A program made the translations under genes and the position numbers. From Allomeiothermus silvanus DSM 9946 (lineage in GTDB: Bacteria; Deinococcota; Deinococci; Deinococcales; Thermaceae), in the NCBI RefSeq assembly GCF_000092125.1, contig NC_014212.1:1818001-1882000 (forward strand): 64,000 nt of DNA, in the 5' to 3' direction. The notes under the pieces were generated by a model, which made no database searches, had not been told where the DNA came from, and saw only the letters and a program-made list of their open reading frames with translations. Below, one piece after another: positions 1-64,000 of the stretch (the first letter of the stretch is position 1; every line of letters starts with the position of its first letter).

Positions 1-2
1 CA

Positions 3-635
3 GGTTTCGCGATGTACCCCGAGCTGAACGGTGAGCCCGTCGCGGGCTACCAGAGCTTTGGGTTGCGGCGGGGGGACGTGCTCTCGTTCCACCCCACCGC
101 AAGAGGGGTGCGCGGGTATTTGGCCATAGCTGGGGGGCTCGAGTCGGGCAGGTTTTGGGATAGTGCCAGCACCGACCTCAGGGGCAGGATCGGGCGGCCC
201 TTACAAGCCGGGGATATCCTCGGGGTAAAAACCCCGCGTGAGGCCCGGACGGGTTTTAGCTATTCGCCGTGGCCTTTGGCGGATGAAGCTCGCGTGCGCC
301 TTCTTCCCGGCCCCCAAGCTAACCGAGAAGCCCTGGAAGCGCTGGGCGCGGGTACCTACCGCCTGGGAAGCGGTGACCGGATGGGCCTAAAGCTGGAGGG
401 GCCGAGCGTGCCCGGCGGTGAACTCATCAGCGAAGCCACCCCGCTGGGGGCCATTCAGGTGACCCCGGGGGGCCATCCGCTGATCCTCCTCAACGACCGG
501 GGCCGGATTGGGGGCTACGCCAAGCCCGCCCAGGTGGACCCCAGGGATCTGCCGATCCTGGCCCAGTTACGGCCAGGATCCCTGGTCCGTTTCGTCATAG
601 CAGATGAATTTCACGAGCAAGGTATCGTGAAATAA
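3..635 (+). CDS. pxpC: 5-oxoprolinase subunit C (biotin-dependent carboxyltransferase family), 5' end outside window
   Basis: This is the C-terminal part of a PxpC/KipA-family protein, which with PxpA and PxpB hydrolyses 5-oxoproline to glutamate. The reading frame is open from base 3, and family members carry roughly 80-100 further residues before this point, so the true start lies upstream and the ATG at 12 is internal. Visible family features are the AYLAIAGG-like strand (GYLAIAGGLES), the STDLRGRIGRPLQAGD segment and the late GGYAKPAQV motif that lines the active site in this fold. The subunit partners would be expected just upstream. The call rests on family recognition; residue-level catalysis cannot be judged from a fragment. 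Confidence 0.85.
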   Translation, partial: GFAMYPELNGEPVAGYQSFGLRRGDVLSFHPTARGVRGYLAIAGGLESGRFWDSASTDLRGRIGRPLQAGDILGVKTPREARTGFSYSPWPLADEARVRLLPGPQANREALEALGAGTYRLGSGDRMGLKLEGPSVPGGELISEATPLGAIQVTPGGHPLILLNDRGRIGGYAKPAQVDPRDLPILAQLRPGSLVRFVIADEFHEQGIVK

Positions 636-684
636 TACACAAGCTGTGTGCGCGCTGGAGCAATGATGGTCGGGTACAGACCGG

Positions 685-2012
<1,328 letters not shown>

Positions 2013-2013
2013 A

Positions 2014-2301
2014 TTACTCAATCATTTTCGGCACGACGAAGAAACCCTCCTTGGCCTCAATGGCCACGGAGAGCACTTCCTCTTGGGACAGAACCGCACC
2101 GGGCTGGTCTTCACGAAGCACATTGGTCAGCTCTACGGGGCGAGCCAGCTCGCTCAGGCCCTCGGTGTCGAGTTCGCCCAGCTTCTCGAAGAAGTCGAAG
2201 ATCTTTTTGAGGTCGCCCGCCATGCGAGATTCCTCCTCGGGGGAGAGTTCGAGGCGGGAAAGCCGCTCGAGGTGGCGGATCAAATCGGGGGTAATCTCCA
2301 T
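2014..2301 (-). CDS. gatC: Asp-tRNA(Asn)/Glu-tRNA(Gln) amidotransferase subunit C
   Basis: Small 95-residue belt subunit that holds GatA and GatB together in the GatCAB amidotransferase, which converts misacylated Asp-tRNA(Asn) to Asn-tRNA(Asn) (and Glu-tRNA(Gln) to Gln-tRNA(Gln)). The ITPDLIRHLERLSRLELSPEE opening and the DTEGLSELARPVELTNVLREDQ segment are family signatures. I chose ATG 2301 (MEITPDL) rather than upstream in-frame starts because it matches the family N-terminus and has AGGA about 10 nt upstream. Its logical partner in this window is the archaeal-type AspRS at 61215-62486, which would supply Asp-tRNA(Asn). gatA and gatB are not nearby. Confidence 0.93.
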   Translation of the reverse strand: MEITPDLIRHLERLSRLELSPEEESRMAGDLKKIFDFFEKLGELDTEGLSELARPVELTNVLREDQPGAVLSQEEVLSVAIEAKEGFFVVPKMIE

Positions 2302-2351
2302 GCCCTGCATTGTCCTAAGTCGGAGCGCAAAGCGCAAGGGTCAGGGAGGGA

Positions 2352-2396
2352 GGGTCGTACGGCAAACGCTGTACGTATGACGTAAGACGTTCGACA
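2352..2396. repeat. TACGTC-type intergenic repeat, copy upstream of gatC
   Basis: This stretch reads as alternating TACG/GTAC words (GTCGTACGG, GTACGTATGACGTAAGACGT). It is related to the copies at 1960-2012, 30118-30142 and 63466-63525. It sits in the divergent gap between gatC and the decarboxylase gene, so it could overlap regulatory DNA. Confidence 0.6.
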
Positions 2397-2413
2397 AGCT
2401 ATAGCATAAAGCC

Positions 2414-3841
2414 ATGACTTCCGACGAATTTAAACAGCTCGGATACCGCCTCATCGACTGGATCGCGGAGTATCGGGCTCGGGTGGAGCACCTGCCGGTG
2501 ATGGCGCAGGTCGAGCCGGGGTTTTTGCAATCCCAGCTTCCCGCCCAGCCACCCGAACGGGCCTTGGGGTTCCGCGGGATCGAGGAGGAACTCGAGCGCT
2601 TGCTCCCTGGCCTGGTGGGGTGGCAAAGCCCCCATTTCTTTGCCTACTTTCCCTCTAACGCTCCGCTGCACTCGGTCCTGGCCGACATTGTGGCGACCGG
2701 GATGGGACAGATCGGCCTCTCTTGGCAGGCGGCCCCGGCGCTCACCGAACTCGAGGAGGTGATGAACGACTGGCTACGGCAGATGTTGGGTCTACCCCCC
2801 GAGTTCCGGGGGGTGATCCAAGACACCGCCTCGACCGGAACTTTGGTGGCTATGCTCAGCGCCAGGGAGCGCTCCACCGACCATAGCCAGGCTCGAGGGG
2901 GCTTACAAGCGGAAGAAAAACCCCTGGTGGTCTATGCCTCCGATCAGGCCCACAGTTCGGTGCCCAAGGCCGCACTGCTGGCTGGTTTCGGGCGCGATAA
3001 CCTGCGCTTGATCGAGACCGACGGGGACCACGCGATGCGGGTAGATCGGCTCGAGGAGGCCATCCTTGGCGATCTGGCCGAGGGCAAAAGGCCCTGTGCG
3101 GTAGTGGCCACGGTAGGTACTACCGCTACCACCGCCATCGACCCGGTAAGCTCCATCGCCGCGCTGGCCGGGCAGTACGGCCTTTGGCTGCACGTGGACG
3201 CGGCCTTGGCCGGGAGTGCGATGATCCTGCCGGAGTGCCGGGCGCTGTGGGAGGGGGTTGAGCGGGCTGACTCCCTGGTGATCAATCCGCACAAGTGGTT
3301 GGGGGTGGCCTTTGACTGTTCACTCTATTACGTGCGCGATCCCGAGCACCTGATCCGGGTGATGTCCACTAACCCCTCCTACCTGCAAACCGCGGCGGAT
3401 GGGCTGGCCCCCAACTACCGCGACTGGGGTATCCCCCTGGGGCGGCGCTTCCGGGCCCTCAAGATCTGGTTTGCCCTATTAGCGGAGGGAGTGGAGGGTT
3501 TACAGGCCCGGTTGCGGCGGGACCTAGACAATGCCCGCTGGCTCGAGGCCCAGGTTCGGCAGGCCCCCGGCTGGAGGGTGCTGGCCCCGGTGCCGTTGCA
3601 AACGGTTTGTGTACGCTACGAGCCGGAAGGCCTGGAGGGGGAAGGGCTCGACCGCCTCACGCTCGAGTGGGTGAACCGGATCAACCGCTCGGGAGCGGCG
3701 TACCTAACCCCGGCCATCCTCCAGGGACGCTGGATGGTGCGGGTGTCTATCGGGGCGGAAATGACCGAACGGCGCCATGTGGAGGCGCTATGGCGGCGGA
3801 TGCGGGAAGAAGCGGAGAGGGCGGCGAGCCAAATGCGGTGA
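2414..3841 (+). CDS. PLP-dependent group II decarboxylase (aromatic-L-amino-acid decarboxylase family)
   Basis: A 475-residue fold-type I PLP enzyme of the group II decarboxylase family (aromatic amino acid, tryptophan, glutamate or histidine decarboxylases). The PLP-binding lysine is in INPHKWLGV (about residue 295), preceded by the conserved HVDAALAG segment that stacks and salt-bridges the cofactor. The N-terminal SPHFFAYFPSNAPLHSVLAD region is typical of the DDC/tryptophan decarboxylase branch rather than of bacterial glutamate decarboxylases. The substrate cannot be decided from sequence by eye. It is divergent from gatC and 36 nt upstream of mnmD, so the two may be co-transcribed, although no functional link is evident. 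Confidence 0.88.
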   Translation: MTSDEFKQLGYRLIDWIAEYRARVEHLPVMAQVEPGFLQSQLPAQPPERALGFRGIEEELERLLPGLVGWQSPHFFAYFPSNAPLHSVLADIVATGMGQIGLSWQAAPALTELEEVMNDWLRQMLGLPPEFRGVIQDTASTGTLVAMLSARERSTDHSQARGGLQAEEKPLVVYASDQAHSSVPKAALLAGFGRDNLRLIETDGDHAMRVDRLEEAILGDLAEGKRPCAVVATVGTTATTAIDPVSSIAALAGQYGLWLHVDAALAGSAMILPECRALWEGVERADSLVINPHKWLGVAFDCSLYYVRDPEHLIRVMSTNPSYLQTAADGLAPNYRDWGIPLGRRFRALKIWFALLAEGVEGLQARLRRDLDNARWLEAQVRQAPGWRVLAPVPLQTVCVRYEPEGLEGEGLDRLTLEWVNRINRSGAAYLTPAILQGRWMVRVSIGAEMTERRHVEALWRRMREEAERAASQMR

Positions 3842-3877
3842 AGGCGCTCCATCCAGGCTCGGGGCCGGAGGTAGGAG

Positions 3878-4567
3878 ATGGACGAATTTTCACCGCTTCA
3901 GACCGAAGATGGTTCCCTGACCCTGATTCACCCCCGTTTCAACGAGGCCTACAGCTCTCGGCACGGGGCCTGGATGCAGGCCAATGCGCTGTACCTGAAC
4001 CTCACCCAGACTCATCTGCATCCCAGCCCGCGGGTGTTGGAGATCGGCTTTGGCTTGGGAGTGAATTTTCGGGCGACCCTGGCGAGTGCGGTGGAGCGGA
4101 GGGTGTGGCTCGAGTACCTGAGCTACGAGCTATTTCCGGTCTCGAGGGACGTGCTGGAGGCTATCCGAGTCCCCTTGCCCGGTGAAGCCGAGGCGGTTTG
4201 GCGGGGGCTGCTTGCGACTTGGCCGGACGTCCCAACTGTTACTCCTTACCTATTCCAAGGGGATTGGGGTAGGCTCGAGATCCGCTTCGAGGACGTGACG
4301 CGAGGGGATTTTCCCAACGACTGGGCTACCGCGATTTATCTAGACCCCTTTAGCCCGCAGGTCAATCCCGAGCCATGGAGCCTACAGGTGCTGCACAAGC
4401 TCTACCAAGCTGCCTTGCCGGGGGCCTTCCTGGCGACGTACTCGGTAGCGGGCACGGTGCGCCGCCGCCTCACGCAGGCGGGCTTTGCGGTTCAGCGGGT
4501 GGCGGGGGTGGGGAAGCGGCAGTGGCTTCGCGCGGTCCGTAGCGCGCCAGGAGTTCTTCCCGGGTGA
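3878..4567 (+). CDS. mnmD: tRNA U34 5-methylaminomethyl-2-thiouridine methyltransferase, stand-alone MnmD
   Basis: SAM-dependent methyltransferase catalysing the last step of mnm5s2U34 synthesis in tRNA. The SAM-binding loop is LEIGFGLGVNF (about residues 54-64) and the catalytic-site motif is LDPFSPQVNPEPW, matching the EIGFGTGLNF and DAFSPxxNPExW signatures of MnmD. At 229 residues it is the stand-alone methyltransferase without the FAD-dependent MnmC1 half. Its last 98 nt overlap the 3' end of the convergent polysaccharide deacetylase gene. The motifs end well before the overlap, so the C-terminal tail is the less constrained part. Confidence 0.9.
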   Translation: MDEFSPLQTEDGSLTLIHPRFNEAYSSRHGAWMQANALYLNLTQTHLHPSPRVLEIGFGLGVNFRATLASAVERRVWLEYLSYELFPVSRDVLEAIRVPLPGEAEAVWRGLLATWPDVPTVTPYLFQGDWGRLEIRFEDVTRGDFPNDWATAIYLDPFSPQVNPEPWSLQVLHKLYQAALPGAFLATYSVAGTVRRRLTQAGFAVQRVAGVGKRQWLRAVRSAPGVLPG

Positions 4568-5663
4568 TGTAGGCCAGTTGTACCAGGGGCAGATCGCGCT
4601 TGGGAAGCTCCCCCCGGTAGATCCACATAAACCAGAGGTTGGCGATCCCGGTGATGAGCGTTTGTAGCCGAGAGACCGGGTACAGCTTGAAGCCGAAGAC
4701 TTTAAGCCCTACCGCGGCGTAGCTGATCCCATAGACCAGGCGGATTTCCGGCTCGCCCTCGAGCCGCTGGGCCAGCAGCTGGAAGCCCCGACGGGTTTGC
4801 CGCAAGAGGGCCATAGTGGGTAGGGCCGAGCTGCGCACCGAATCCAGGTGGACTTCGTAGGCCTTTACGCCGGGCTGGGCTTCGGGTACGGCGGGGCCGG
4901 GAAACGCGGTAGGCCCTACCGAGAGGAGATCGAAGACCTCGAGCCCCAGCCGCTCGACCCGGTTTTTCTCAAAATAGCGCTCGTGGTAGCCCTGGAAGGC
5001 CCGTTGCAAGCCTTGGCGCACTCCCAAAGGCTCGAGGTCCATCTCGTCCATCCGCACCGGCTGGTACCCTAGCTCGATCAACCGAGGCAGGGCGATCTCG
5101 AGGATCCTGAGGGTAAGCGGATACCGGTCATGGAGCAGCAGCACCGAGCCGGGCTTGCACCAAAGGATGAGGTACTCGGCCAGTTCTTCGGCAGGTCGGT
5201 CGGTCCAGTCCTTGGACTCGAGGTCCCATAGCGCCACCACTTTGCCGTGGAGCCGGGCAAGAAGCCGGGTGAAGGGGGAGTGGGCTCCATAGGGGGGGCG
5301 GTATAGTTTGCCCGGAACCCGTTGGATGTGCCGCGCTTCTTGCCAAGGCCACAGGAAGAACGCTTGGCGGTGCCAGTAGCCGTGCGATTCGATCTGATGG
5401 CCATCGGCCCGCAGGGCTTCTAGCAAGTCGGGGTGCCGCTCGGCCTGAACGCCGGTGACAAAAAAGGTAGCTTTTACCCCATGGCGGTGCAGCAGCTCGA
5501 GCAAGGACCGGGTGTGTTCGCTGGGCCCGTCATCGAAAGTGAGGGCGATTTTGGGGCTCGAGCGCGAACCCCAGGCGTACGCCCCGATGCCCATCCAGCG
5601 AAAAAGAAGGTCACAGACGCCATACACCAAGATAATCAAAACGAGCACTTCCGCGATGATCAA
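4470..5663 (-). CDS. Polysaccharide deacetylase (NodB/CE4 domain) with N-terminal membrane anchor
   Basis: A CE4 carbohydrate esterase that would deacetylate a cell-surface or extracellular polysaccharide. Residues 1-20 form one hydrophobic helix, so it is probably anchored with the catalytic domain outside. NodB motifs are TFDDGPS (motif 1, catalytic and metal Asp), IESHGYWH (motif 2, metal His pair) and RPPYGAHS (motif 3). The C-terminal ~190 residues are a second domain I do not recognise with certainty, ending in a Pro-rich tail (PPPPPAEPQSPPA) encoded in the overlap with mnmD. Its start overlaps the MFS gene stop by 4 nt (ATGA), making it the last gene of the GT4-GT2-MFS-deacetylase run. 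Confidence 0.88.
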   Translation of the reverse strand: MIIAEVLVLIILVYGVCDLLFRWMGIGAYAWGSRSSPKIALTFDDGPSEHTRSLLELLHRHGVKATFFVTGVQAERHPDLLEALRADGHQIESHGYWHRQAFFLWPWQEARHIQRVPGKLYRPPYGAHSPFTRLLARLHGKVVALWDLESKDWTDRPAEELAEYLILWCKPGSVLLLHDRYPLTLRILEIALPRLIELGYQPVRMDEMDLEPLGVRQGLQRAFQGYHERYFEKNRVERLGLEVFDLLSVGPTAFPGPAVPEAQPGVKAYEVHLDSVRSSALPTMALLRQTRRGFQLLAQRLEGEPEIRLVYGISYAAVGLKVFGFKLYPVSRLQTLITGIANLWFMWIYRGELPKRDLPLVQLAYITREELLARYGPREATAASPPPPPAEPQSPPA

Positions 5664-6832
5664 ATTTCCCTCCGTACCGCAAAGACGTAAAACACAGCTA
5701 CAGCGAGAAAAGCCGCTGCACTAGCATAAAAAGGAGCGGTTACCCCCAGCGTGCTCCATAGGATTCCCCCCACCGAGGGGCCCGCGGCGGTTCCCCAGGC
5801 TTCGATCATCATCAAAGTACCCCAGACCGCAGCACGGTTGTTTTGTGGAAGTACCCTGACTACCAGGGCGTTCCAGCTCGGGACGAACAGCGCAAAGCCA
5901 ATACCCCCTAACGCTGCAATGGCGAGCAGTTGGGGAAAGCTGGGCTTTTGTGCCACCAGTAACATGGTGGCGCTCATAAGGGAAAGCCCCACGATAAGCG
6001 GAACCTTTGGCCCCCGGCGGTCAGGTATGCGGCCCAGCCAACCCATACTGGAAAAAGCTACCACCCCGCCGACTAGGATAACCGCTCCGAGTTCAAGAAA
6101 CCCCAACCCCAGTTCGTTGGAGGCAAACTTTTGAATCAGCTGGCTGATGATGGCCGGAGCGAAGGTCTGGCCAAAGGCGGCGGGGATAAACAGCACAAGT
6201 TGCCGCCAAGGGTAATACTCCTGCTTTGGTAGAGAAATTCTTTCACGAAAGCTGAGTAGCGGCAGGCTTAGCAAGATCACCAGACCCTGGCCGATCAGGA
6301 GGGTGGTGTAGGCTGCTCCGATATCTTTAGGCACCAAAAAGGCCATCAGCAAAAACCCTACCCCTGCCCAGGGCAAGATTAAGGTGGTGGTGTAGGCCAG
6401 TGCCCGCCCTTCACGCCCTGGCCGAGCCAGGCGGCTAGAGAGGGTCATCAGGCCAGGGGAGACCGCCGAGAGGGAAAGCCCCCATAGCAGGGTCAACGCC
6501 CACAGCATCCAAGGAGCGCTGATATAAGGCAGCAAGAGCAAAGCCAACAGCCCAGCGGCCCCGGCAATGAGCGTGGCTACGCCCAAGCCAAGGCGCTGCA
6601 CCAGGTAGCCGCCCGGTCCTTTAAAGAGGCTTTCGGCGAGAAAATGCACCGTCCAGGAGGCGCCCCACACGGCTGCGCTGAAACCCAGGCTGCTTTTGGC
6701 AAAATTGGGCAGATAAACTGCAAAAAACCCGCTCCGCACCGCCTCAATAAGCCCCAGGAGCAATACAAAACTGAGCAGTGGCAGCAGCCCGGTGATCTTC
6801 CAGGGCAAAAGGCGTGCGATTCTAAGCCGCAT
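5660..6832 (-). CDS. MFS transporter, about 12 transmembrane segments
   Basis: A 390-residue very hydrophobic protein with the two-times-six helix organisation of the major facilitator superfamily. The GRIPDRRGPKVPLIVG loop between halves resembles the cytoplasmic loop motif A (GxLxDRxGxR). The substrate is not identifiable by eye. Its position between a GT2 glycosyltransferase (3 nt upstream) and a polysaccharide deacetylase (4 nt overlap) suggests a role in an envelope glycan or glycolipid pathway, but this is inference from context only. Confidence 0.85.
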   Translation of the reverse strand: MRLRIARLLPWKITGLLPLLSFVLLLGLIEAVRSGFFAVYLPNFAKSSLGFSAAVWGASWTVHFLAESLFKGPGGYLVQRLGLGVATLIAGAAGLLALLLLPYISAPWMLWALTLLWGLSLSAVSPGLMTLSSRLARPGREGRALAYTTTLILPWAGVGFLLMAFLVPKDIGAAYTTLLIGQGLVILLSLPLLSFRERISLPKQEYYPWRQLVLFIPAAFGQTFAPAIISQLIQKFASNELGLGFLELGAVILVGGVVAFSSMGWLGRIPDRRGPKVPLIVGLSLMSATMLLVAQKPSFPQLLAIAALGGIGFALFVPSWNALVVRVLPQNNRAAVWGTLMMIEAWGTAAGPSVGGILWSTLGVTAPFYASAAAFLAVAVFYVFAVRREI

Positions 6833-6835
6833 TCC

Positions 6836-7543
6836 CTATCGCTCCCGGTCGGCGTAGTAGTCCTGGCCATAGTTTTCGGGCAGCCCCAACATGCGCCGCA
6901 TGACGTTGCTGAAGTGGGTGCCGAAGAACTTCCAGCGCCCCGCCTTGAGCCGTCTACCCGAAGTGAGCACCCGTGCAGTGGGCAGGTAGACGATCTTTCC
7001 CCGTTGCTTGAGCTTGAGCATCAGGTGCAAGTCTTCGCCGTAGGGGACATCGTAGCCGCCGACTTCGATAGCTACGCTGCGCCGCACGGCATGGTTGCCC
7101 CCGGCGGTGTTGGGTTGCCCCAGCTTGTCGGTGAGGGCTATGAACAGGGGATAGCCGTAGCGGGAGAACATCCGGTCCAGCCAAGGGGCGTCGTAAAACT
7201 CGAGCGTCCCGTACACCTCAACCACCTCGGGGTCGCGGAAGGCCCGGGCGATGGTAGCGATCCAAGCGGGCTGCACGATGCAGTCGGCATCGGTGTTGGC
7301 GACCACCTCCCCAGTAGCGGCCAAGAGCCCGGTCTGTCGGGCGATGTGGAGGCCTGGGATGGGCTGGTCAATTACCTTGACCCCCGGATAGCTGCGGGCG
7401 ATCTCGGCGGTGCGGTCCTTGCTGCCATTGTTGACCACGATAATCTCGTGCGGCTTGGTTTTTTGGGCGAGGATAGATTCCAGGCAAGGCCCGATGAACT
7501 CTTCCTCGTTCCTAGCCGGAACCACCACGCTGACCGTTACCAT
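6836..7543 (-). CDS. Family 2 glycosyltransferase
   Basis: A 235-residue GT-A fold glycosyltransferase. The N-terminus VSVVVPARNEEEFIGPCLESI is the nucleotide-sugar binding start, NTDADCIV is the DxD-type metal-binding motif, and the GGNHAVRRSVAIEVGGYD segment is the usual acceptor-side motif of GT2 enzymes. A probable membrane-associating C-terminal segment is absent, so the protein is likely cytosolic or peripheral. Acceptor and sugar are unknown. A promoter candidate lies upstream (TTGGGG at 7617-7622 and CATAAT at 7595-7600 on the minus strand, 16 nt apart), so this gene may start its own transcript with the MFS and deacetylase genes. Confidence 0.88.
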   Translation of the reverse strand: MVTVSVVVPARNEEEFIGPCLESILAQKTKPHEIIVVNNGSKDRTAEIARSYPGVKVIDQPIPGLHIARQTGLLAATGEVVANTDADCIVQPAWIATIARAFRDPEVVEVYGTLEFYDAPWLDRMFSRYGYPLFIALTDKLGQPNTAGGNHAVRRSVAIEVGGYDVPYGEDLHLMLKLKQRGKIVYLPTARVLTSGRRLKAGRWKFFGTHFSNVMRRMLGLPENYGQDYYADRER

Positions 7544-7594
7544 AACGGTAGACCCCCTTCGAGATGTCTTGGGCAGCGAGCATTAACGTTGAGT

Positions 7595-7622
7595 ATTATG
7601 ACATTCATAGGATGAACCCCAA
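7595..7622 (-). promoter_or_regulatory. Candidate promoter of the GT2-MFS-deacetylase operon
   Basis: On the minus strand TTGGGG (7622-7617) and CATAAT (7600-7595) are separated by 16 nt in the 124-nt gap before the GT2 gene. The spacer holds a small palindrome, TTCATCCTATGAA. Confidence 0.45.
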
Positions 7623-7667
7623 ACTCACTCAGACCGGTTCATGGAGGGCGGGGCTAACTGCCCGTCG

Positions 7668-8855
7668 TCAGATCTCGATCCGCGGAAGGCGGGGGAAGGG
7701 GAAAATGAGCCGCTGGGGCTCGGCCCGCAGGATCTCGCTGGCCTCGTCGTAGCAGGCTACGATCTCTTCGGCGATTCGCCGAGCGCTGCGCCGGTCGGCG
7801 AAGTTGCGGGCAGCTTGGGCGAACTTGAGCCGCTTTTCCTCGTCACGCAGCAACTCGAGCGCCCGCAGGGCCATCCCCCGGGCGTCCTGGGGCAATACCA
7901 GATACCCGCTCTTACCTTCCTCGACGCCCTCCAGGGTGCCTCCCGCTCCCACCGCGACCACCGGCACGCCTACCGCCTGGGCCTCCCAGAGTACCAGACC
8001 CTGGGTTTCGGTTTCGCTAGCGAACAAAAATAGCTCAGCCAGACGGTAGTATCCGCCCACCTCGCGGTAGGGTACGGCTCCTACCCAGGTGATGTGCTCG
8101 AGGACTCCCAGATTGCGGGCCAACCTTTGCAAAGATTCCTTTTCGGGTCCCTCGCCCACATGGACCAGGTGGGCATCGCAGAATTGGCGAATGTGGGCGA
8201 AGGCCTCGATTACCACCTCGAAGCTTTTCTCCTTGCCCAGCCGCCCCACCGTGAGCAGCCTGCGCTTTCCGCTAGGCCAAGGTGAGGGAGGCTCGGGGGC
8301 CGAGATCAGGATTTCGGTGTCGATCCCGGTGGGGATGACCCGGATGGGGCGTTCGATCCCGTAGTCCTCGGCCAGGAGTTTGACCGGGTGGGTAGGGGCG
8401 ATCACCACCTCGGCCCGGTTGTAAAAAGCCCGACCCAGCCGCCGCATGATCCCGGTGTACTTGTCCAGCACTGCCAGCCCCGGGATGTAGTGGGCGTACT
8501 TCTCGTAGTTGGTGTGGAAGGTCGAGACATGGGGTAGCTCGTGGCGTCGGGCGATCTGCATCCCCCATAGGCCCATTCCCAACGGGGTGTGGGTGTGGGT
8601 GATCTCGAAGTCGGTGGGGAGCTTACGCGGGCTGGGGAAGGCCAGCCGGGTCCCCTCGAAGAAGGGGTAGGGCACACTCCTGACCCGTACCACCCCCTCC
8701 TCATGGTCGGGGGCTTCGGGGTCTTGGGGAGCGATCACCCAGGCTTCGTGCCCCATTCGGCGCAGCTCGCGCAAGAGAAGGTATACGCTGGTGGCGACCC
8801 CATTGGGGCCGGGCAGATACATGTCGGTGAAGAGGCCTACCCGATACAAACGCAC
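7668..8855 (-). CDS. GT4 glycosyltransferase, probable diacylglycerol glycosyltransferase
   Basis: A GT-B fold glycosyltransferase of about 395 residues. The N-terminal GLFTDMYLPGPNGVATS, the STFHTNYEKYAHYIPG segment and the C-terminal FLFASETETQGLVLWEAQA motif (EX7E) match the branch that contains monoglucosyl-diacylglycerol synthases. The likely role is glycolipid synthesis at the inner membrane face, consistent with the glycolipid-rich membranes of Thermaceae. I chose the GTG at 8855 because the protein similarity starts there (VRLYRVGLFTDMYLPG) and AGGTG lies just upstream; an open frame extends further but looks non-coding. It is divergent from trpL and heads the envelope gene run. Confidence 0.82.
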   Translation of the reverse strand: MRLYRVGLFTDMYLPGPNGVATSVYLLLRELRRMGHEAWVIAPQDPEAPDHEEGVVRVRSVPYPFFEGTRLAFPSPRKLPTDFEITHTHTPLGMGLWGMQIARRHELPHVSTFHTNYEKYAHYIPGLAVLDKYTGIMRRLGRAFYNRAEVVIAPTHPVKLLAEDYGIERPIRVIPTGIDTEILISAPEPPSPWPSGKRRLLTVGRLGKEKSFEVVIEAFAHIRQFCDAHLVHVGEGPEKESLQRLARNLGVLEHITWVGAVPYREVGGYYRLAELFLFASETETQGLVLWEAQAVGVPVVAVGAGGTLEGVEEGKSGYLVLPQDARGMALRALELLRDEEKRLKFAQAARNFADRRSARRIAEEIVACYDEASEILRAEPQRLIFPFPRLPRIEI

Positions 8856-8939
8856 CGCACCTATGTTAACACGTCGGCCTTTGTGCGCTAGCGGGCCAGT
8901 GAATGCGACGGCCTGCCTCAATAGCCTCCATCCGGCGGG

Positions 8940-8968
8940 TTGACCCCGGCCTCAGGCTGGGCTAGCAT
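8940..8968 (+). promoter_or_regulatory. Promoter of trpL-trpBA
   Basis: TTGACC (8940-8945) and TAGCAT (8963-8968) are spaced by exactly 17 nt. The predicted start of transcription, about 8975, is only 2 nt before the ATG of the leader ORF, so the leader mRNA would be essentially leaderless. Confidence 0.75.
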
Positions 8969-8976
8969 CGTATTAG

Positions 8977-9060
8977 ATGCAGCGTTTTCGTACTCCCCGC
9001 AGTTACAAGTGGCACCACCAACGGTGGTGGTACCTTTCTGCGCGGCTCGAGGTGAGCTAG
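8977..9060 (+). CDS. trpL: trp operon leader peptide, 27 codons
   Basis: The ORF runs ATG to TAG and is too short for most gene finders. Its sequence is M-Q-R-F-R-T-P-R-S-Y-K-W-H-H-Q-R-W-W-Y-L-S-A-R-L-E-V-S, with three Trp codons, two of them tandem at codons 17-18 (9025-9030). It lies between a promoter and the attenuator hairpins upstream of trpB. The role would be to report Trp-tRNA charging by stalling ribosomes, as in classical trp attenuation. Translation probably begins on a leaderless transcript because the -10 box is 8 nt upstream of the ATG and there is no Shine-Dalgarno. Confidence 0.85.
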   Translation: MQRFRTPRSYKWHHQRWWYLSARLEVS

Positions 9061-9115
9061 CTGCTTACCATCGGTGAGCCGCGCCCCCGACCCCAAGGAC
9101 GGGGGTGTTGTTTTT
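9040..9115 (+). promoter_or_regulatory. trp attenuator: antiterminator and terminator hairpins
   Basis: The antiterminator pairs GCGCGGCTC (9040-9048) with GAGCCGCGC (9076-9084), with an inner stem GGTGAGC/GCTTACC (9051-9057/9063-9069). The terminator pairs CCCCCG (9084-9089, extendable from 9082) with CGGGGG (9100-9105), followed by TTGTTTTT. The two share bases 9082-9084. A ribosome stalled at codons 17-18 leaves the 5' arm at 9040 free. One that reaches the stop at 9058-9060 covers it, so the terminator wins. Confidence 0.85.
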
Positions 9116-9149
9116 GGCCTTCGACCCAAGATCCCTTACGAGGTGTGCC

Positions 9150-11191
<2,042 letters not shown>

Positions 11192-11221
11192 GGGTGCTGT
11201 TCACCTTTAGGAAAGACTTGG

Positions 11222-11240
11222 GTCAGGGTAATCCCCTGAC
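11222..11240 (+). terminator. Stem-loop after trpA
   Basis: GTCAGGG (11222-11228) pairs with CCCTGAC (11234-11240) with a 5-nt loop. No T-tract follows, so termination may be factor-dependent or the stem may only stabilise the mRNA end. Confidence 0.45.
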
Positions 11241-11304
11241 TCGTGCGCAAAGGGCGGGTTGGGTTCTTTCAACTAAGGCAAGCCCTGCGGGTAGAATTCG
11301 CTCT

Positions 11305-12159
11305 GTGAAGCGCATCATCTTGGCGGAGAACCTCGCTTACCTCCAAACCCTGCCGGACGGTGCTTTCCCGCTCATCTACATCGACCCGCCCTTCAACACC
11401 GGGCGGATTCAGTCGCGACGGCGGATCCGGGCCAAGTCTGATGCCAATGGCACTCGAGGTGGCTTTGGGGGCCGCCGCTACCAAGTTGAGCTGCTGGACT
11501 CCCCGGTCTATGCTGACTCCCACCAGGACTTCTTGGCTTTCCTCGAGCCCCGTTTGCAGGAAGGCTACCGGGTGCTCTCTGAGAACGGTTCGTTTTTCCT
11601 CCACCTGGATTACCGCGAGATCCACTACGCCAAAGTGCTGATGGATCAGATCTTCGGACGCGAGTCGTTCATCAACGAGATCATCTGGGCCTATGACTTC
11701 GGGGGCAGGCCTAAAAACCGCTGGCCCGCCAAGCACGACACCATCCTCTGGTACGCCAAGAACCCTCGGCGTTATACCTTCCACTACACCGAGATCGACC
11801 GCATCCCCTATATGGCTCCCAACCTGGCCGGGCGGGAGAAGGCCCGGCGCGGCAAGGTCCCTACCGACGTGTGGTGGCAGACCATCGTGCCTACCAACTC
11901 CAAGGAGAAGACCGGCTACCCCACCCAGAAACCCCTGAAGCTGCTCGAGCGCATCATCCGGGTGCACTCGAACCCCGGTGACATCGTACTGGACTTCTTC
12001 GCTGGCTCCGGTACTACCGGCGAGGCCGCAGCCCGGCTAGGGCGGGGTTTTGTGTTGGTGGATCACCACCCCGAAGCCGTGCAGATCATGGCTCAGCGGC
12101 TGGCCTTTGCCAAGCCCGAGTTGATTGGATTTACGCTAGCCCCATCCCCGAGCTTCTGA
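11305..12159 (+). CDS. Orphan beta-class DNA methyltransferase (N6-adenine or N4-cytosine)
   Basis: SAM-dependent DNA amino-methyltransferase of 284 residues. The catalytic motif IV IDPPFNT comes first (about residue 25) and the SAM motif I DFFAGSGTTGE comes near the C-terminus, the permuted order of beta-class enzymes. TGYPTQKPLKLLERII is the conserved motif just before motif I. I chose GTG 11305 (VKRIILAENL) because the family starts there and a TAGAAT -10 box (11292-11297) lies 7 nt upstream, giving a leaderless mRNA. No restriction endonuclease or specificity gene is adjacent, so it looks solitary. The target sequence is unknown. Confidence 0.88.
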   Translation: MKRIILAENLAYLQTLPDGAFPLIYIDPPFNTGRIQSRRRIRAKSDANGTRGGFGGRRYQVELLDSPVYADSHQDFLAFLEPRLQEGYRVLSENGSFFLHLDYREIHYAKVLMDQIFGRESFINEIIWAYDFGGRPKNRWPAKHDTILWYAKNPRRYTFHYTEIDRIPYMAPNLAGREKARRGKVPTDVWWQTIVPTNSKEKTGYPTQKPLKLLERIIRVHSNPGDIVLDFFAGSGTTGEAAARLGRGFVLVDHHPEAVQIMAQRLAFAKPELIGFTLAPSPSF

Positions 12160-12174
12160 GGTAAATTAGCCACG

Positions 12175-13029
12175 ATGCATCGTTTGCGCGTCGGAAAACT
12201 TGAGGTCTACTTGCTCCACGACGGAGAATTCTGGCTCGATGGTGGGGCCATGTTCGGGGTGGTGCCCAAAGCCCTGTGGGGTCGGCTTACCACCCCCGAT
12301 GCGGAAAACCGGATTCGCCTGTGCCTCAGGCCCATGCTGGTTCGCTCGGGGAAACGCTGGGTGTTAGTCGAAACCGGCCTCGACCGCAAACCGGGGGAGA
12401 AGTTTCGCCGTATTTATGGTTTAGGAGATGCATCCCCAGTATTGGACCAGTTGTCCCGGCTCGGGCTCGACCCCCGCGACATTGACCTGGTGGTGAACAC
12501 CCATCTCCACTTTGACCACGCCGGGCTCAATACTCGCTGGGAAGGGGGAAAACTCTTGCCTACCTTTCCCCGGGCCCGTTACCTGGTGCAGCGCCGCGAG
12601 CTCGAGGACGCCCGGTCCCCCCACGAGCGCAACCGGGCTAGCTACCTTCCGGAGAACGTCGAGCCGCTGCTGGATTCCGGCCACTTCGAGCTTTTGGAGG
12701 GTGAAGCCGAGATTCTCCCCGGAGTTCGGCTCATACCCCTGCCCGGTCACACCCTGGGCCAGCAGGGGGTGGTGCTGGAGTGTGAAGGAGAGCGACTGAT
12801 CTACACCGCTGACTTGATACCCACCCTGTTGCACGCTCCGTTGCCCTACATCATGGCCTACGACCTGCATCCGCTGACCACCCTTGAGACGCGTAAACGC
12901 TACTATCCGGTTTGGCTCCAAGAGAACTGCTTACTGGTCACCCCCCACGACCCGCAACACCCCCTAGGTCGGTTGCAAGTAGGGGAGAAGGGGTATCACG
13001 CCGTACCGGTTATACCGGATCGGTTTTAG
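12175..13029 (+). CDS. Metallo-beta-lactamase-fold hydrolase
   Basis: A 284-residue MBL-fold protein. The dinuclear metal motif is NTHLHFDHAG (about residues 105-114), with further ligands in PLPGHTLGQQG (His) and YTADLIPT (Asp). It resembles the lactonase/YtnP-like branch (quorum-quenching lactonases and relatives), but the substrate cannot be assigned. It starts 16 nt after the methyltransferase gene. There is no signal peptide, so it is probably cytosolic. Confidence 0.82.
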   Translation: MHRLRVGKLEVYLLHDGEFWLDGGAMFGVVPKALWGRLTTPDAENRIRLCLRPMLVRSGKRWVLVETGLDRKPGEKFRRIYGLGDASPVLDQLSRLGLDPRDIDLVVNTHLHFDHAGLNTRWEGGKLLPTFPRARYLVQRRELEDARSPHERNRASYLPENVEPLLDSGHFELLEGEAEILPGVRLIPLPGHTLGQQGVVLECEGERLIYTADLIPTLLHAPLPYIMAYDLHPLTTLETRKRYYPVWLQENCLLVTPHDPQHPLGRLQVGEKGYHAVPVIPDRF

Positions 13030-13306
13030 TGAGCGTTTTGCGCGTATTAGATTCTATCGAATCCAAATTGCACCTACCCATAAACAGCAAGCAGGTGTGC
13101 GCTGTCTAAGCCTGGGGGTTTCGGGCGAGGAGGGTTGGGGGTTGCTCGGGTGCAAATGTCACAACTACCTATCCTCACCAGTGTTACAAGCAGAGCGTGG
13201 TGGTTATGTCGGGACAGGTATAAAGATCGTTTACATCTTTGGTGCAAAATCGGGTACTTGAAGAATATTCTTCCACCTCTTCCGTAGCAATAGGAGGAAT
13301 CTGGGT
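13030..13306. promoter_or_regulatory. Upstream region of the chemosensory operon with palindromes
   Basis: This 277-nt gap holds no ORF. AAAGAT and ATCTTT flank 7 nt at 13222-13240, and a perfect 14-bp palindrome (GAAGAATATTCTTC) sits at 13260-13273, 33 nt before the start codon. AGGAGG at 13292-13297 is a strong ribosome site for the response regulator. No confident -35/-10 pair stands out, and I see no riboswitch consensus. Confidence 0.5.
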
Positions 13307-13675
13307 ATGGCAAAGGTGATGATAGTTGACGACTCCATGGCCGATCTGAAGTATGCCGAATCGATTCTTACCGCAGCCTCACACCGGGTGATGCTGTGCC
13401 CCAGTAGCGAGGGAATCGAGCAACAGGTGATCTCCAGCAAACCCGATGTGATCTTGCTCGACATCGTGATGCCCGGGCGTAGCGGGTACGAGATCCTGCG
13501 GAGTCTGCGCCGCACCGAAGGGGCTAAAGATATCCCGGTGGTAGTCATTAGCTCTAAGGGGCAGCCCACCGACATCGAGTGGGGAAAGCGCCAAGGGGCG
13601 GCGGAGTATCTAGTCAAGCCTTATAGCGCAGATGCCCTCAAAGCCGCGGTGGAAAAAGTAGTGGCTGGTGGGTGA
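13307..13675 (+). CDS. CheY-like single-domain response regulator (PilG/PilH type)
   Basis: A 122-residue receiver domain with nothing attached. The acidic pair is Asp8-Asp9-type (VDDS), the phosphoacceptor Asp is residue 52 (LLDIVMPG), the switch Ser/Thr is in VVISSKGQ and the conserved Lys is in YLVKPYSA. It is the first gene of a chemosensory operon and has a strong AGGAGG ribosome site. In Pil-Chp-like systems such stand-alone receivers carry the signal from the CheA-like kinase to type IV pilus motors; Thermaceae move by twitching, which fits. The assignment to pili rather than another output is inference. Confidence 0.9.
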   Translation: MAKVMIVDDSMADLKYAESILTAASHRVMLCPSSEGIEQQVISSKPDVILLDIVMPGRSGYEILRSLRRTEGAKDIPVVVISSKGQPTDIEWGKRQGAAEYLVKPYSADALKAAVEKVVAGG

Positions 13676-14187
13676 GGGGCACTGGGCTAACCATGAGCAA
13701 CTCGCCGACAGTATCCCGGGTCTGCCTGTTCCGGCTGGCCAACCATATCTTCGCACTGGATATCCGCTTTGTGCGTGAGGTGGTGGAAGTGGGATCAGTT
13801 TCCCCGATTCCGCTAGCTCCAGCCGAGGTCTTGGGGCTGTTCTCGGTACGCGGGGGGATCCTCCCCCTGATTAGTCTTGCTGCTTTGGTAGGCCTGGCCG
13901 ATGGTGCGGGCTCGAGCCGGGCGGTGGTGGTACGTCATGGCGAGCGCCAAGTAGCCCTGGCAGTCACAGAGGTGCTGGGACTTGAGACCCTAGAGGTCTT
14001 GCCGTTGACGAACTCTTCGGTCAGCCTTGGCGTGCCCGGCGAGTATCTGAGCGGGCAGGTGATCTGGCGCAGTGAGCCGGTTCCGGCGCTCGCAGTGCCG
14101 GTCATACTCCAGGTCTTGGCTGCCCGGGTACACGGTGTAGACCAGCGGCGAGCTGAGGGTAATCAGCACCAGCCTGCGCTGGGCTGA
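13672..14187 (+). CDS. CheW-like coupling protein (PilI-type)
   Basis: A CheW domain covers residues ~14-150 (VCLFRLANHIFALDIRFVREVVEV through the LSGQVIW strand). It would link the two downstream receptors to the CheA-like kinase. The GTG start at 13672 overlaps the previous stop; an internal ATG at 13693 (MSNSPTVSR) is an equally possible start and would remove seven residues. The C-terminal ~15 residues (RRAEGNQHQPALG) are polar and probably disordered. Confidence 0.85.
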   Translation: MRGTGLTMSNSPTVSRVCLFRLANHIFALDIRFVREVVEVGSVSPIPLAPAEVLGLFSVRGGILPLISLAALVGLADGAGSSRAVVVRHGERQVALAVTEVLGLETLEVLPLTNSSVSLGVPGEYLSGQVIWRSEPVPALAVPVILQVLAARVHGVDQRRAEGNQHQPALG

Positions 14188-14217
14188 AGCGGTTTTATCT
14201 GGCCAAGGAGGAAAGCC

Positions 14218-14331
14218 ATGGATCGTGGTAAACAGATCCCCCTATCCGATCACCCCTTGCAGGTGGTGCTTGCGTTGATAACCGCTTTCGTTTCTCCCGC
14301 CATCCGTGGCGAACGGGGCCCCGAGGTATAA
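14218..14331 (+). CDS. Small protein of 37 residues inside the chemosensory operon
   Basis: This ORF starts with ATG behind one of the best Shine-Dalgarno sequences in the window (AAGGAGG, 6 nt spacing) and ends with TAA 3 nt before the ATG of the first MCP. The product has a polar start, a short hydrophobic stretch (LQVVLALITAFVSP, about residues 14-27) and a charged tail. I recognise no family. Its strong ribosome site and the tight packing make it either a real small, possibly membrane-associated protein or a translational coupler for the MCP gene. Confidence 0.55.
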   Translation: MDRGKQIPLSDHPLQVVLALITAFVSPAIRGERGPEV

Positions 14332-14334
14332 GCT

Positions 14335-16317
14335 ATGGACCGTCCAAGCAAAGGAATCTTCCGCCGTAGTTCCCGGCCCAAAACCGGGATGCAGCTCAAG
14401 CCTAATCCGACAGCGACGCAAACCCCTTCACACCCGGCCCTATGGATGGGAGGGTGGCTCGAGAACACCTCTTTCTCGACCAAGCTGGGGATTTACGCGG
14501 CGGTCTTCTTCCTTACCACATTGGTGCTAGTAGGGGCGGGTTTGTGGGGGTTGGGACGAATGAGCTACCACCTCAACACCATCTATCAGTCCATGCTGGC
14601 ATCCATTGCAGCCATCAACCGGGCCGACGCAGCGTTCGCCGACGTGGTGCGCTTTACTGAGCTGATGCGACAGCCGCAGACACCTGCTAGCGACCGCCGG
14701 GCTTTTTTGATATTGGCCCAAACTGCCGAGTCTACCGGGAACGACATCATCGCGCAGTACAACAAGGAGTGGGTAAGCACCGTCAACCCTGGCTTTACCG
14801 ATCTTCTACGTTCGCAGGGCCAACTTGGCCTCCAGCAGCAGGAAGTAGAAGCCCTCAAAGCCCTCAATGCTGAGTATCAGGAGGCACAGAAGGCTTTTAC
14901 ATCCTTTGTCCGTAGCGTTGAAACCGGCCAGCCTGACTTCCAGCGGGGGGCCTTAGCCTCCTATTACTACACCCACGTGCGGGGTCATCTACGCGAGATC
15001 ATCAACATCAACGACAAGTATGCTCAGCTTTCCAACAGCGCAGCCTTGAACGTACAGAACCAAGCCGAGCGGGTGATTTGGGTGGCTTGGTTGTTGAGCT
15101 TGTTGCTCGGGGCAGTGCTCACCGTGTTGATCTTGCGTTCGATCCTGCCCCGCCTGCGGGCTTTGCGCGAAGGGGCGGAAGCGCTGCAGCGCGGGGAGTA
15201 CGGGCACTGGGTGGCGGTCTCGGGGCGCGACGAGGTAGGCGTGGTAGCGGCTACCTTCAACGAAGCTGCTCGGCTGCTTCAACTCAAGACCCAGGCTGAT
15301 GCTGAACGGCTCAAGCAGAGTACTTTGCTCCAACAGAACATCAGCGAATTCCTCGACGTAGCGATGGAGATCGCCCAAGGCGATCTGACCCGGCGCGGGC
15401 GGGTCACTGAGGACGTGTTGGGCAGCGTGGTAGACGCCATCAACCTGGTACTCGAGGAGATGGGCGGGTTGCTCAAGGACGTGCAAAAGGCCGCTGATCT
15501 GGTGAACCAGGGAGCAGGGGAGCTAGTCCGTACCTCGGCGGTGATCGTGCAGGGAGCGCAGTCCCAGGCTCAGATCGCACAACAGGCCCAGGGACAGGCA
15601 GTGGAGGTCTCCGCTGCCATCCGCCAGATGGCCGAACGCGCTGCCCAGACCACTGAGGCCGCCCGCCGCGCCTTGCAAGCGGCTCAAGCCGGTCAGACCG
15701 CAGTGCAGAACACCCTGGTGGGGATGCAGGGTATCCGCCGTGAGGTGTCCAATATCTCTAAGGGGATCAAAGGCCTCTCCGACCGCTCCTTGGAGATCTC
15801 AGAAATCATCGAGACCATCTCCGGTTTCGCCGCCCAGACCAACCTGCTGGCCCTCAACGCAGCTATTGAGGCTGCCGGGGCTGGTGAAGCGGGAACCCGT
15901 TTTGCCATCGTGGCCGAGGAGGTGCGGCGGCTGGCGGAGGACTCGGCCAAGGCCGCCCAGCGCGTAACTACCCTGATCGGAGGCATCCAGGCCGAGATCC
16001 AGGCAGTAGCCTCGAGCGTGGAGGCAGGAACCAAAGAGGTAGAAGAGGGGTACCGCATCGCCAACCAAGCCGGTGAGCGCCTTCAGGAAATCGCCCAACT
16101 CACCACCCAGTCCGCTCAGTTGGTGCAAGCCATCTCGCAGGCTACCCAGACCCAGGCCCAGCGCGTTGCCCAGGTAGGGCAGGCGGTGCAGATCATCGCT
16201 GGCACCGCCAGCCAGACCCAGGAACAGAGCTTGAAGGGCCGCCAAGCTGCCGAACAGCTTCGCCAACTGGCTGAGCAACTCTCGCGCAACCTGGCCCGTT
16301 TCCGCCTCCCGGCTTAG
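14335..16317 (+). CDS. Methyl-accepting chemotaxis protein 1 (PilJ-like)
   Basis: Membrane receptor of 660 residues. An N-terminal polar stretch precedes TM1 (about 54-75), an all-helical periplasmic sensor (~76-240), TM2 (about 243-263), a HAMP domain, and a cytoplasmic coiled-coil signalling domain whose hairpin tip reads FAAQTNLLALNAAIEAAGAG. The tip matches the MCP consensus except that the usually invariant Arg of EAARAGE is Gly. It shares the opening residues (D/E)RPSKGIFRR and the TM2-HAMP block, nearly identical in DNA, with the next gene. Methylation-type Glu/Gln pairs are not obvious. It probably senses a mechanical or chemical cue for pilus control. Confidence 0.9.
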   Translation: MDRPSKGIFRRSSRPKTGMQLKPNPTATQTPSHPALWMGGWLENTSFSTKLGIYAAVFFLTTLVLVGAGLWGLGRMSYHLNTIYQSMLASIAAINRADAAFADVVRFTELMRQPQTPASDRRAFLILAQTAESTGNDIIAQYNKEWVSTVNPGFTDLLRSQGQLGLQQQEVEALKALNAEYQEAQKAFTSFVRSVETGQPDFQRGALASYYYTHVRGHLREIININDKYAQLSNSAALNVQNQAERVIWVAWLLSLLLGAVLTVLILRSILPRLRALREGAEALQRGEYGHWVAVSGRDEVGVVAATFNEAARLLQLKTQADAERLKQSTLLQQNISEFLDVAMEIAQGDLTRRGRVTEDVLGSVVDAINLVLEEMGGLLKDVQKAADLVNQGAGELVRTSAVIVQGAQSQAQIAQQAQGQAVEVSAAIRQMAERAAQTTEAARRALQAAQAGQTAVQNTLVGMQGIRREVSNISKGIKGLSDRSLEISEIIETISGFAAQTNLLALNAAIEAAGAGEAGTRFAIVAEEVRRLAEDSAKAAQRVTTLIGGIQAEIQAVASSVEAGTKEVEEGYRIANQAGERLQEIAQLTTQSAQLVQAISQATQTQAQRVAQVGQAVQIIAGTASQTQEQSLKGRQAAEQLRQLAEQLSRNLARFRLPA

Positions 16318-16326
16318 GAGTGAACG

Positions 16327-18282
16327 ATGGAGCGTCCGAGCAAAGGGATCTTTCGACGCAGGCCGGGGACTATAGCGGCCCGGGTGGCCCCAAAGCCCCC
16401 GGCGGTACGACAGGGGAGCTGGCTCGAGAACGTACCGTTTTTGGTCAAACTAGCCATTAACGGAGCCGTGTTTGTATTCACCAGCTTGGTACTGATCGGG
16501 GCCGGGGCTTGGGGTCTGAGCCGGATGAGCCTTAACTTAGAAAACCTCTATCAGGCCACCCTGGTCCCTAGTCTGGCCATTAGCGAAGCCGACAAGCAGT
16601 ACGCGGACTTGCAGCGTTATTTGCAAACCCTGATCCATCCTGATACCAGCCCCACTCAGCGCTCCACCCTAGTAGAGCTAGCGCGGATGGCCGATGAGCA
16701 GGCTGACGCCGCCATCGAGCAGTACGGCAGCGAATGGATTAGTACCCGCCGACCCCAGTTAACCCGGGTGCTGGCCGAGCAAGGACGCACCGATTTGCAA
16801 GAGCTGGAAACCGAGACCTACCGGGCCCTCATAGAAGCACACCAAGCGGTAGCCCCCCTGCTCCAGCGCCTATATGATCAGGTGCGCGCGGGGCAGGTCA
16901 ACCTCGAGCTGGCCCGCCAGGTGGGGCAGGGGTATGCCCAGGTGCGCCAAAACCTGCAAAGCCTGATTGAGGTCAACGGGCAGTTTGCTACCATCTCCAA
17001 CGAGGCCGCGCAGCAAGACGCCCGCCGGGCCCGTATGATCTCCTGGCTGGCTTTGGCAGCAGGATTGTTGCTAGGCGGGATCCTTACCGCGTTGGTTCTG
17101 CGTGCAATCCTGCCCCGCCTGCGGGCTTTGCGCGAAGGGGCGGAAGCGCTGCAGCGCGGGGAGTACGGGCACCGGGTGGCGGTCTCGGGGCGCGACGAGG
17201 TAGGCGTGGTAGCGGCTACCTTCAACACCGCAGTAGAGCAGCTCCAGCGATTTATCGCCCAGCAACAGGAGGAGCAGCGCAAAGCGGAGCGGCTCCAGCA
17301 GAATATCGGTGAATACCTGAGCGTGGCGATGGAGATCGCCCAAGGCGATCTGACCCGGCGCGGGCGGGTCACTGAGGACGTGTTGGGCAGCGTGGTAGAC
17401 GCTATCAACCTGGTACTGGAGGAACTCGGCTTCCTGCTTTCGGAGGTGCGCTCGGCGGCCCTTAAAGTAAACCAGGGCTCCTTGCTGATGAACCAGATGA
17501 CCGACGTGGTGCTGCAAGGGGCCCAGGCCCAGGCCCAGATGAGCCAGCAGGCCCAGACCCAGACCCTGGCCGTGACGGAGTCCATCCGGCAAATGGCCCA
17601 GCGGGCCGTACAGACCGCCATCGCCGCCGGCCAGACCCTGACCGCCTCGCAGCAGGGCCAGCAGGCCGTGGATCAGACCCTCGAGGGCTTTACCGCCATT
17701 CGCCGCGAGATGCAGGAACTGGCCCAAAGCATGAAGGAACTCTCCGAGCGCTCCAAGCAGATTGCTGAGGTCAACAAGACCATCTCGGGATTCGCCTCCC
17801 AGACCAACCTCTTGGCTTTGGGAGCCTCGCTCGAGGCCGCTGGGGCTGGCGAGGCCGGAGCCCGCTTTGCGGTGGTAGCCGACTCGGTGCGGAAGCTGGC
17901 CGACGACTCGGCGCAGGCTGCCAAACAGGTGGCTGCGCTGATTCGCAGCGTGCAGAACGAGATTCAGACCTTGGTGGAGCGGGTGGAGGCCAGTGCTCAG
18001 GAAGTGGACGCTCGCTACGCGGTGGCGACGCGCGCGGGTGAGCGCCTCAAGGAAATCTCTGAACTAGCTAACCAGGTGGCCCGCTTGGTACAGGCCATCT
18101 CCGGCACTACCCAGCAGCAGGTGAAGCAGGTCGAGCAGGTGAGTCAGGCGGTGCAGGCCATCGCCGCCACCGCCCAGCAGACCCAGTCCCAAAGCTTGCG
18201 GGGCCGCCAGGCTGCCGAGGAGCTGAGCCGCTTAGCTCAGGGGCTAACCCAGAGCCTGGAGCGCTTCCGCCTGCCCGCGTGA
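16327..18282 (+). CDS. Methyl-accepting chemotaxis protein 2, paralogue with altered tip
   Basis: A 651-residue paralogue of the preceding MCP with the same architecture: N-terminal RPSKGIFRR, TM1, helical periplasmic domain, TM2, HAMP and coiled coil. The DNA encoding the HAMP and the following block is almost identical to 15130-15430, suggesting recent duplication or gene conversion, while the sensor domains differ. The signalling tip reads LLALGASLEAAGAG and VVADSVRKLA: the conserved Asn is Gly, the Arg is Gly and the Glu of AxEVR is Ser. In E. coli Tsr these positions (N381, R388, E402) contact other receptors or CheA-CheW, so this receptor may couple weakly or act only in mixed arrays. 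Confidence 0.9.
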   Translation: MERPSKGIFRRRPGTIAARVAPKPPAVRQGSWLENVPFLVKLAINGAVFVFTSLVLIGAGAWGLSRMSLNLENLYQATLVPSLAISEADKQYADLQRYLQTLIHPDTSPTQRSTLVELARMADEQADAAIEQYGSEWISTRRPQLTRVLAEQGRTDLQELETETYRALIEAHQAVAPLLQRLYDQVRAGQVNLELARQVGQGYAQVRQNLQSLIEVNGQFATISNEAAQQDARRARMISWLALAAGLLLGGILTALVLRAILPRLRALREGAEALQRGEYGHRVAVSGRDEVGVVAATFNTAVEQLQRFIAQQQEEQRKAERLQQNIGEYLSVAMEIAQGDLTRRGRVTEDVLGSVVDAINLVLEELGFLLSEVRSAALKVNQGSLLMNQMTDVVLQGAQAQAQMSQQAQTQTLAVTESIRQMAQRAVQTAIAAGQTLTASQQGQQAVDQTLEGFTAIRREMQELAQSMKELSERSKQIAEVNKTISGFASQTNLLALGASLEAAGAGEAGARFAVVADSVRKLADDSAQAAKQVAALIRSVQNEIQTLVERVEASAQEVDARYAVATRAGERLKEISELANQVARLVQAISGTTQQQVKQVEQVSQAVQAIAATAQQTQSQSLRGRQAAEELSRLAQGLTQSLERFRLPA

Positions 18283-18288
18283 GGTCGC

Positions 18289-21093
18289 ATGATGAGGACC
18301 CTACCCACGCCCGATATGCTGGAAAGCTTCCTTGGGGAGGCTTGGGAAGCGGTGTCCACCCTCGAGCGGGCCCCTACCCTCCTGGCCCAAGATCCCCAAC
18401 CCCTGGTGGTGATGGCCCACCGCCTCAAGGGTTCAGCGGGGCTTTACGGTTTCTCCGAGGTGTCGCAATTGGGAGGGTTGCTCGAGCGGGTCTTCGAGCG
18501 GGCCCCCTCCTTTACCGCCTTCCAGCGCGAAAAGGCCGCCGAGTTCTCGCGGCTTGCAGCGGCGTGCCTCTCCGAGGCCCTAGAGCGTATCGCCAGCCTC
18601 GGCGAGGAGGGCGAGGTGGGGCTGGCTTTGGGCCAGGCCGGGGGGGCCGGGGTACTGCTAGACTTGCTGGGCGCGAATCCCACCGCTTTCCGCTCGGCCA
18701 GCTTGCCCGGCCCGTCAGGCGGCGATCAGCCCAAAGACTACGGTAGCACGAGCCTGAATGATATACCGGCCCAGTTACGCCGTTTCCGCCTCGAGAACCC
18801 TGATGTTTGGGAGTACTTCGCTCCCGAGGTGAGTGAGCACCTCGAGGCCATTCACACCGCTACCGAGGCCCTCTTAGCCTCGGGCGGGGCGGCCGAGCAC
18901 CTCACGGCCCTCTTCCGCTCCATGCACACCATCAAGGGGGCGGCTTACTCGGTAGGCTGTACCCCCATAGGGACCTTAGCCCACCGCTTGGAGGATCTGT
19001 TGGTGGAAGTCCGCGAGGGTTCGCGCCCCTGGGATGCAGCGGCGGCTCGGGCTATTCTTCAGGGCTCGGATACCCTGGGTCTGATGCTGAGCACCGCTGA
19101 AGGCCGAGAGACCTCGCTTCTATCGGCGCTTGAAGAGACCCATCGTCTCTTGGGAGGGGGGGGCGAGAGTCAGCCCCTATCAGAACCGGCATCCCCCCCA
19201 CCCGGGGTCAGCGAACCTGTGGCGCAAGCGCAAGTCTCCCCGACTCCTGCCTCCCGCTCTACGGTGCGGGTCAGCCTCGAGCGCCTGGAAGCCCTGATGA
19301 ACCTGGCCAGCGATGCCATCGTAAGCCGGGCCCGGCTGGAGCGGCTCGCGGCCCAGCTCGAGGACGCGAGCCACACCCTGGAGGTGAGCCAGGCCCGTTT
19401 CCAGCGCACGGTCGCTGAGTTCGAGGCCCGCTACCTCAACCCCCGACTGGCAGAGGCCAAACCCCAAGACGAGGCGCGACCTGCGCTCACGTTGTCGAGC
19501 GGGCTCAGCCTGGGCGAGATCTTCTCCGAACTCGAGTTTGACCGCTACGATGACCTTTCGATCCTAGCCCGCAGCATAACCGAGATGAGCGCCGACCTGA
19601 GCGAACTCAAGGGGCAGCTCAGCCAGCTCACCCGGTCGTTCAAGCGCGAATCAGAGACCCTTAAAAAGCTCACCCGTAACCTGCGCAGCGAGGTGGGCCG
19701 GATGCGGCTGGTGCCGATGGGCCGCCTCTACCAGCGCCTCAAACGCATCGTTCGTCAGAGCGACGATAAACAAGTGCGGCTGGAGCTTTCCGGCGAACTG
19801 GTGGAGGTGGACAACCTGGTGCTCGAGGGGTTGGCTGACCCCCTGGTTCACCTGGTCAACAACGCCATCGCTCACGGTATCGAGAACCCGGAGGTCCGGC
19901 TAGCCCAAGGCAAGAGCGCCGAGGGCCGAGTGGCGGTGCGCACCTTCCAGCGCGGCAGCTTCGTCTACGTCGAGGTTCAAGACGATGGTCGGGGTATTGA
20001 CTTGGAGGCGGTCAAGCGCCAGGCGGTGCTTCAGGGGCTGCGCCGCCCCGAGGAGGTCCACAGCCTCAGTCCTGAGCAGGCGGTGGAGTTGATCTTCTTG
20101 CCAGGTCTTTCCACCAGCGAGACCGTCACCCGCCAGGCCGGGCGCGGGGTAGGCATGGACGTCGTGTTAGCTAACCTGCGCCGCCTCAAGGGCGAGATTA
20201 TCGTCCAGACCGAGCCTGGCTCGGGAACCCTGTTCCGCTTGCGGGTCCCACTGACCCTAATCGTCTCTGACGTGCTGATGGTGGAGGTAGGAGGAGAACT
20301 GCTAGCCATACCGGGGGAATCCTTGCGCACCTTGCGTGCGGTGCGGGCCCAAGATTTGCTGAACCTAGACGACGGCCCGGCCCTGGAGTTCGAGGGCGAA
20401 GCGGTTTCCATCCTCTACCTGCACGAACTGCTCGGTAGCCCGCTCCCGCAAGGCCCCCGGCGCTCTTTCGCCATCGTGGAGACTGGGGAGGGCCGATTGG
20501 CGCTGGGAGTGGATGCTTTTTTGGGCCTCGAGCAGGCGGTAGTGAAGTCGCTCGATGAGCCGGTCGGTAGCCTACCGCACCTGGCCGGGGCTACTATCTC
20601 CGCCGAGGGACGGGTGATCGTGGTACTCAACCCGGGCGGCCTGCGCCGCATGGGGCGTCAAGAAGCTCCCCGCTGGAACGGCGCGGCAGCCGGATCGGCT
20701 CCGACCCCGCTCGAGCACGGCTTGAAGATTCTAATGGTGGACGACTCGCTCTCGATCCGCCGGGTGGTGGGACAGATGCTTACCCGCTGGGGCCACCAGG
20801 TGCACACCGCCGGCGACGGCTACGAGGCCCTGGAACTTCTGCAAGATAACCGCTACGATGTCGTCATCACAGATCTGGAGATGCCGCGCGTGAACGGTTT
20901 TGAACTATTGGACGAAGTGCGCCGCCGCCCTGATTTACGCGAGACCCCGGTATTCGTGCTTACCTCGCGAGCGGGCGAGAAACACCAAGCTTTGGCCGCC
21001 GAACTAGGGGCTAGGGGTTACCTGACCAAACCTCTCGAGGAAACTAAGCTGCAAAGCCTTCTCTCCACCGTCAAGAAACGCGCCGAGGTGTAA
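18289..21093 (+). CDS. Hybrid CheA-type histidine kinase with two Hpt domains and a receiver (PilL/ChpA-like)
   Basis: A 934-residue kinase. Hpt1 carries His44 (MAHRLKGSAG) and Hpt2 carries His213 (MHTIKGAAYS). A Pro-rich linker leads to the CheA dimerisation helices, then the ATPase domain with HLVNNAIAHGIENP (N box, around residue 523) and the GRGVGMDVV G box. A CheW-like domain follows, and a C-terminal receiver with phosphoacceptor Asp862 (VVITDLEMPR). Multiple Hpt domains plus a fused receiver are typical of pilus-type (Chp/Pil) rather than flagellar CheA proteins. It follows MCP2 by 6 nt and would phosphorylate the CheY-like proteins encoded at both ends of the operon. Confidence 0.93.
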   Translation: MMRTLPTPDMLESFLGEAWEAVSTLERAPTLLAQDPQPLVVMAHRLKGSAGLYGFSEVSQLGGLLERVFERAPSFTAFQREKAAEFSRLAAACLSEALERIASLGEEGEVGLALGQAGGAGVLLDLLGANPTAFRSASLPGPSGGDQPKDYGSTSLNDIPAQLRRFRLENPDVWEYFAPEVSEHLEAIHTATEALLASGGAAEHLTALFRSMHTIKGAAYSVGCTPIGTLAHRLEDLLVEVREGSRPWDAAAARAILQGSDTLGLMLSTAEGRETSLLSALEETHRLLGGGGESQPLSEPASPPPGVSEPVAQAQVSPTPASRSTVRVSLERLEALMNLASDAIVSRARLERLAAQLEDASHTLEVSQARFQRTVAEFEARYLNPRLAEAKPQDEARPALTLSSGLSLGEIFSELEFDRYDDLSILARSITEMSADLSELKGQLSQLTRSFKRESETLKKLTRNLRSEVGRMRLVPMGRLYQRLKRIVRQSDDKQVRLELSGELVEVDNLVLEGLADPLVHLVNNAIAHGIENPEVRLAQGKSAEGRVAVRTFQRGSFVYVEVQDDGRGIDLEAVKRQAVLQGLRRPEEVHSLSPEQAVELIFLPGLSTSETVTRQAGRGVGMDVVLANLRRLKGEIIVQTEPGSGTLFRLRVPLTLIVSDVLMVEVGGELLAIPGESLRTLRAVRAQDLLNLDDGPALEFEGEAVSILYLHELLGSPLPQGPRRSFAIVETGEGRLALGVDAFLGLEQAVVKSLDEPVGSLPHLAGATISAEGRVIVVLNPGGLRRMGRQEAPRWNGAAAGSAPTPLEHGLKILMVDDSLSIRRVVGQMLTRWGHQVHTAGDGYEALELLQDNRYDVVITDLEMPRVNGFELLDEVRRRPDLRETPVFVLTSRAGEKHQALAAELGARGYLTKPLEETKLQSLLSTVKKRAEV

Positions 21094-21094
21094 G

Positions 21095-21838
21095 GTGAAA
21101 GCCTTGGTGGTAATGCCCGCCCAGCACAGCGAGCCCTTGGCCGAAGCTTTTGCCGAGGCCGATTTCGATGTGCGCCACGCAGCGAGTGGCCTGTACGCCC
21201 TGACTTTGATCGAGCGGGACCGTCCGCACCTCATCGTGTGTGCTGAGGCCACCGAGGATCTCTCGGGGGCTGAACTGCTGGAGATCATCCGTGAGGATCC
21301 CCTGCTGCGGGTGGTCAAGTTTATGTTGCTGGTGCAAGACCCCACCGGCCCCCACCCTAAGGCCGATGCCCTTTTACGGCTCACCTCGAGTCCAAAAGGG
21401 GTGGTGCAGACTGCCTGCCACCTGCTGGGGGTTCCCGAACCGGCTACCCTGATCGAAGACTCCTCTTTGCCCGAGGAGCGCAAAAGCGCCTTGGATGAAT
21501 CCTGGTATAACGGCAAGGTAGCCCCCGGGGCAGCCTTTCAGCTTTTGGACTGGCTCACCGGGATGGGCGAGTCGGGCTGCTTGGAGATGAATTTTAGTGG
21601 AGGTCGGGCCCGGGTACACTTCCTCGAGGGCAAGCCCTTTCACGCGGAGTTCGGCAACCAATCGGGGGTTTCAGCCCTCAGGGAAATCTTTTTCGCTACT
21701 CAGAACGGGGTAGGAACCTTTAGCTTCGCCCGCAAGCAGCCGCCCGAACTGGAGTCCATTCCCCGTACCCTTCACGAGCCGATTCAGAACATACTCTTGC
21801 GGGTAGTGACCCAGCTTGACGAGTCCCTCCGGAGGTAG
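21095..21838 (+). CDS. Pseudo-receiver plus DUF4388 (PATAN-like) protein
   Basis: A 247-residue protein with two parts. Residues ~1-115 look like a receiver fold (MKALVVMPAQHSEPLAEAF opening), but the position of the phosphoacceptor Asp is occupied by other residues (LIVCAEATEDLSG), so it should not be phosphorylated in the usual way. Residues ~145-245 match DUF4388/PATAN domains (FQLLDWLTGMGESGCLEMNFSGG and GVGTFSF), common in regulators of cyanobacterial and Deinococcus-Thermus motility. The gene starts 1 nt after the kinase stop codon region (GTG). It is probably a protein-interaction module of the same pathway. Confidence 0.75.
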   Translation: MKALVVMPAQHSEPLAEAFAEADFDVRHAASGLYALTLIERDRPHLIVCAEATEDLSGAELLEIIREDPLLRVVKFMLLVQDPTGPHPKADALLRLTSSPKGVVQTACHLLGVPEPATLIEDSSLPEERKSALDESWYNGKVAPGAAFQLLDWLTGMGESGCLEMNFSGGRARVHFLEGKPFHAEFGNQSGVSALREIFFATQNGVGTFSFARKQPPELESIPRTLHEPIQNILLRVVTQLDESLRR

Positions 21839-21842
21839 ATGA

Positions 21843-22634
21843 ATGCCTAAAGTGCTGGTCGTTGATGACAGCGTCAGTGTGCGTAAGGCTCTCGAGCGCA
21901 TCCTGGCCCCCAGATCCCTGGTGGTTTCCTCGGCTAACTCCGCCGAGCAGGCCCTGGAGCAGATCACCCATGACAAGCCCGACCTGATCATCGCCGATGT
22001 GATCATGCCAGGTCTATCCGGCTTCGACCTATGTGAATTGATCCGCAAAAACCCGGTGTACGGCCACGTCCCGGTGATCCTCATCTCGGGGATCGTGGAC
22101 GCTGCGGTGCTGCGCCAGGCCGAAGAGGCCGGGGCTTTTTCGGTGGTGCGCAAACCCTTCACCCCCGAGGACCTCTTGCCCCGCGTCGACGCGGCCCTCG
22201 CCAAGTTCGCCCCGATAGCTCCCGATGCTCCCGAGCCAGTAAAACCGGCCCCCGCTCCCCTTGAGCCCACCCCCCGCGAGGCTCTCCCGGAAGAGTACCT
22301 CCGGCCTTTCTTGGAAAAGCCCGAAGTTGAAGCTGCCCTCTTGGTGAACCGAAAGGCCGAGATTCTCAGTCAGGTCGGACAAGCTCTGGTCGATCCCAGC
22401 GTGATTGCTACCTATGCCCGTACCTTGGCCTCGATCGCCGGGGCTTTGGGCGAGCACCTGGGAGGGGTGGGATTGCAGGGGGTTTCGCTCGAGTACCAGG
22501 GCCGTAACGTCTTTTTGGCCAAGCTCAGCAGTGATAACTTTTTGGTGCTTATCATCAATAGCGCCACTACCCCCGGCACGGTGCGTTACATGGTGCAAAA
22601 AGCTGCGAGCCAGGCCCAATCGTTGCGGGCATGA
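21843..22634 (+). CDS. Response regulator with C-terminal Roadblock/LC7 domain
   Basis: A 263-residue protein. The receiver (1-120) has the acidic pair in VVDDS, phosphoacceptor Asp52 (LIIADVIMPG) and the Lys in VVRKPFTP. A Pro-rich linker (about 122-150) leads to a domain (AALLVNRKAEILSQVG onwards, ending YMVQKAASQA) that resembles Roadblock/LC7 proteins such as MglB, which regulate small Ras-like GTPases. The combination suggests phosphorylation-dependent control of an MglA-type polarity GTPase and hence of pilus pole choice. That output is inference; the Roadblock call is by fold pattern only. It is the last gene of the operon. Confidence 0.75.
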   Translation: MPKVLVVDDSVSVRKALERILAPRSLVVSSANSAEQALEQITHDKPDLIIADVIMPGLSGFDLCELIRKNPVYGHVPVILISGIVDAAVLRQAEEAGAFSVVRKPFTPEDLLPRVDAALAKFAPIAPDAPEPVKPAPAPLEPTPREALPEEYLRPFLEKPEVEAALLVNRKAEILSQVGQALVDPSVIATYARTLASIAGALGEHLGGVGLQGVSLEYQGRNVFLAKLSSDNFLVLIINSATTPGTVRYMVQKAASQAQSLRA

Positions 22635-22655
22635 TGGCGATCCAACCCTAAAGTG

Positions 22656-22691
22656 CTAGGGGAATCCGTCTTCCTGACGGTGACCCCCTAG
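22656..22691 (+). terminator. Stem-loop at the end of the chemosensory operon
   Basis: CTAGGGG (22656-22662) pairs with CCCCTAG (22685-22691), with an inner CCGTC/GACGG stem. There is no T-tract. It lies about 20 nt after the last stop codon, between convergent genes. Confidence 0.6.
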
Positions 22692-22746
22692 CCAGTGTGG
22701 GCGCTTGCTTGGATACAGAAACAGGCAATGCGAAATTTTGCTAGAT

Positions 22747-24786
22747 TTAGTTGGGCCGCCGCGCTACCAGGGTCAGAATCGTGTACAGCGCAACCGTCTT
22801 GCCCTCCTGGTTGGTGATCTCCACGTCCCAGGCCACCACCCCGGTAGGCCGCTCGCCGGGTTTATTGTCTTTGGCGTTTTTGCGCTTGACGGTAAGTCGG
22901 GCCTGGATGGTGTCCCCGATCCCCACTGGCTCGATGAAGCGGAGGGACTCCAGGCCATAGTTGGCCAGCACTGGCCCCGGCGCGGGATCCACGAATAGCC
23001 CGGCCGCCGCCGAGATCAAGAAGTAGCCGTGGGCCACCCGGCGCCCGAAGACCGAATCCTTGGCCCCGATAGCATCCATGTGGGCGTAGAAGTAGTCGCC
23101 GCTGATGCCCGCAAAGTTCACGATATCGGCCTCGGTGACGGTGCGGCGGTGGGTGAGGAAGCTCTCGCCGATCTGCAAGTCTTCGAAGTACTTGCGGAAG
23201 GGATGGACGTTGTCTTCGCTGACCTGGGCGCCCCTCACGTACTCGCCGCTGAGCCACATCAAGGTGGTAGGGTCGGCCTGCACCGCACTACGCTGCATGT
23301 AGTGCTTGATGCCCCGCACCCCGCCCATCTCCTCGCCCGCTCCGGCCCGGCCTGGGCCGCCATGGATGAGTTGGGGCAGCGGAGAGCCGTGCCCGGTGGA
23401 CTCCTTGGCATCCTCGCGGTTCAAGATCAGCACCCGACCGTGGTGGGCGGCCAGGCCAAAGAAAAGCGTGCGGGCCTCGGCCCGGTCATAGGTCACGATA
23501 GAACCCGCCAAGCTCCCCCGGCCCCGCTTGGCAAGGGCGATAGCTTCGTCAAGGTCGGTGTAAGGCATCACCGTGGCGACCGGGCCAAAGGGCTCGAGGT
23601 CGTGTGGCCCCTCCACCTGCCAGGGCCGGTCGCAGTAGAGGAGGGTGGGGGCCATGAAGCCACCCCGCTCCCAGTCCCCGCCCAGCAGCTCGGCGTTTTC
23701 CCCGTTTAGCGCCACTTCGCAGCCTTGGCGCAGTTGCTCCACTACCGCCTTTACCTCCGCGCGCTGGCTAGCCCCTACCAAAGGCCCCATCTGCACGTCT
23801 TCGCGGCGGGGGTCGCCCAGGGTGACCTGGGAGAGCCTGGCCTTGAGGGCCTCGAGCACCGCCTCCACCTTCTCCTGGGGCACGATCACCCGCCGGATGG
23901 CAGTGCATTTCTGCCCGGCCTTGGCGGTCATCTCGTTCGTCACCTCCTGGACGAACAGCTCGAACTCGGGGTCGCTGGGCTCGACGCTTTGGCCCAGGAT
24001 CGCGCAGTTCAAGGAGTCCGCCTCCATGTTGAAGGGCACGTTGCGGGCCACCAGGTTGGGGTGGGTCTTGAGCTTGCGCCCGGTGCTGGCCGAGCCGGTA
24101 AACGTCACCACGTCCTGTTCGGCTAGGTGGTCGAGAAGATCCCCGGTGCTGCCGCAGATAAGCTGGATGGCCCCCTCGGGGAGGATTCCGGCCTCGAGCA
24201 TGGCCCTAAATACTGCTTCGGTTAGATACGCGGTCTGGGTGGCGGGCTTGACGATGGCCGGGACCCCCGCGATGAGATTGGGGGCCAGCTTCTCGAGCAT
24301 CCCCCATACCGGGAAGTTGAAGGCGTTGATGTGTACGGCCACGCCCTCTTTGGGCACCAGGATGTGCCGCCCCAGGAAGCTTCCGGCTTTGGAGAGCATC
24401 TGCACGTCGTCTTCCACCAAGAACTTCTCGTTGGGCAGCTCGCGCCGTGCGAGGCTCGAGTAGCTGAAAAACGTCCCGAAACCCCCGTCGATGTCGATGA
24501 AGCTGTCGCGGCGGGTGGCCCCGGTCTTGTAGGAAAGCTGGTAGAACCCCTCCTTACGCTCGGTGAGGTACAGGGCCAACGCCCGCAGCATGGCGGCCCG
24601 CTCGTGGAAGGTATAGCGGCGCAGGTTAGGTCCGCCGACCTCCCTGGCATAGCGCACCATCGCTCCAAAGTCGAGCCCGGCGCTGCTCACGTAGGCGACG
24701 GGCTGGCCGTAGACGGCATCCCGGACCTCGGTTCCGCTATCGCTCCCGGTGATCCACTGTCCGTAGGCATAGCTGGCAAGCTTCAT
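22747..24786 (-). CDS. paaZ: Bifunctional aldehyde dehydrogenase / MaoC-type hydratase PaaZ
   Basis: In phenylacetate catabolism PaaZ opens the oxepin-CoA ring and oxidises the resulting semialdehyde. The 679-residue length is that of full PaaZ. The N-terminal ~520 residues are an NAD(P)-dependent aldehyde dehydrogenase ([19 protein letters not shown], catalytic Cys in [10 protein letters not shown]). The C-terminal ~150 residues are a MaoC/hot-dog hydratase ([19 protein letters not shown], catalytic Asp/His). Other paa genes are not in the window. A PaaR-type operator sits 15 nt before the ATG, inside the likely promoter, so it should be repressed until phenylacetyl-CoA accumulates. The -10 box TAGACT is 7 nt upstream of ATG. 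Confidence 0.92.
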
Positions 24787-24793
24787 GTTCCCA

Positions 24794-24822
24794 AGTCTAA
24801 CGAACGTCCGTTAGAAACTCCA
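24794..24822 (-). promoter_or_regulatory. paaZ promoter with PaaR-type operator
   Basis: On the minus strand TAGACT (24799-24794) is a likely -10 box. The 14-mer at 24801-24814 (CGAACGTCCGTTAG on the plus strand) fits CNAACGNNCGTTNG, which I recall as the Thermus PaaR (TetR family) recognition sequence, and is embedded in a longer palindrome, CTAACG...CGTTAG. It would lie in the -35/-10 spacer. The -35 box is poor (TGGAGT). Confidence 0.7.
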
Positions 24823-24841
24823 GATTGAGCGAACCGCGGCG

Positions 24842-25849
24842 TTAGTGCCTCAGCACCTTCCGCACCGCCTCGAGCACCCGCTTGGCGTCGGGCCGGTAGT
24901 AGTGTTCTACTGCGCTGAACGGTGGGTACGGCGCGTCCCAGCCCGCTACCCGCAGAATAGGGGCTTGCAGGAAATCGATAGCCTCTTCGGCAATCCGGGC
25001 GGCTACCTCTGCCCCGAAGCCCCCGGTGCGCATGGCCTCGTAGACCACCACCGCTCGCCCGGTCTTCTGCACCGACCCCACGATGGTCTCGGTGTCGAGC
25101 GGGGTGAGGCTCTCGAGGTCCACCACCTCCAGTTCCACCCCTTCCCTGGCCGCGACCTCGGCGGCTTTTTGACATACCTCGACCATCCCGCCGTAACAGA
25201 ACAGGCTGGCTGCCTCACCCTCGCGCACGATACGGGCTTTCCCCAAGGGGAGGGTGTAGTAGCCCTGGGGGACCTCGGCCTTCACCCCCCGATAGAGCTT
25301 GATGGCCTCGAGGAAGAACACCGGGTCAGGGTCTTCGATCGCCGAGAGGAGCAAGCCTTTGGCCCGCTCGGGGCTCGAGGGGATCACTACCTTCACCCCT
25401 GGCACGTGGCACAGCACCGCCTCGGGGCTGTCGGCGTGCTGCTCGGGCGTATGTACTCCCCCGCCGTAGGGAGCACGGATCACCATGGGGATCGAGTAGC
25501 GCCCCCGGGTGCGGTGCCGATACCGGCCCAGGTGTGAGAGGATCTGGTCCAGCGCAGGATAGAGGAACCCGGCGAACTGGATTTCTGCCACCGGGCGCAT
25601 CCCGGCCAGGGCTAGCCCAATCCCGTAGCCCACAATCCCACTTTCGGCCAGAGGGGTGTCGAAGACGCGGTGTTCCCCGTACTTGGCCTGGAGCCCATCC
25701 GAGGCGCGGAACACCCCCCCCATCCGGCCCACGTCCTCGCCGAAGAGGAGCACCCTGGGGTCGCGCTCGAGGGCTAAATCCAAAGCTTCGTTAACTGCCT
25801 GTACCAGGTTGAGGACCCTCGTCTGGGTCTCAGGAACGATAGCGCTCAT
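24842..25849 (-). CDS. 2-oxoacid dehydrogenase E1 component, beta subunit
   Basis: Beta subunit (335 residues) of a heterotetrameric thiamine-diphosphate 2-oxoacid dehydrogenase E1. Conserved parts are [32 protein letters not shown], the [17 protein letters not shown] loop and the C-terminal trans-ketolase domain ending in [13 protein letters not shown]. It overlaps the alpha gene by 4 nt. Substrate could be pyruvate or branched-chain 2-oxoacids; the sequence by eye favours the branched-chain type, with modest confidence. E2 and E3 genes are not adjacent, so the core must be encoded elsewhere. Confidence 0.88.
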
Positions 25850-26886
25850 CGCATACCCCCCTGCAGGTACTCCCAGGCGGCTCGCTGGTCAGGATTCATC
25901 TCGGCGAATACCTCTTCTACGATGCTCCAGGGCGCGGGCTCGGGGGAGCGGTCGGCCTCCTCGAGGGCGGCCAGGAGTTCGGTTTCCAGTTCTTCCACCA
26001 GTGCGCTTTCTCGCTGCTCATCCCAAACCCCCAGATACTCCAGGCAGCGCCGCATCCGCATCACCGGATCCTTCCGCTTCCATACCTCGGTCTGTTCCTC
26101 GGTGCGGTAGCGCCCGGGGTCGTCCGAGGAGGTGTGCGGGGCAATGCGGTAGGTAAGGGCTTCCAAAAGCGTGGGTCCCCCGCCGCTGCGCGCCCGTTCC
26201 ACGGCTTCTTGAGCGGCTTTCCACACCGCTACCAGGTCGTTACCGTCTACCACCACCCCAGGGATCCCATATCCTTGGGCACGGCTGGCCACCCGGCGCA
26301 CCTTCATCTGCTTTTCGGTGGGTACACTGATGGCCCAGCCGTTATTTTGCACCACGAACACCACCGGCGCACCAAACACCGAGGCAAAATTGAGCCCCTC
26401 GTGAAAGTCCCCCTCGGAGGTGCCCCCATCGCCGATAAAGGCGGCTACAACCCAGTTCTCCCCGTGATATTTCCCGGCCTGGGCCACGCCCACTGCCTGG
26501 GGGATCTGGGTCGCTATAGGGATGTAGAAAGGAAGAATCCGCACCCCCTCGGGGAAGCGCCAGCCACTGGGATCAGCCCGCCAGTACAGGATAGTGGTTG
26601 CGATGGGCAGCCCGTGGGTGAGGGCGGCCGCGGTCTCGCGGTAGCTGGGCACCAGCCAGTCGGTCTTCTCGAGGGCCAGCGCCACCCCTACCTGAGCGGC
26701 TTCCTGGCCGCGGAAAGGGGGGTAGACCCCGAGCTTGCCCTGCCGCTGGAGCACCAGGGCCCGTTCGTCGAAGTGTCGGGCTCGGCGCAGCGCTCGGTAC
26801 CCGCTCAAAAGCTTTTCTGGCGGAAAGGGGAGTTCCCCCAACGGAGTGCCGTCGTCTTGTAAATAGCGAAGGGTGTCCACGTCCAT
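25846..26886 (-). CDS. 2-oxoacid dehydrogenase E1 component, alpha subunit
   Basis: Alpha subunit (346 residues) that binds thiamine diphosphate and decarboxylates the 2-oxoacid. The ThDP motif [18 protein letters not shown]...NN is at about residues 168-200, and the phosphorylation-loop-like [17 protein letters not shown] region is characteristic of branched-chain E1 alpha. It forms an operon with the beta subunit. The IS481-like element begins about 75 bp upstream of the start, so any distal promoter or operator may have been displaced; TAAACT is found directly before the ATG. Confidence 0.88.
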
Positions 26887-26959
26887 AGTTTAGCGGGAGT
26901 TCCGAAACTGGGGTCTTCGGCAGGACCATCATTTCCCACCAACAATATGAACCCGGACA

Positions 26960-28076
26960 AACACATGTGAGACTCTAAGCTGGGATAAAAAGAGGGGAAC
27001 CGACCAGGAAAGGAGGTTCCCCAGGTGCAGTTTACCACCGTTGGCCGAGAGATATGGAGAGGCGCTAGACAAGCACAGAGGCTGGCCGAGGCCAACGCAA
27101 GCGACCCAGAGGTCCAGGAACGTCTGCGCAAGCTCCGACTGGTCAAAGCCCTGCGTGAAAGTAAAAAGAGCTGGAAGGAGATCCAGGACCTGGTCGGGAT
27201 CAGCCGGGCCACCTACCACCGCTGGCAAAAAGCCCTAAAAGAAAAGGGCCTGGCTGGACTCAAACCCCGCTCCCGCCGCCCTAAGCACCTGCGCACAAAG
27301 GTCCACTGGACCCCAGGGCTGCTCATTAGAATAGAAACTCTCCGCAAGGAAAACCCCACCTGGGGACGCTGGTCCATCTGGCTTACCCTCCGCAAGGAGG
27401 GTTTCCAGATGAGCGAACGCACGGTGGGGCGCATCCTGGCCTACCTGGAGAAGCACCGACGTATCGAGAGCGTGGCCGGCTACCTGGCCCGGACTCAAAG
27501 AGGGAAGCTAAAGCGAAGGGTAAACCGGCCCTACGCCAAAAGGAAGCCCCGAGGATACGAGGCCAGGGCTCCTGGGGACCTGGTCCAGGTGGACACCCTC
27601 ACCCTGACCTTAGGACCGGGAAGCATGGTCAAGCACTTCTCGGCGATTGACCTCCATAGCCGGTTTGTCCTGGCGGAGGTGCACAGCCGGGCCACGGCTA
27701 AGCTTTCTGAGGGGTTCTTGTCCTTGCTTCTGGCCAGGGCCCCTTTTCCCATCCGGGCCATCCAGGTGGATGGGGGCAGCGAGTTCATGGCCGAGTTTGA
27801 GGAGGCCTGCTGTGCTCTGGGGATTGCCTTGTTTGTGCTACCGCCGAGGAGTCCTAAACTCAATGGTCACGTGGAGCGGATGCAGCGGACCTTCAAGGAG
27901 GAGTTCTACACCCGGCCTTTGCCCACCCCGCTCAGCGAGCTGCAGGCAGAGCTGGATACCTACCTGGACTACTACAACCGCCGAAGGCCTCACATGGCCC
28001 TGGGGGGTCTTGCTCCGCTGGAGTTTTTGGCTAAGATGCAAGAGGAGTCGGTTCCTCAAAGAGTCTCAAATGTGTT
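26960..28076 (+). mobile_element. IS481-like insertion sequence, about 1.1 kb
   Basis: Imperfect terminal inverted repeats read inward as AACACATGTGAGACTCT (26960-26976) and, on the opposite strand, AACACATTTGAGACTCT (28076-28060), one mismatch in 17. Between them lies a DDE transposase gene. I see no clear target duplication, so exact ends may be a few bases further out. CTCGAG, frequent in the host genes, is absent here. Confidence 0.8.
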
Positions 28077-28182
28077 GACCGATTACACATCCTTGACGCA
28101 CCCGGGGCTTGCGCCTACAATAGCGTTTGCTGTAGAGCGGGTTTCGACCCGCCCCTATGGTGAGTGTAGCTCAGCCGGTTAG
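27025..28182 (+). CDS. IS481-type DDE transposase
   Basis: Transposase with an N-terminal helix-turn-helix (SWKEIQDLVGISRATYHRWQ, about 50-70) and an rve-type integrase core. The catalytic residues are in VDTLT, VDGGSEF and LNGHVER; YLDYYNRRRPHMALGGLAP is the usual C-terminal signature. A ribosome site (AGGAGG) precedes the GTG start. The frame has no stop inside the element: it runs through the right inverted repeat, across the tRNA-His promoter and into the tRNA gene, adding about 35 host-encoded residues. The catalytic domain is intact, so the element may be active. Confidence 0.88.
   Translation: MQFTTVGREIWRGARQAQRLAEANASDPEVQERLRKLRLVKALRESKKSWKEIQDLVGISRATYHRWQKALKEKGLAGLKPRSRRPKHLRTKVHWTPGLLIRIETLRKENPTWGRWSIWLTLRKEGFQMSERTVGRILAYLEKHRRIESVAGYLARTQRGKLKRRVNRPYAKRKPRGYEARAPGDLVQVDTLTLTLGPGSMVKHFSAIDLHSRFVLAEVHSRATAKLSEGFLSLLLARAPFPIRAIQVDGGSEFMAEFEEACCALGIALFVLPPRSPKLNGHVERMQRTFKEEFYTRPLPTPLSELQAELDTYLDYYNRRRPHMALGGLAPLEFLAKMQEESVPQRVSNVLTDYTSLTHPGLAPTIAFAVERVSTRPYGECSSAG
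28093..28121 (+). promoter_or_regulatory. Promoter of tRNA-His (and tRNA-Leu)
   Basis: TTGACG (28093-28098) and TACAAT (28116-28121) are spaced by exactly 17 nt, close to the sigma-70 consensus. The IS ends about 16 bp upstream, leaving the core promoter intact. Confidence 0.85.
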
Positions 28183-28236
28183 AGCACTGGTCTGTGGAAC
28201 CAGGGGTCGTGGGTTCAAGTCCCATCACTCACCCCA
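28160..28236 (+). tRNA. tRNA-His (GTG anticodon)
   Basis: The acceptor arm GTGAGTG pairs with CACTCAC and the encoded CCA follows. The anticodon loop reads CT-GTG-GA between CTGGT and ACCAG. The extra G at 28159 opposite C73 gives the G-1 that identifies tRNA-His. T-loop TTCAAGT and D-loop GCCGGTTAGAGC are normal. Confidence 0.97.
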
Positions 28237-28312
28237 AGCAGGGTGCAAAGCACAGGGGTCAGGGCTGGGTAACGCTTTGTCTCTGGCCCCTGTACCCGCA
28301 TCCTTAAGGCCT

Positions 28313-28397
28313 GCGAGGATGGTGGAATTGGTAGACACGCCAGACTTAGGATCTGGTGCCGCAAGGCGTGGGGGTTCAAGTCCCCCTCCTCGCACCA
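28313..28397 (+). tRNA. tRNA-Leu (TAG anticodon)
   Basis: The acceptor arm GCGAGGA pairs with TCCTCGC, followed by A73 and an encoded CCA. The anticodon loop is CT-TAG-GA, and a long variable arm (TGCCGCAAGGCGT) marks a class II tRNA. It is 76 nt after tRNA-His and probably shares its transcript. Confidence 0.97.
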
Positions 28398-28473
28398 CTT
28401 AGGGTTCTTCATCGCCGGGCAAAATGGTGAGCCCGCCGTTACATCCAACCTTCCCAAGCGCCTAAAATAAGCT

Positions 28474-28686
28474 GTGATCATAGCAAAATACGTGCGAACC
28501 ACGTTCGGTGAGCTTTTATTGGGGGATCGTGTTCTCCTAGGGAGTGGCCCCAGGCGATTTAGCCGGCTAGCCAAGGGAGAGATCACCGCTATTGGCCGCA
28601 ATGGCTGGGTGGTGACTTTAGAGATCGATCTCGGCTACCGGATCATTAGCGCCTTGGCATCCCGCAAAATCTGGCGCATAGATTGA
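28474..28686 (+). CDS. Hypothetical protein, 70 residues
   Basis: A short ORF starting with GTG, with TAAAAT (28463-28468) 5 nt upstream as a possible -10 box for a leaderless mRNA. The product has an alternating pattern of hydrophobic and basic residues (GDRVLLGSGPRRFSRLAKGEITAIGRNGWVVTLEIDLG) suggestive of a small beta-barrel such as an SH3/KOW-like fold. I recognise no family. It is followed by a stem-loop with a T-tract, which supports it being an independent gene. Confidence 0.55.
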   Translation: MIIAKYVRTTFGELLLGDRVLLGSGPRRFSRLAKGEITAIGRNGWVVTLEIDLGYRIISALASRKIWRID

Positions 28687-28690
28687 TCGC

Positions 28691-28708
28691 AGATCAACCT
28701 GATCTTTT
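28691..28708 (+). terminator. Small intrinsic terminator
   Basis: AGATCA (28691-28696) pairs with TGATCT (28700-28705), followed by TTT. The stem is short and AT-containing, so it may be inefficient. Confidence 0.4.
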
Positions 28709-28858
28709 CGACATGCTTTGGTACTTGGCGTCTTTACCCTGAAGCCAAATCCGGTTGGTGGCTAAAAATGCGGTTTAGGTTGTACACTGTTGCCTTGGTA
28801 ACGACTGAGCATCGGTTTGTACCGGATGCCCTGAGTTCGCAAATGAAGAGGTGTCAAG

Positions 28859-30070
28859 GTGGCAGAGATTCTCGAGCGTGAAGGCTATCGCGTAAAGCTT
28901 AGAGTGGAAGTTCCAGCCTCAGAGGTCAATAAGGCCTACGATGCCGTGGTGCGGGAGTATGCGAGCAAGGTGCGGGTTCCGGGATTTCGCCCCGGCAAAG
29001 CCCCGGCTAAGGTGATCGAAGCTCGACTGGGCCGCGAGAGTCTGCTGGAAGAAGTCAAGGAGCGGCTCCTCGACACCAGCTACCCCAAGGCAGTGAAGGA
29101 GCTCGAGCTGTTCCCGGTAGGGGTCAAGCTGCTCGAGGCCCATCTGGAGCAAGGCCAGCCCTTTACTTATGTAGCCGAGGTGGAGAACTACCCCGAGGTC
29201 AAGCTCCCCAACTGGCGGGAGTTCAAGCTCGAGGTCCCTCCCATTGAAATAACCGACGAAATGGTGGAGCAGGCTCTTCAGGAGCTGCGCCAGCGGTATG
29301 GGGAGTTGGTGCCGGTAGAGCGGCCTATTGAAGCCAAGGACCAGGTCTTTATCGAAACCGAGGATGGGGCCCGCTTCCCAGTAGATATGGAGAAGGCCCT
29401 CGAACACGTCAGAGAGGCCTTATTGGGTAAGTCTGCGGGCGACGAGGTAATGGTCCCGGTCAAGGATGGGGACACCGTGGTCAAGGAACTCAAGACCAAG
29501 GTGCTCGAGGTCAAAGCCCTGCAACTTCCCGAGCTCGACGAGGAGTTCGCCAAAACCGTGGGCGAGGAGAGCCTAGAGGTGTTGCGGGGCAAGGTGCGCA
29601 TGAGCCTAGAGTCCCAGGCGGCCCGGAAGGTGCAAGAGGCCAAGGCGGAGCAACTCTTGGAGAAGCTCGCGGAGGGGCTCGAGGCGGAGATTCCCCCCAC
29701 CATGCTAAACCGCGAACAGCAGCACCTCCTCGAGCACATGGCCGAGGACCTGCAAAAAGAGAAGACCACCCTGCAGGATTACCTCAAGAAGCTCGAGGAA
29801 GAGGGCAAGCTGGAGGAGTTCCGGGCTGATTTGAAAACCTCTGCTGAAAAGCGCATCCGCCGGGCGTTAGCTAAGGAGAAACTACAAGAAGAGCTCGGCA
29901 CCGAGCTTACGGAGGAGGAGTGGAACGCCTACCTCGCTGACATGGCGCGCGCTTATCGCACCAACGTGGCGAGCTTGAAAAAGGAACTGGGCGAGGAAAC
30001 CCTCGAGCGCTTAAAGTTGCAGCTGTTGCAGGATAAGGCTTTGGCTGAAGCCCTGCAAAAGCTCGAGTAA
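28859..30070 (+). CDS. tig: Trigger factor, ribosome-associated chaperone
   Basis: ATP-independent chaperone that binds the ribosome exit tunnel. The N-terminal ribosome-binding tail has the signature VPGFRPGKAPAKVIEARLG (about residues 41-59; GFRxGxxP motif). The middle PPIase domain is short (about 150-230) and the C-terminal helical arms occupy residues ~240-403. The GTG start at 28859 follows GAGGTG. The order tig-clpP-clpX is the conserved bacterial arrangement, although here 205 nt separate tig from clpP. Confidence 0.95.
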   Translation: MAEILEREGYRVKLRVEVPASEVNKAYDAVVREYASKVRVPGFRPGKAPAKVIEARLGRESLLEEVKERLLDTSYPKAVKELELFPVGVKLLEAHLEQGQPFTYVAEVENYPEVKLPNWREFKLEVPPIEITDEMVEQALQELRQRYGELVPVERPIEAKDQVFIETEDGARFPVDMEKALEHVREALLGKSAGDEVMVPVKDGDTVVKELKTKVLEVKALQLPELDEEFAKTVGEESLEVLRGKVRMSLESQAARKVQEAKAEQLLEKLAEGLEAEIPPTMLNREQQHLLEHMAEDLQKEKTTLQDYLKKLEEEGKLEEFRADLKTSAEKRIRRALAKEKLQEELGTELTEEEWNAYLADMARAYRTNVASLKKELGEETLERLKLQLLQDKALAEALQKLE

Positions 30071-30275
30071 AGTTGTGCACTTTACGGAATACTTCTGACG
30101 TTGAAGGTTTCGTGTAGAGCGTACGGCGTATGACGTACGTCCCCGTCGAATGTGCCTCGGTGTATTGAAGCTGCCCCAGGTCGGCATGAGAATGAGACCG
30201 TAAAAACCGGCTTGTATTTTCAACGTAAGCGATGGCCCTTTGTCCTGGAGGTTGGTACGTAGAATGGGAGGCAGT
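30071..30275. other. tig-clpP intergenic region with a TACGTC-type repeat
   Basis: The 205-nt gap has no convincing ORF. A repeat copy (GTACGGCGTATGACGTACG) is at about 30120-30138. TAGAAT at 30260-30265 resembles a -10 box just upstream of clpP, but no matching -35 was found, and GGGAGG near 30267-30271 serves as the clpP ribosome site. Confidence 0.45.
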
Positions 30276-30866
30276 ATGGTAGTTCCCTACGTCATCGAAC
30301 AGACCGCCCGTGGAGAGCGTGTTTACGACATCTACTCCCGCCTTTTGAAAGACCGCATCATCTTTTTGGGTACACCCATTGACGCTGCTGTCGCCAACAC
30401 CATCGTGGCCCAGATGCTCTTCCTCGATGCGCAAAACTCCCAGCAGGACATCCGGCTTTACATCAACTGCCCGGGTGGGGAGGTGACGGCGGGCCTGGCC
30501 ATCTACGACACCATGCAGTTTGTGCGTTCGCCGGTCTCGACGATCTGCGTGGGGATGGCAGCCAGCTTCGGGGCAGTGTTGCTGGCAGCGGGAGCACCGG
30601 GCAAACGTTACGCCTTGCCGCACGCTAACATCATGATTCACCAGCCCTGGGTCTCGGGTGGCTTGGGCGGGCAGGTCTCGGACATCATGATCCGGGTGGA
30701 GGAGCTTGCTAAGAATAAGCGTCTGCTGAACGAGATCTTAGCCAAGCACACTGGGCAGCGGGTGGAGAAAGTCGAGCGCGACACCGACCGCGACTACTTC
30801 ATGAGCGCTCCCCAGGCCAAGGAGTATGGGCTGATCGATCAAGTGGTGACCCATGAAGCGGAGTAA
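30276..30866 (+). CDS. clpP: ATP-dependent Clp protease proteolytic subunit
   Basis: Serine peptidase that forms the double-heptamer chamber of ClpXP. The catalytic Ser97 is in GMAASFGAV, His is in HANIMIHQP (about residue 122) and the Asp is in the later ERDTDRDYF region. At 197 residues it is of normal length. I chose the ATG at 30276 ([20 protein letters not shown]) because it matches the family N-terminus and has GGAGG 5 nt before it; upstream starts add non-homologous residues. clpX starts inside its last codons (14-nt overlap), implying coupled translation. Confidence 0.96.
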
Positions 30867-32052
30867 ACCCGCCTGTAGCTTTTGTGGTCGCCAGCACCCT
30901 GAGGTGGCCCACCTTATTGAGTCCCCCTTGGGAGAGGTGTATATCTGCAATGATTGTGTTGGACGAGCGGTGCAGATTTTAGAGGATGAGTCCCCCAAGC
31001 AGCACTTCCGGGGGCCACAGCGCCTACCCAAGCCCGCCGAGATCAAGAGCTTCCTCGATCAGTACGTTATCGGTCAGGAGGTTCCCAAACGGGTGCTTTC
31101 GGTAGCGGTCTACAACCACTACAAGCGCTTGATGCACCCGGAGGCAGAGATTCAGAAGTCCAACATCCTTCTCATTGGCCCTACCGGCACCGGCAAAACC
31201 CTAATGGCCGAGACCCTGGCCCGGATGCTGGATGTACCCTTCGCCATCGCCGACGCCACTACCCTCACGGAGGCGGGTTACGTGGGCGAGGATGTGGAAA
31301 ACGTGATTCTGCGCCTCTTACAGGCTGCCGACTTCGATGTGGAGGCTGCCGAGCGGGGCATCATCTATATTGACGAAATCGATAAAATCGCTCGTAAATC
31401 GGAGAACCCCAGCCTGACCCGCGACGTTTCGGGGGAAGGGGTGCAGCAGGCTTTGCTCAAGATCATCGAGGGAACTATAGCCAACGTGCCTCCTCAGGGC
31501 GGGCGCAAACATCCCCATCAGGAGTTTGTACAGGTCAACACCAAGAACATCCTGTTCATCCTGGGCGGGGCGTTTGAGGGGTTGGACCGTATTCTCAAGG
31601 CACGGGTGGACCAGCACCCCATCGGCTTTACCAAGGCCAAATTCAACCCAGAAAAGCTCGAGGTCATCCCTGAGGATCTGGTACGCTACGGCTTGATTCC
31701 CGAGTTTGTGGGGCGGGTTCCGGTGGTGGTGGGGCTTGACGCGCTCGATGAGGAATCGTTGGTGCGCATCCTCACCGAGCCCAAGAACGCTTTGGTACGC
31801 CAATACCAGGAACTCATGCGGATGGAGGGGATCGAGCTCAAGTTCACCCCCGCCGTCTTGCGTGAGGTAGCCCGACGGGCGCTCAAACGCGGTACCGGGG
31901 CCCGGGGCTTGCGGGCAGTGATCGAGAAAGCCATGGTGGACCTGATGTATGAGGCTCCTGGATCGGGGGTTTGGGAGATCACCGTAGACCTTCCCCACCT
32001 GGATAAACCCCTGGCAGCGCTGGAAGAAGCCCGCTTGCGGCAGGCTTCCTAA
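30853..32052 (+). CDS. clpX: ATP-dependent Clp protease ATP-binding subunit ClpX
   Basis: AAA+ unfoldase that feeds substrates to ClpP. The N-terminal zinc-binding domain has CSFCGR and CNDC. Walker A is GPTGTGKT (about residues 110-117), Walker B is IIYIDEIDK, and the pore and substrate-gripping region includes [14 protein letters not shown]. Sensor-2 is in [13 protein letters not shown] near the C-terminus. The IGF-type loop for ClpP docking lies around [12 protein letters not shown] to IGFTKAK. At 399 residues it is full length. An intrinsic terminator follows 14 nt after the stop. Confidence 0.97.
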
Positions 32053-32065
32053 GGGTTAGCTGGGG

Positions 32066-32097
32066 AAATCCTTCTCTATCTACGGGGAGGGATTTTT
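32066..32097 (+). terminator. Intrinsic terminator of tig-clpPX
   Basis: AAATCCTTCTC (32066-32076) pairs with GGGAGGGATTT (32085-32095), including G-T pairs, and a T-run continues to 32097. Confidence 0.75.
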
Positions 32098-32129
32098 CTG
32101 CGAAAACTCCATAGCACGGTCAAGTAGAA

Positions 32130-32153
32130 GGGACACCCAAGCCTGGGTGTCCC
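32130..32153 (-). terminator. Terminator of the DsbA-like gene
   Basis: A perfect 10-bp stem (GGGACACCCA/TGGGTGTCCC) with a 4-nt loop lies 18 nt beyond the minus-strand stop. A modest T-rich stretch (TTCTACTT) follows on that strand. It could serve both convergent genes. Confidence 0.7.
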
Positions 32154-32171
32154 TGGCCTCAAGCCCTACCG

Positions 32172-32885
32172 CTAGGGCTGTTTAGGCGCCGGGGTGCTTT
32201 CTCCACCCTGGGAGGGGGCGCTAGTTTTGCCCGCCAGCGCGTTCTCGATGCGCTCCTTCCACTTTTCGTAAGGCACATAGCCGTCGTCGAAGAGCTGGCC
32301 GTTGACGAAGAAAGTAGGGGTGCCACGCAGTGCGAGCTGGGTGGTGAGATCGCGGTCAGCTAGGACCCCGGCGCGTTTGGAACCTGAACGCAGGCACTCG
32401 GCAAAGGGCCCGGCAGGTATCCCCAGTTGGCTGGCCAAGTCAATGAAGAACTGGTCGAGCGCGGCCCCGCTCAACCCGCCCCATAACCGCTGGGCGCGGA
32501 ACAGTACCTCGTGGTAGTCCCTGTAGCGGTTAGCATCGGCGGCACAAGCGGCGGCTTCCCCCGCCCGAATCACGTTATCCTGGCCGGTGAAAGGGAAGTC
32601 GCGGAAGATGTAGCGCACCTTGCCGGTGTCTACGTAATCGCGGAAGATCTCCGGCACGTTGCGTAGGGCGTGGTCGGCGCAATGGGGGCAGAGGTAGTTG
32701 GAGAAATCCACGATGGTGACCTTGGCGCTAGGGGAACCGAAGACGAAGCGGGCTCCTGCGGCAGGGTCAGCGGCAGTAGGTTTAGGGCGCAAAAACACAA
32801 AGAGTACTACCGCGAGAACCACAGCAATTACCGCAACGATCAAAAACAGCCCGCGCTGGGGGGAGGGGTTAGCCTTCTGCATCAC
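32172..32885 (-). CDS. Membrane-anchored DsbA-family thiol-disulfide oxidoreductase
   Basis: A 237-residue protein with one N-terminal transmembrane helix (about residues 13-32) and an extracytoplasmic thioredoxin fold with a helical insertion. The active site is C66-P-H-C69 (NYLCPHCADH), the same CPHC dipeptide pair as in DsbA. The cis-Pro loop is in LRGTPTFFVNG. The C-terminus is a Ser/Pro-rich tail. It would form or isomerise disulfides in exported proteins, or donate electrons for their repair. It is a single-gene unit between clpX and speE. Confidence 0.9.
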   Translation of the reverse strand: MMQKANPSPQRGLFLIVAVIAVVLAVVLFVFLRPKPTAADPAAGARFVFGSPSAKVTIVDFSNYLCPHCADHALRNVPEIFRDYVDTGKVRYIFRDFPFTGQDNVIRAGEAAACAADANRYRDYHEVLFRAQRLWGGLSGAALDQFFIDLASQLGIPAGPFAECLRSGSKRAGVLADRDLTTQLALRGTPTFFVNGQLFDDGYVPYEKWKERIENALAGKTSAPSQGGESTPAPKQP

Positions 32886-32936
32886 TGCATTCTACTGGGA
32901 TTTCTGAGAAGAAAGATGGCTTATCGCGGGTCGGAT

Positions 32937-33926
<990 letters not shown>

Positions 33927-33948
33927 TCAACCTGAAGGCCCGCACCCT

Positions 33949-34383
33949 TTAGGCCTGTTGCCCATCCTTCGGATTGTGCCGCTTGATCTCGTGCTCGGTG
34001 GGCCGCCAATACTCAAACGAAGACTCTTCACGGGCTCCAAAGGCTCGAGCTAGCCCCCGCAAGACGCTCTCAGGGTTCACTCCGGATTGGTAGAAATACA
34101 AATCCAACGCCGCCGAGGCGTCATCCTCGGGCCAAGTGTGGATCATTACTGCTGCCACCGGGCTTACGATGGCTGCGGAGAGCCCTTGGGGGTAGAACTT
34201 GTACACTACCCCTTGCACCGAGGCAGTAGGGGCGCCCAGCTTTACCACTGCGTCTTTAAGCGCGGTCTCGACTAAGCGGGGATTTTCCAGCACCTCGAGG
34301 TTGCAGCCGTAGATCTCGGCCACCCAGCGGCCACCAGGTACGCCTTGGGGGCTATTTTGCTCGGGGACACCTTCGCTTGCCAC
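33949..34383 (-). CDS. S-adenosylmethionine decarboxylase homologue without the pyruvoyl-forming serine
   Basis: A 144-residue protein of the bacterial SpeD family: VAEIYGCN, FYPQGLSAAIV and IHTWPE align without gaps to the normal FSPQGVSGVVV and IHTWPE blocks. In active SpeD the proenzyme cleaves between Glu and Ser (ESHLTIHTWPE) and the Ser becomes the pyruvoyl cofactor. Here those positions are Val76-Ala77, and the proton-donor Cys (T. maritima Cys83) is replaced by Tyr98; the processing His is kept as His82. Self-processing should therefore be impossible. It may be a prozyme-like partner of a second, active SpeD, or have another function. It is next to speE and 7 nt from a membrane-protein gene. 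Confidence 0.85.
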   Translation of the reverse strand: MASEGVPEQNSPQGVPGGRWVAEIYGCNLEVLENPRLVETALKDAVVKLGAPTASVQGVVYKFYPQGLSAAIVSPVAAVMIHTWPEDDASAALDLYFYQSGVNPESVLRGLARAFGAREESSFEYWRPTEHEIKRHNPKDGQQA

Positions 34384-34389
34384 GAGCCG

Positions 34390-34848
34390 TTATCTTACCA
34401 CAGGGCGAGCAGAAGCGGAGCCTGACCATAACAGCCCTATCAGGACGAGGCTACACGCTGCCATCAGGATGCTTACCCCATCGAGTGGGGTAGTGTTCCC
34501 CCATACCCATCCCAGGGGAGTGAAGAAAGGGAGCCCGACGCTACGGGTGAGTATGAAAAGGACCAGAATGGCCCCATTAAGCCATAGCCCGACCCGGTTG
34601 GCCCGCCGCACCGCCGGGCTTTCCTCGTCTAGCAGACCCAAGTCGATCAGGATCAGAAAGAAGGCGAAGGCAGCTTGCAACGCCATCCCAAGCAGGAAAA
34701 ACTGGGCATAAAAGGTCTCCGCCGAGAATGGGTCAAAGGAGCCGAAAGCTCCGCAGAGCCCGCCGCCTAGCGGGGTCTTGGCCCAGCCCAGAAGTTGCAG
34801 GAGAAAAGGCAAGAAGGAAAGCCCGACAACCCAGCGCCGCGCCTGCAT
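34390..34848 (-). CDS. Hypothetical integral membrane protein, four helices
   Basis: A protein of about 152 residues with four hydrophobic segments (roughly 5-22, 49-72, 86-104 and 125-145) and a polar loop rich in Asp/Glu/Arg in the middle. I recognise no family. I start it at the ATG at 34848 (MQARRWVVG) because positive residues directly before the first helix fit a normal inside-N orientation. It lies 6 nt upstream of the speD homologue, so it may be co-transcribed with it and speE. Confidence 0.65.
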   Translation of the reverse strand: MQARRWVVGLSFLPFLLQLLGWAKTPLGGGLCGAFGSFDPFSAETFYAQFFLLGMALQAAFAFFLILIDLGLLDEESPAVRRANRVGLWLNGAILVLFILTRSVGLPFFTPLGWVWGNTTPLDGVSILMAACSLVLIGLLWSGSASARPVVR

Positions 34849-34854
34849 GGCCCT

Positions 34855-35082
34855 ATGGTGCAAGATATCCTAGCCCCGCTCAAGGGACTAAGTTACCGGA
34901 GGTATGCGCAGGGCCTGAAACTCTCGCTGAAGAAGCTCGCTGACGGCGTAGCACAACTCGGGGTGGTTCGCCCGCAGCATTGGCAACCGCGCCAGACCCA
35001 GTACCACGGACTAGCAGATGGATCTTGGCTGCCGGCTAGTTGGCATCCCGCCCGAAGTATTCCCCTAATTGGTCTCGAGTGA
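34855..35082 (+). CDS. Possible small ORF antisense to the gap between ftsK and the membrane protein
   Basis: An open frame of 75 codons fills the 187-nt gap and overlaps the last 47 nt of ftsK on the other strand. The product is basic at first ([23 protein letters not shown]) and Trp/His-rich later. There is no good ribosome site and no family match. It may be chance; it is listed because nothing else explains the gap. Confidence 0.25.
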
Positions 35083-37828
35083 TCAGTACCTCGCGGGGCT
35101 TGGAACCTTGGTGGGGGCCGACGATACCCATCGCCTCGAGCGCATCTACCAGCTTCCCAGCCCGGGCGTGCCCCACCGAGAGCCGCCGCTGGAGGCGGCT
35201 CACTGAGGCATACCCCTCCTCGATCACGATTTCAGCAGCCTTCTTTAGCAGGGGATCGCCAAAGTCAACCTCGCCCGAGGGGCCTCCGCCCTCTGAGCCC
35301 AGGTGGAGCGGCCCTTCGAAGTCGGAGCCGTAGCGCTCAGCAAAGGAGTCCTCGAAGCTTTGCGCGCGCAGGAAGTCGGCAATGCGGTGTACCTCGTTCT
35401 CTGAGAGGAAAGGCCCTTGCAGACGCACCGGCTTGGGTAAGCCCGGCTGGTGGAAAAGCATGTCGCCCTGGCCTACCAACCGCTCGGCCCCTACCGTGTC
35501 GAGGATGGTTCGTGAGTCGAAGCCTGAGGACACCGCGAAGGCCATTCGGGCCGGGATATTCACCTTGATCAGGGAGGTCAGGATGTCTACCGAGGGGCGC
35601 TGGGTAGCCAGGATCAGGTGCATCCCCGTGGCCCGGGCCATCTGGGCCAGGCGTAGGATGGCCTGCTCGACTTCCTTGGGGGCGGTGATCATCAAGTCGG
35701 CTAGCTCATCGATGACGATGATCAGGTAAGGGAGAGGTTCCTCTCCTGCAGCGCGCATCTTCTCATTGAACTGCTCGAGGTTACGGGCCCCCACCTGGCT
35801 CATCATCTTGTAGCGCCGCTCCATGTGGGCCACCGCGCCCAGGAGCACCCCCGCGGCGTCGGCAGGGTTGGTCACGACGGGGCGGACTAGGTGGGGGATG
35901 CCCTCATAGGGGGTCAGCTCGACCATCTTGGGGTCGATCATCAAGAAACGCAGCTCGGTGGGCAAGAACTTGAAGAGCAGGCTGGTGATGAGGGTGTTGA
36001 TCGCCACCGATTTGCCCGAGCCGGTGGAACCGGCGATGAGAAGGTGAGGCATCCGAGCCAGATCCTTGACCCAAACCTCTCCCTCGATGCTCTTGCCCAG
36101 CACTAGCGGCAAGCGGTCGCGGCTGCGGGCGAAGTTGGCGTGGCTGATAGCTTCGCTGTAGCGCACCAGCTCGCGTTCGGCGTTAGGAACCTCGAGCCCG
36201 ATCACGCTCTTGCCGGGGATGGGGGCTTCGATCCGCACCGATCCGGCCGCCAAAGCCCGGGCCAGGTCATTGGCCAGGTTCGCCACCCGGCTGATCTTCT
36301 CGCCGGGGGCGGGCTCGAGCTCGAAGCGGGTCACGGTGGGCCCACGTGACCAAGCCACTACCCGAGCCTCGATGCCAAAGCTCTTGAGGGTAGCGTCTAT
36401 GGTGTCGGCTACTCGACGGGTGGCAGCCTCGAGGGCCTTGGGGTCGTATTTGAGGGCCTCGGGCGGGTCCAGAAGCTTGACATCGGGAAGGGTGAGGGCG
36501 GTGGTAGTGGGCTGGGCCGAGCCGCGAGCCGGTTTGTTGGCTTTGGGGGTTGGGGTCGGCTTAACAGGCTGGACTACGGGCTCTTGCACCGGGTCGGGGA
36601 ACACCAGGTCGAGGTCGAGTTGGAGGCCATCCTCCAGCGCATCCTGGGGCTCGAGGGGCTTCTTAGGGACTTCTACCCAGGCGGGAGGCGAGGCGGCAAG
36701 GCCACCCGCCAAGAGGATGCGCAGCCCGCCGGGATGGGCCTCCTCGGGAGTGCCCTCGAGCCACTCTACCCAGCGCAGCCAGGCATCGGCGCGCCCCTCC
36801 AGGTCAGGGGTCAGCCCGTCCAGCTCGGCCCACTGCTCCAGCCGCTCGCGATGAGCCTCCCAGGCGGCGAAAAGCGTTTTGACCTCGAGCCTACTGCCCA
36901 GGGATTTTTCGGCGGCCTCGGCGGCTTTGCTCAAGCTGAAGGCCTTCTGGATCAGGGTGGAGGTTTCCAGTTTGAGAGCCGCCCGGCGCTCCTCAAGCGC
37001 CTTGGCCAGATCCCCGGCTCCGGCCACCGGGGCGGCCAGAGCCTGCGCCAGCCGTTCCAGGCGGGGGATCAGCGGGCGGGGTTCGGCCCGGATCTGAGTG
37101 GCGAGTTCTTGGGCCCGTTCGCTCAGGAAACCCTCGAGTGTACTTTGGTAACCGGCCAGGGTATTGGCATCGCGAGGGGTTTTTAGAAAAGCTGCGAGGT
37201 CGCGCTCGAGGGCGGCGATGGCCTTATGGTCAGGATAGCGCTCGCTCAGGAGCCGGGCCTGTCGCAGTAAGTGGGCGGCTTGCCGGGATAGCCGGTAGGC
37301 CCGCCAGACCCGGCCCCCGGCCTGGCCACCGCGCCGGATGCCCATCAGCACGAGCTTACCTGGGGTCTGGCGCAGCATCAGATCCACTACGCCCGTCAGC
37401 AGCAGCAGCGGTATCAACAGACCCGCCGCACCTAGGCGCTGGCTTAGAAAGTCCAGCGTGACCCGGCCCAGCTCGCCGCCCAGGCCGGGCTTGAGAGCAG
37501 CGAAGAGCGGTGTGGTTACCAGCGCCCCTAGCAGGATCAGGCCGACCCAGAAAAAGAACCCCCGCACCGGCCTGCCTAGTAAAGCAAGCAGGCCCCATCC
37601 CGCCAGGGTAGGCGGGAGCAAATACGACACGATCCCGACGTGGCCATAGAACAAGCGGCGCACCCAGGCCCCCAACTCCCCCACAAGGGCCGCTGGGGCA
37701 TACAGATAAAACCCCAGAAAAACGGCCAGGCCGAAAAGGAATAGGGCCAGCGCCTCGAGGTCGCGGTGACGGCTGACAGGGTCAGCTTCACGCCGCTTTT
37801 CTTTGGCTTTGGGTTTCGGCTTAGCCAT
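35036..37828 (-). CDS. ftsK: DNA translocase FtsK/SpoIIIE
   Basis: Septal dsDNA motor that clears and aligns chromosome ends during division. The N-terminal ~165 residues contain about four or five transmembrane helices, followed by an Arg/Ala/Leu-rich linker with coiled-coil character (about 170-420). The motor domain has [15 protein letters not shown] (Walker A, about residue 600), [12 protein letters not shown] (Walker B) and [15 protein letters not shown]. The C-terminal gamma winged helix ([22 protein letters not shown]) would read polar DNA sequences. The 930-residue size is normal. A TAGAAT box 7 nt before the ATG suggests a leaderless transcript. Confidence 0.95.
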
Positions 37829-37865
37829 CGGCTAAATTCTAGCATGCAGTATGTTGTGGGCCATG

Positions 37866-37885
37866 CACATAGACAGTGCTATGTG
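37866..37885. promoter_or_regulatory. Inverted repeat upstream of ftsK
   Basis: CACATAG and CTATGTG flank 6 nt. The site is about 25-45 nt upstream of the -10-like TAGAAT (37836-37841) on the minus strand, a position suitable for an operator. The regulator is unknown. Confidence 0.45.
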
Positions 37886-37896
37886 TATTTGGTTAA

Positions 37897-37923
37897 GAAA
37901 AAAACCCGGCCCAGCGCTGATCC
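37897..37923 (-). terminator. Intrinsic terminator between ompH copy 1 and ftsK
   Basis: On the minus strand a GC-rich stem (GGATCA/TGGGCC around a GCGC loop, one mismatch) is followed by GGG and seven T residues. Confidence 0.6.
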
Positions 37924-38000
37924 TGACGGAAAAAAGTGGTTGAGATGAGCGATGGGCAGGGGCCAAAACTAAAGGAGATAGCTTCTCAGCCATTCGCCGT

Positions 38001-38495
38001 TTACTTGAGGGCCTTGACCATCTTGGCGACTTCATCGGTTACGTCCAACGAGTCATCCCCGTAGAGCACCAACCCGCTACTGGAGGCTACCCGCCGGTCC
38101 AAGATGATCCCAAAGCCCTGAGCCCGGGCGAACTTGGCGATTTCTGCGTCGATCTGCTTGGTAATCGGCTCAGTGGCTTTGGCCTGACGCTCGGCCCACT
38201 TCTGGCTAGCCTGCTGATAGGCATTGCGCAGGGTCTGGAAGTCTTGCTGCTCTTTAGCGGTAGCGGTCCCGGCCTGGATCTTCGGCTGGAGAGTCTTGAG
38301 CTGGTCTTCCAGGGGCTTTAGCTCTTTCTGGGCCTGCTCGATGACTGCTTGAATCTCTTTGTAACGGGGGTGAGCCTGCACCACCTTTTGCGAATCCATA
38401 AACCCTACCTTGAGTACCGGTTGATTCTGCGCTATGAGGGGCGAGGCTGCGAAAAAACCAAGCAAAACGGGGAAGAAACGCATGAGTCCTTTCAT
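38001..38495 (-). CDS. OmpH/Skp-family periplasmic chaperone, copy 1
   Basis: A protein of about 164 residues with a signal peptide (MKGLMRFFPVLLGFFAASPLIAQ) and a Skp-like body. The start of the mature part (VLKVGFMDSQKVVQAHPRYKEIQ) is the trimerisation strand, the centre is a coiled-coil tentacle (QAQKELKPLEDQLKTLQPK), and the C-terminal strand is GFGIILDRRVASSSGLVLYG. Skp family proteins carry unfolded outer-membrane proteins through the periplasm. It is a tandem paralogue of the next gene upstream (38630-39118), and the two share long stretches of identical DNA. No bamA or lpxD is adjacent. Confidence 0.88.
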   Translation of the reverse strand: MKGLMRFFPVLLGFFAASPLIAQNQPVLKVGFMDSQKVVQAHPRYKEIQAVIEQAQKELKPLEDQLKTLQPKIQAGTATAKEQQDFQTLRNAYQQASQKWAERQAKATEPITKQIDAEIAKFARAQGFGIILDRRVASSSGLVLYGDDSLDVTDEVAKMVKALK

Positions 38496-38573
38496 GCTTG
38501 GCACTTTAGTCGGGGCCGCTTAAGGGTCGGTGAGAGTTCGGCTTGCTCGGGGGGCAGCCCGGCCTAAGCGCAG

Positions 38574-38615
38574 CAGCAAAAAAACGGCGGGGGACCCAGG
38601 CCCACCCGCCGTTTT
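38574..38615 (-). terminator. Intrinsic terminator between the two ompH genes
   Basis: AAAACGGCGGG (38581-38591) pairs with CCCGCCGTTTT (38605-38615), and on the minus strand seven T residues follow. The upstream ompH copy thus ends in its own transcript, so the second copy needs its own promoter or read-through. Confidence 0.85.
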
Positions 38616-38629
38616 GGGGATTAGAGTTT

Positions 38630-39118
38630 TTATTTGAGTGCGTTGATGATCTCGTCGGTCACGTCCAACGAGTCATCCCCGTAGAGCACCAGCCCACTAC
38701 TAGAGGCTACCCGCCGGTCCAAGATGATCCCAAAGCCCTGAGCCCGGGCGAACTTGTCGATTTGCACATCGATCTCTTTGGTGATCGGCTCGAGAGCCTT
38801 GGCTCGGCGCTCGGCCCACTTCTGACTAGCCTGCTGATAGGCATTGCGCAGGGTCTGGAAGTCTTGCTGCTCTTTAGCGGTAGCGGTCCCGGCCTGGATT
38901 TTTTGCTGTAGCGGGGTGAGTTGGTCGGTGATCGGTTTGAGCTCCTTGTTGGCTTGGTCGAGCACGGCCTGGACTTCCTTGTAGCGAGGATGGGCCTGGA
39001 TGACCTTCTCCGAATCGAGGAAGCCAACCCGCAGCACTGGGCGGTTTTGGGCGACCAAGGGGGTCGCTGCGATCATGAAGCCGAGAAGAACGGGGATAAA
39101 CCACGCCAAACGTTTCAT
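38630..39118 (-). CDS. OmpH/Skp-family periplasmic chaperone, copy 2
   Basis: A paralogue of the 38001-38495 gene with the same plan: signal peptide (MKRLAWFIPVLLGFMIAATPLVAQ), Skp start VLRVGFLDSEKVIQAHPRYKEVQ, coiled coil, and the same GFGIILDRRVASSSGLVLYG end. ATG 39118 is preferred to the GTG at 39127: TATACA lies 9 nt before it, in keeping with the leaderless pattern. The C-terminal third and a central ~80-nt block are nearly identical in DNA to copy 1, whereas the signal peptide and the tentacle differ. Confidence 0.88.
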   Translation of the reverse strand: MKRLAWFIPVLLGFMIAATPLVAQNRPVLRVGFLDSEKVIQAHPRYKEVQAVLDQANKELKPITDQLTPLQQKIQAGTATAKEQQDFQTLRNAYQQASQKWAERRAKALEPITKEIDVQIDKFARAQGFGIILDRRVASSSGLVLYGDDSLDVTDEIINALK

Positions 39119-39366
39119 GGGAGACACTGTATATGTCCCGGCTTAGCGAACTGTGAGAGCATGCCCCCGGGCTGGTTTGCCTATCCTGAAGCGGCACCCA
39201 AATGAGGATGCATGAAGCGTTTTTGAAAGCTTCGTGAGGGTGACGCGAAACCAAAATAAATGGCCTTGCTAGGGAGGCTCGGGTAGGCTAAGCCTCGGTA
39301 GCCGGGTGCTGGGGAGTATGGACCCAGCAATGGTTGGCTTTACCAAGAGATAAGGAGGAATGAATC

Positions 39367-39810
39367 GTGAAGAGAGTCTGGCTTTTGGTAGCCTTGTTGG
39401 CGCTCATTGCTCCTAGCGCGTTCGCTCAGCGGGCCTTTCAATTTAGGATTTCGGTTCCTGCCCCTACGCTGGGTTTGGGCCTCGAGGCCGACCTGCAGCG
39501 CAACCTGGTGGCGCAGCTCTACGGGGATATCCTCTTCCGTAACAACGTGGGCTTTTTGCTGGGGGGGAACCTCCTCTTCAAGCCGGATCTGGGTCAGTTC
39601 GACCGGGATCTGCGGGGGATCAGCCCATATGTGGGGGGAGGGCTTGGCACGCTGCTCTCGAGCGGCGGGGTAGACTTCGGGGTCAACCTCGACCTGGGCA
39701 TCGAGTTCGCCATCGACCGCAACACCGGCATCTTCGTGGGGGGCGAGACCCTGTTCTCCTTTACCGGCGGTTCCTACGGACGGCTCATCTTCGGGGCCTC
39801 GTTCCGCTAA
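39367..39810 (+). CDS. Small exported beta-barrel-like protein
   Basis: A 147-residue protein with a clear signal peptide (MKRVWLLVALLALIAPSAFAQ) followed by alternating hydrophobic/polar strands separated by Gly/Asp turns (LGLGLEADLQRNLVAQLYGD, VGFLLGGNLLFKPDLG, SPYVGGGLGTLL and others). It ends in a strand finishing with Phe-Arg, like many outer-membrane barrels. I do not recognise a specific family. A strong ribosome site (AAGGAGG) precedes the GTG start, suggesting high expression. It is adjacent to two Skp-like chaperone genes, which would handle such a client. Confidence 0.7.
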   Translation: MKRVWLLVALLALIAPSAFAQRAFQFRISVPAPTLGLGLEADLQRNLVAQLYGDILFRNNVGFLLGGNLLFKPDLGQFDRDLRGISPYVGGGLGTLLSSGGVDFGVNLDLGIEFAIDRNTGIFVGGETLFSFTGGSYGRLIFGASFR

Positions 39811-39850
39811 GCCGGGCTTGAGGTTGTTGTCGCGTTTTTCTCTGAGCGTA

Positions 39851-39900
39851 GGGCGGCCTCGAGACGTTTGTTTCGCTGCGCGAAAGCAGCGAGGCCGCCC
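39851..39900. terminator. Large stem-loop after the beta-barrel gene
   Basis: GGGCGGCCTCG (39851-39861) pairs perfectly with CGAGGCCGCCC (39890-39900), with a smaller hairpin in the loop. CCAATTTTG follows. It lies between convergent genes and could act in both directions. Confidence 0.65.
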
Positions 39901-39957
39901 CCAATTTTGCGCTGGGGGTTGCTGGGTTAGGCCGGAGGAACCCAGACCCCACCCTGA

Positions 39958-40392
39958 CTAACGCCGAATGAGCAGCGCCCCCAGGACCAAAAACCCCACC
40001 CCCAACAGCCGTATCCAGTCCGCGGGGTGCTTGGGGAGGCCCAGCACCCCGAAGTGGTCTAACAGGATCGAGGCGCTAAGCTGTCCGGCGATCACCAGGG
40101 CGAAAGTCGCGGTGGTCCCGATCCGCGGCGTGGCGAAGATGATGACCGTAACGTAAAAAGCCCCCAGCAATCCGCCGGCCCAGACCCAGGGCGGGGCTTC
40201 TTGCAGCTTGTTCAGGCCCGGCCAGCGGCCCAAAAATAGAGTGAGCACCAATAGCGATAGGGCACCCGCGGTGAAAGAGACCATCGAGGATCGCACCGGG
40301 TGCTCGAGCCATCTCGCCAGTTGCGCGTTGATGGGGGCTTGCAGGGCCAGGGCGGTCCCGGCCAGGGCCACCAGCAGGTAGAGCCAGCTCAT
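39958..40392 (-). CDS. DMT-superfamily YdcZ-like (DUF606) membrane protein
   Basis: A protein of about 144 residues with five hydrophobic segments and the features of the YdcZ half-transporter family (GTALALQAPINAQLAR, FTAGALSLLVL, GGLLGAFYVTVIIFATPRIG, and GQLSASILLDHFG). Such half-size DMT proteins usually act as dimers; the substrate is unknown. I start at ATG 40392 (MSWLYLLVALAG), one base after the stop of the LOG-family gene, with which it forms an operon. Confidence 0.8.
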   Translation of the reverse strand: MSWLYLLVALAGTALALQAPINAQLARWLEHPVRSSMVSFTAGALSLLVLTLFLGRWPGLNKLQEAPPWVWAGGLLGAFYVTVIIFATPRIGTTATFALVIAGQLSASILLDHFGVLGLPKHPADWIRLLGVGFLVLGALLIRR

Positions 40393-40393
40393 C

Positions 40394-40975
40394 TCAGCTC
40401 TCCCGCTCGCTGATCCATTTTGGGCGGGCCGCAGGCACATAGCCGAGCATCTGCTCGAGCAACCCCGCGGGGTTTTCGTCTACCAGAATCATCTGGCGGT
40501 GTTCGGGGCGTACGAAGCCTTCTTGCGTGGCGTGATCGAACATCCCGAGCAGGGGAGTGTAGAACCCCGCGGTGTTCAAAAGGCCCATCGGTTTTTGGTG
40601 GATGCCAAGCTGACTCCAGGTGAGGATCTCACAGAACTCCTCGAGCGTCCCGAACCCGCCGGGAAGTGCCACAAAGCCGTCGGCGAGGTCGGCCATGAGG
40701 GCTTTGCGCTCGTGCATGGAAGCAACCACCCTCAGTTCGCTGAGCCCGGGGTGCGCTACCTCCTTTTCGAAGAGAGCTTGGGGGATGATTCCGATGACCT
40801 CTGCCCCCTGCTCGAGGGCCGCGTCCGCCAGTGCCCCCATTAACCCCACCTTGCCACCCCCGTAGACCAGCCCTAGGCCGTTTTGGGCCAGGGTTTGCCC
40901 CATCCGGCGGGCCGCCTCCCGGTAGGCCGGTTGCTGGCCGGAGTTCGACCCGCAGAACACACAAACACGCTGCAT
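40394..40975 (-). CDS. LOG-family nucleoside 5'-monophosphate phosphoribohydrolase
   Basis: A 193-residue Rossmann-fold protein of the LOG/TIGR00730 family, which cleaves the N-glycosidic bond of nucleoside monophosphates (cytokinin ribotides or AMP-like substrates). VFCGSNSG, VYGGGKVGLMGALAD and the family signature LPGGFGTLEEF are all present. In bacteria outside plant associations the usual role is nucleotide salvage or housekeeping, so cytokinin production should not be inferred. It is the first gene of a two-gene operon. Confidence 0.88.
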   Translation of the reverse strand: MQRVCVFCGSNSGQQPAYREAARRMGQTLAQNGLGLVYGGGKVGLMGALADAALEQGAEVIGIIPQALFEKEVAHPGLSELRVVASMHERKALMADLADGFVALPGGFGTLEEFCEILTWSQLGIHQKPMGLLNTAGFYTPLLGMFDHATQEGFVRPEHRQMILVDENPAGLLEQMLGYVPAARPKWISERES

Positions 40976-41156
40976 ACAGCCATCTTAGGGTGCTTTGTGT
41001 ATCTGTCCTAGCCTCTCGCATTTTTGCCCGCGGAAGGTGTAGAACTGTGCTGAGCACCCCAGGATCGGGCTTGGGCTGTACAGGTAGTTGAGTGCATTTG
41101 TTCTCTAGGTCCAGGTCTCGAGTACCTCGGGGGCACGCCCAGACAGAGGTGTGAGG
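40976..41156. other. Divergent intergenic region, LOG gene and carbamoylase gene
   Basis: About 180 nt without a credible ORF, hairpin or confident promoter pair. The 17-mer box seen before the aminotransferase and mmsA genes is not present here, although GTGCATTT and CTGTACAG occur. Confidence 0.4.
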
Positions 41157-42398
41157 ATGAGCCTGAACCCAAAGCGCACTATCGCCGAACTCAAGGAACT
41201 CCGCGCCCTCACCGGCGACGAGCACGGGGCCCAGCGCGTGGCCTGGACCGATACTTGGCTCAAAGCGCGGGAGTGGTTTCGCTCCAAGCTCGAAGGATTG
41301 CCGGTGGCATTTCATCAGGACGCCGCCGGGAACAACTGGGTCACGCTAAGGGGGGAGAGCGAGCAGGCTCTTTTGATGGGTGGCCACCTCGATAGCGTGC
41401 CAAACGGCGGCTGGCTAGACGGTTGCCTCAATGTGCTGGCCGCGCTCGAGGTCTTGCGCCGGATCAGTGAGGAATACGGCGGCCACCCCCCCGTCACCGT
41501 GCGCTTGGTAGACTGGGCCGATGAGGAGGGGGCCCGCTTCGGGCGAAGCCTCTTAGGGTCCTCGGCCTTCGCGGGCACCTACACCATCGAGGCCGACCGG
41601 GGCCGCACCGACCGCGAGGGGGTGCGGCTCGAGGACGCCCTGAGGCGCTGCGGTGTGGAGATTGACCGCTTTCCCGAAGCCACCCAAGAGCAGAAGAATG
41701 CCGCGGCCTACCTCGAGCTACACATCGAACAGGGGCCGGTGCTGGAGCGGCTGGGGCTGCCGCTGGGGGTGGTGCTGGGGACCAAGGGGGTGGAGCGCCA
41801 CCAGATCACCTTCCACGGCCAAGAGGCCCACTCCGGCTCCACCCCCATGACCGCGCGGAAGGACGCGCTGGCAGCGGCGGCCAAGCTGGCCCTGGAGATC
41901 CGCCCTATCGCCATGAAACACCCCGACGCGGTGTGCACCATGGGCTCAGTCAAGACCTTCCCCGGCATCGTCACGGCGGTGGTGGGGCGTTGTGAATGCA
42001 CCCTTGACCAGCGCGACCTCGACGCGAACATCCTGGCCCAGATGCTGGCCGAGGCTCGCGAGGCTAGCGAGCGCTTTGCTAAAGAGGAAAACTGCACCGT
42101 GGAGTGGAGCCGTATCTGGAACATCGAACCCATCCCCTTCCATCCGCATCTCATCGAGCTCTGCGACGAGGCCATCCGCGAAGTGGCAGGTGTCTCCCAC
42201 CGGCTGCCCTCCGGGCCGCTGCACGACGCAGCGGAGGTAGCCCGCGCAGGGATTCCCACGGTGATGATGTTCGTTCAGTCCCTCTACGGGATCAGCCACA
42301 ACAAGATCGAAGATACTAAAGAGGAGCACCTCGAGCTTGCGGTGCGGGCTTTTGATCGACTAGCGGATAAAGCCATGCATTGGATTATGCGCAAGTAG
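41157..42398 (+). CDS. M20-family amidohydrolase, N-carbamoyl-amino-acid or beta-ureidopropionate hydrolase
   Basis: A zinc-dependent hydrolase (about 413 residues) of the hydantoinase/carbamoylase family. Metal-site residues are in GGHLDSV (His), LDGCLNV (Asp), WADEEGARFG (Glu pair), LELHIEQG (His) and HDAAEVA (His). GHEAHSGSTPM-like QEAHSGSTPM is the lid-domain substrate motif. In this neighbourhood, with a PucR regulator, an aminotransferase and mmsA, the best guess is N-carbamoyl-beta-alanine hydrolysis in reductive pyrimidine degradation. N-carbamoyl-L-amino acids or allantoate are alternatives. The ATG at 41157 follows AGAGGTG; a GTG two codons earlier is possible. Confidence 0.85.
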   Translation: MSLNPKRTIAELKELRALTGDEHGAQRVAWTDTWLKAREWFRSKLEGLPVAFHQDAAGNNWVTLRGESEQALLMGGHLDSVPNGGWLDGCLNVLAALEVLRRISEEYGGHPPVTVRLVDWADEEGARFGRSLLGSSAFAGTYTIEADRGRTDREGVRLEDALRRCGVEIDRFPEATQEQKNAAAYLELHIEQGPVLERLGLPLGVVLGTKGVERHQITFHGQEAHSGSTPMTARKDALAAAAKLALEIRPIAMKHPDAVCTMGSVKTFPGIVTAVVGRCECTLDQRDLDANILAQMLAEAREASERFAKEENCTVEWSRIWNIEPIPFHPHLIELCDEAIREVAGVSHRLPSGPLHDAAEVARAGIPTVMMFVQSLYGISHNKIEDTKEEHLELAVRAFDRLADKAMHWIMRK

Positions 42399-42449
42399 AC
42401 AGATCCCGCAGAGGGAGCGCTCTGCAAAGCGCTAGCCATCCGGGAGGAC

Positions 42450-42494
42450 GCCCTAACCGGCAACAGGCCATCCTTTGGCAGAACCGGTTAGGGC
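42450..42494. terminator. Long inverted repeat after the carbamoylase gene
   Basis: GCCCTAACCGG and CCGGTTAGGGC are perfect 11-bp complements separated by 23 nt. No T-run follows. It may be a factor-dependent end or a mobile-element-related palindrome, since the IS starts about 80 bp further on. Confidence 0.5.
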
Positions 42495-42576
42495 TTAAGC
42501 CTGAGCTTTGAGCGTCTCTGATGTGAAACTTATGAGCTACACGACGGTTTTTGGTCACCGTAGTTTCATATGAACT

Positions 42577-43587
42577 CTGATTTTACGCGGTTGAGTTTAT
42601 AGGGCATAAAATAGGGCTTCCTGTGGACACAGGAGGCCCGATATGAATCTACCACGCCCGATGGTAAAGGCTGTTGAAGCAATGATGAAAGCTGCGGATA
42701 CCCGAAGCTGCTGGGGGATAGCAGAGGGATGTAAATATGCCCATGACAGCATTTATCGAGCTTTGGAGGTGGAGCTGGAGCGGTATTTCACGTGCTGTTT
42801 GGCCTTGTTGAAGCGGTTAGGAGGGTTAGGGAAGGGCTATCTGATCTTGGATGACGTGGTGATTGCCTGCTGGCAACGGGGGCTACTGGATTTACCTAAG
42901 GTTATGGACACTTCCACAGGGCAGTATGTGTGGGGTTTTTGTGTGGTGGTGCTGCTGTGGACGAATGGATGGATTCGTCTGCCGCTGGCCTTTCGGGGGT
43001 GTTGGAGTGATGAAGGTGAAGGGCGAAACAAACACACTCTGGCCATGGAACTGCTGTTGTGGGCGGTGGAGCAAGGGTTCAAACCCGAGTACGTGCTGTT
43101 TGATGCAGGGTACGCCTCCAAGGAGCTGTTGAGAAAGATTCATGGACTCGGGTGGTCACCAGACTACGCAAGAACCGATTGCTGGACGGTCGCCAGCGCA
43201 AACACCATGGATCGCCTTTCTGGGTCAAAGAGGGCAGACTCAAAGGTCTAGGCTTCTTGGTCAAGGTACTCCGCAGGGGTAACTTCTACCTCTGCACCAA
43301 CGCAACAGAGCTCCCCAAGCATCTATCGCATCCGTCCCAACATCGAGGAAGCCTTTCGAGGCCTTCAACTTCGAACTCGGCTGGCAGGGGCATCGCCACC
43401 ACAAACGCGAGAAACTCGCTGCACATCTAGCCCTGGGCTTTCTTAGCTACGCGCTGATCGAATTTCACCGCTCACGATCCAATCACAAGATGACCTTCTA
43501 CCAATACCGTCGTAAACTCATCTCTGGCGCTATACCCCCTGATTTATCCCCTTTGCTGGAGTTCGCAGCCTGACTGCGTAAAATCAG
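42577..43587 (+). mobile_element. Decayed insertion sequence of about 1.0 kb
   Basis: Terminal repeats CTGATTTTACGCGGT (42577-42591) and ACTGCGTAAAATCAG (43573-43587) are inverted with one mismatch. The transposase between them is frameshifted. I see no target duplication. It separates the carbamoylase gene from the pucR-aminotransferase-mmsA block. CTCGAG is absent. Confidence 0.8.
42643..43573 (+). pseudogene. Transposase pseudogene (IS4/IS701-like), at least two frameshifts
   Basis: The first frame (42643 onwards, MNLPRPMVKAVEAMMKAAD) carries DDE-type segments (LILDDVVIA and YVLFDAGYASKELL). Similarity leaves that frame near 43150-43190 and continues in another (VTRLRKNRLLDGRQRKHH to NFYLCTNATELP). 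After about 43330 it shifts again to a frame reading GWQGHRHHKREKLAAHL and ending at TGA 43571-43573. The pieces fit one transposase of about 310 residues, so the copy is inactive unless programmed frameshifting rescues it, which is unlikely with two shifts. Confidence 0.8.
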
Positions 43588-43719
43588 TTCCTTGTGTTGG
43601 GTTCATAACTCGGGTAGTGCTGGATACACAGAGCGTTGCTGGGCAGGAGCATGGTCTGGGGTGGGGGTGAAGTGGTCCAGGGTGGTTGCGATAAACTTTG
43701 GGTGCCACGCGCCGTTGCT

Positions 43720-44430
43720 ATGAGTCTGCCCACCCTACGCCAGATCCTCGAGCTGCCTGCTTTTGCCGGGGCTGAACTGCTCTCCGGCCATTCCCACCTT
43801 GACCAGGTCGTCACCTGGGTTCACGTTGCGGAGGTCATGGACGCCTGGCGCTTTCTGTCGGGGGGCGAGCTGATCCTGAGCACGGGCCTCGAGCTCGCCC
43901 GCGCTACGCCGGAGGAAAGGGTCACCTACCTGCGCGCGCTGGCCCAGGCCGGGGCCCACGGGCTGGCCCTCGAGCTTGTCCAGTGGATACAGGAGGTGCC
44001 CGCCGAACTCTTGCAAACTGCGCGGCTGCTCGAGTTCCCCATCCTTGCCTTCCGAAGGGAGGTGCGTTTTGCCGACCTCACCCGCGCTGCCCATGAGCGC
44101 ATCTTGCGCCCCCACGGGGCGAGGGGAGACGAGCCCCTGCTCGAGGCTATCCTCGAGGCACTGATCGAGACCGGCCGCAGCCAGGGCTTCCTCCAGCGCC
44201 AGCTCGGGCCCATCCTCTCCCTGCCCAGCCGCCCGCGTTCGACGCTGCTTTCGACGCTGGAAGCCCTGCTCGCTTCGCAGTTCAACATTGCCGAAACGGC
44301 CCGGCGGCTCGGGGTACGGCGGCAGAGCATCTATTACCGCCTGGAGCAGCTAAGGGGCATGCTGGGCGACCTCGACAGCACCGAACGCCGGCTGGGGTTG
44401 TGGGTGGCGCTCGAGCTGCTCAAGCGGTAG
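43720..44430 (+). CDS. PucR-family transcriptional regulator, short form
   Basis: Residues ~1-120 match the PucR N-terminal ligand domain (LPTLRQILELPAFAGAELLSG, WRFLSGGELILSTGL), and the last ~60 residues are the PucR C-terminal helix-turn-helix (NIAETARRLGVRRQSIYYRLEQL). At 236 residues it lacks the central GGDEF-like module of many members (about 500 residues). PucR proteins activate purine, allantoin or pyrimidine catabolic genes. The next gene downstream and mmsA share a 17-mer abutting their -35 boxes, a good candidate binding site. I chose ATG 43720 (MSLPTLRQ) by family fit; an open frame upstream is probably non-coding. Confidence 0.85.
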   Translation: MSLPTLRQILELPAFAGAELLSGHSHLDQVVTWVHVAEVMDAWRFLSGGELILSTGLELARATPEERVTYLRALAQAGAHGLALELVQWIQEVPAELLQTARLLEFPILAFRREVRFADLTRAAHERILRPHGARGDEPLLEAILEALIETGRSQGFLQRQLGPILSLPSRPRSTLLSTLEALLASQFNIAETARRLGVRRQSIYYRLEQLRGMLGDLDSTERRLGLWVALELLKR

Positions 44431-44440
44431 CCTGCCTTTT

Positions 44441-44482
44441 ACACACTGTCCATTGCATCCCCTCGTATTCGGGGACTACCAT
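44441..44482 (+). promoter_or_regulatory. Promoter of the aminotransferase gene with shared 17-mer box
   Basis: ACACACTGTCCATTGCA (44441-44457) is identical to 46417-46433. It runs into a -35-like TTGCAT (44453-44458), with TACCAT (44477-44482) 18 nt downstream. The arrangement suits an activator contacting RNA polymerase; the adjacent PucR protein is the obvious candidate. Confidence 0.65.
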
Positions 44483-44509
44483 TGGGGCAACAGATCAAAG
44501 GAGGTCCTA

Positions 44510-45844
44510 ATGGAACGCCCCTCGTCGGAAATCATCCAGGAGAACCGCGACTACACCCTTTTCTCCTGGTCGGTGCAGAGCCAGGCCAACCCCATCCACA
44601 TGACGCACGCCCAAGGGGTGTGGTTTTGGGATGGTGAGGGCAACAAGTGGCTGGACTTCAGCTCTCAGCTCATCAACATCAACGTCGGGCACCAGCACCC
44701 GAAGGTGCTCGAGGCTATCAAGAAACAAGTAGACCAACTCTGCTTCGCCGGGCCCTCCTTCGCCACCGAGCCGCGCGGGAAGCTCGGCAAGAAGCTGGCC
44801 GAGGTCACGGGCCTCGCCAAGAGCTTCTTCACGCTGGGCGGGGCCGAGGCCAACGAGAACGCCATGAAGATCGCCCGGCTCTATACCGGACGCGACAAGA
44901 TCATCACCCGCTACCGTTCCTATCACGGGGCCACCATGGGCTCCATGACTGCCTCCGGCGACCCTCGCCGCTGGCCGGTGGAGCCGGGCATCCCCGGCAT
45001 CGTGCGGGTCTTCGACCCCTACTGCTACCGCTGCCCCTTCGGCAAGACCCCCGACTCCTGCCGCCGCGAGTGTGTGAGCCACATCGAAGAGGTCATCCAG
45101 ATGGAAGGCCCGCACACCATCGCGGCCATTTTGGTGGAGGGGATTACCGGCTCGAACGGCCTTCTGGTTCCGCCGGACGATTACTACCCCAAGCTGCGGG
45201 CGCTGTGCGACAAGTACGGCATCCTGCTCATCACCGACGAGGTAATGTCGGGCTTCGGGCGCACCGGCAAGTGGCTCTCCACCCAGCACTACGGGGTCAA
45301 GCCCGATATCGTGACCTGCGCCAAGGGCCTCACCAGCGGCTACATGCCTTTGGGTGCGGTGATCGTGAGCCAGCCCATCGCCGACTACTTCGAGAAGAAC
45401 ATGCTCTGGGGCGGCCTGACCTACTCGGGCCACCCGGTCTCCTGCGCGGCGGCGGTGGCTAACCTATCGGTCTACGAGGAGGAACACCTCTTCGAGAACA
45501 CCGAAACTCAAGGCCGGTACCTGGCGGAGCGCCTCGAGGCCATGAAGCGCAAGTACGCCTGCGTCGGTGACGTGCGCTACAAGGGGCTCTTCAGCGTGCT
45601 CGAGCTGGTGCGCGACAAGGCCACCAAGGAGCCCCTGGCCCCCTTCAACGGGACTTCTCCCGAGATGCAGAAGCTCACCGGATACCTAAAGTCCAAACAC
45701 GTCTATGCCTTTAGCCGCTTCAACATGGTTTGGGTCTGCCCGCCTTTGGTCATTACCCGGGAGGAGCTGAAGTATGGCCTGGACATCTACGAAGAGGCCC
45801 TGGCGCTGGTAGACCAGATGTTAGGAGCGGTAGCAGCCGATTGA
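44510..45844 (+). CDS. Class III aminotransferase (candidate beta-alanine or 4-aminobutyrate aminotransferase)
   Basis: A 444-residue PLP-dependent omega-aminotransferase. SFFTLGGAEANENAMKIAR binds the PLP phosphate, LLITDEVMSGFGRTGKW carries the Asp that contacts the pyridine nitrogen, and TCAKGLTSGYMPLGAV has the Schiff-base Lys. The start at ATG 44510 follows AAAGGAGG. With mmsA downstream and a carbamoylase upstream, conversion of beta-alanine to malonate semialdehyde is the most economical assignment; GABA or taurine are alternatives. A terminator lies 80 nt after the stop, so the hemerythrin gene is probably transcribed separately or by read-through. Confidence 0.85.
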   Translation: MERPSSEIIQENRDYTLFSWSVQSQANPIHMTHAQGVWFWDGEGNKWLDFSSQLININVGHQHPKVLEAIKKQVDQLCFAGPSFATEPRGKLGKKLAEVTGLAKSFFTLGGAEANENAMKIARLYTGRDKIITRYRSYHGATMGSMTASGDPRRWPVEPGIPGIVRVFDPYCYRCPFGKTPDSCRRECVSHIEEVIQMEGPHTIAAILVEGITGSNGLLVPPDDYYPKLRALCDKYGILLITDEVMSGFGRTGKWLSTQHYGVKPDIVTCAKGLTSGYMPLGAVIVSQPIADYFEKNMLWGGLTYSGHPVSCAAAVANLSVYEEEHLFENTETQGRYLAERLEAMKRKYACVGDVRYKGLFSVLELVRDKATKEPLAPFNGTSPEMQKLTGYLKSKHVYAFSRFNMVWVCPPLVITREELKYGLDIYEEALALVDQMLGAVAAD

Positions 45845-45904
45845 TCCGCTGAACCCGTACAAATCCGTCCAAGCACGGTATAGCTGTAGCGGCGTGTAGC
45901 CTTA

Positions 45905-45952
45905 GCCCCCCGGCGTAGTCAGCCCTGGGGGGACATTCCTCCCCAGCTTTTT
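45905..45952 (+). terminator. Intrinsic terminator with a competing upstream stem
   Basis: CTGGGGGG (45925-45932) pairs with CTCCCCAG (45939-45946), one wobble, followed by CTTTTTG. An upstream CCCCCC (about 45906-45911) could instead capture the G-run and block the terminator, so conditional read-through into the hemerythrin gene is conceivable. Confidence 0.7.
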
Positions 45953-45984
45953 GTGCACACTTGCTCGTGGAGGAGGTGGAAATC

Positions 45985-46401
45985 GTGGCGATCGAATGGA
46001 GCCCCAGCTATGAAACGGGCGAGATACGTATCGACCAACAGCACCGCAATTTATTTGATCGTGTGAACCGCCTCGAGCGCATGCTCGAGGTGGGTGAGGT
46101 ATTGGATCAAGCCGAGGTGGAGAATCTCCTGATCTTTTTGGAGAGTTACATAAATACCCATTTTGCTTATGAAGAGTTGTGTATGACGCTGCGGGGCTGT
46201 CCTATAGCCCGGAAGAATAAGGAAGCCCATGATAAGCTCCTGGCGTTTTACGACGATTTCGCTCAACGTTATGCCGCGCGCGGGAAAGCCGATGCGGCGA
46301 TGCTACGTGGGCTGCATGAAGTGCTGAGCAAGTGGTTGGTAGGGCATGTGTGCAATATAGACGTGCAGTTACGTAGCCGCGTTTCTGCCGCAAGGCTATA
46401 G
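45985..46401 (+). CDS. Bacteriohemerythrin-like protein with one iron ligand replaced
   Basis: A 138-residue four-helix hemerythrin domain, nearly the whole protein. Expected ligands are seen in IDQQHRNLF (His20), THFAYEE (His59, Glu63), AHDKLL (His82) and GHVCNID (His and Asp). In the HxxxH pair, however, the first His is Asn78 (KNKEAH), with the register fixed by flanking Cys-Pro and AHDKL. The di-iron site should therefore be altered. GTG 45985 follows GGAGGAGG; an upstream TTG is less likely. Possible roles are oxygen or NO sensing or iron handling. It lies between aminotransferase and mmsA without an obvious pathway link. Confidence 0.85.
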   Translation: MAIEWSPSYETGEIRIDQQHRNLFDRVNRLERMLEVGEVLDQAEVENLLIFLESYINTHFAYEELCMTLRGCPIARKNKEAHDKLLAFYDDFAQRYAARGKADAAMLRGLHEVLSKWLVGHVCNIDVQLRSRVSAARL

Positions 46402-46416
46402 CCCCAAGAAGGCTGG

Positions 46417-46457
46417 ACACACTGTCCATTGCACTGCTTCGGCTCAGGTTCTACCAT
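46417..46457 (+). promoter_or_regulatory. mmsA promoter with shared 17-mer box
   Basis: The 17-mer ACACACTGTCCATTGCA (46417-46433) repeats the one at 44441. TTGCAC (46429-46434) is the -35-like box and TACCAT (46452-46457) lies 17 nt on. In this copy GGACA-CAC-TGTCC forms an inverted repeat that is not kept in the first copy. Confidence 0.65.
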
Positions 46458-46486
46458 AAAGCATCTAAAGTACTTGGGAGGTTGAG

Positions 46487-48004
46487 ATGGCAGTTCGGGA
46501 ACCTGAGGTGGGCATTAAGCGGGTATCGCACTGGATCGGCGGGCGGGTTGTGGTGGGTAACTCGGGGCGTAGCGGGGCAGTGTGGAACCCCGCTACGGGG
46601 CAGAAGCAGGCTATGGTGGATTTCGCTAGCGCAGAGGAGGTAGATCGCGCTATCGCCGTTGCCAAGGAGGCCTTCAAGAGCTGGCGCCAGACCCCCCTTT
46701 CGCGGCGGGCCGAGATCATGTTCAAGTTCCGCGAGCTCATCGACGCCAACCGCAAGAAGATCGCTGAACTCATCACCCTCGAGCACGGCAAGACCCTACC
46801 CGACGCCCTGGGCGAGGTAGCCCGTGGCCTGGAGAACGTCGAGTTCGCCTGCGGCATCCCCAACTTGCTCAAGGGCGGCTACTCCGAACAGGTCAGCCGC
46901 GGGGTGGACGTCTACCAGATCCGCCAACCGTTGGGTGTAGTGGCGGGCATCACCCCTTTTAACTTCCCCGCTATGGTGCCGATGTGGATGTTCGCCAACG
47001 CCATCGCCTGCGGTAACACCTTCGTGCTCAAGCCCTCCGAGAAGGATCCCTCAGCCAGCATGTACCTCGCCGAGTTGCTCCAGCAGGCGGGCCTGCCCGA
47101 CGGCGTGTTCAACGTGGTGCACGGGGACAAAGTGGCTGTGGATCGGCTCTTGGAACACCCCGACGTCAAGGCGGTGAGCTTCGTAGGCTCGACCCCCATC
47201 GCCAAGTACATCTACGAGACCGGCACCAAGCACGGTAAGCGCGTGCAAGCCCTGGGCGGGGCGAAGAACCACATGGTCGTGCTTCCCGACGCCGACATCA
47301 ACATGGCCGCCGACGCCGCCGTCTCGGCCGCCTACGGCTCGGCGGGCGAGCGCTGCATGGCGATCTCGGTCGTGGTGGCGGTGGGCGACGTGGCCGACCC
47401 CCTCATCGAGGCCATCAAGGAACGCATGCCCAAGATCAAGGTGGGGCCGGGGCTCGAGGAGGGCAGCGAGATGGGCCCCCTCATCTCCAAGGAGCACCGC
47501 GACAAGGTGGCCTCCTACGTGGAGAACGCCCCCAAAGAAGGGGCTACCGTGGTGGTGGATGGCCGAGAGGATCCGGTGAGCCAGCGCGAAGGCTTCTTCC
47601 TGGGCACCTCGCTGCTTGACAACGTCAAACCAGGCATGAAGTGCTACGACGACGAGATCTTCGGCCCGGTGCTGAGTGTGGTGCGGGTCAAGACTTACGA
47701 AGAGGCCCTCAAACTCGTCAACGAGCATCCTTACGGTAACGGCACCGCCATCTTTACCCGTGACGGCGGCGCGGCCCGCCAGTTCCAGTTTGATGTAGAG
47801 GCGGGCATGGTGGGCATCAACGTGCCCATTCCGGTGCCGGTGGCCTACTACAGCTTCGGCGGCTGGAAGGCCAGCCTCTTCGGCGACCTGCACATGTACG
47901 GCCCCGAGGGCGTGCAGTTCTACACCCGCGCCAAGGTGGTCACCAGCCGCTGGCCCGACCCCAGCACTTCCAAGGTGGACTTGGGCTTTCCGCAGGTGCG
48001 ATAG
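46487..48004 (+). CDS. mmsA: CoA-acylating methylmalonate/malonate-semialdehyde dehydrogenase
   Basis: Oxidises malonate semialdehyde to acetyl-CoA or methylmalonate semialdehyde to propionyl-CoA, with NAD+ and CoA and without separate decarboxylase. The 505-residue protein has the MMSDH marks: WIGGRVVVGNSGRSG opening, ITPFNFPAMVPMWM, SFVGSTPIAKYIYETG, ALGGAKNHMVVLPDAD and the catalytic Cys in GSAGERCMAISVVV. C-terminal GGWKASLFGDLHMYGPEG is also diagnostic. It would complete beta-alanine degradation started by the aminotransferase. It may also serve valine or thymine catabolism. Confidence 0.93.
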   Translation: MAVREPEVGIKRVSHWIGGRVVVGNSGRSGAVWNPATGQKQAMVDFASAEEVDRAIAVAKEAFKSWRQTPLSRRAEIMFKFRELIDANRKKIAELITLEHGKTLPDALGEVARGLENVEFACGIPNLLKGGYSEQVSRGVDVYQIRQPLGVVAGITPFNFPAMVPMWMFANAIACGNTFVLKPSEKDPSASMYLAELLQQAGLPDGVFNVVHGDKVAVDRLLEHPDVKAVSFVGSTPIAKYIYETGTKHGKRVQALGGAKNHMVVLPDADINMAADAAVSAAYGSAGERCMAISVVVAVGDVADPLIEAIKERMPKIKVGPGLEEGSEMGPLISKEHRDKVASYVENAPKEGATVVVDGREDPVSQREGFFLGTSLLDNVKPGMKCYDDEIFGPVLSVVRVKTYEEALKLVNEHPYGNGTAIFTRDGGAARQFQFDVEAGMVGINVPIPVPVAYYSFGGWKASLFGDLHMYGPEGVQFYTRAKVVTSRWPDPSTSKVDLGFPQVR

Positions 48005-48040
48005 GATTCGGCCCGCACGCGCTGATGTAGGGGTGTTGCT

Positions 48041-49453
48041 ATGTCCCTGACCGATAGTGCGGGCAACCCTGTGACCGTTAGCGATCCTGCGGCTTTGGCC
48101 TACTTCGATCAGGCCCTCGATGACTTCCTACACTTCCGTGGGGACTTGGCGGGGGACATCGAGCGCTCCATCCAAGCCGACCCCGATTTTGCCCTGGGCT
48201 ATGCTTATAAGGGTTACGTCGGTGTGCTCGGCACCGAACCCGCCGATGCAGCTGCCGCCAAGGCGGTGTTGGCGGCCTACTTGGCCAGGGCCAACCTTTC
48301 CCGGCTGAGCGAGCGCGAGCGGATGCACCTGCGGGCGGCCCGGACCCTGCTTGAGGGCGACTTTCACCGGGCCGGGCAACTCCTGGCCGAGATCTCGTTG
48401 GAGTACCCCCGCGACACCCTGGCCCTGGCGGTGGGTCACCAGATCGACTTCTTCACCGGGAGCGCCGGGATGCTGCGTGACCGGCCTGCTGGGGTAATGT
48501 ATGCTTGGACCCCTGAGGATCGCCACTACCCCAACCTGTTGGGGATGCTCGCTTTTGGCCTCGAGGAGACCGGGCAGTACGATCGGGCCGAGGAAGTGGG
48601 CCTGGAAGCGGTGGAGCGCAACCCCAAGGATGTGTGGAGCATCCACGCCGTGACCCACACCTACGAGATGCAAGGGCGCTTTGCTAGGGGAATGCGTTTC
48701 ATGGAAGAGCGCTTCGAAGACTGGGCCAGCGGCAATTACTTCATCCTGCACAACTGGTGGCACTATGCCCTCTACGCCCTCGAGGCTGGGGACGTGGAGC
48801 GGGCGTTGGAGATCCACGACACGGTGCTTCTCACTGCTGATAACGCTGGGCTGGCGCTGACCCTGCTAGACGCCACCGCGTTATGTTGGCGGCTTTACCT
48901 CGAGGGCCACGACCTGCGCCCTCGCTTTGCTGAACAGGCCGAGCGCTGGAGGCGCAAGGTGGAACCGGCTTTTTACGCCTTCAACGATATGCACATGACC
49001 ATGGCCTTCGTGGGGGCAGGGCTTGAGCAGGAGGCCGAAGAACTCATCAGAAGCCGTGAGCGCTGGCTCGCCACCTATCCTCCCGAGCATCTCAGCAACG
49101 TGAGGATGACCCGCGAGGTCGGGCTGCCGGTATGTAAGGCCGTGCTGGCTTTCGGGCGAGGCCAGTACCGCCGGGTAGTGGAACTTCTATACCCCATCCG
49201 TCGCCGCCTGCACGAGTTCGGCGGCAGTCACGCCCAGCGCGATGCAGTGCTACGGACCTTGCTCGAGGCCGCTATCCGCGGGGGGGACTACCCGCTGTCC
49301 CAGGCCCTCCTTAGTGAACGGATCAGCATCAAGCCGCGCAGCCCCTATAACTGGCTCAAACAAGCTCAACTGCTCGAGCGGATCGGAGAGACCGCCAAAG
49401 CCGAACTGGCCCGCAAAAACGCGGCCCGCCATCGCTCGGGTAGCGCTAGCTAA
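48041..49453 (+). CDS. TPR protein of the TTC38 family
   Basis: A 470-residue all-helical protein resembling tetratricopeptide repeat protein 38. Repeat-like helices include LAYFDQALDDFLHFRG, EETGQYDRAEEVGLEAVERNPKD, HAVTHTYEMQGRFARGMRFMEE and YALYALEAGDVERALEIHD. HAVTHTYEMQGR and NWWHYALY are the recognisable conserved blocks. No signal peptide is present. The function of this family in bacteria is not established. It begins 36 nt after mmsA and may be co-transcribed with it, which could hint at a catabolic link, but that is speculative. Confidence 0.8.
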   Translation: MSLTDSAGNPVTVSDPAALAYFDQALDDFLHFRGDLAGDIERSIQADPDFALGYAYKGYVGVLGTEPADAAAAKAVLAAYLARANLSRLSERERMHLRAARTLLEGDFHRAGQLLAEISLEYPRDTLALAVGHQIDFFTGSAGMLRDRPAGVMYAWTPEDRHYPNLLGMLAFGLEETGQYDRAEEVGLEAVERNPKDVWSIHAVTHTYEMQGRFARGMRFMEERFEDWASGNYFILHNWWHYALYALEAGDVERALEIHDTVLLTADNAGLALTLLDATALCWRLYLEGHDLRPRFAEQAERWRRKVEPAFYAFNDMHMTMAFVGAGLEQEAEELIRSRERWLATYPPEHLSNVRMTREVGLPVCKAVLAFGRGQYRRVVELLYPIRRRLHEFGGSHAQRDAVLRTLLEAAIRGGDYPLSQALLSERISIKPRSPYNWLKQAQLLERIGETAKAELARKNAARHRSGSAS

Positions 49454-49515
49454 AGCGCATTGGTGTGATCCGCTGCGGGGTATGCGCTGCTTAGCAAAGG
49501 CTCTAAGATAGAAAG

Positions 49516-50169
49516 ATGGGTTCGCTCGAGCACCTGTTGGAACACAACCGCCGTTGGTCAGCCAACATCCGCCAGCGAGAGCCAGATTTCTTTGTCAAGC
49601 TTGCCCGCCAGCAAAGCCCCAATTACCTGTGGATTGGTTGCTCGGACAGCCGGGTTCCTGCGAACGAGATCGTTGACCTGCTCCCGGGTGAGCTGTTCGT
49701 ACACCGCAACGTGGCGAATGTGGTAGTGCATAGCGACCTCAATTGCCTTTCGGTGATGCAATATGCCGTGGATGTGCTCGAGGTCAAGCACCTCATCGTA
49801 TGCGGCCACTACGGTTGTGGCGGGGTTCGTGCAGCGCTGTTGGGCGAGCGGTTAGGGCTCATCGATAACTGGCTACACCATGTACGCGATGTCTTCCAAA
49901 AACACCAGACCCAGGTGTTGGGGTTGGCAGAAGAAACCCAGCGGATTGACCGCTTGTGTGAGCTGAACGTGATTGAGCAGGTTGTCCACGTCTGCCAGAC
50001 CACCGTGGTCCATGATGCCTGGGCCAGAGGCCAGCAACTCGCTGTACACGGTTGGATCTACGGGCTGCGCGACGGGCGGCTGCATACCCTGATGTGCGAC
50101 GTGAGCGGGCCAGGCCAACTCGAGGCCGCCTACCAGGAGGCCCTGGCGGTCTCGTACCCTGCCCCCTGA
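49516..50169 (+). CDS. Beta-class carbonic anhydrase
   Basis: Zinc enzyme that interconverts CO2 and bicarbonate, 217 residues. The zinc ligands and catalytic dyad are in GCSDSRVPANEI (Cys, Asp, Arg) and VCGHYGCGGV (His, Cys). The sequence NVVVHSDLNCLSVMQYAVD between them matches plant-type/Can-type beta-CAs. It is cytosolic. Bicarbonate supply would be useful to the neighbouring pyrimidine genes (carbamoyl phosphate), though this is only a positional remark. Confidence 0.93.
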   Translation: MGSLEHLLEHNRRWSANIRQREPDFFVKLARQQSPNYLWIGCSDSRVPANEIVDLLPGELFVHRNVANVVVHSDLNCLSVMQYAVDVLEVKHLIVCGHYGCGGVRAALLGERLGLIDNWLHHVRDVFQKHQTQVLGLAEETQRIDRLCELNVIEQVVHVCQTTVVHDAWARGQQLAVHGWIYGLRDGRLHTLMCDVSGPGQLEAAYQEALAVSYPAP

Positions 50170-50170
50170 T

Positions 50171-50653
50171 CTAAAACACCGCCACCTTGGCGACCATGTT
50201 GCGGAACTGGAGGGTCCCCCCGGTGAGCGTGCCGCTTTTGAGGCGCACCCCCAGGTAAAGCTCTCCTTTATTCACCCCCGAGGTAAGTTTGCTGCCTTTC
50301 CAGTTAAAGGGCTGGGTCGCTCCGCTCGAGAAGTTGACTTGGCCTATGCTCTCGAGGTTGGGGCTGCTAACGGAACAGGTGTAGACGCCGTTCAGCATGT
50401 TTGTACAAGGAGGCTGGTCGGCGGCGTAGAACTCAAGCGTCACGTCCTGCTGCTGGTAGGTGACGTTGCCCACGATCTCGATGCTCTTGAGTGCTACCCC
50501 GGGCCGCTCGCCGAGCTGGGCTTGTTGCAGGGTGACAGTGGTGTTGCCGATCAGGGCGACATCGGTATTGTAGTCTTTGATCGAAGTACTGAAGGGCAGA
50601 GCCGTACAAGCCGCCAGCAACCCAAGGAGAGGCACTACGAAAAGACGCTTCAT
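50171..50653 (-). CDS. Putative lipoprotein of unknown function
   Basis: A protein of about 160 residues with a type II signal peptide: MKRLFVVPLLGLLAAC gives a clear lipobox (LLAAC). The mature part is rich in Thr, Val, Gln and Asn in beta-strand patterns (VTLQQAQLGERPGVALKSIEI, VTLEFYAADQPPC), with two cysteines that could pair. No family recognised. I start at ATG 50653, directly before the signal peptide; TACACT is 7 nt upstream. It is divergent from pyrD. Confidence 0.75.
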   Translation of the reverse strand: MKRLFVVPLLGLLAACTALPFSTSIKDYNTDVALIGNTTVTLQQAQLGERPGVALKSIEIVGNVTYQQQDVTLEFYAADQPPCTNMLNGVYTCSVSSPNLESIGQVNFSSGATQPFNWKGSKLTSGVNKGELYLGVRLKSGTLTGGTLQFRNMVAKVAVF

Positions 50654-50722
50654 GGGGCCCAGTGTACCGGGTACGGCAGTGGCGGGTGAGTCAACCCCCA
50701 CAAACGCGGTATCATGCGCCAG

Positions 50723-51805
50723 ATGTACGCACGGGTGAGACCCTGGCTCTTCCGCCAGGATCCGGAATCCATACACGAATTAGCGATACACCTCCTGGCC
50801 TTCGCGGCGGGGGGTCGGCCCCGGCTCAAGCTGTTGTCGGCGTTGTTGCGGGTGCAGGACGAGCGGCTCAAGGTACGGCTATGGGGCCTCGAGTTCCCTA
50901 ACCCCATCGGCTTGGCCGCGGGTTTCGACAAGAACGCCCGGGCGGTGGCGGCCTGGCCCGCTTTGGGCTTTGGGCATGTAGAAATCGGGAGCGTGACGGC
51001 CTTGGCCCAGCCGGGAAACCCCAAGCCCCGGCTTTTCCGGCTTCCCCAGGATCAGGCCCTCATCAACCGCATGGGCTTCAACAACGATGGCGCGGAGGTG
51101 ATTGCGGCCCGGCTCGAGCGCTGGCAGCAGACCCACGGCAAGATACCGGTTCCCTTGGGGATCAACCTGGGGAAATCGAAGCTCACCCCGCTCGAGGAGG
51201 CCCCTGCCGATTATCTCAAAAGCCTGAGACTGCTCTGGCCTTATGGCGATTACTTCGCGATCAACGTGAGTTCGCCCAACACGCCGGGGCTGCGGCAGTT
51301 GCAGGATCGGGACCGGCTCGAGGAGCTGCTTGGGGCGGTGATGGGGTTTGCCCGCGCCCAGCCGGAGGCCAAGCCTGTCTTGCTCAAGATCGCCCCCGAC
51401 CTCTCCTGGGAGCAGGTAGATGAGATCCTCGAGTTGGCTGAGCGCTACGGGCTATCCGGCCTCATCGCCACCAACACCACCGTGGCTCGAGATGGCCTTA
51501 CCACCCCCACTTCTGAGGCTGGCGGGTTGTCCGGTAGGCCGCTCAGGGCCCGCTCACTGGAGGTCTTGCAGTATTTGAGCCGACAGCTTCAAGGCCGTCT
51601 CCCGATCATCTCGGTAGGCGGGATTTTTTCCCCAGAGGATGTGCTCGAGCGCCTGCGAGGGGGGGCCTCGTTGGTCCAGGTATACACCGGATTCATCTAT
51701 GAAGGCCCGTTTATGCTCAGGAATCTGAACCGGGGGCTGCTCGAGCACCTCGAGCGGTTGGGCCTAAAGAGCGTCGAAGATGTACGCCGATCCTCCAACC
51801 CGTAA
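50723..51805 (+). CDS. pyrD: Dihydroorotate dehydrogenase (quinone), class 2
   Basis: Membrane-associated FMN enzyme that oxidises dihydroorotate to orotate with quinone. The N-terminal amphipathic segment YARVRPWLFRQDPESIHELA is the class 2 membrane-binding extension. Core motifs are NPIGLAAGFDKNA, the NRMGFNNDG loop, AINVSSPNTPGLR (catalytic Ser region) and ATNTT. The start at 50723 (MYARVRPW) is preferred over 50714, since that earlier ATG overlaps a TATCAT -10 box (50710-50715), implying a leaderless message. It converges on pyrC with a 10-nt gap. Confidence 0.95.
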   Translation: MYARVRPWLFRQDPESIHELAIHLLAFAAGGRPRLKLLSALLRVQDERLKVRLWGLEFPNPIGLAAGFDKNARAVAAWPALGFGHVEIGSVTALAQPGNPKPRLFRLPQDQALINRMGFNNDGAEVIAARLERWQQTHGKIPVPLGINLGKSKLTPLEEAPADYLKSLRLLWPYGDYFAINVSSPNTPGLRQLQDRDRLEELLGAVMGFARAQPEAKPVLLKIAPDLSWEQVDEILELAERYGLSGLIATNTTVARDGLTTPTSEAGGLSGRPLRARSLEVLQYLSRQLQGRLPIISVGGIFSPEDVLERLRGGASLVQVYTGFIYEGPFMLRNLNRGLLEHLERLGLKSVEDVRRSSNP

Positions 51806-51815
51806 GGGCGAAAAA

Positions 51816-53135
51816 TCAGGCACCTACCGCGAAGCTCGGGTGGACGAAGACCTCACGTCCTTCCACCCAGGTCATCACCGGCCACCCGGAAAGCCGCCAC
51901 CCTGCCCAGGGGCTGAATTTGGCCTTGGAGGCAAAGCCGGCTGGATCCACCGCCCGCTCGCTTTTGGGATCGAGAAGGGTCAGGCTCGCCTCGTGGCCCT
52001 CCTCGAGGTGAATGGGCCTGAAGCCTAGTACCCGGCGGGGCCCGTCGGTGAAGCGCTCGATCAGGGTCGCGAGGGGGAAGCCCCGCTTGAGGTAAAGCTC
52101 GGTGTAGAGGAGGGGAAAGGCTACCTCGAGGCTGGGAATCCCGAAGGGTGCCCGGATCAAATCCTGTTCCTTCTCGGCCTGGGTATGGGGGGCGTGGTCG
52201 GTGCCGATGCAGTCAATCGAGCCATCCAGCAAACCTTGGATGAGCGCTTCGAGGTCGGCCTGGGTACGCAAGGGCGGGGCGACTTTGTACACCGGGTCGA
52301 GGCTCTCCAGGCGTTCGTGGGTTAGGGTCAGGTGATGCGGCCCGACCTCGGTGGTGACGGGTAGGCCTTCGGCCTTGGCCTGGCGGATGAGTTGCAGCCC
52401 TCGAGCGGTGGAAAGATGCTGAATATGCAGCCGTGGGTCGTGTCGGGCGTCTTGGGTTTGGCGCTCGAGCACATAGCGCACAATCTCCAAATCCCGCGCG
52501 ATCCTGGCTGCCTCCGCCGCGCTCGGATTGCCCGGTAAACCCAAACGGAAGGATAACGGCCCCTCGTTCATCACCCCACCCCGGCGCAGGCCAGCGTCCT
52601 CAGCGTGTACCGAGACCGGCAAGCCCCAAGAGGCCGCGTAAGTAAGACCTAAGGCCAGCACCCCGGCGTCTTCATTGGTCTTGCCGTCGTCGGTGAGCAT
52701 CACCGCCCCGGCTTCTTTGAGCAGCTTGGCTTCGGTGAGAAGTTTGCCCTCTTGCCCCTGGGTGAGGGCAGCGGCGGGATGGAGCCGGGCCTGGCCGATC
52801 TGGCGGGCCTTTTTGATGAGGGCCGCCACGACCTCGGGGTGGTCTACTGGGGGGGTGGTGTTGGGCATCGAGACCACGTCGGTATAGCCGCCTCGGGCAG
52901 CGGCAGTAAGGCCAGTCTCGAGGTCCTCTTTTACCTCCTGTCCTGGTTCGCGCAGATGGGCGTGAGGATCGAAAAAGCCAGGGCAGAGGATAAGCCCGCT
53001 GGCATCGAGGGTGCGCTGGGCATTCCCACCGTCCAGCGCCAGGATCTTGCCTTCACCAATTAACACGTCGGCTGGTCCGCGATCGCCGGAGGCGTCCACC
53101 AGCCGGACATTCTTGAGGAGGATTTCACCTTGCAC
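51816..53135 (-). CDS. pyrC: Dihydroorotase, class I
   Basis: Zinc amidohydrolase that closes carbamoyl aspartate to dihydroorotate. The 439-residue protein has the metal motif [12 protein letters not shown], a Lys-containing strand that should be carboxylated, later His ligands in SVHAEDAG and [11 protein letters not shown], and [10 protein letters not shown] with the catalytic Asp. GTG 53135 is the start, with AAGGAG 6 nt upstream. It is the third gene of the pyrR-pyrB-pyrC operon. Confidence 0.95.
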
Positions 53136-53159
53136 GGATGCTCCTTTCGAGAAAACCTG

Positions 53160-54104
53160 CTAAGCGCTTTTTCTCCCCACCAGTAAGTGGTATAGCACCG
53201 CCATCCGCACCGCCTGGCCGTTGGCCACCTGGCGCTCTATGAGGCTTTGGGCGGCATCGGCTAGGGTGCCCTCGAGCTCCACGTCGCGGTTCATCGGGCC
53301 AGGGTGGAGGAGGGGAGCCCCCGGTTTAGCCCATCCCAGGCGTTCTTGGGTGATCTGGTAGCCTGCGACATACTCCGGCAAGCTGGGCAGGAGCCCCTTG
53401 TCCATACGCTCTCGCTGTAGCCGCAGGGCCATCACCGCGTCGGCATCCCGCAGGGCTTCGTGGAGGTGGGTGGTCATCGTGACCTTAGGTAGCCCGCTGG
53501 GCAGCAGGGTCGCCGGGCCACATAGCCAGACCTCGGCCCCCAGCATCGGCAGGAGTTCCGCGTTGGAGCGGGCCACTCGAGAGTGAAGGATGTCCCCCAC
53601 GATGGCGATTTTCCTGCCCTCGAGGGAGCCCAGGCGCTCGAGCAGGCTAAATGCGTCCAAGAGCGCCTGAGTGGGGTGGGCTCGCCAACCGTCCCCAGCG
53701 TTGATGATGGGCTTTCCCAACCATCGCACCGCCTGATAGGGTACCCCTGCAGCGTCGGTGCGGATCACGTAGGCGTCGATACCCATCGCGTCCAGGGTGA
53801 GCAGGGTGTCTTTGTAGCTCTCGCCTTTGGCTAAAGAAGAAGTGGCCGCGCTAAAAGAGAGCACGTCGGCGGACATCCTCCGGGCGGCGAGCTCAAATGA
53901 GAGGCGGGTACGGGTGGAGTTCTCAAAGAACACCGTTGCGACCGTGAACCCGGTGAGGGCCGGAACCTTTTTGACTGGCCTCGAGAGCACCTCCTGCATC
54001 AGCTTGGCCGTCTCAAAGAGGTCTTCGATGTGCTTACGGCTCCAGCTTTGGAAGTCGAGCAGATGCTTGGGAAGAGTGGTCTGCTGGGTCAGCTCGGTGA
54101 TCAT
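53160..54104 (-). CDS. pyrB: Aspartate carbamoyltransferase catalytic subunit
   Basis: Makes carbamoyl aspartate from carbamoyl phosphate and aspartate. The 314-residue chain has the carbamoyl-phosphate motif FENSTRTRLSFELAARRM, SSLAKGESYKDTL (80s loop), and HPGPMNRDVE at the aspartate domain. No pyrI regulatory gene is present, so allosteric control through a separate subunit is not expected. Located between pyrR (79 nt upstream) and pyrC (24 nt downstream). Confidence 0.96.
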   Translation of the reverse strand: MITELTQQTTLPKHLLDFQSWSRKHIEDLFETAKLMQEVLSRPVKKVPALTGFTVATVFFENSTRTRLSFELAARRMSADVLSFSAATSSLAKGESYKDTLLTLDAMGIDAYVIRTDAAGVPYQAVRWLGKPIINAGDGWRAHPTQALLDAFSLLERLGSLEGRKIAIVGDILHSRVARSNAELLPMLGAEVWLCGPATLLPSGLPKVTMTTHLHEALRDADAVMALRLQRERMDKGLLPSLPEYVAGYQITQERLGWAKPGAPLLHPGPMNRDVELEGTLADAAQSLIERQVANGQAVRMAVLYHLLVGRKSA

Positions 54105-54183
54105 GCTTCCTCCCTTCGAACGGCGGGAATTCGGCGGCGGGGGGCTTGCTCAAGGACATTTAGCACAGAGCCCGACTGGCCTT

Positions 54184-54829
<646 letters not shown>

Positions 54830-54845
54830 TTTTTCCTCCCTTTCC

Positions 54846-54859
54846 GGCCTCACAGGGCC
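54846..54859 (-). promoter_or_regulatory. PyrR-binding hairpin loop
   Basis: The minus-strand RNA reads GGCCCTGTGAGGCC. It retains the CCNGNGAGGY core of the known PyrR target, with the flanking pair changed in a compensated manner. It ends 5 nt upstream of the GGGAGG ribosome site of the leader peptide. Confidence 0.75.
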
Positions 54860-54877
54860 AGATTTAAAGGTCTCCCC

Positions 54878-54907
54878 AGGATACGGCCCGGCTAAGCTAG
54901 GCGTCAA
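54878..54907 (-). promoter_or_regulatory. Promoter of the pyr operon
   Basis: TTGACG (54907-54902) and TATCCT (54883-54878) are separated by 18 nt. Transcription would begin near 54871, about 12 nt before the PyrR loop and about 150 nt before pyrR. Confidence 0.7.
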
Positions 54908-55092
54908 GGTCGTCGCTCCGTGGAAAAACTGCGCGGCAGATTCACCTCCGGCAAGATTAAGGTTCTGCTCATTTTCGGTCATTCGCGCTTTAGGGCAAAA
55001 TCCCCTTAGGGAAGGGTACCCCTTGGAGGCTTGGTCTGGTTCTGCTCGTCAGTGGTCACCCAGTCAGCCGCGGCTACCTCAAGATCCCTCGG

Positions 55093-55713
55093 GTGCGTCG
55101 CCCGGTGGCTGAGCTGTACCTCCCGGTCTCTGCCTCCGGCCAAGGGCGCAATCTGGTGCGGGTAGGAGAGTCGGTGAGCGTGGACCTCGAGTTTGGCCCG
55201 GAGTTTCTCATGCACGTATTTTTCGCTGCACCCGAGGAGGGTGAGTACCGGGTGCGGTTGGTGGGGGGAACCGGCGGCCTCTCCCGTACCATCCCCGCCA
55301 AGACTTACGAGAACGTGCGGGCTTCGCGGGTTGCATTGGAGATCCTAGCTGAGGTAGGCGAAGGGGCCGGGGAGATTAGCCTTTCTGAGCCGCTGCGGCG
55401 TTGGGTACGTGGGGCTGGTCCTGCTTACCAGGCCCTCGAGGCCTTGGTGCTGGCCCTCGACCACACCTGGCGCATGCTTCCTGGGGGGGAGGTCTGGATA
55501 GGGAAAGAGCAGTGGCCCCGCTACGATCGGGTGGTAAAAGTCGCTCGAGCCTCACACCAGAGTGGGCACTATACCTTTCCGCTCGAGCCTGAACTCCTCC
55601 CCGGAACGGTGCTGATGGGCCAGTACCGGGGGATGGAGGGGGTGTTGGGGCGGGTGGAGCAGGTCATCCACCGTATCGGCAAGGAGCCTTGCACCGAGGT
55701 TTTTTGCTCTTGA
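55093..55713 (+). CDS. Unknown protein, weakly phage-baseplate-like
   Basis: An open frame of 206 codons from GTG, but the protein-like frame continues upstream (VSGHPVSRGYLKIPRVRRP), so the real start is unclear; no ATG, GTG or TTG lies in that extension in frame and the GTG has no ribosome site. The chain has a segment (ALVLALDHTWRMLPGGEVWI) and an end (TVLMGQYRGMEGVLGRVEQV) that remind me of phage tail-hub or gpD-like proteins. No other phage gene is near, so it may be a domesticated or orphan gene. The assignment is tentative. Confidence 0.5.
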   Translation: MRRPVAELYLPVSASGQGRNLVRVGESVSVDLEFGPEFLMHVFFAAPEEGEYRVRLVGGTGGLSRTIPAKTYENVRASRVALEILAEVGEGAGEISLSEPLRRWVRGAGPAYQALEALVLALDHTWRMLPGGEVWIGKEQWPRYDRVVKVARASHQSGHYTFPLEPELLPGTVLMGQYRGMEGVLGRVEQVIHRIGKEPCTEVFCS

Positions 55714-55760
55714 TCGTGCGAACAGCAGCGGTTTTGCTCCCGACAGAATAGAATAGGCCC

Positions 55761-56921
55761 ATGCGCATTCTCCACACCGCAGACTGGCACCTGGGCAAGC
55801 TCCTTAAAGGAACCGACCGCACCCCCGAGATCGCGGCGGCGCTCGAGGAGGTAGTGTCGTTAGTCCGCTCCGAACGGGTTGAGCTGGTAGTGGTGGCGGG
55901 CGACCTCTTCGACAGGCCTCAGGTGTCCGCCGAGGCTGAGGCTGCGGCGTTCAGCTTCTTTCGCAGGCTGCACGAACTCCAGGTCCCGGCTTGGGTGATC
56001 GCGGGGAACCACGACTCCCGTGACCGGCTCGAGGCCCTCGCCCCGCTGCTTTCCTTGGCAGGGGCGACGGTGCGGGGTGAGGTTCGGCTCTCCGGCCAGG
56101 GTGGGGTGGTCTGCTTCCCGGGTGGTCAAGCCGCTTTGCTTCCTTTTCTCTCCGAGCGCCGATTAATCAAGGCCCAGATGCTTTTGGACGGGGAGGGAAC
56201 CCAGTGGAAAGGGATTTACGCCGACGGGATACGCCGGGTGGTGGACAACCTCTGCGCCGGGATGAACACTGCGGGCGTAAACCTGATGATGGGCCACCTC
56301 ACCGCGGAGGGCTCGAGGCTGGGGGGTGGGGAGTTTCAGTTTTACTGTACCAATAGCTACGCGGTTTCACCCAGCATCTTTCCTACCAGCCTGAGCTATG
56401 TAGCCTTGGGGCACATCCATCGCCAGCAGCAGGTGGGAGAGGCTCCCATCGCCTGGTACTCGGGCTCCTTGGTCCAACTTGACTTTGGTGAAGGGGAAAA
56501 TACCCCGCGTGGGGCCCTCCTCGTCGAGGTCGAGCCGGGGGTGCCGCCTAACGTTTATCCCGTTGAGGCCCGCTGGGGCAAGCCCCTCAAGACCTTCCGC
56601 ATGAAGGTGGAGCACCTCGAGCGCCGCCTGGACGAGCTGGCCACCTGGGGGGGCTACGCTAAGCTGGTGCTGGAAGGCCGGGGCAACGCGGCCTTGCGCG
56701 AGCGGCTTTTCAAGGAGTTTCCTGGGCTGCTCGAGGTCGAGTTCCACACGCCGGAATCCGAAGCTACCCCCCCGGTCGTGCCGATGCCGGAGGAACTCGA
56801 CTGGGCCGATACCTATGCCAGCTACATCCGTGACACTTATGCCAGCGAGCCCGATGAGGCCCTGCTCTCGGCGTTTCGTCAAGCCTATGAGGAAGTTCAT
56901 GCTGTCGAAGAGGCAGCCTAG
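55761..56921 (+). CDS. sbcD: Exonuclease subunit SbcD (Mre11-type nuclease)
   Basis: Manganese-dependent nuclease that with SbcC cleaves hairpins and blocked DNA ends. The phosphoesterase motifs are HTADWHLGK (about residue 5), VVAGDLFDRP, AGNHDSRDRL, a conserved His in NLMMGHLTAEG and ALGHIHRQQQ. The 386-residue size is normal and the C-terminal capping domain is present. The start is ATG 55782 in motif terms (MRILHTADWH at 55761), 40 nt upstream of sbcC after the stop, consistent with the usual sbcDC operon. Confidence 0.94.
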   Translation: MRILHTADWHLGKLLKGTDRTPEIAAALEEVVSLVRSERVELVVVAGDLFDRPQVSAEAEAAAFSFFRRLHELQVPAWVIAGNHDSRDRLEALAPLLSLAGATVRGEVRLSGQGGVVCFPGGQAALLPFLSERRLIKAQMLLDGEGTQWKGIYADGIRRVVDNLCAGMNTAGVNLMMGHLTAEGSRLGGGEFQFYCTNSYAVSPSIFPTSLSYVALGHIHRQQQVGEAPIAWYSGSLVQLDFGEGENTPRGALLVEVEPGVPPNVYPVEARWGKPLKTFRMKVEHLERRLDELATWGGYAKLVLEGRGNAALRERLFKEFPGLLEVEFHTPESEATPPVVPMPEELDWADTYASYIRDTYASEPDEALLSAFRQAYEEVHAVEEAA

Positions 56922-56960
56922 CCGCTTTCCAAGGCTCGCTTTAAACCGCCAAGGAGACCC

Positions 56961-59675
56961 ATGCGACCTCTCAGACTCCGTGTAGAAGGCTTTGGGGCTT
57001 ACCTCGAGCCGCAGGAAATCCTATTTGACGAGGTGGAACTTTTCGCCATCACCGGCCCTACCGGCTCGGGCAAAAGCACCCTTTTGGACGCGATAACCTA
57101 CGCACTTTATAAGGAGACCCCGCGCATAGGGGCCAAGGGGCTTTCTGAACTCAAGCACCCCGGTGCGGCCCATACCCGGGTCGAACTCGAGTTCAGCGTG
57201 GCCGAGCAGGTCTGGCGGGTGGTGCGGGTGCTGGGCAAGGAGAACCAGCACCGGCTTGAGTACCTCCAAGAGGGAGGCTGGAAGGTACACCCCTCCTCCG
57301 AGAAGGCCAAGACCTTAGATGCCCAGATCGCCCATCTGGTCGGCATGGACTACGGCACCTTCACCCGTGCAATCCTGCTGCCGCAGGGCCAGTTCGACCT
57401 CTTTCTACGTGGAGCGGCCAAGGACCGCCGCGAAACCCTGATCAAGCTCTATGGCCTCGAGCGCCTCAAGGCGATGCGCGAGCGGGTGGGTGAGCACCTG
57501 CGGGAAGCTCGGGAAAAACTGAAGCTGCTCGAGGGCGAGATGCTGGCTCTGGAAGAGGCCGAGGAAGGTCGGCTGGAGGCCTTGCGCGAAGAGATCGAAA
57601 AGCTCAGGCGAGAAGAAAGCTCCCTCGAGGCCCAGGTGACCCAGGCTGAGCGCGACCTCAAGCGGTGTGAGGAACTGGCCCAGAAGTTCGAGGAGTGGGA
57701 GCGCATGCAGCGCACCCTGAAGCGCTTGGAGGTCGAAGCGACGGATCTTGCTCAGTTCAAGCTCCGGCTCGAGCGGGCCCAAGCCGCGGAGCGGGTGTTG
57801 CCCCAGGTGGAAGCCTTCGAGGCTGCCCAGCGCGAGGCCCACCAGGCAAGAACCCACGCCGATCGGGCACGCTCCGAGGTTGAAGGGTTGCAGGCCGAGG
57901 TGAATAGCCTCAAAGCCAGCTACGACCCAGCGGCGCTGGAAGCAGCCAAGGCCGAACAGGCTGGACTCCCGGTGCTTGAGTCGCTGGAGAAATTGCTTAT
58001 ACGCCATGGCGGAAACCTGAATCTCAAGCATCCCCAGCCCCTATCCTTCGATGAAGACCGGCTCGAAGCGTTACGCGAAACCGAGCGCACCTGGGCCGAG
58101 GTGAAGAAGCTCGAGGAGCGGCTGGCCAAACTCGAGGGCGAACTCGCCCAGGATCAAACCCGCCTGCACAGACGCCAGGCCGAGCGAACCGAGCTCGAGC
58201 GGGAGTTGGAACGCCTCAAGGCTTTGGGGCAGGAAGCGGCCCGGGTTCACGAAGCCGCCAAGGCAGCCTTCGAGGCGGCGCAGCAAAAGGCGGGGGTGTT
58301 GGCCCACCGGCACCTGCTTCACGCAGGAGAACCCTGCCCCTTGTGTGAGCAGCCGGTGGCGGTGCTCCCCCCCGAGGCCCCCCTCCCCAATCTGGAAGGG
58401 TTGCGGCTCGAGCTAGCCCGTACCGACCAGCAGTTGCAGGAGCTGCGCAGCGCCTACCAGGAGAAGCGCGGCTCGCTCAAGGCCCTCAGCGAGAGCTTGC
58501 CCGAGGAAGAGCAGCGGCTCGCGGCCCGCCAGCAGGAGCGGGACAAGTTGGCCGGCGAAGTGCAACAGATCAAAGCCAAGCTCTCCGGTTCGCCGGATTC
58601 CCTCGCGGAGGAGCGGGTGCGGATGCTGGCCGGACTGGCCGCCAAGCTCCGGGCGGCAACCGGGGGGGAAGCGGTAGGCCACTTTGAAGCCGCATTGAAG
58701 AAGAAGATCTCCGACCTCGAGGCTACCAAAAGCCGCCTGGAAGGGGTCGAGCAGCGCCTGGCCGAAGCCCAGCGCAAATACCTGGCCGCCGAGGAGGCCG
58801 CCAAAGCCGCCGAAAGCGGGCTGGCTCGGCTTGCCGAAAGCCTCTCGCTCTCGCTGCAAAACGCCGGGTTCGCCCAAGCCGCCGAGGTGCGCCCGGCCCG
58901 GATGCGCCCGGAGGAGCAACAAGCGCTGGCCGAGCGCATCGAGAGCTACCAGAAGGATAAAGAATACGTGACCAAGCGGCTCGAGGTGCTCACCGCCGGA
59001 CTCATCGGGCAGCCGGCGGTAGGGCCGGAGGCGGTGCGGGAGGCGAAGAACAAGCTAGCCGAGTTGCGCTCGCAGGCCAAGCTGGCCCACGGGCGGCGGG
59101 TGGGGCTCGAGAGCGATCTAGAGCGGCTGGAGGGGCAGCTCAAACGCAAACGCGAGATCCAGGGCGACCAGGCCAAGCTAAGCCAATCCGTAGACCTATG
59201 GGAACGCTTGGCCCGGGACCTTCAAGGCGACCGCTTCCAGGACTATCTGCTCGAGCGTTACCAGGCCGGGCTCTTGCAGCGGGCTACCGAGCTGATGAGC
59301 GAGCTTTCCAGCGGGCGTTACCGCTTTTGCTTGGATGGGGGGGAGTACGCGGTGGAAGACCGCTGGATACAGGCCATCCGCCCGGTGCGCACCCTCTCCG
59401 GCGGGGAGAGTTTTTTGGCCTCGCTATCTCTGGCTTTGTCGCTCTCGGAGCACCTCTCGCGGGGTAGGATCGGGGCGCTATTCCTCGATGAAGGCTTTGG
59501 GACGTTAGACGCCGAGACTTTAGAACAGGTGGCGGGGGTTTTAGAGGCCCTGCCCACCCGAGGCCGCCTGGTCGGGATCGTCACCCACGTCGAGGCCCTA
59601 GCCGAGCGGCTCCCGGCCCGGCTGGTGGTGGACAAGCACCCTTCGGGGAGTCGGTTGCGCTGGCTCGAGCGTTAG
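56961..59675 (+). CDS. sbcC: Exonuclease subunit SbcC (Rad50-type SMC ATPase)
   Basis: SMC-like ATPase partner of SbcD. The N-terminal ATPase lobe has ITGPTGSGKSTLLDAI (Walker A, about residues 32-47) and a Q-loop in LLPQGQFDLFLRG. Two very long coiled coils (about 175-440 and 480-730) meet at a zinc hook CPLC around residue 459. The C-terminal lobe has the signature TLSGGESFLASLSLALSLSE-type motif (LSGGESFLASL), Walker B ALFLDEGFGTLD and a final His in GIVTHVEAL. The 904-residue length is within the family range. Confidence 0.95.
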   Translation: MRPLRLRVEGFGAYLEPQEILFDEVELFAITGPTGSGKSTLLDAITYALYKETPRIGAKGLSELKHPGAAHTRVELEFSVAEQVWRVVRVLGKENQHRLEYLQEGGWKVHPSSEKAKTLDAQIAHLVGMDYGTFTRAILLPQGQFDLFLRGAAKDRRETLIKLYGLERLKAMRERVGEHLREAREKLKLLEGEMLALEEAEEGRLEALREEIEKLRREESSLEAQVTQAERDLKRCEELAQKFEEWERMQRTLKRLEVEATDLAQFKLRLERAQAAERVLPQVEAFEAAQREAHQARTHADRARSEVEGLQAEVNSLKASYDPAALEAAKAEQAGLPVLESLEKLLIRHGGNLNLKHPQPLSFDEDRLEALRETERTWAEVKKLEERLAKLEGELAQDQTRLHRRQAERTELERELERLKALGQEAARVHEAAKAAFEAAQQKAGVLAHRHLLHAGEPCPLCEQPVAVLPPEAPLPNLEGLRLELARTDQQLQELRSAYQEKRGSLKALSESLPEEEQRLAARQQERDKLAGEVQQIKAKLSGSPDSLAEERVRMLAGLAAKLRAATGGEAVGHFEAALKKKISDLEATKSRLEGVEQRLAEAQRKYLAAEEAAKAAESGLARLAESLSLSLQNAGFAQAAEVRPARMRPEEQQALAERIESYQKDKEYVTKRLEVLTAGLIGQPAVGPEAVREAKNKLAELRSQAKLAHGRRVGLESDLERLEGQLKRKREIQGDQAKLSQSVDLWERLARDLQGDRFQDYLLERYQAGLLQRATELMSELSSGRYRFCLDGGEYAVEDRWIQAIRPVRTLSGGESFLASLSLALSLSEHLSRGRIGALFLDEGFGTLDAETLEQVAGVLEALPTRGRLVGIVTHVEALAERLPARLVVDKHPSGSRLRWLER

Positions 59676-59692
59676 TCTCCCTGAGGTACAGC

Positions 59693-59721
59693 TTGGGGTC
59701 GCGCCAGGGTGCGGGTATGCT
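59693..59721 (+). promoter_or_regulatory. Promoter of murJ
   Basis: TTGGGG (59693-59698) and TATGCT (59716-59721) are separated by 17 nt, giving a start about 20 nt upstream of the ATG. Confidence 0.55.
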
Positions 59722-59746
59722 GTAGGTCGCTTAGCTCTTCGAGGAT

Positions 59747-61225
59747 ATGACCCGTATTTTTCGCAACTCGGTTGTTGTCATGATCGGCACGCTGGCCAGC
59801 CGGCTGCTGGGGGTATTGCGCCAAATCGTCTTCAATAACGCCTACGCCTCGGATACCCTCAAGGACGCCTTCAATGTGGCCTACCGAGTGCCTAACCTCT
59901 TCCGCGAACTGCTGGCCGAGGGCGGGGTGCAAAATGCCCTGATTCCGGTGCTCAAATCCTTGCCCGACGCGGAGGTTCCGGTCTTTGCCCGCCGCTTCGG
60001 GGCCTTGCTGCTGGGGCTCAACCTGGCGGTGATCGGGCTGTGCTGGGTGGCGGCCCCCTGGCTGGCAGGGCTTCTCATCTCTTCAGGCAGCCCGCACTTG
60101 CGGGAACCGCAGAACTTCCAGACGGTGGTGCTTCTGATGCGGCTGGCGCTACCCTTTTTGCTGGGCATTTCGATGTCGGCCCTCTTCACCGCGCTCCTCC
60201 AGGCCGGTGAGCGCTTTGCAGCCAGCAGCTTCAGCCCTCTGGCTTTCAACCTGGGCTCGATGGCCCTGATGCTCCTGTGGCCCGGCGACCCGGTGATGCT
60301 GGGGCTCTCGGTCACGGTGGGGGGGTTCTTGCAGGCGTTGGTGCAGCTTCCTTACCTGCGGGGGTTTGGCCTCGAGTTCAAATCCCACCCCGCTCTTGGG
60401 CGCGCTCTGGCCCGGATGGGTCCCTTTGTCTTCACCACCTCCACCCGGCAGGTTCTGAACTTGGTACTGGTCAACATCCTAACCTTTTACCCGCAAGCTA
60501 CCGTGACCGGTTTTTACAACGCTGAGCTGGTCTACCTCACCGCTTTGGGGGTACTGGCGGTTTCCCCGGCGATGGCGGCCTACCCCCGCATGTCCGAGCT
60601 GTACGCTAAGGGGGACCTTTCCGGCTTCAACCGCCTTTTCGAAGGGATAATTGCTCGGGTGGCTGTCCTCCTGGGGCTGGCTTCCTCGCTGATGGGTTGG
60701 CTGGCTCCTTGGCTGACCTCGGTCTTTGCTTGGACCGCCAACTTCTCCGAGGCCAACCGCAGCCTCACCACGCTCTTCCTGCTCACTTTCAGTTTTTCGC
60801 TGGTCCCCTGGGGCCTCAACGCCCTCTTGGTGCGAGGGTTCTATGCGGTGGGGGAAGTCCAGCGGGCGGTGCGCATCTCGGTGCTGGTGGTGATCTTGAA
60901 CACCCTGGGCTACTGGCTCCTCAAAGGGCAAAGCCTCTATCTGCTTAACGCGGCGACGGCTTTGGCCGGTTTAGTCGGGATGTTACTCTACGCCCGCCGA
61001 TTGGGGATTTTTGGGCATTTGCGCCTGGGCTGGCTGGTTTTCTTGCTGGCTCGAGTGGCCCTCGCGGCCCTCGTTTCGGGGGCTCCGGCCTATTTCACGG
61101 CCCGCCTCTTCGGGCCGCCACAGAATTTTTTCCACGATCTCCCAGCCTTGGTCGTAGCCGGGGGGGTGGGGGTTGTGGTGTATGTGGGGGTGGCTCGAGC
61201 CCTGCGGCTGTCGCTCAGGGGGTAA
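59747..61225 (+). CDS. murJ: Lipid II flippase MurJ
   Basis: Polytopic MOP-superfamily protein (492 residues, about 14 helices) that flips lipid II for peptidoglycan synthesis. The N-terminus (RNSVVVMIGTLASRLLGVLRQIVF) and the AYRVPNLFRELLAEGGVQNALIPV segment are MurJ signatures, including the essential Arg residues in the cavity. Its 3' end overlaps the 3' end of aspS2 by 11 nt, the genes being convergent. Confidence 0.93.
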   Translation: MTRIFRNSVVVMIGTLASRLLGVLRQIVFNNAYASDTLKDAFNVAYRVPNLFRELLAEGGVQNALIPVLKSLPDAEVPVFARRFGALLLGLNLAVIGLCWVAAPWLAGLLISSGSPHLREPQNFQTVVLLMRLALPFLLGISMSALFTALLQAGERFAASSFSPLAFNLGSMALMLLWPGDPVMLGLSVTVGGFLQALVQLPYLRGFGLEFKSHPALGRALARMGPFVFTTSTRQVLNLVLVNILTFYPQATVTGFYNAELVYLTALGVLAVSPAMAAYPRMSELYAKGDLSGFNRLFEGIIARVAVLLGLASSLMGWLAPWLTSVFAWTANFSEANRSLTTLFLLTFSFSLVPWGLNALLVRGFYAVGEVQRAVRISVLVVILNTLGYWLLKGQSLYLLNAATALAGLVGMLLYARRLGIFGHLRLGWLVFLLARVALAALVSGAPAYFTARLFGPPQNFFHDLPALVVAGGVGVVVYVGVARALRLSLRG

Positions 61226-62486
61226 GCCGGTGACGATCCCGGGGAAAGGCCCGTGCGTAGCGCACGTTGGGTAATCCCAAGAGCTTCTGGGTAAGCCGCT
61301 CGGCCCCGATGGCAAACCCTCCATGCGGGGGCATCCCGTACTTGAAGACTTCCAAGTAGCCCGCGAAGTTCGCCGGGTCATTGCCTTTGTTGCGCAGCTG
61401 CTCGATCAAAACCTCGTACTGGTGCACCCGCTGCCCGCCCGAGGTGATCTCGAGCCCACGGAATAACAGGTCGAAGCCCCGCGTCACCCCGTTTCCTTCG
61501 GGGTAGGCGTAGAAAGGCCGGGCCACCTGGGGGTACTTGGTGACGAAGAGGAAGTCCACCCCCCACTTCTCCTTGGCATAAGCACCCAAGGCCCGCTCGG
61601 CCTCCTCGTTGAAGTCCTGGCCGACCGGCATCGAAAGCTCTTCGCGCAGGATGCGCCTAGCCTCGGCGTGAGAGAGCCGGGGCATCTCTTGGGTGTTGGG
61701 CCACTCCACCTCGAGCATCGCTAATTGCTTGGGTGTGGTGTGGCGAGCTTCCTCGAGCATGGCCCGTAGTAAGTTCTCCTCGAGGTCAATCACCTCGAAC
61801 TCGTCTTGGATGAAGCCCATCTCCACATCCAGCGACAAGTATTCGTTCAGATGGCGGCTGGTGGCGTGTTCTTCGGCCCGGAAGACCGGGGCTACCTCGT
61901 AGACCCGCTCGTAGACACCCACCATGATCTGCTTATAGAGCTGAGGCGATTGGGCGAGGTAGGCCCGTTTCTCGAAGTAATCAATCCCGAAGAGGTTGCT
62001 GCCCCCCTCGGCCCCTGCCGAGACAATCTTGGGAGTGTAGATCTCGGTGAACCCCTGGGCGTCGAGGTAGTTGCGGAAACCGCGCACCAAGGCCGCCTGC
62101 ACCTGGAGGGCAGCCCGGGCTTTCTCCCCCCGCAAGCTTACATAGCGGTACTCGAGCAAGGTTTCTGGGTTGACCCGCCACTCTTCCTTAGGGATTTCGA
62201 TAGGGGAAGGCTCGAGGGCCGCCGACACCACCTCGATCCCGTTAGCCAGCACCTCGTAACCGCCGGGGGCTTTGGCGTTTTCCACTACCTTACCCGTTAC
62301 CCGGATGCTCGACTCGGCCAGGGGGAGGTCTACCCCCTTCTCCACCACTACTTGCACGATCCCGCTGCGGTCACGCACCAGGGCGAACTGGATACCACCT
62401 AGGTCGCGCTTCCAATGCAAAAAGCCCAGCAGGCTGACCTGCTCTCCGACGTGATGAGGTATTTCGCTTGCCAGTACTCGCGCCAT
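61215..62486 (-). CDS. aspS2: Archaeal-type, probably non-discriminating aspartyl-tRNA synthetase (AspRS2)
   Basis: A class IIb synthetase of about 423 residues, much shorter than bacterial AspRS because the GAD insertion is missing. It has an N-terminal OB-fold (VSLLGFLHWKRDLGGIQFALVRDRSG), motif 2 (VYEVAPVFRAEEHATSRHLNEY) and motif 3 (GGFAIGAERLTQKLLGL). The residue after GFL is His, where discriminating archaeal enzymes carry Trp, as I recall; that supports charging of both tRNA-Asp and tRNA-Asn. With GatCAB this yields Asn-tRNA(Asn) and thus asparagine. ATG 62486 has AAGGAG 7 nt upstream. An attenuator with an Asn-Asp-Asn leader peptide lies upstream. Confidence 0.92.
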   Translation of the reverse strand: MARVLASEIPHHVGEQVSLLGFLHWKRDLGGIQFALVRDRSGIVQVVVEKGVDLPLAESSIRVTGKVVENAKAPGGYEVLANGIEVVSAALEPSPIEIPKEEWRVNPETLLEYRYVSLRGEKARAALQVQAALVRGFRNYLDAQGFTEIYTPKIVSAGAEGGSNLFGIDYFEKRAYLAQSPQLYKQIMVGVYERVYEVAPVFRAEEHATSRHLNEYLSLDVEMGFIQDEFEVIDLEENLLRAMLEEARHTTPKQLAMLEVEWPNTQEMPRLSHAEARRILREELSMPVGQDFNEEAERALGAYAKEKWGVDFLFVTKYPQVARPFYAYPEGNGVTRGFDLLFRGLEITSGGQRVHQYEVLIEQLRNKGNDPANFAGYLEVFKYGMPPHGGFAIGAERLTQKLLGLPNVRYARAFPRDRHRLTP

Positions 62487-62507
62487 CGATCCGCTCCTTG
62501 GGCTTAC

Positions 62508-62557
62508 AAAAACCCCCCGACCCAAAGGCGAGCCGGGGGGCGTTTACCCACTCCCCC
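62508..62557 (-). promoter_or_regulatory. aspS2 attenuator: antiterminator and terminator
   Basis: On the minus strand the terminator pairs CCCCCCG (62540-62534) with CGGGGGG (62519-62513), followed by TTTTT (62512-62508). The same C-run can instead pair with GGGGG (62557-62553), which begins 1 nt after the stop codon of the leader ORF. A ribosome at that stop would cover the G-run; one halted at the first Asn codon would not. Upstream, TTAGGAA/TTCCTAA (62578-62572/62565-62559) forms a hairpin around the Asn-Asp-Asn codons. Confidence 0.8.
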
Positions 62558-62558
62558 T

Positions 62559-62588
62559 TTAGGAATTGTCGTTCCTAAGACCCAACAT
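62559..62588 (-). CDS. aspS2 leader peptide, 9 codons, with Asn-Asp-Asn
   Basis: ATG TTG GGT CTT AGG AAC GAC AAT TCC TAA encodes M-L-G-L-R-N-D-N-S. The predicted transcription start (about 62592) is only about 4 nt before the ATG, so it would be translated from a near-leaderless mRNA. Three of its last four codons specify the two amino acids tied to the downstream enzyme. It is too short to be judged by coding statistics; the case rests on its position between promoter and attenuator. Confidence 0.7.
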   Translation of the reverse strand: MLGLRNDNS

Positions 62589-62598
62589 CTCCCTAGAG

Positions 62599-62627
62599 AG
62601 TCTACGTGCAGGATTTTCTCTGGTCAA
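62599..62627 (-). promoter_or_regulatory. Promoter of the aspS2 transcript
   Basis: TTGACC (62627-62622) and TAGACT (62604-62599) are separated by exactly 17 nt on the minus strand, starting 20 nt after the tatD stop codon. aspS2 therefore has its own transcript. Confidence 0.8.
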
Positions 62628-62646
62628 GCGCTGCTCCGGCGTTCGC

Positions 62647-63411
62647 CTAAAAGCCAAAAAGCCGCTGTGCGTTCTCGTCGGTAGTTTGCTCCAGCATCTT
62701 CGCTGGTATGTCTCTAACCGCGGCCAGCCGCTCGAGCGTGTGCCGCACTAGGGCCGGATGGTTGCGCTGGCCCCGGTGGGGCTCGGGGGGGAGAAAGGGG
62801 CTGTCGGTCTCCACCAGGAGCCTATCAAGCGGCACTTCCTTGGCAGCAGCCCGCAGGGCATCGTTCCCCTTATAGGTGAGCGGCCCGGCGAAGCTTACAT
62901 AACCGCCCAGCTCGAGCCCTACTTCCAAAAGCCGTAGATTCCCCCCGTATGCATGGAGCACGAACCGGGGGGGGCGATGGAGCAGCAACCACTCGGCCAG
63001 CTCGCTCTCGGCAGCATCGCTGCCCTTGGCGCTGCGGACATGGAGGATGAGGGGAAGGCCCTGGCTTTGGGCGAGTTGGGCTTGGAAGTCCAAGGCACGG
63101 TACTGGGCAGACCGGGTTTCGGGCTTCCAGTAAAAATCCAGCCCACTTTCGCCGATAGCCCGCACTTTGGGGTACTGGACGAGTTCGCCCAGGTCGGCCT
63201 CGAGTTCGGGGGAGAGCCTCTCGGCCTCGGTGGGGTGTAGCCCGACGGCGGCCCAGACGTTGGGGTTTTGCTCGGCGATCTCCAGGGCTTTACGGTTTTT
63301 TACCGGGTCGGTGCCGATGGTCAGGATGGCCCGAAAGTCGCGTGCTGCGTAGAGGGCGGCCTCGAGTTCGTCCGTTTCCAGGTAATCCAAGTGGCAGTGA
63401 GTATCGGTCAC
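62647..63411 (-). CDS. tatD: TatD-family metal-dependent deoxyribonuclease
   Basis: A 254-residue TIM-barrel hydrolase with the TatD motifs: TDTHCHLDYLE (metal His pair), AIGESGLDFYW (Glu), PLILHVRSA (His), FVLHAYGG (His) and LVETDSPFLPPEPHRG (catalytic Asp). It has 3'-5' exonuclease or DNA repair roles in other bacteria. It lies upstream of, and in the same direction as, aspS2, but the intervening promoter makes aspS2 independent. Confidence 0.93.
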   Translation of the reverse strand: MTDTHCHLDYLETDELEAALYAARDFRAILTIGTDPVKNRKALEIAEQNPNVWAAVGLHPTEAERLSPELEADLGELVQYPKVRAIGESGLDFYWKPETRSAQYRALDFQAQLAQSQGLPLILHVRSAKGSDAAESELAEWLLLHRPPRFVLHAYGGNLRLLEVGLELGGYVSFAGPLTYKGNDALRAAAKEVPLDRLLVETDSPFLPPEPHRGQRNHPALVRHTLERLAAVRDIPAKMLEQTTDENAQRLFGF

Positions 63412-63620
63412 GCGAATTAGGGTATCGGGGGTGGGGGAGGGGGCATTGGAGTGTAAGGAACGTTGCCTAATACGTCCTACGTCCTACGTCGTACGTCTGG
63501 GTGTACGGCGGTACGCCGTCCCAACAGGGAATCGTCCCCCCGCGTCTTGCGTTTGGCGGGTAGCGTACGACATCCTCCCAACCAACATTCGACTTGGGGT
63601 GTCGCAGATATCGTGGAGGT
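63412..63620. repeat. Gap between tatD and the lipoprotein gene, with the densest TACGTC-type repeat
   Basis: At 63466-63525 the sequence TACGTCC-TACGTCC-TACGTCG-TACGTCT is a near-perfect heptamer tandem, followed by GGTGTACGGCGGTACGCCGT, which can fold. Another partial copy (GCGTACGACATCC) is near 63565. No ORF in this gap looks real. GTGGAGG just before 63621 serves the next gene. Confidence 0.65.
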
Positions 63621-64000
63621 ATGCGCAGCATCCTCCTTTTGGCGTTGTGGCTGGTGGCCTGTGCCCCAAGGCTCTCGCTGGTGGACCCGGGCCGTCCCCC
63701 TTCCCCCGACACCTGGGGGCCACAGGCGGCCCCGCTCGAGTGGTGGTATGTTTCGGCCTACCTGCCGGAGGAGGGGTGGGCTTTTCACTGGGCTTTCTTC
63801 AAGGCCTATACCCAGCTCCGTCCGGAAATTGCCAATACCCTCCTAGGAGCCGTGAACCCCGGCCCTTTCCACGTTGCCCACATCGCGGTGACCGATCTGC
63901 GCTCGAACCAGAAAGTGTTTGTTGAGCGCTCAGACGTACCGCAGGGAGGTGCTACCGTACGCTACCCGCCGCTATACCTCGAGATGCCTTCCGAAAAGGG
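63621..64000 (+). CDS. Lipocalin-type lipoprotein (AttH/CrtC-like), 3' end outside window
   Basis: The frame opens at ATG 63621 behind GGAGG and is still open at the window end (126 codons seen). MRSILLLALWLVAC is a type II signal peptide with lipobox LVAC. The sequence then has LEWWYVSAYLPEEGWAFHWAFFK and the PFHVAHIAVTDL strand, typical of the N-terminal lipocalin-like domain shared by AttH-type proteins and carotenoid 1,2-hydratases. The lipoprotein signal favours an AttH-like surface protein over CrtC. Function is not further assignable. Confidence 0.75.
   Translation, partial: MRSILLLALWLVACAPRLSLVDPGRPPSPDTWGPQAAPLEWWYVSAYLPEEGWAFHWAFFKAYTQLRPEIANTLLGAVNPGPFHVAHIAVTDLRSNQKVFVERSDVPQGGATVRYPPLYLEMPSEK

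Follow-up and report, generated by a model that had tools for sequence, protein, structure and literature searches.

A SpeD homologue without the pyruvoyl-forming serine is conserved beside speE in Thermaceae and may be a non-catalytic partner of the aminopropyltransferase

The window analysed here, a stretch of 64,000 nucleotides from Allomeiothermus silvanus DSM 9946, encodes a homologue of the SAM decarboxylase SpeD in which the residues needed to form the pyruvoyl cofactor have been replaced. This dead SpeD is a conserved pseudoenzyme under strong purifying selection, and its gene lies directly upstream of that of the aminopropyltransferase SpeE (Table 1). Our preferred reading, to which we give close to an even chance, is that it acts as a separate, non-catalytic partner or subunit of SpeE built on the SpeD fold.

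Table 1. Features of the pseudo-SpeD locus (positions in the window)
Feature	Position	Strand	Remarks
Pseudo-SpeD, AdoMet_dc fold, 144 aa, without pyruvoyl-forming serine	33949..34383	(-)	GTG start, 0 internal stops
Val76-Ala77 codons, site of the Glu62-Ser63 cleavage pair	34153..34158	(-)	Aligned to Thermotoga maritima SpeD
HTWPE codons (residues 82-86), kept motif including the processing His68 equivalent	34126..34140	(-)	
Tyr98 codon, site of catalytic Cys83	34090..34092	(-)	Y in 97%, F in 2% of dead rows
speE, aminopropyltransferase (Spermine_synth and tetramerisation domain)	32937..33881	(-)	Start 67 bp past the pseudo-speD stop

The protein is of the HTWPE type, like the class 1b SpeD of T. 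maritima (1TLU), with which it shares 34% identity. The T. maritima enzyme is active and carries Glu62, Ser63 and Cys83, whereas the alignment places Val76-Ala77 at the Glu62-Ser63 pair of the window protein, Ala78 at His64 and Tyr98 at Cys83. The entire HTWPE motif is retained, including the processing histidine (His82, equivalent to His68). The preliminary description had read these residues, their coordinates and the intact frame correctly. Its statement that the alignment is gap-free holds at the cleavage site only, since a one-residue insertion between HTWPE and Tyr98 is needed to match the latter with Cys83. In the SpeD family, the pyruvoyl cofactor is known to arise from a serine (PMC10407285); the window protein, with Val76-Ala77 and Tyr98 at the sites of Glu62-Ser63 and Cys83, is unable to form this cofactor and therefore cannot be a standard SAM decarboxylase.

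Scored against the AdoMet_dc profile PF02675, the protein reaches 74.8 bits (curated cut-off 25) and so belongs to the superfamily. Against TIGR03330, the NCBIfam equivalog for functional AdoMetDC, it reaches 54.2 bits and stays below the cut-off of 75.65. Among the marks of a functional class 1b AdoMetDC, it therefore lacks the Glu-Ser pair, Cys83 and a score above this cut-off. A class 1b SpeD fold is predicted by an AlphaFold2 model (pLDDT 80.6), which matches 1TLU with a Z score of 17.0 and the T. maritima S63A structure 1TMI with 16.9; this laboratory mutant mimics the natural substitution of the pseudo-SpeD.

The dead SpeD is present in 57 of the 111 genomes of the order. The window's family, represented by 50 genomes, accounts for 48 of them and two sister families for the other nine. 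All 57 proteins were read and the Glu-Ser pair is absent from each in the same way, which rules out a sequencing error or a frameshift as the cause of the serine loss. To compare residues, 48 dead rows were set against 43 active HTWPE-type SpeDs. The positions kept in 100% of the dead rows include E11, C15, F49, P51, G53, S55, H68, T69, W70, P71, E72 and D79. The replacements are uniform as well, with E62V and S63A/G in 100% of rows together with F81Y, T82F and C83Y/F (Table 1); the preliminary description had proposed to check conservation of the alanine in relatives, and the site indeed holds only Ala or Gly. From this pattern of kept and replaced residues, the loss is confined to pyruvoyl chemistry and its immediate surroundings. 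The dN/dS of the dead SpeD between related genomes is mostly 0.02-0.1, with a maximum of 0.23 in one low-divergence pair. Its identity averages 0.746 across 25 genomes, the corresponding values being 0.744 for the intact SpeD (see below) and 0.727 for SpeE. Because of these low dN/dS values, conservation in 57 genomes and the near-invariant substitutes, decay of the dead SpeD is ruled out, in line with what had been argued earlier from its place beside speE.

When 84,980 species were scanned with two short motifs of the dead SpeD family, this family turned up in Deinococcota only; the motifs are narrow, so that members may have been missed. Close copies in viruses, phages or plasmids were not found. 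A Ser-less SpeD homologue, DDHKHITIHTWPE, was observed on large viral contigs (L176, 4007-4354, and L178). It overlaps a downstream 231-aa ORF that is methyltransferase-like by eye; one tree places the homologue next to the dead clade of Thermaceae, though on a long branch. A divergent SpeD-like protein, ARRGHVLLHAYV (L088, 3879-4307), with Gly at the serine site and without a Cys83 equivalent, is encoded in genus g13, which by its content is Oceanithermus. SpeD-like proteins with no speE nearby were also seen in Deinococcaceae (L059, L084, L085, L093, L094, L097, L098 and L099); in several of them the pyruvoyl serine is replaced by Ala or Thr and the Cys83 equivalent is missing, so that more dead or repurposed SpeDs occur there.

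In all 57 genomes carrying the dead speD, the next gene, directly downstream and on the same strand, is speE. Most genomes of Thermus and the sister families have a gap of 2-12 bp between the two; it is longer in Meiothermus-like ones, including the window. The two genes are separate reading frames, each with its own stop and start, and do not form a one-chain fusion; a sigma-70-like site between pseudo-speD and speE was at chance level. Native-type speE is found in exactly the same 57 genomes as the dead SpeD. Two otherwise complete genomes of the window's family, G027 and G041, have no speE, no dead SpeD and no intact SpeD, and are therefore apparently without this route to polyamines. Another genome, G003, has kept an intact-type SpeD but lacks both the dead SpeD and the native-type speE. 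Genus g13 (L089, L090 and L091) carries a different speE (41-43% identity) beside a class 1a-like SpeD, and the dead SpeD, the usual intact SpeD and the native speE are all absent. This pattern of presence and absence indicates that the dead gene follows speE. Distance matrices gave a partial r of 0.49 for dead SpeD with speE versus 0.20 for dead with intact SpeD, a weak signal confounded by linkage.

Other genes around the locus were noted. A small membrane-protein-like ORF without a Pfam family (34390-34863, minus strand) ends 6 bp before pseudo-speD. Genomes of the Meiothermus/Calidithermus type have comparable ORFs near the locus; the Thermus loci read do not. Downstream of speE, a DsbA/Thioredoxin_4-like protein (32172-32885, minus strand) is encoded, and is found near the locus in most Thermaceae read. 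Further away, two similar neighbouring minus-strand ORFs of 167 and 165 aa (38001-38504 and 38630-39127), OmpH/Skp-like by eye, appear to be a tandem duplication.

A search of the genome for a second speD with an intact serine, as the preliminary description had suggested, found one in the source genome (3.72 Mb, three contigs) at C1:1430595-1430930. Its AESH, HTFPE and FSCK motifs are all intact and it is not beside speE. Of the 57 genomes with the dead form, 56 also have an intact-type SpeD, and the one without it (G064) is 65% complete; the intact SpeD adjoins speE in none of the genomes read. This SpeD, encoded elsewhere in the genome, must supply decarboxylated SAM (dcSAM). Two SpeD trees were built, of 91 and 82 rows and about 111 columns. 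In these, all dead SpeDs group in a single clade (100/99) within the HTWPE half, which also contains SpeDs of T. maritima, Bacillota and Chloroflexota, with no firmly placed nearest neighbour there. The intact SpeDs of the same genomes fall in the other half (100/99), with the Deinococcaceae SpeD-like proteins. This position rules out a recent duplication of the genome's own intact SpeD, and the dead gene is most readily understood as the first gene of an old speD-speE operon in altered form.

The motif scan also brought in a SpeD from Dehalococcoidia (Chloroflexota) with Gly-Ala at the cleavage site, encoded directly upstream of speE. In its order, all 16 HTWPE-type SpeDs have speE immediately downstream. 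Each carries Gly at the E62 position and His, Tyr or Gln at that of C83; S63A is found in 10 and Ser63 is kept in the other 6. They keep the equivalents of F49, S55, H68, W70, E72 and D79. With a motif pattern search the damaged form was detected in 15 of 294 genomes of the class, all 15 in that order. A second SpeD occurs in 14 of the 16 genomes, and the 13 that were read all have an intact Glu-Ser pair and none is beside speE; G619 and G623, for which no completeness figure is given, show the damaged SpeD only. In related Chloroflexota the operonic SpeD beside speE is intact, and a second SpeD, if any, is mostly of an HTFVE type without Pro. A Pro is missing in arginine decarboxylases of the SpeD family (PMC10407285), and we infer that it is the same one. 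Comparison of the two groups indicates that catalytic loss of the operonic SpeD goes with the presence of a second SpeD resembling a genuine AdoMetDC. A single origin of both dead groups was not rejected in an AU test (p 0.135). One shared origin is nevertheless disfavoured, as the Dehalococcoidia pseudo-SpeDs group with active Chloroflexota SpeDs (100/95) and part of their clade keeps Ser63, which makes a separate serine loss the simpler reading. On these alignments and trees, the Dehalococcoidia dead SpeD is apparently of separate origin.

Animal spermine synthase, with its dead SpeD-like N-terminal domain, provides the closest functional precedent, which is absent from the preliminary description. 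In the human enzyme this AdoMetDC-like domain comes from a bacterial AdoMetDC-aminopropyltransferase fusion and has lost AdoMetDC function, yet is still essential for the dimer (PMC12803844). Like the pseudo-SpeD, it is a dead class 1b fold tied to an aminopropyltransferase: the pseudo-SpeD model matches it (3C6K) with a Z score of 10.0, above unrelated folds, a match of fold only, with no sequence similarity detected between the two. We propose the pseudo-SpeD as a split equivalent because human spermine synthase has kept its dead domain and the predicted fold matches it. The Ser-less SpeD fold and the linkage to an aminopropyltransferase are common to both, the one-chain fusion is not: the human domain is fused and essential for the dimer, whereas the pseudo-SpeD is a separate protein whose SpeE is active alone in E. 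coli.

The path to such a partner may have started from an ancestral active speD-speE operon of the type still seen in Chloroflexota. Once a second SpeD supplied dcSAM, the operonic SpeD could have lost catalysis, while a structural or regulatory tie to SpeE would have retained the protein. The dead SpeD might pair through its beta-sheet face, as the N-terminal domain of animal spermine synthase does, and so stabilise, tune or regulate SpeE. Its possible targets are the SpeE oligomer, the acceptor range in long-chain polyamine synthesis, or the response to SAM, dcSAM or MTA that would be bound in the retained F-S-HTWPE pocket of the dead SpeD. The identity of the two gene sets (57 and 57 genomes), the unbroken adjacency, the co-loss in genus g13 and the Dehalococcoidia parallel argue for partnership with SpeE. 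Against it stand the crystal structures of Thermus SpeE alone, the tetramerisation domain that SpeE itself carries, and the production of spermidine and spermine/thermospermine by Thermus SpeE alone in E. coli (PMC11107197). Basal SpeE activity thus does not depend on the dead SpeD, which would more probably tune or regulate SpeE than serve as its scaffold. Its operon position could also mean co-expression only.

The preliminary description rightly took the protein for a Ser-less SpeD homologue; its prozyme of another SpeD is just one of two partner models. The dead SpeD would then heterodimerise with the genome's intact SpeD to activate, stabilise or regulate it, and co-expression with speE would match dcSAM supply to demand. 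This is coherent with the intact-type SpeD found in nearly every genome with the dead form, with the beta-sheet faces by which class 1b SpeDs pair (PMC5201418) and with the presence of active-site residues among the most conserved of the dead SpeD. There are precedents too. The trypanosomatid AdoMetDC prozyme (5TVM; PMC5201418) is likewise a dead SpeD-family protein beside an active one, and the pseudo-SpeD model matches chain B of the heterodimer with a Z score of 8.3. The dead half of the Victivallis vadensis SpeD-defunct SpeDC fusion (PMC10407285) is, like the pseudo-SpeD, a bacterial SpeD domain retained after loss of self-cleavage. However, the prozyme belongs to class 2 and is a paralogue of its own active partner, whereas the pseudo-SpeD, linked to speE, is of another subfamily than the intact SpeD, the two standing in separate halves of the SpeD tree (100/99); the Victivallis domain is fused to an active SpeD and has no tie to SpeE. 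Linkage, co-loss and distribution moreover track speE, and G003 has an intact-type SpeD without the dead SpeD or native-type speE. We therefore regard a prozyme-like role as unlikely, if still the main competitor.

The complete conservation of the F49, S55, H68, W70, E72 and D79 equivalents, with pyruvoyl chemistry alone lost, and the keeping of the same pocket residues in the separate Dehalococcoidia case, would also suit a pseudoenzyme working alone as a homodimer, with SAM, dcSAM, MTA or a polyamine as its pocket ligand, that signals the state of the pathway to another target. Yet Tyr98 and its bulky neighbours may fill the pocket, no effector domain is fused, and a sensor role alone does not explain the invariable pairing with speE, so that we consider this improbable. 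The near-invariance of V76, A77 and Y96-F97-Y98 is as expected of a site rebuilt for a new, pyruvate-independent activity, but a new set of polar catalytic residues is not apparent, and the source genome already encodes a speA arginine decarboxylase scoring above its cut-off. The known neofunctionalised SpeDs, the pyruvoyl arginine and ornithine decarboxylases SpeDA and SpeDC (PMC10407285, PMC9992855), resemble the pseudo-SpeD as SpeD homologues without AdoMetDC activity, often in two-SpeD genomes, but they keep and rely on the pyruvoyl serine. A new activity is accordingly very improbable, and a neofunctional pyruvoyl decarboxylase is ruled out by the missing serine. Finally, redundancy with a second SpeD would permit just the catalytic loss seen here in a functionless leftover of the old operon. 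This idea is scarcely credible, being contradicted by the strength of purifying selection, by a mean identity as high as that of the intact SpeD and SpeE, and by frames that remain open in 57 genomes.

Thermus serves as the thermophile polyamine model, with 16 kinds reported (PMC9654539), and Thermus parvatiensis (L206) carries the dead form. A metabolic model (PMC4021367) includes SpeD1 of T. thermophilus HB27 (TTC0473) among its enzymes; the locus number adjoins that of speE (TTC0472). By synteny, SpeD1 is the pseudoenzyme, TTC1093 being the intact SpeD of the species, and one of the two Thermus 'SpeD' proteins is thus listed as a pathway enzyme. Annotation pipelines also label such pseudo-SpeDs as working decarboxylases, the Dehalococcoidia form scoring 124 bits against the TIGR03330 cut-off of 75.65. 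Dead SpeDs are already known from the trypanosomatid prozyme and the Victivallis fusion, but in neither case as a separate protein tied to SpeE. No description of a bacterial pseudo-SpeD/SpeE pair was found in the literature searched, which is not proof that none exists. If the dead SpeD does partner SpeE, it would be a split form of the step that gave animal spermine synthase. It is possible, if rather doubtful, that in at least two bacterial cases, Deinococcota and Dehalococcoidia, the operonic SpeD has become a dedicated non-catalytic aminopropyltransferase subunit, the split counterpart of animal spermine synthase, controlling which polyamines form. These two apparently separate systems, in one of which some members have retained the serine, offer a place to watch an enzyme turn into a non-catalytic subunit.
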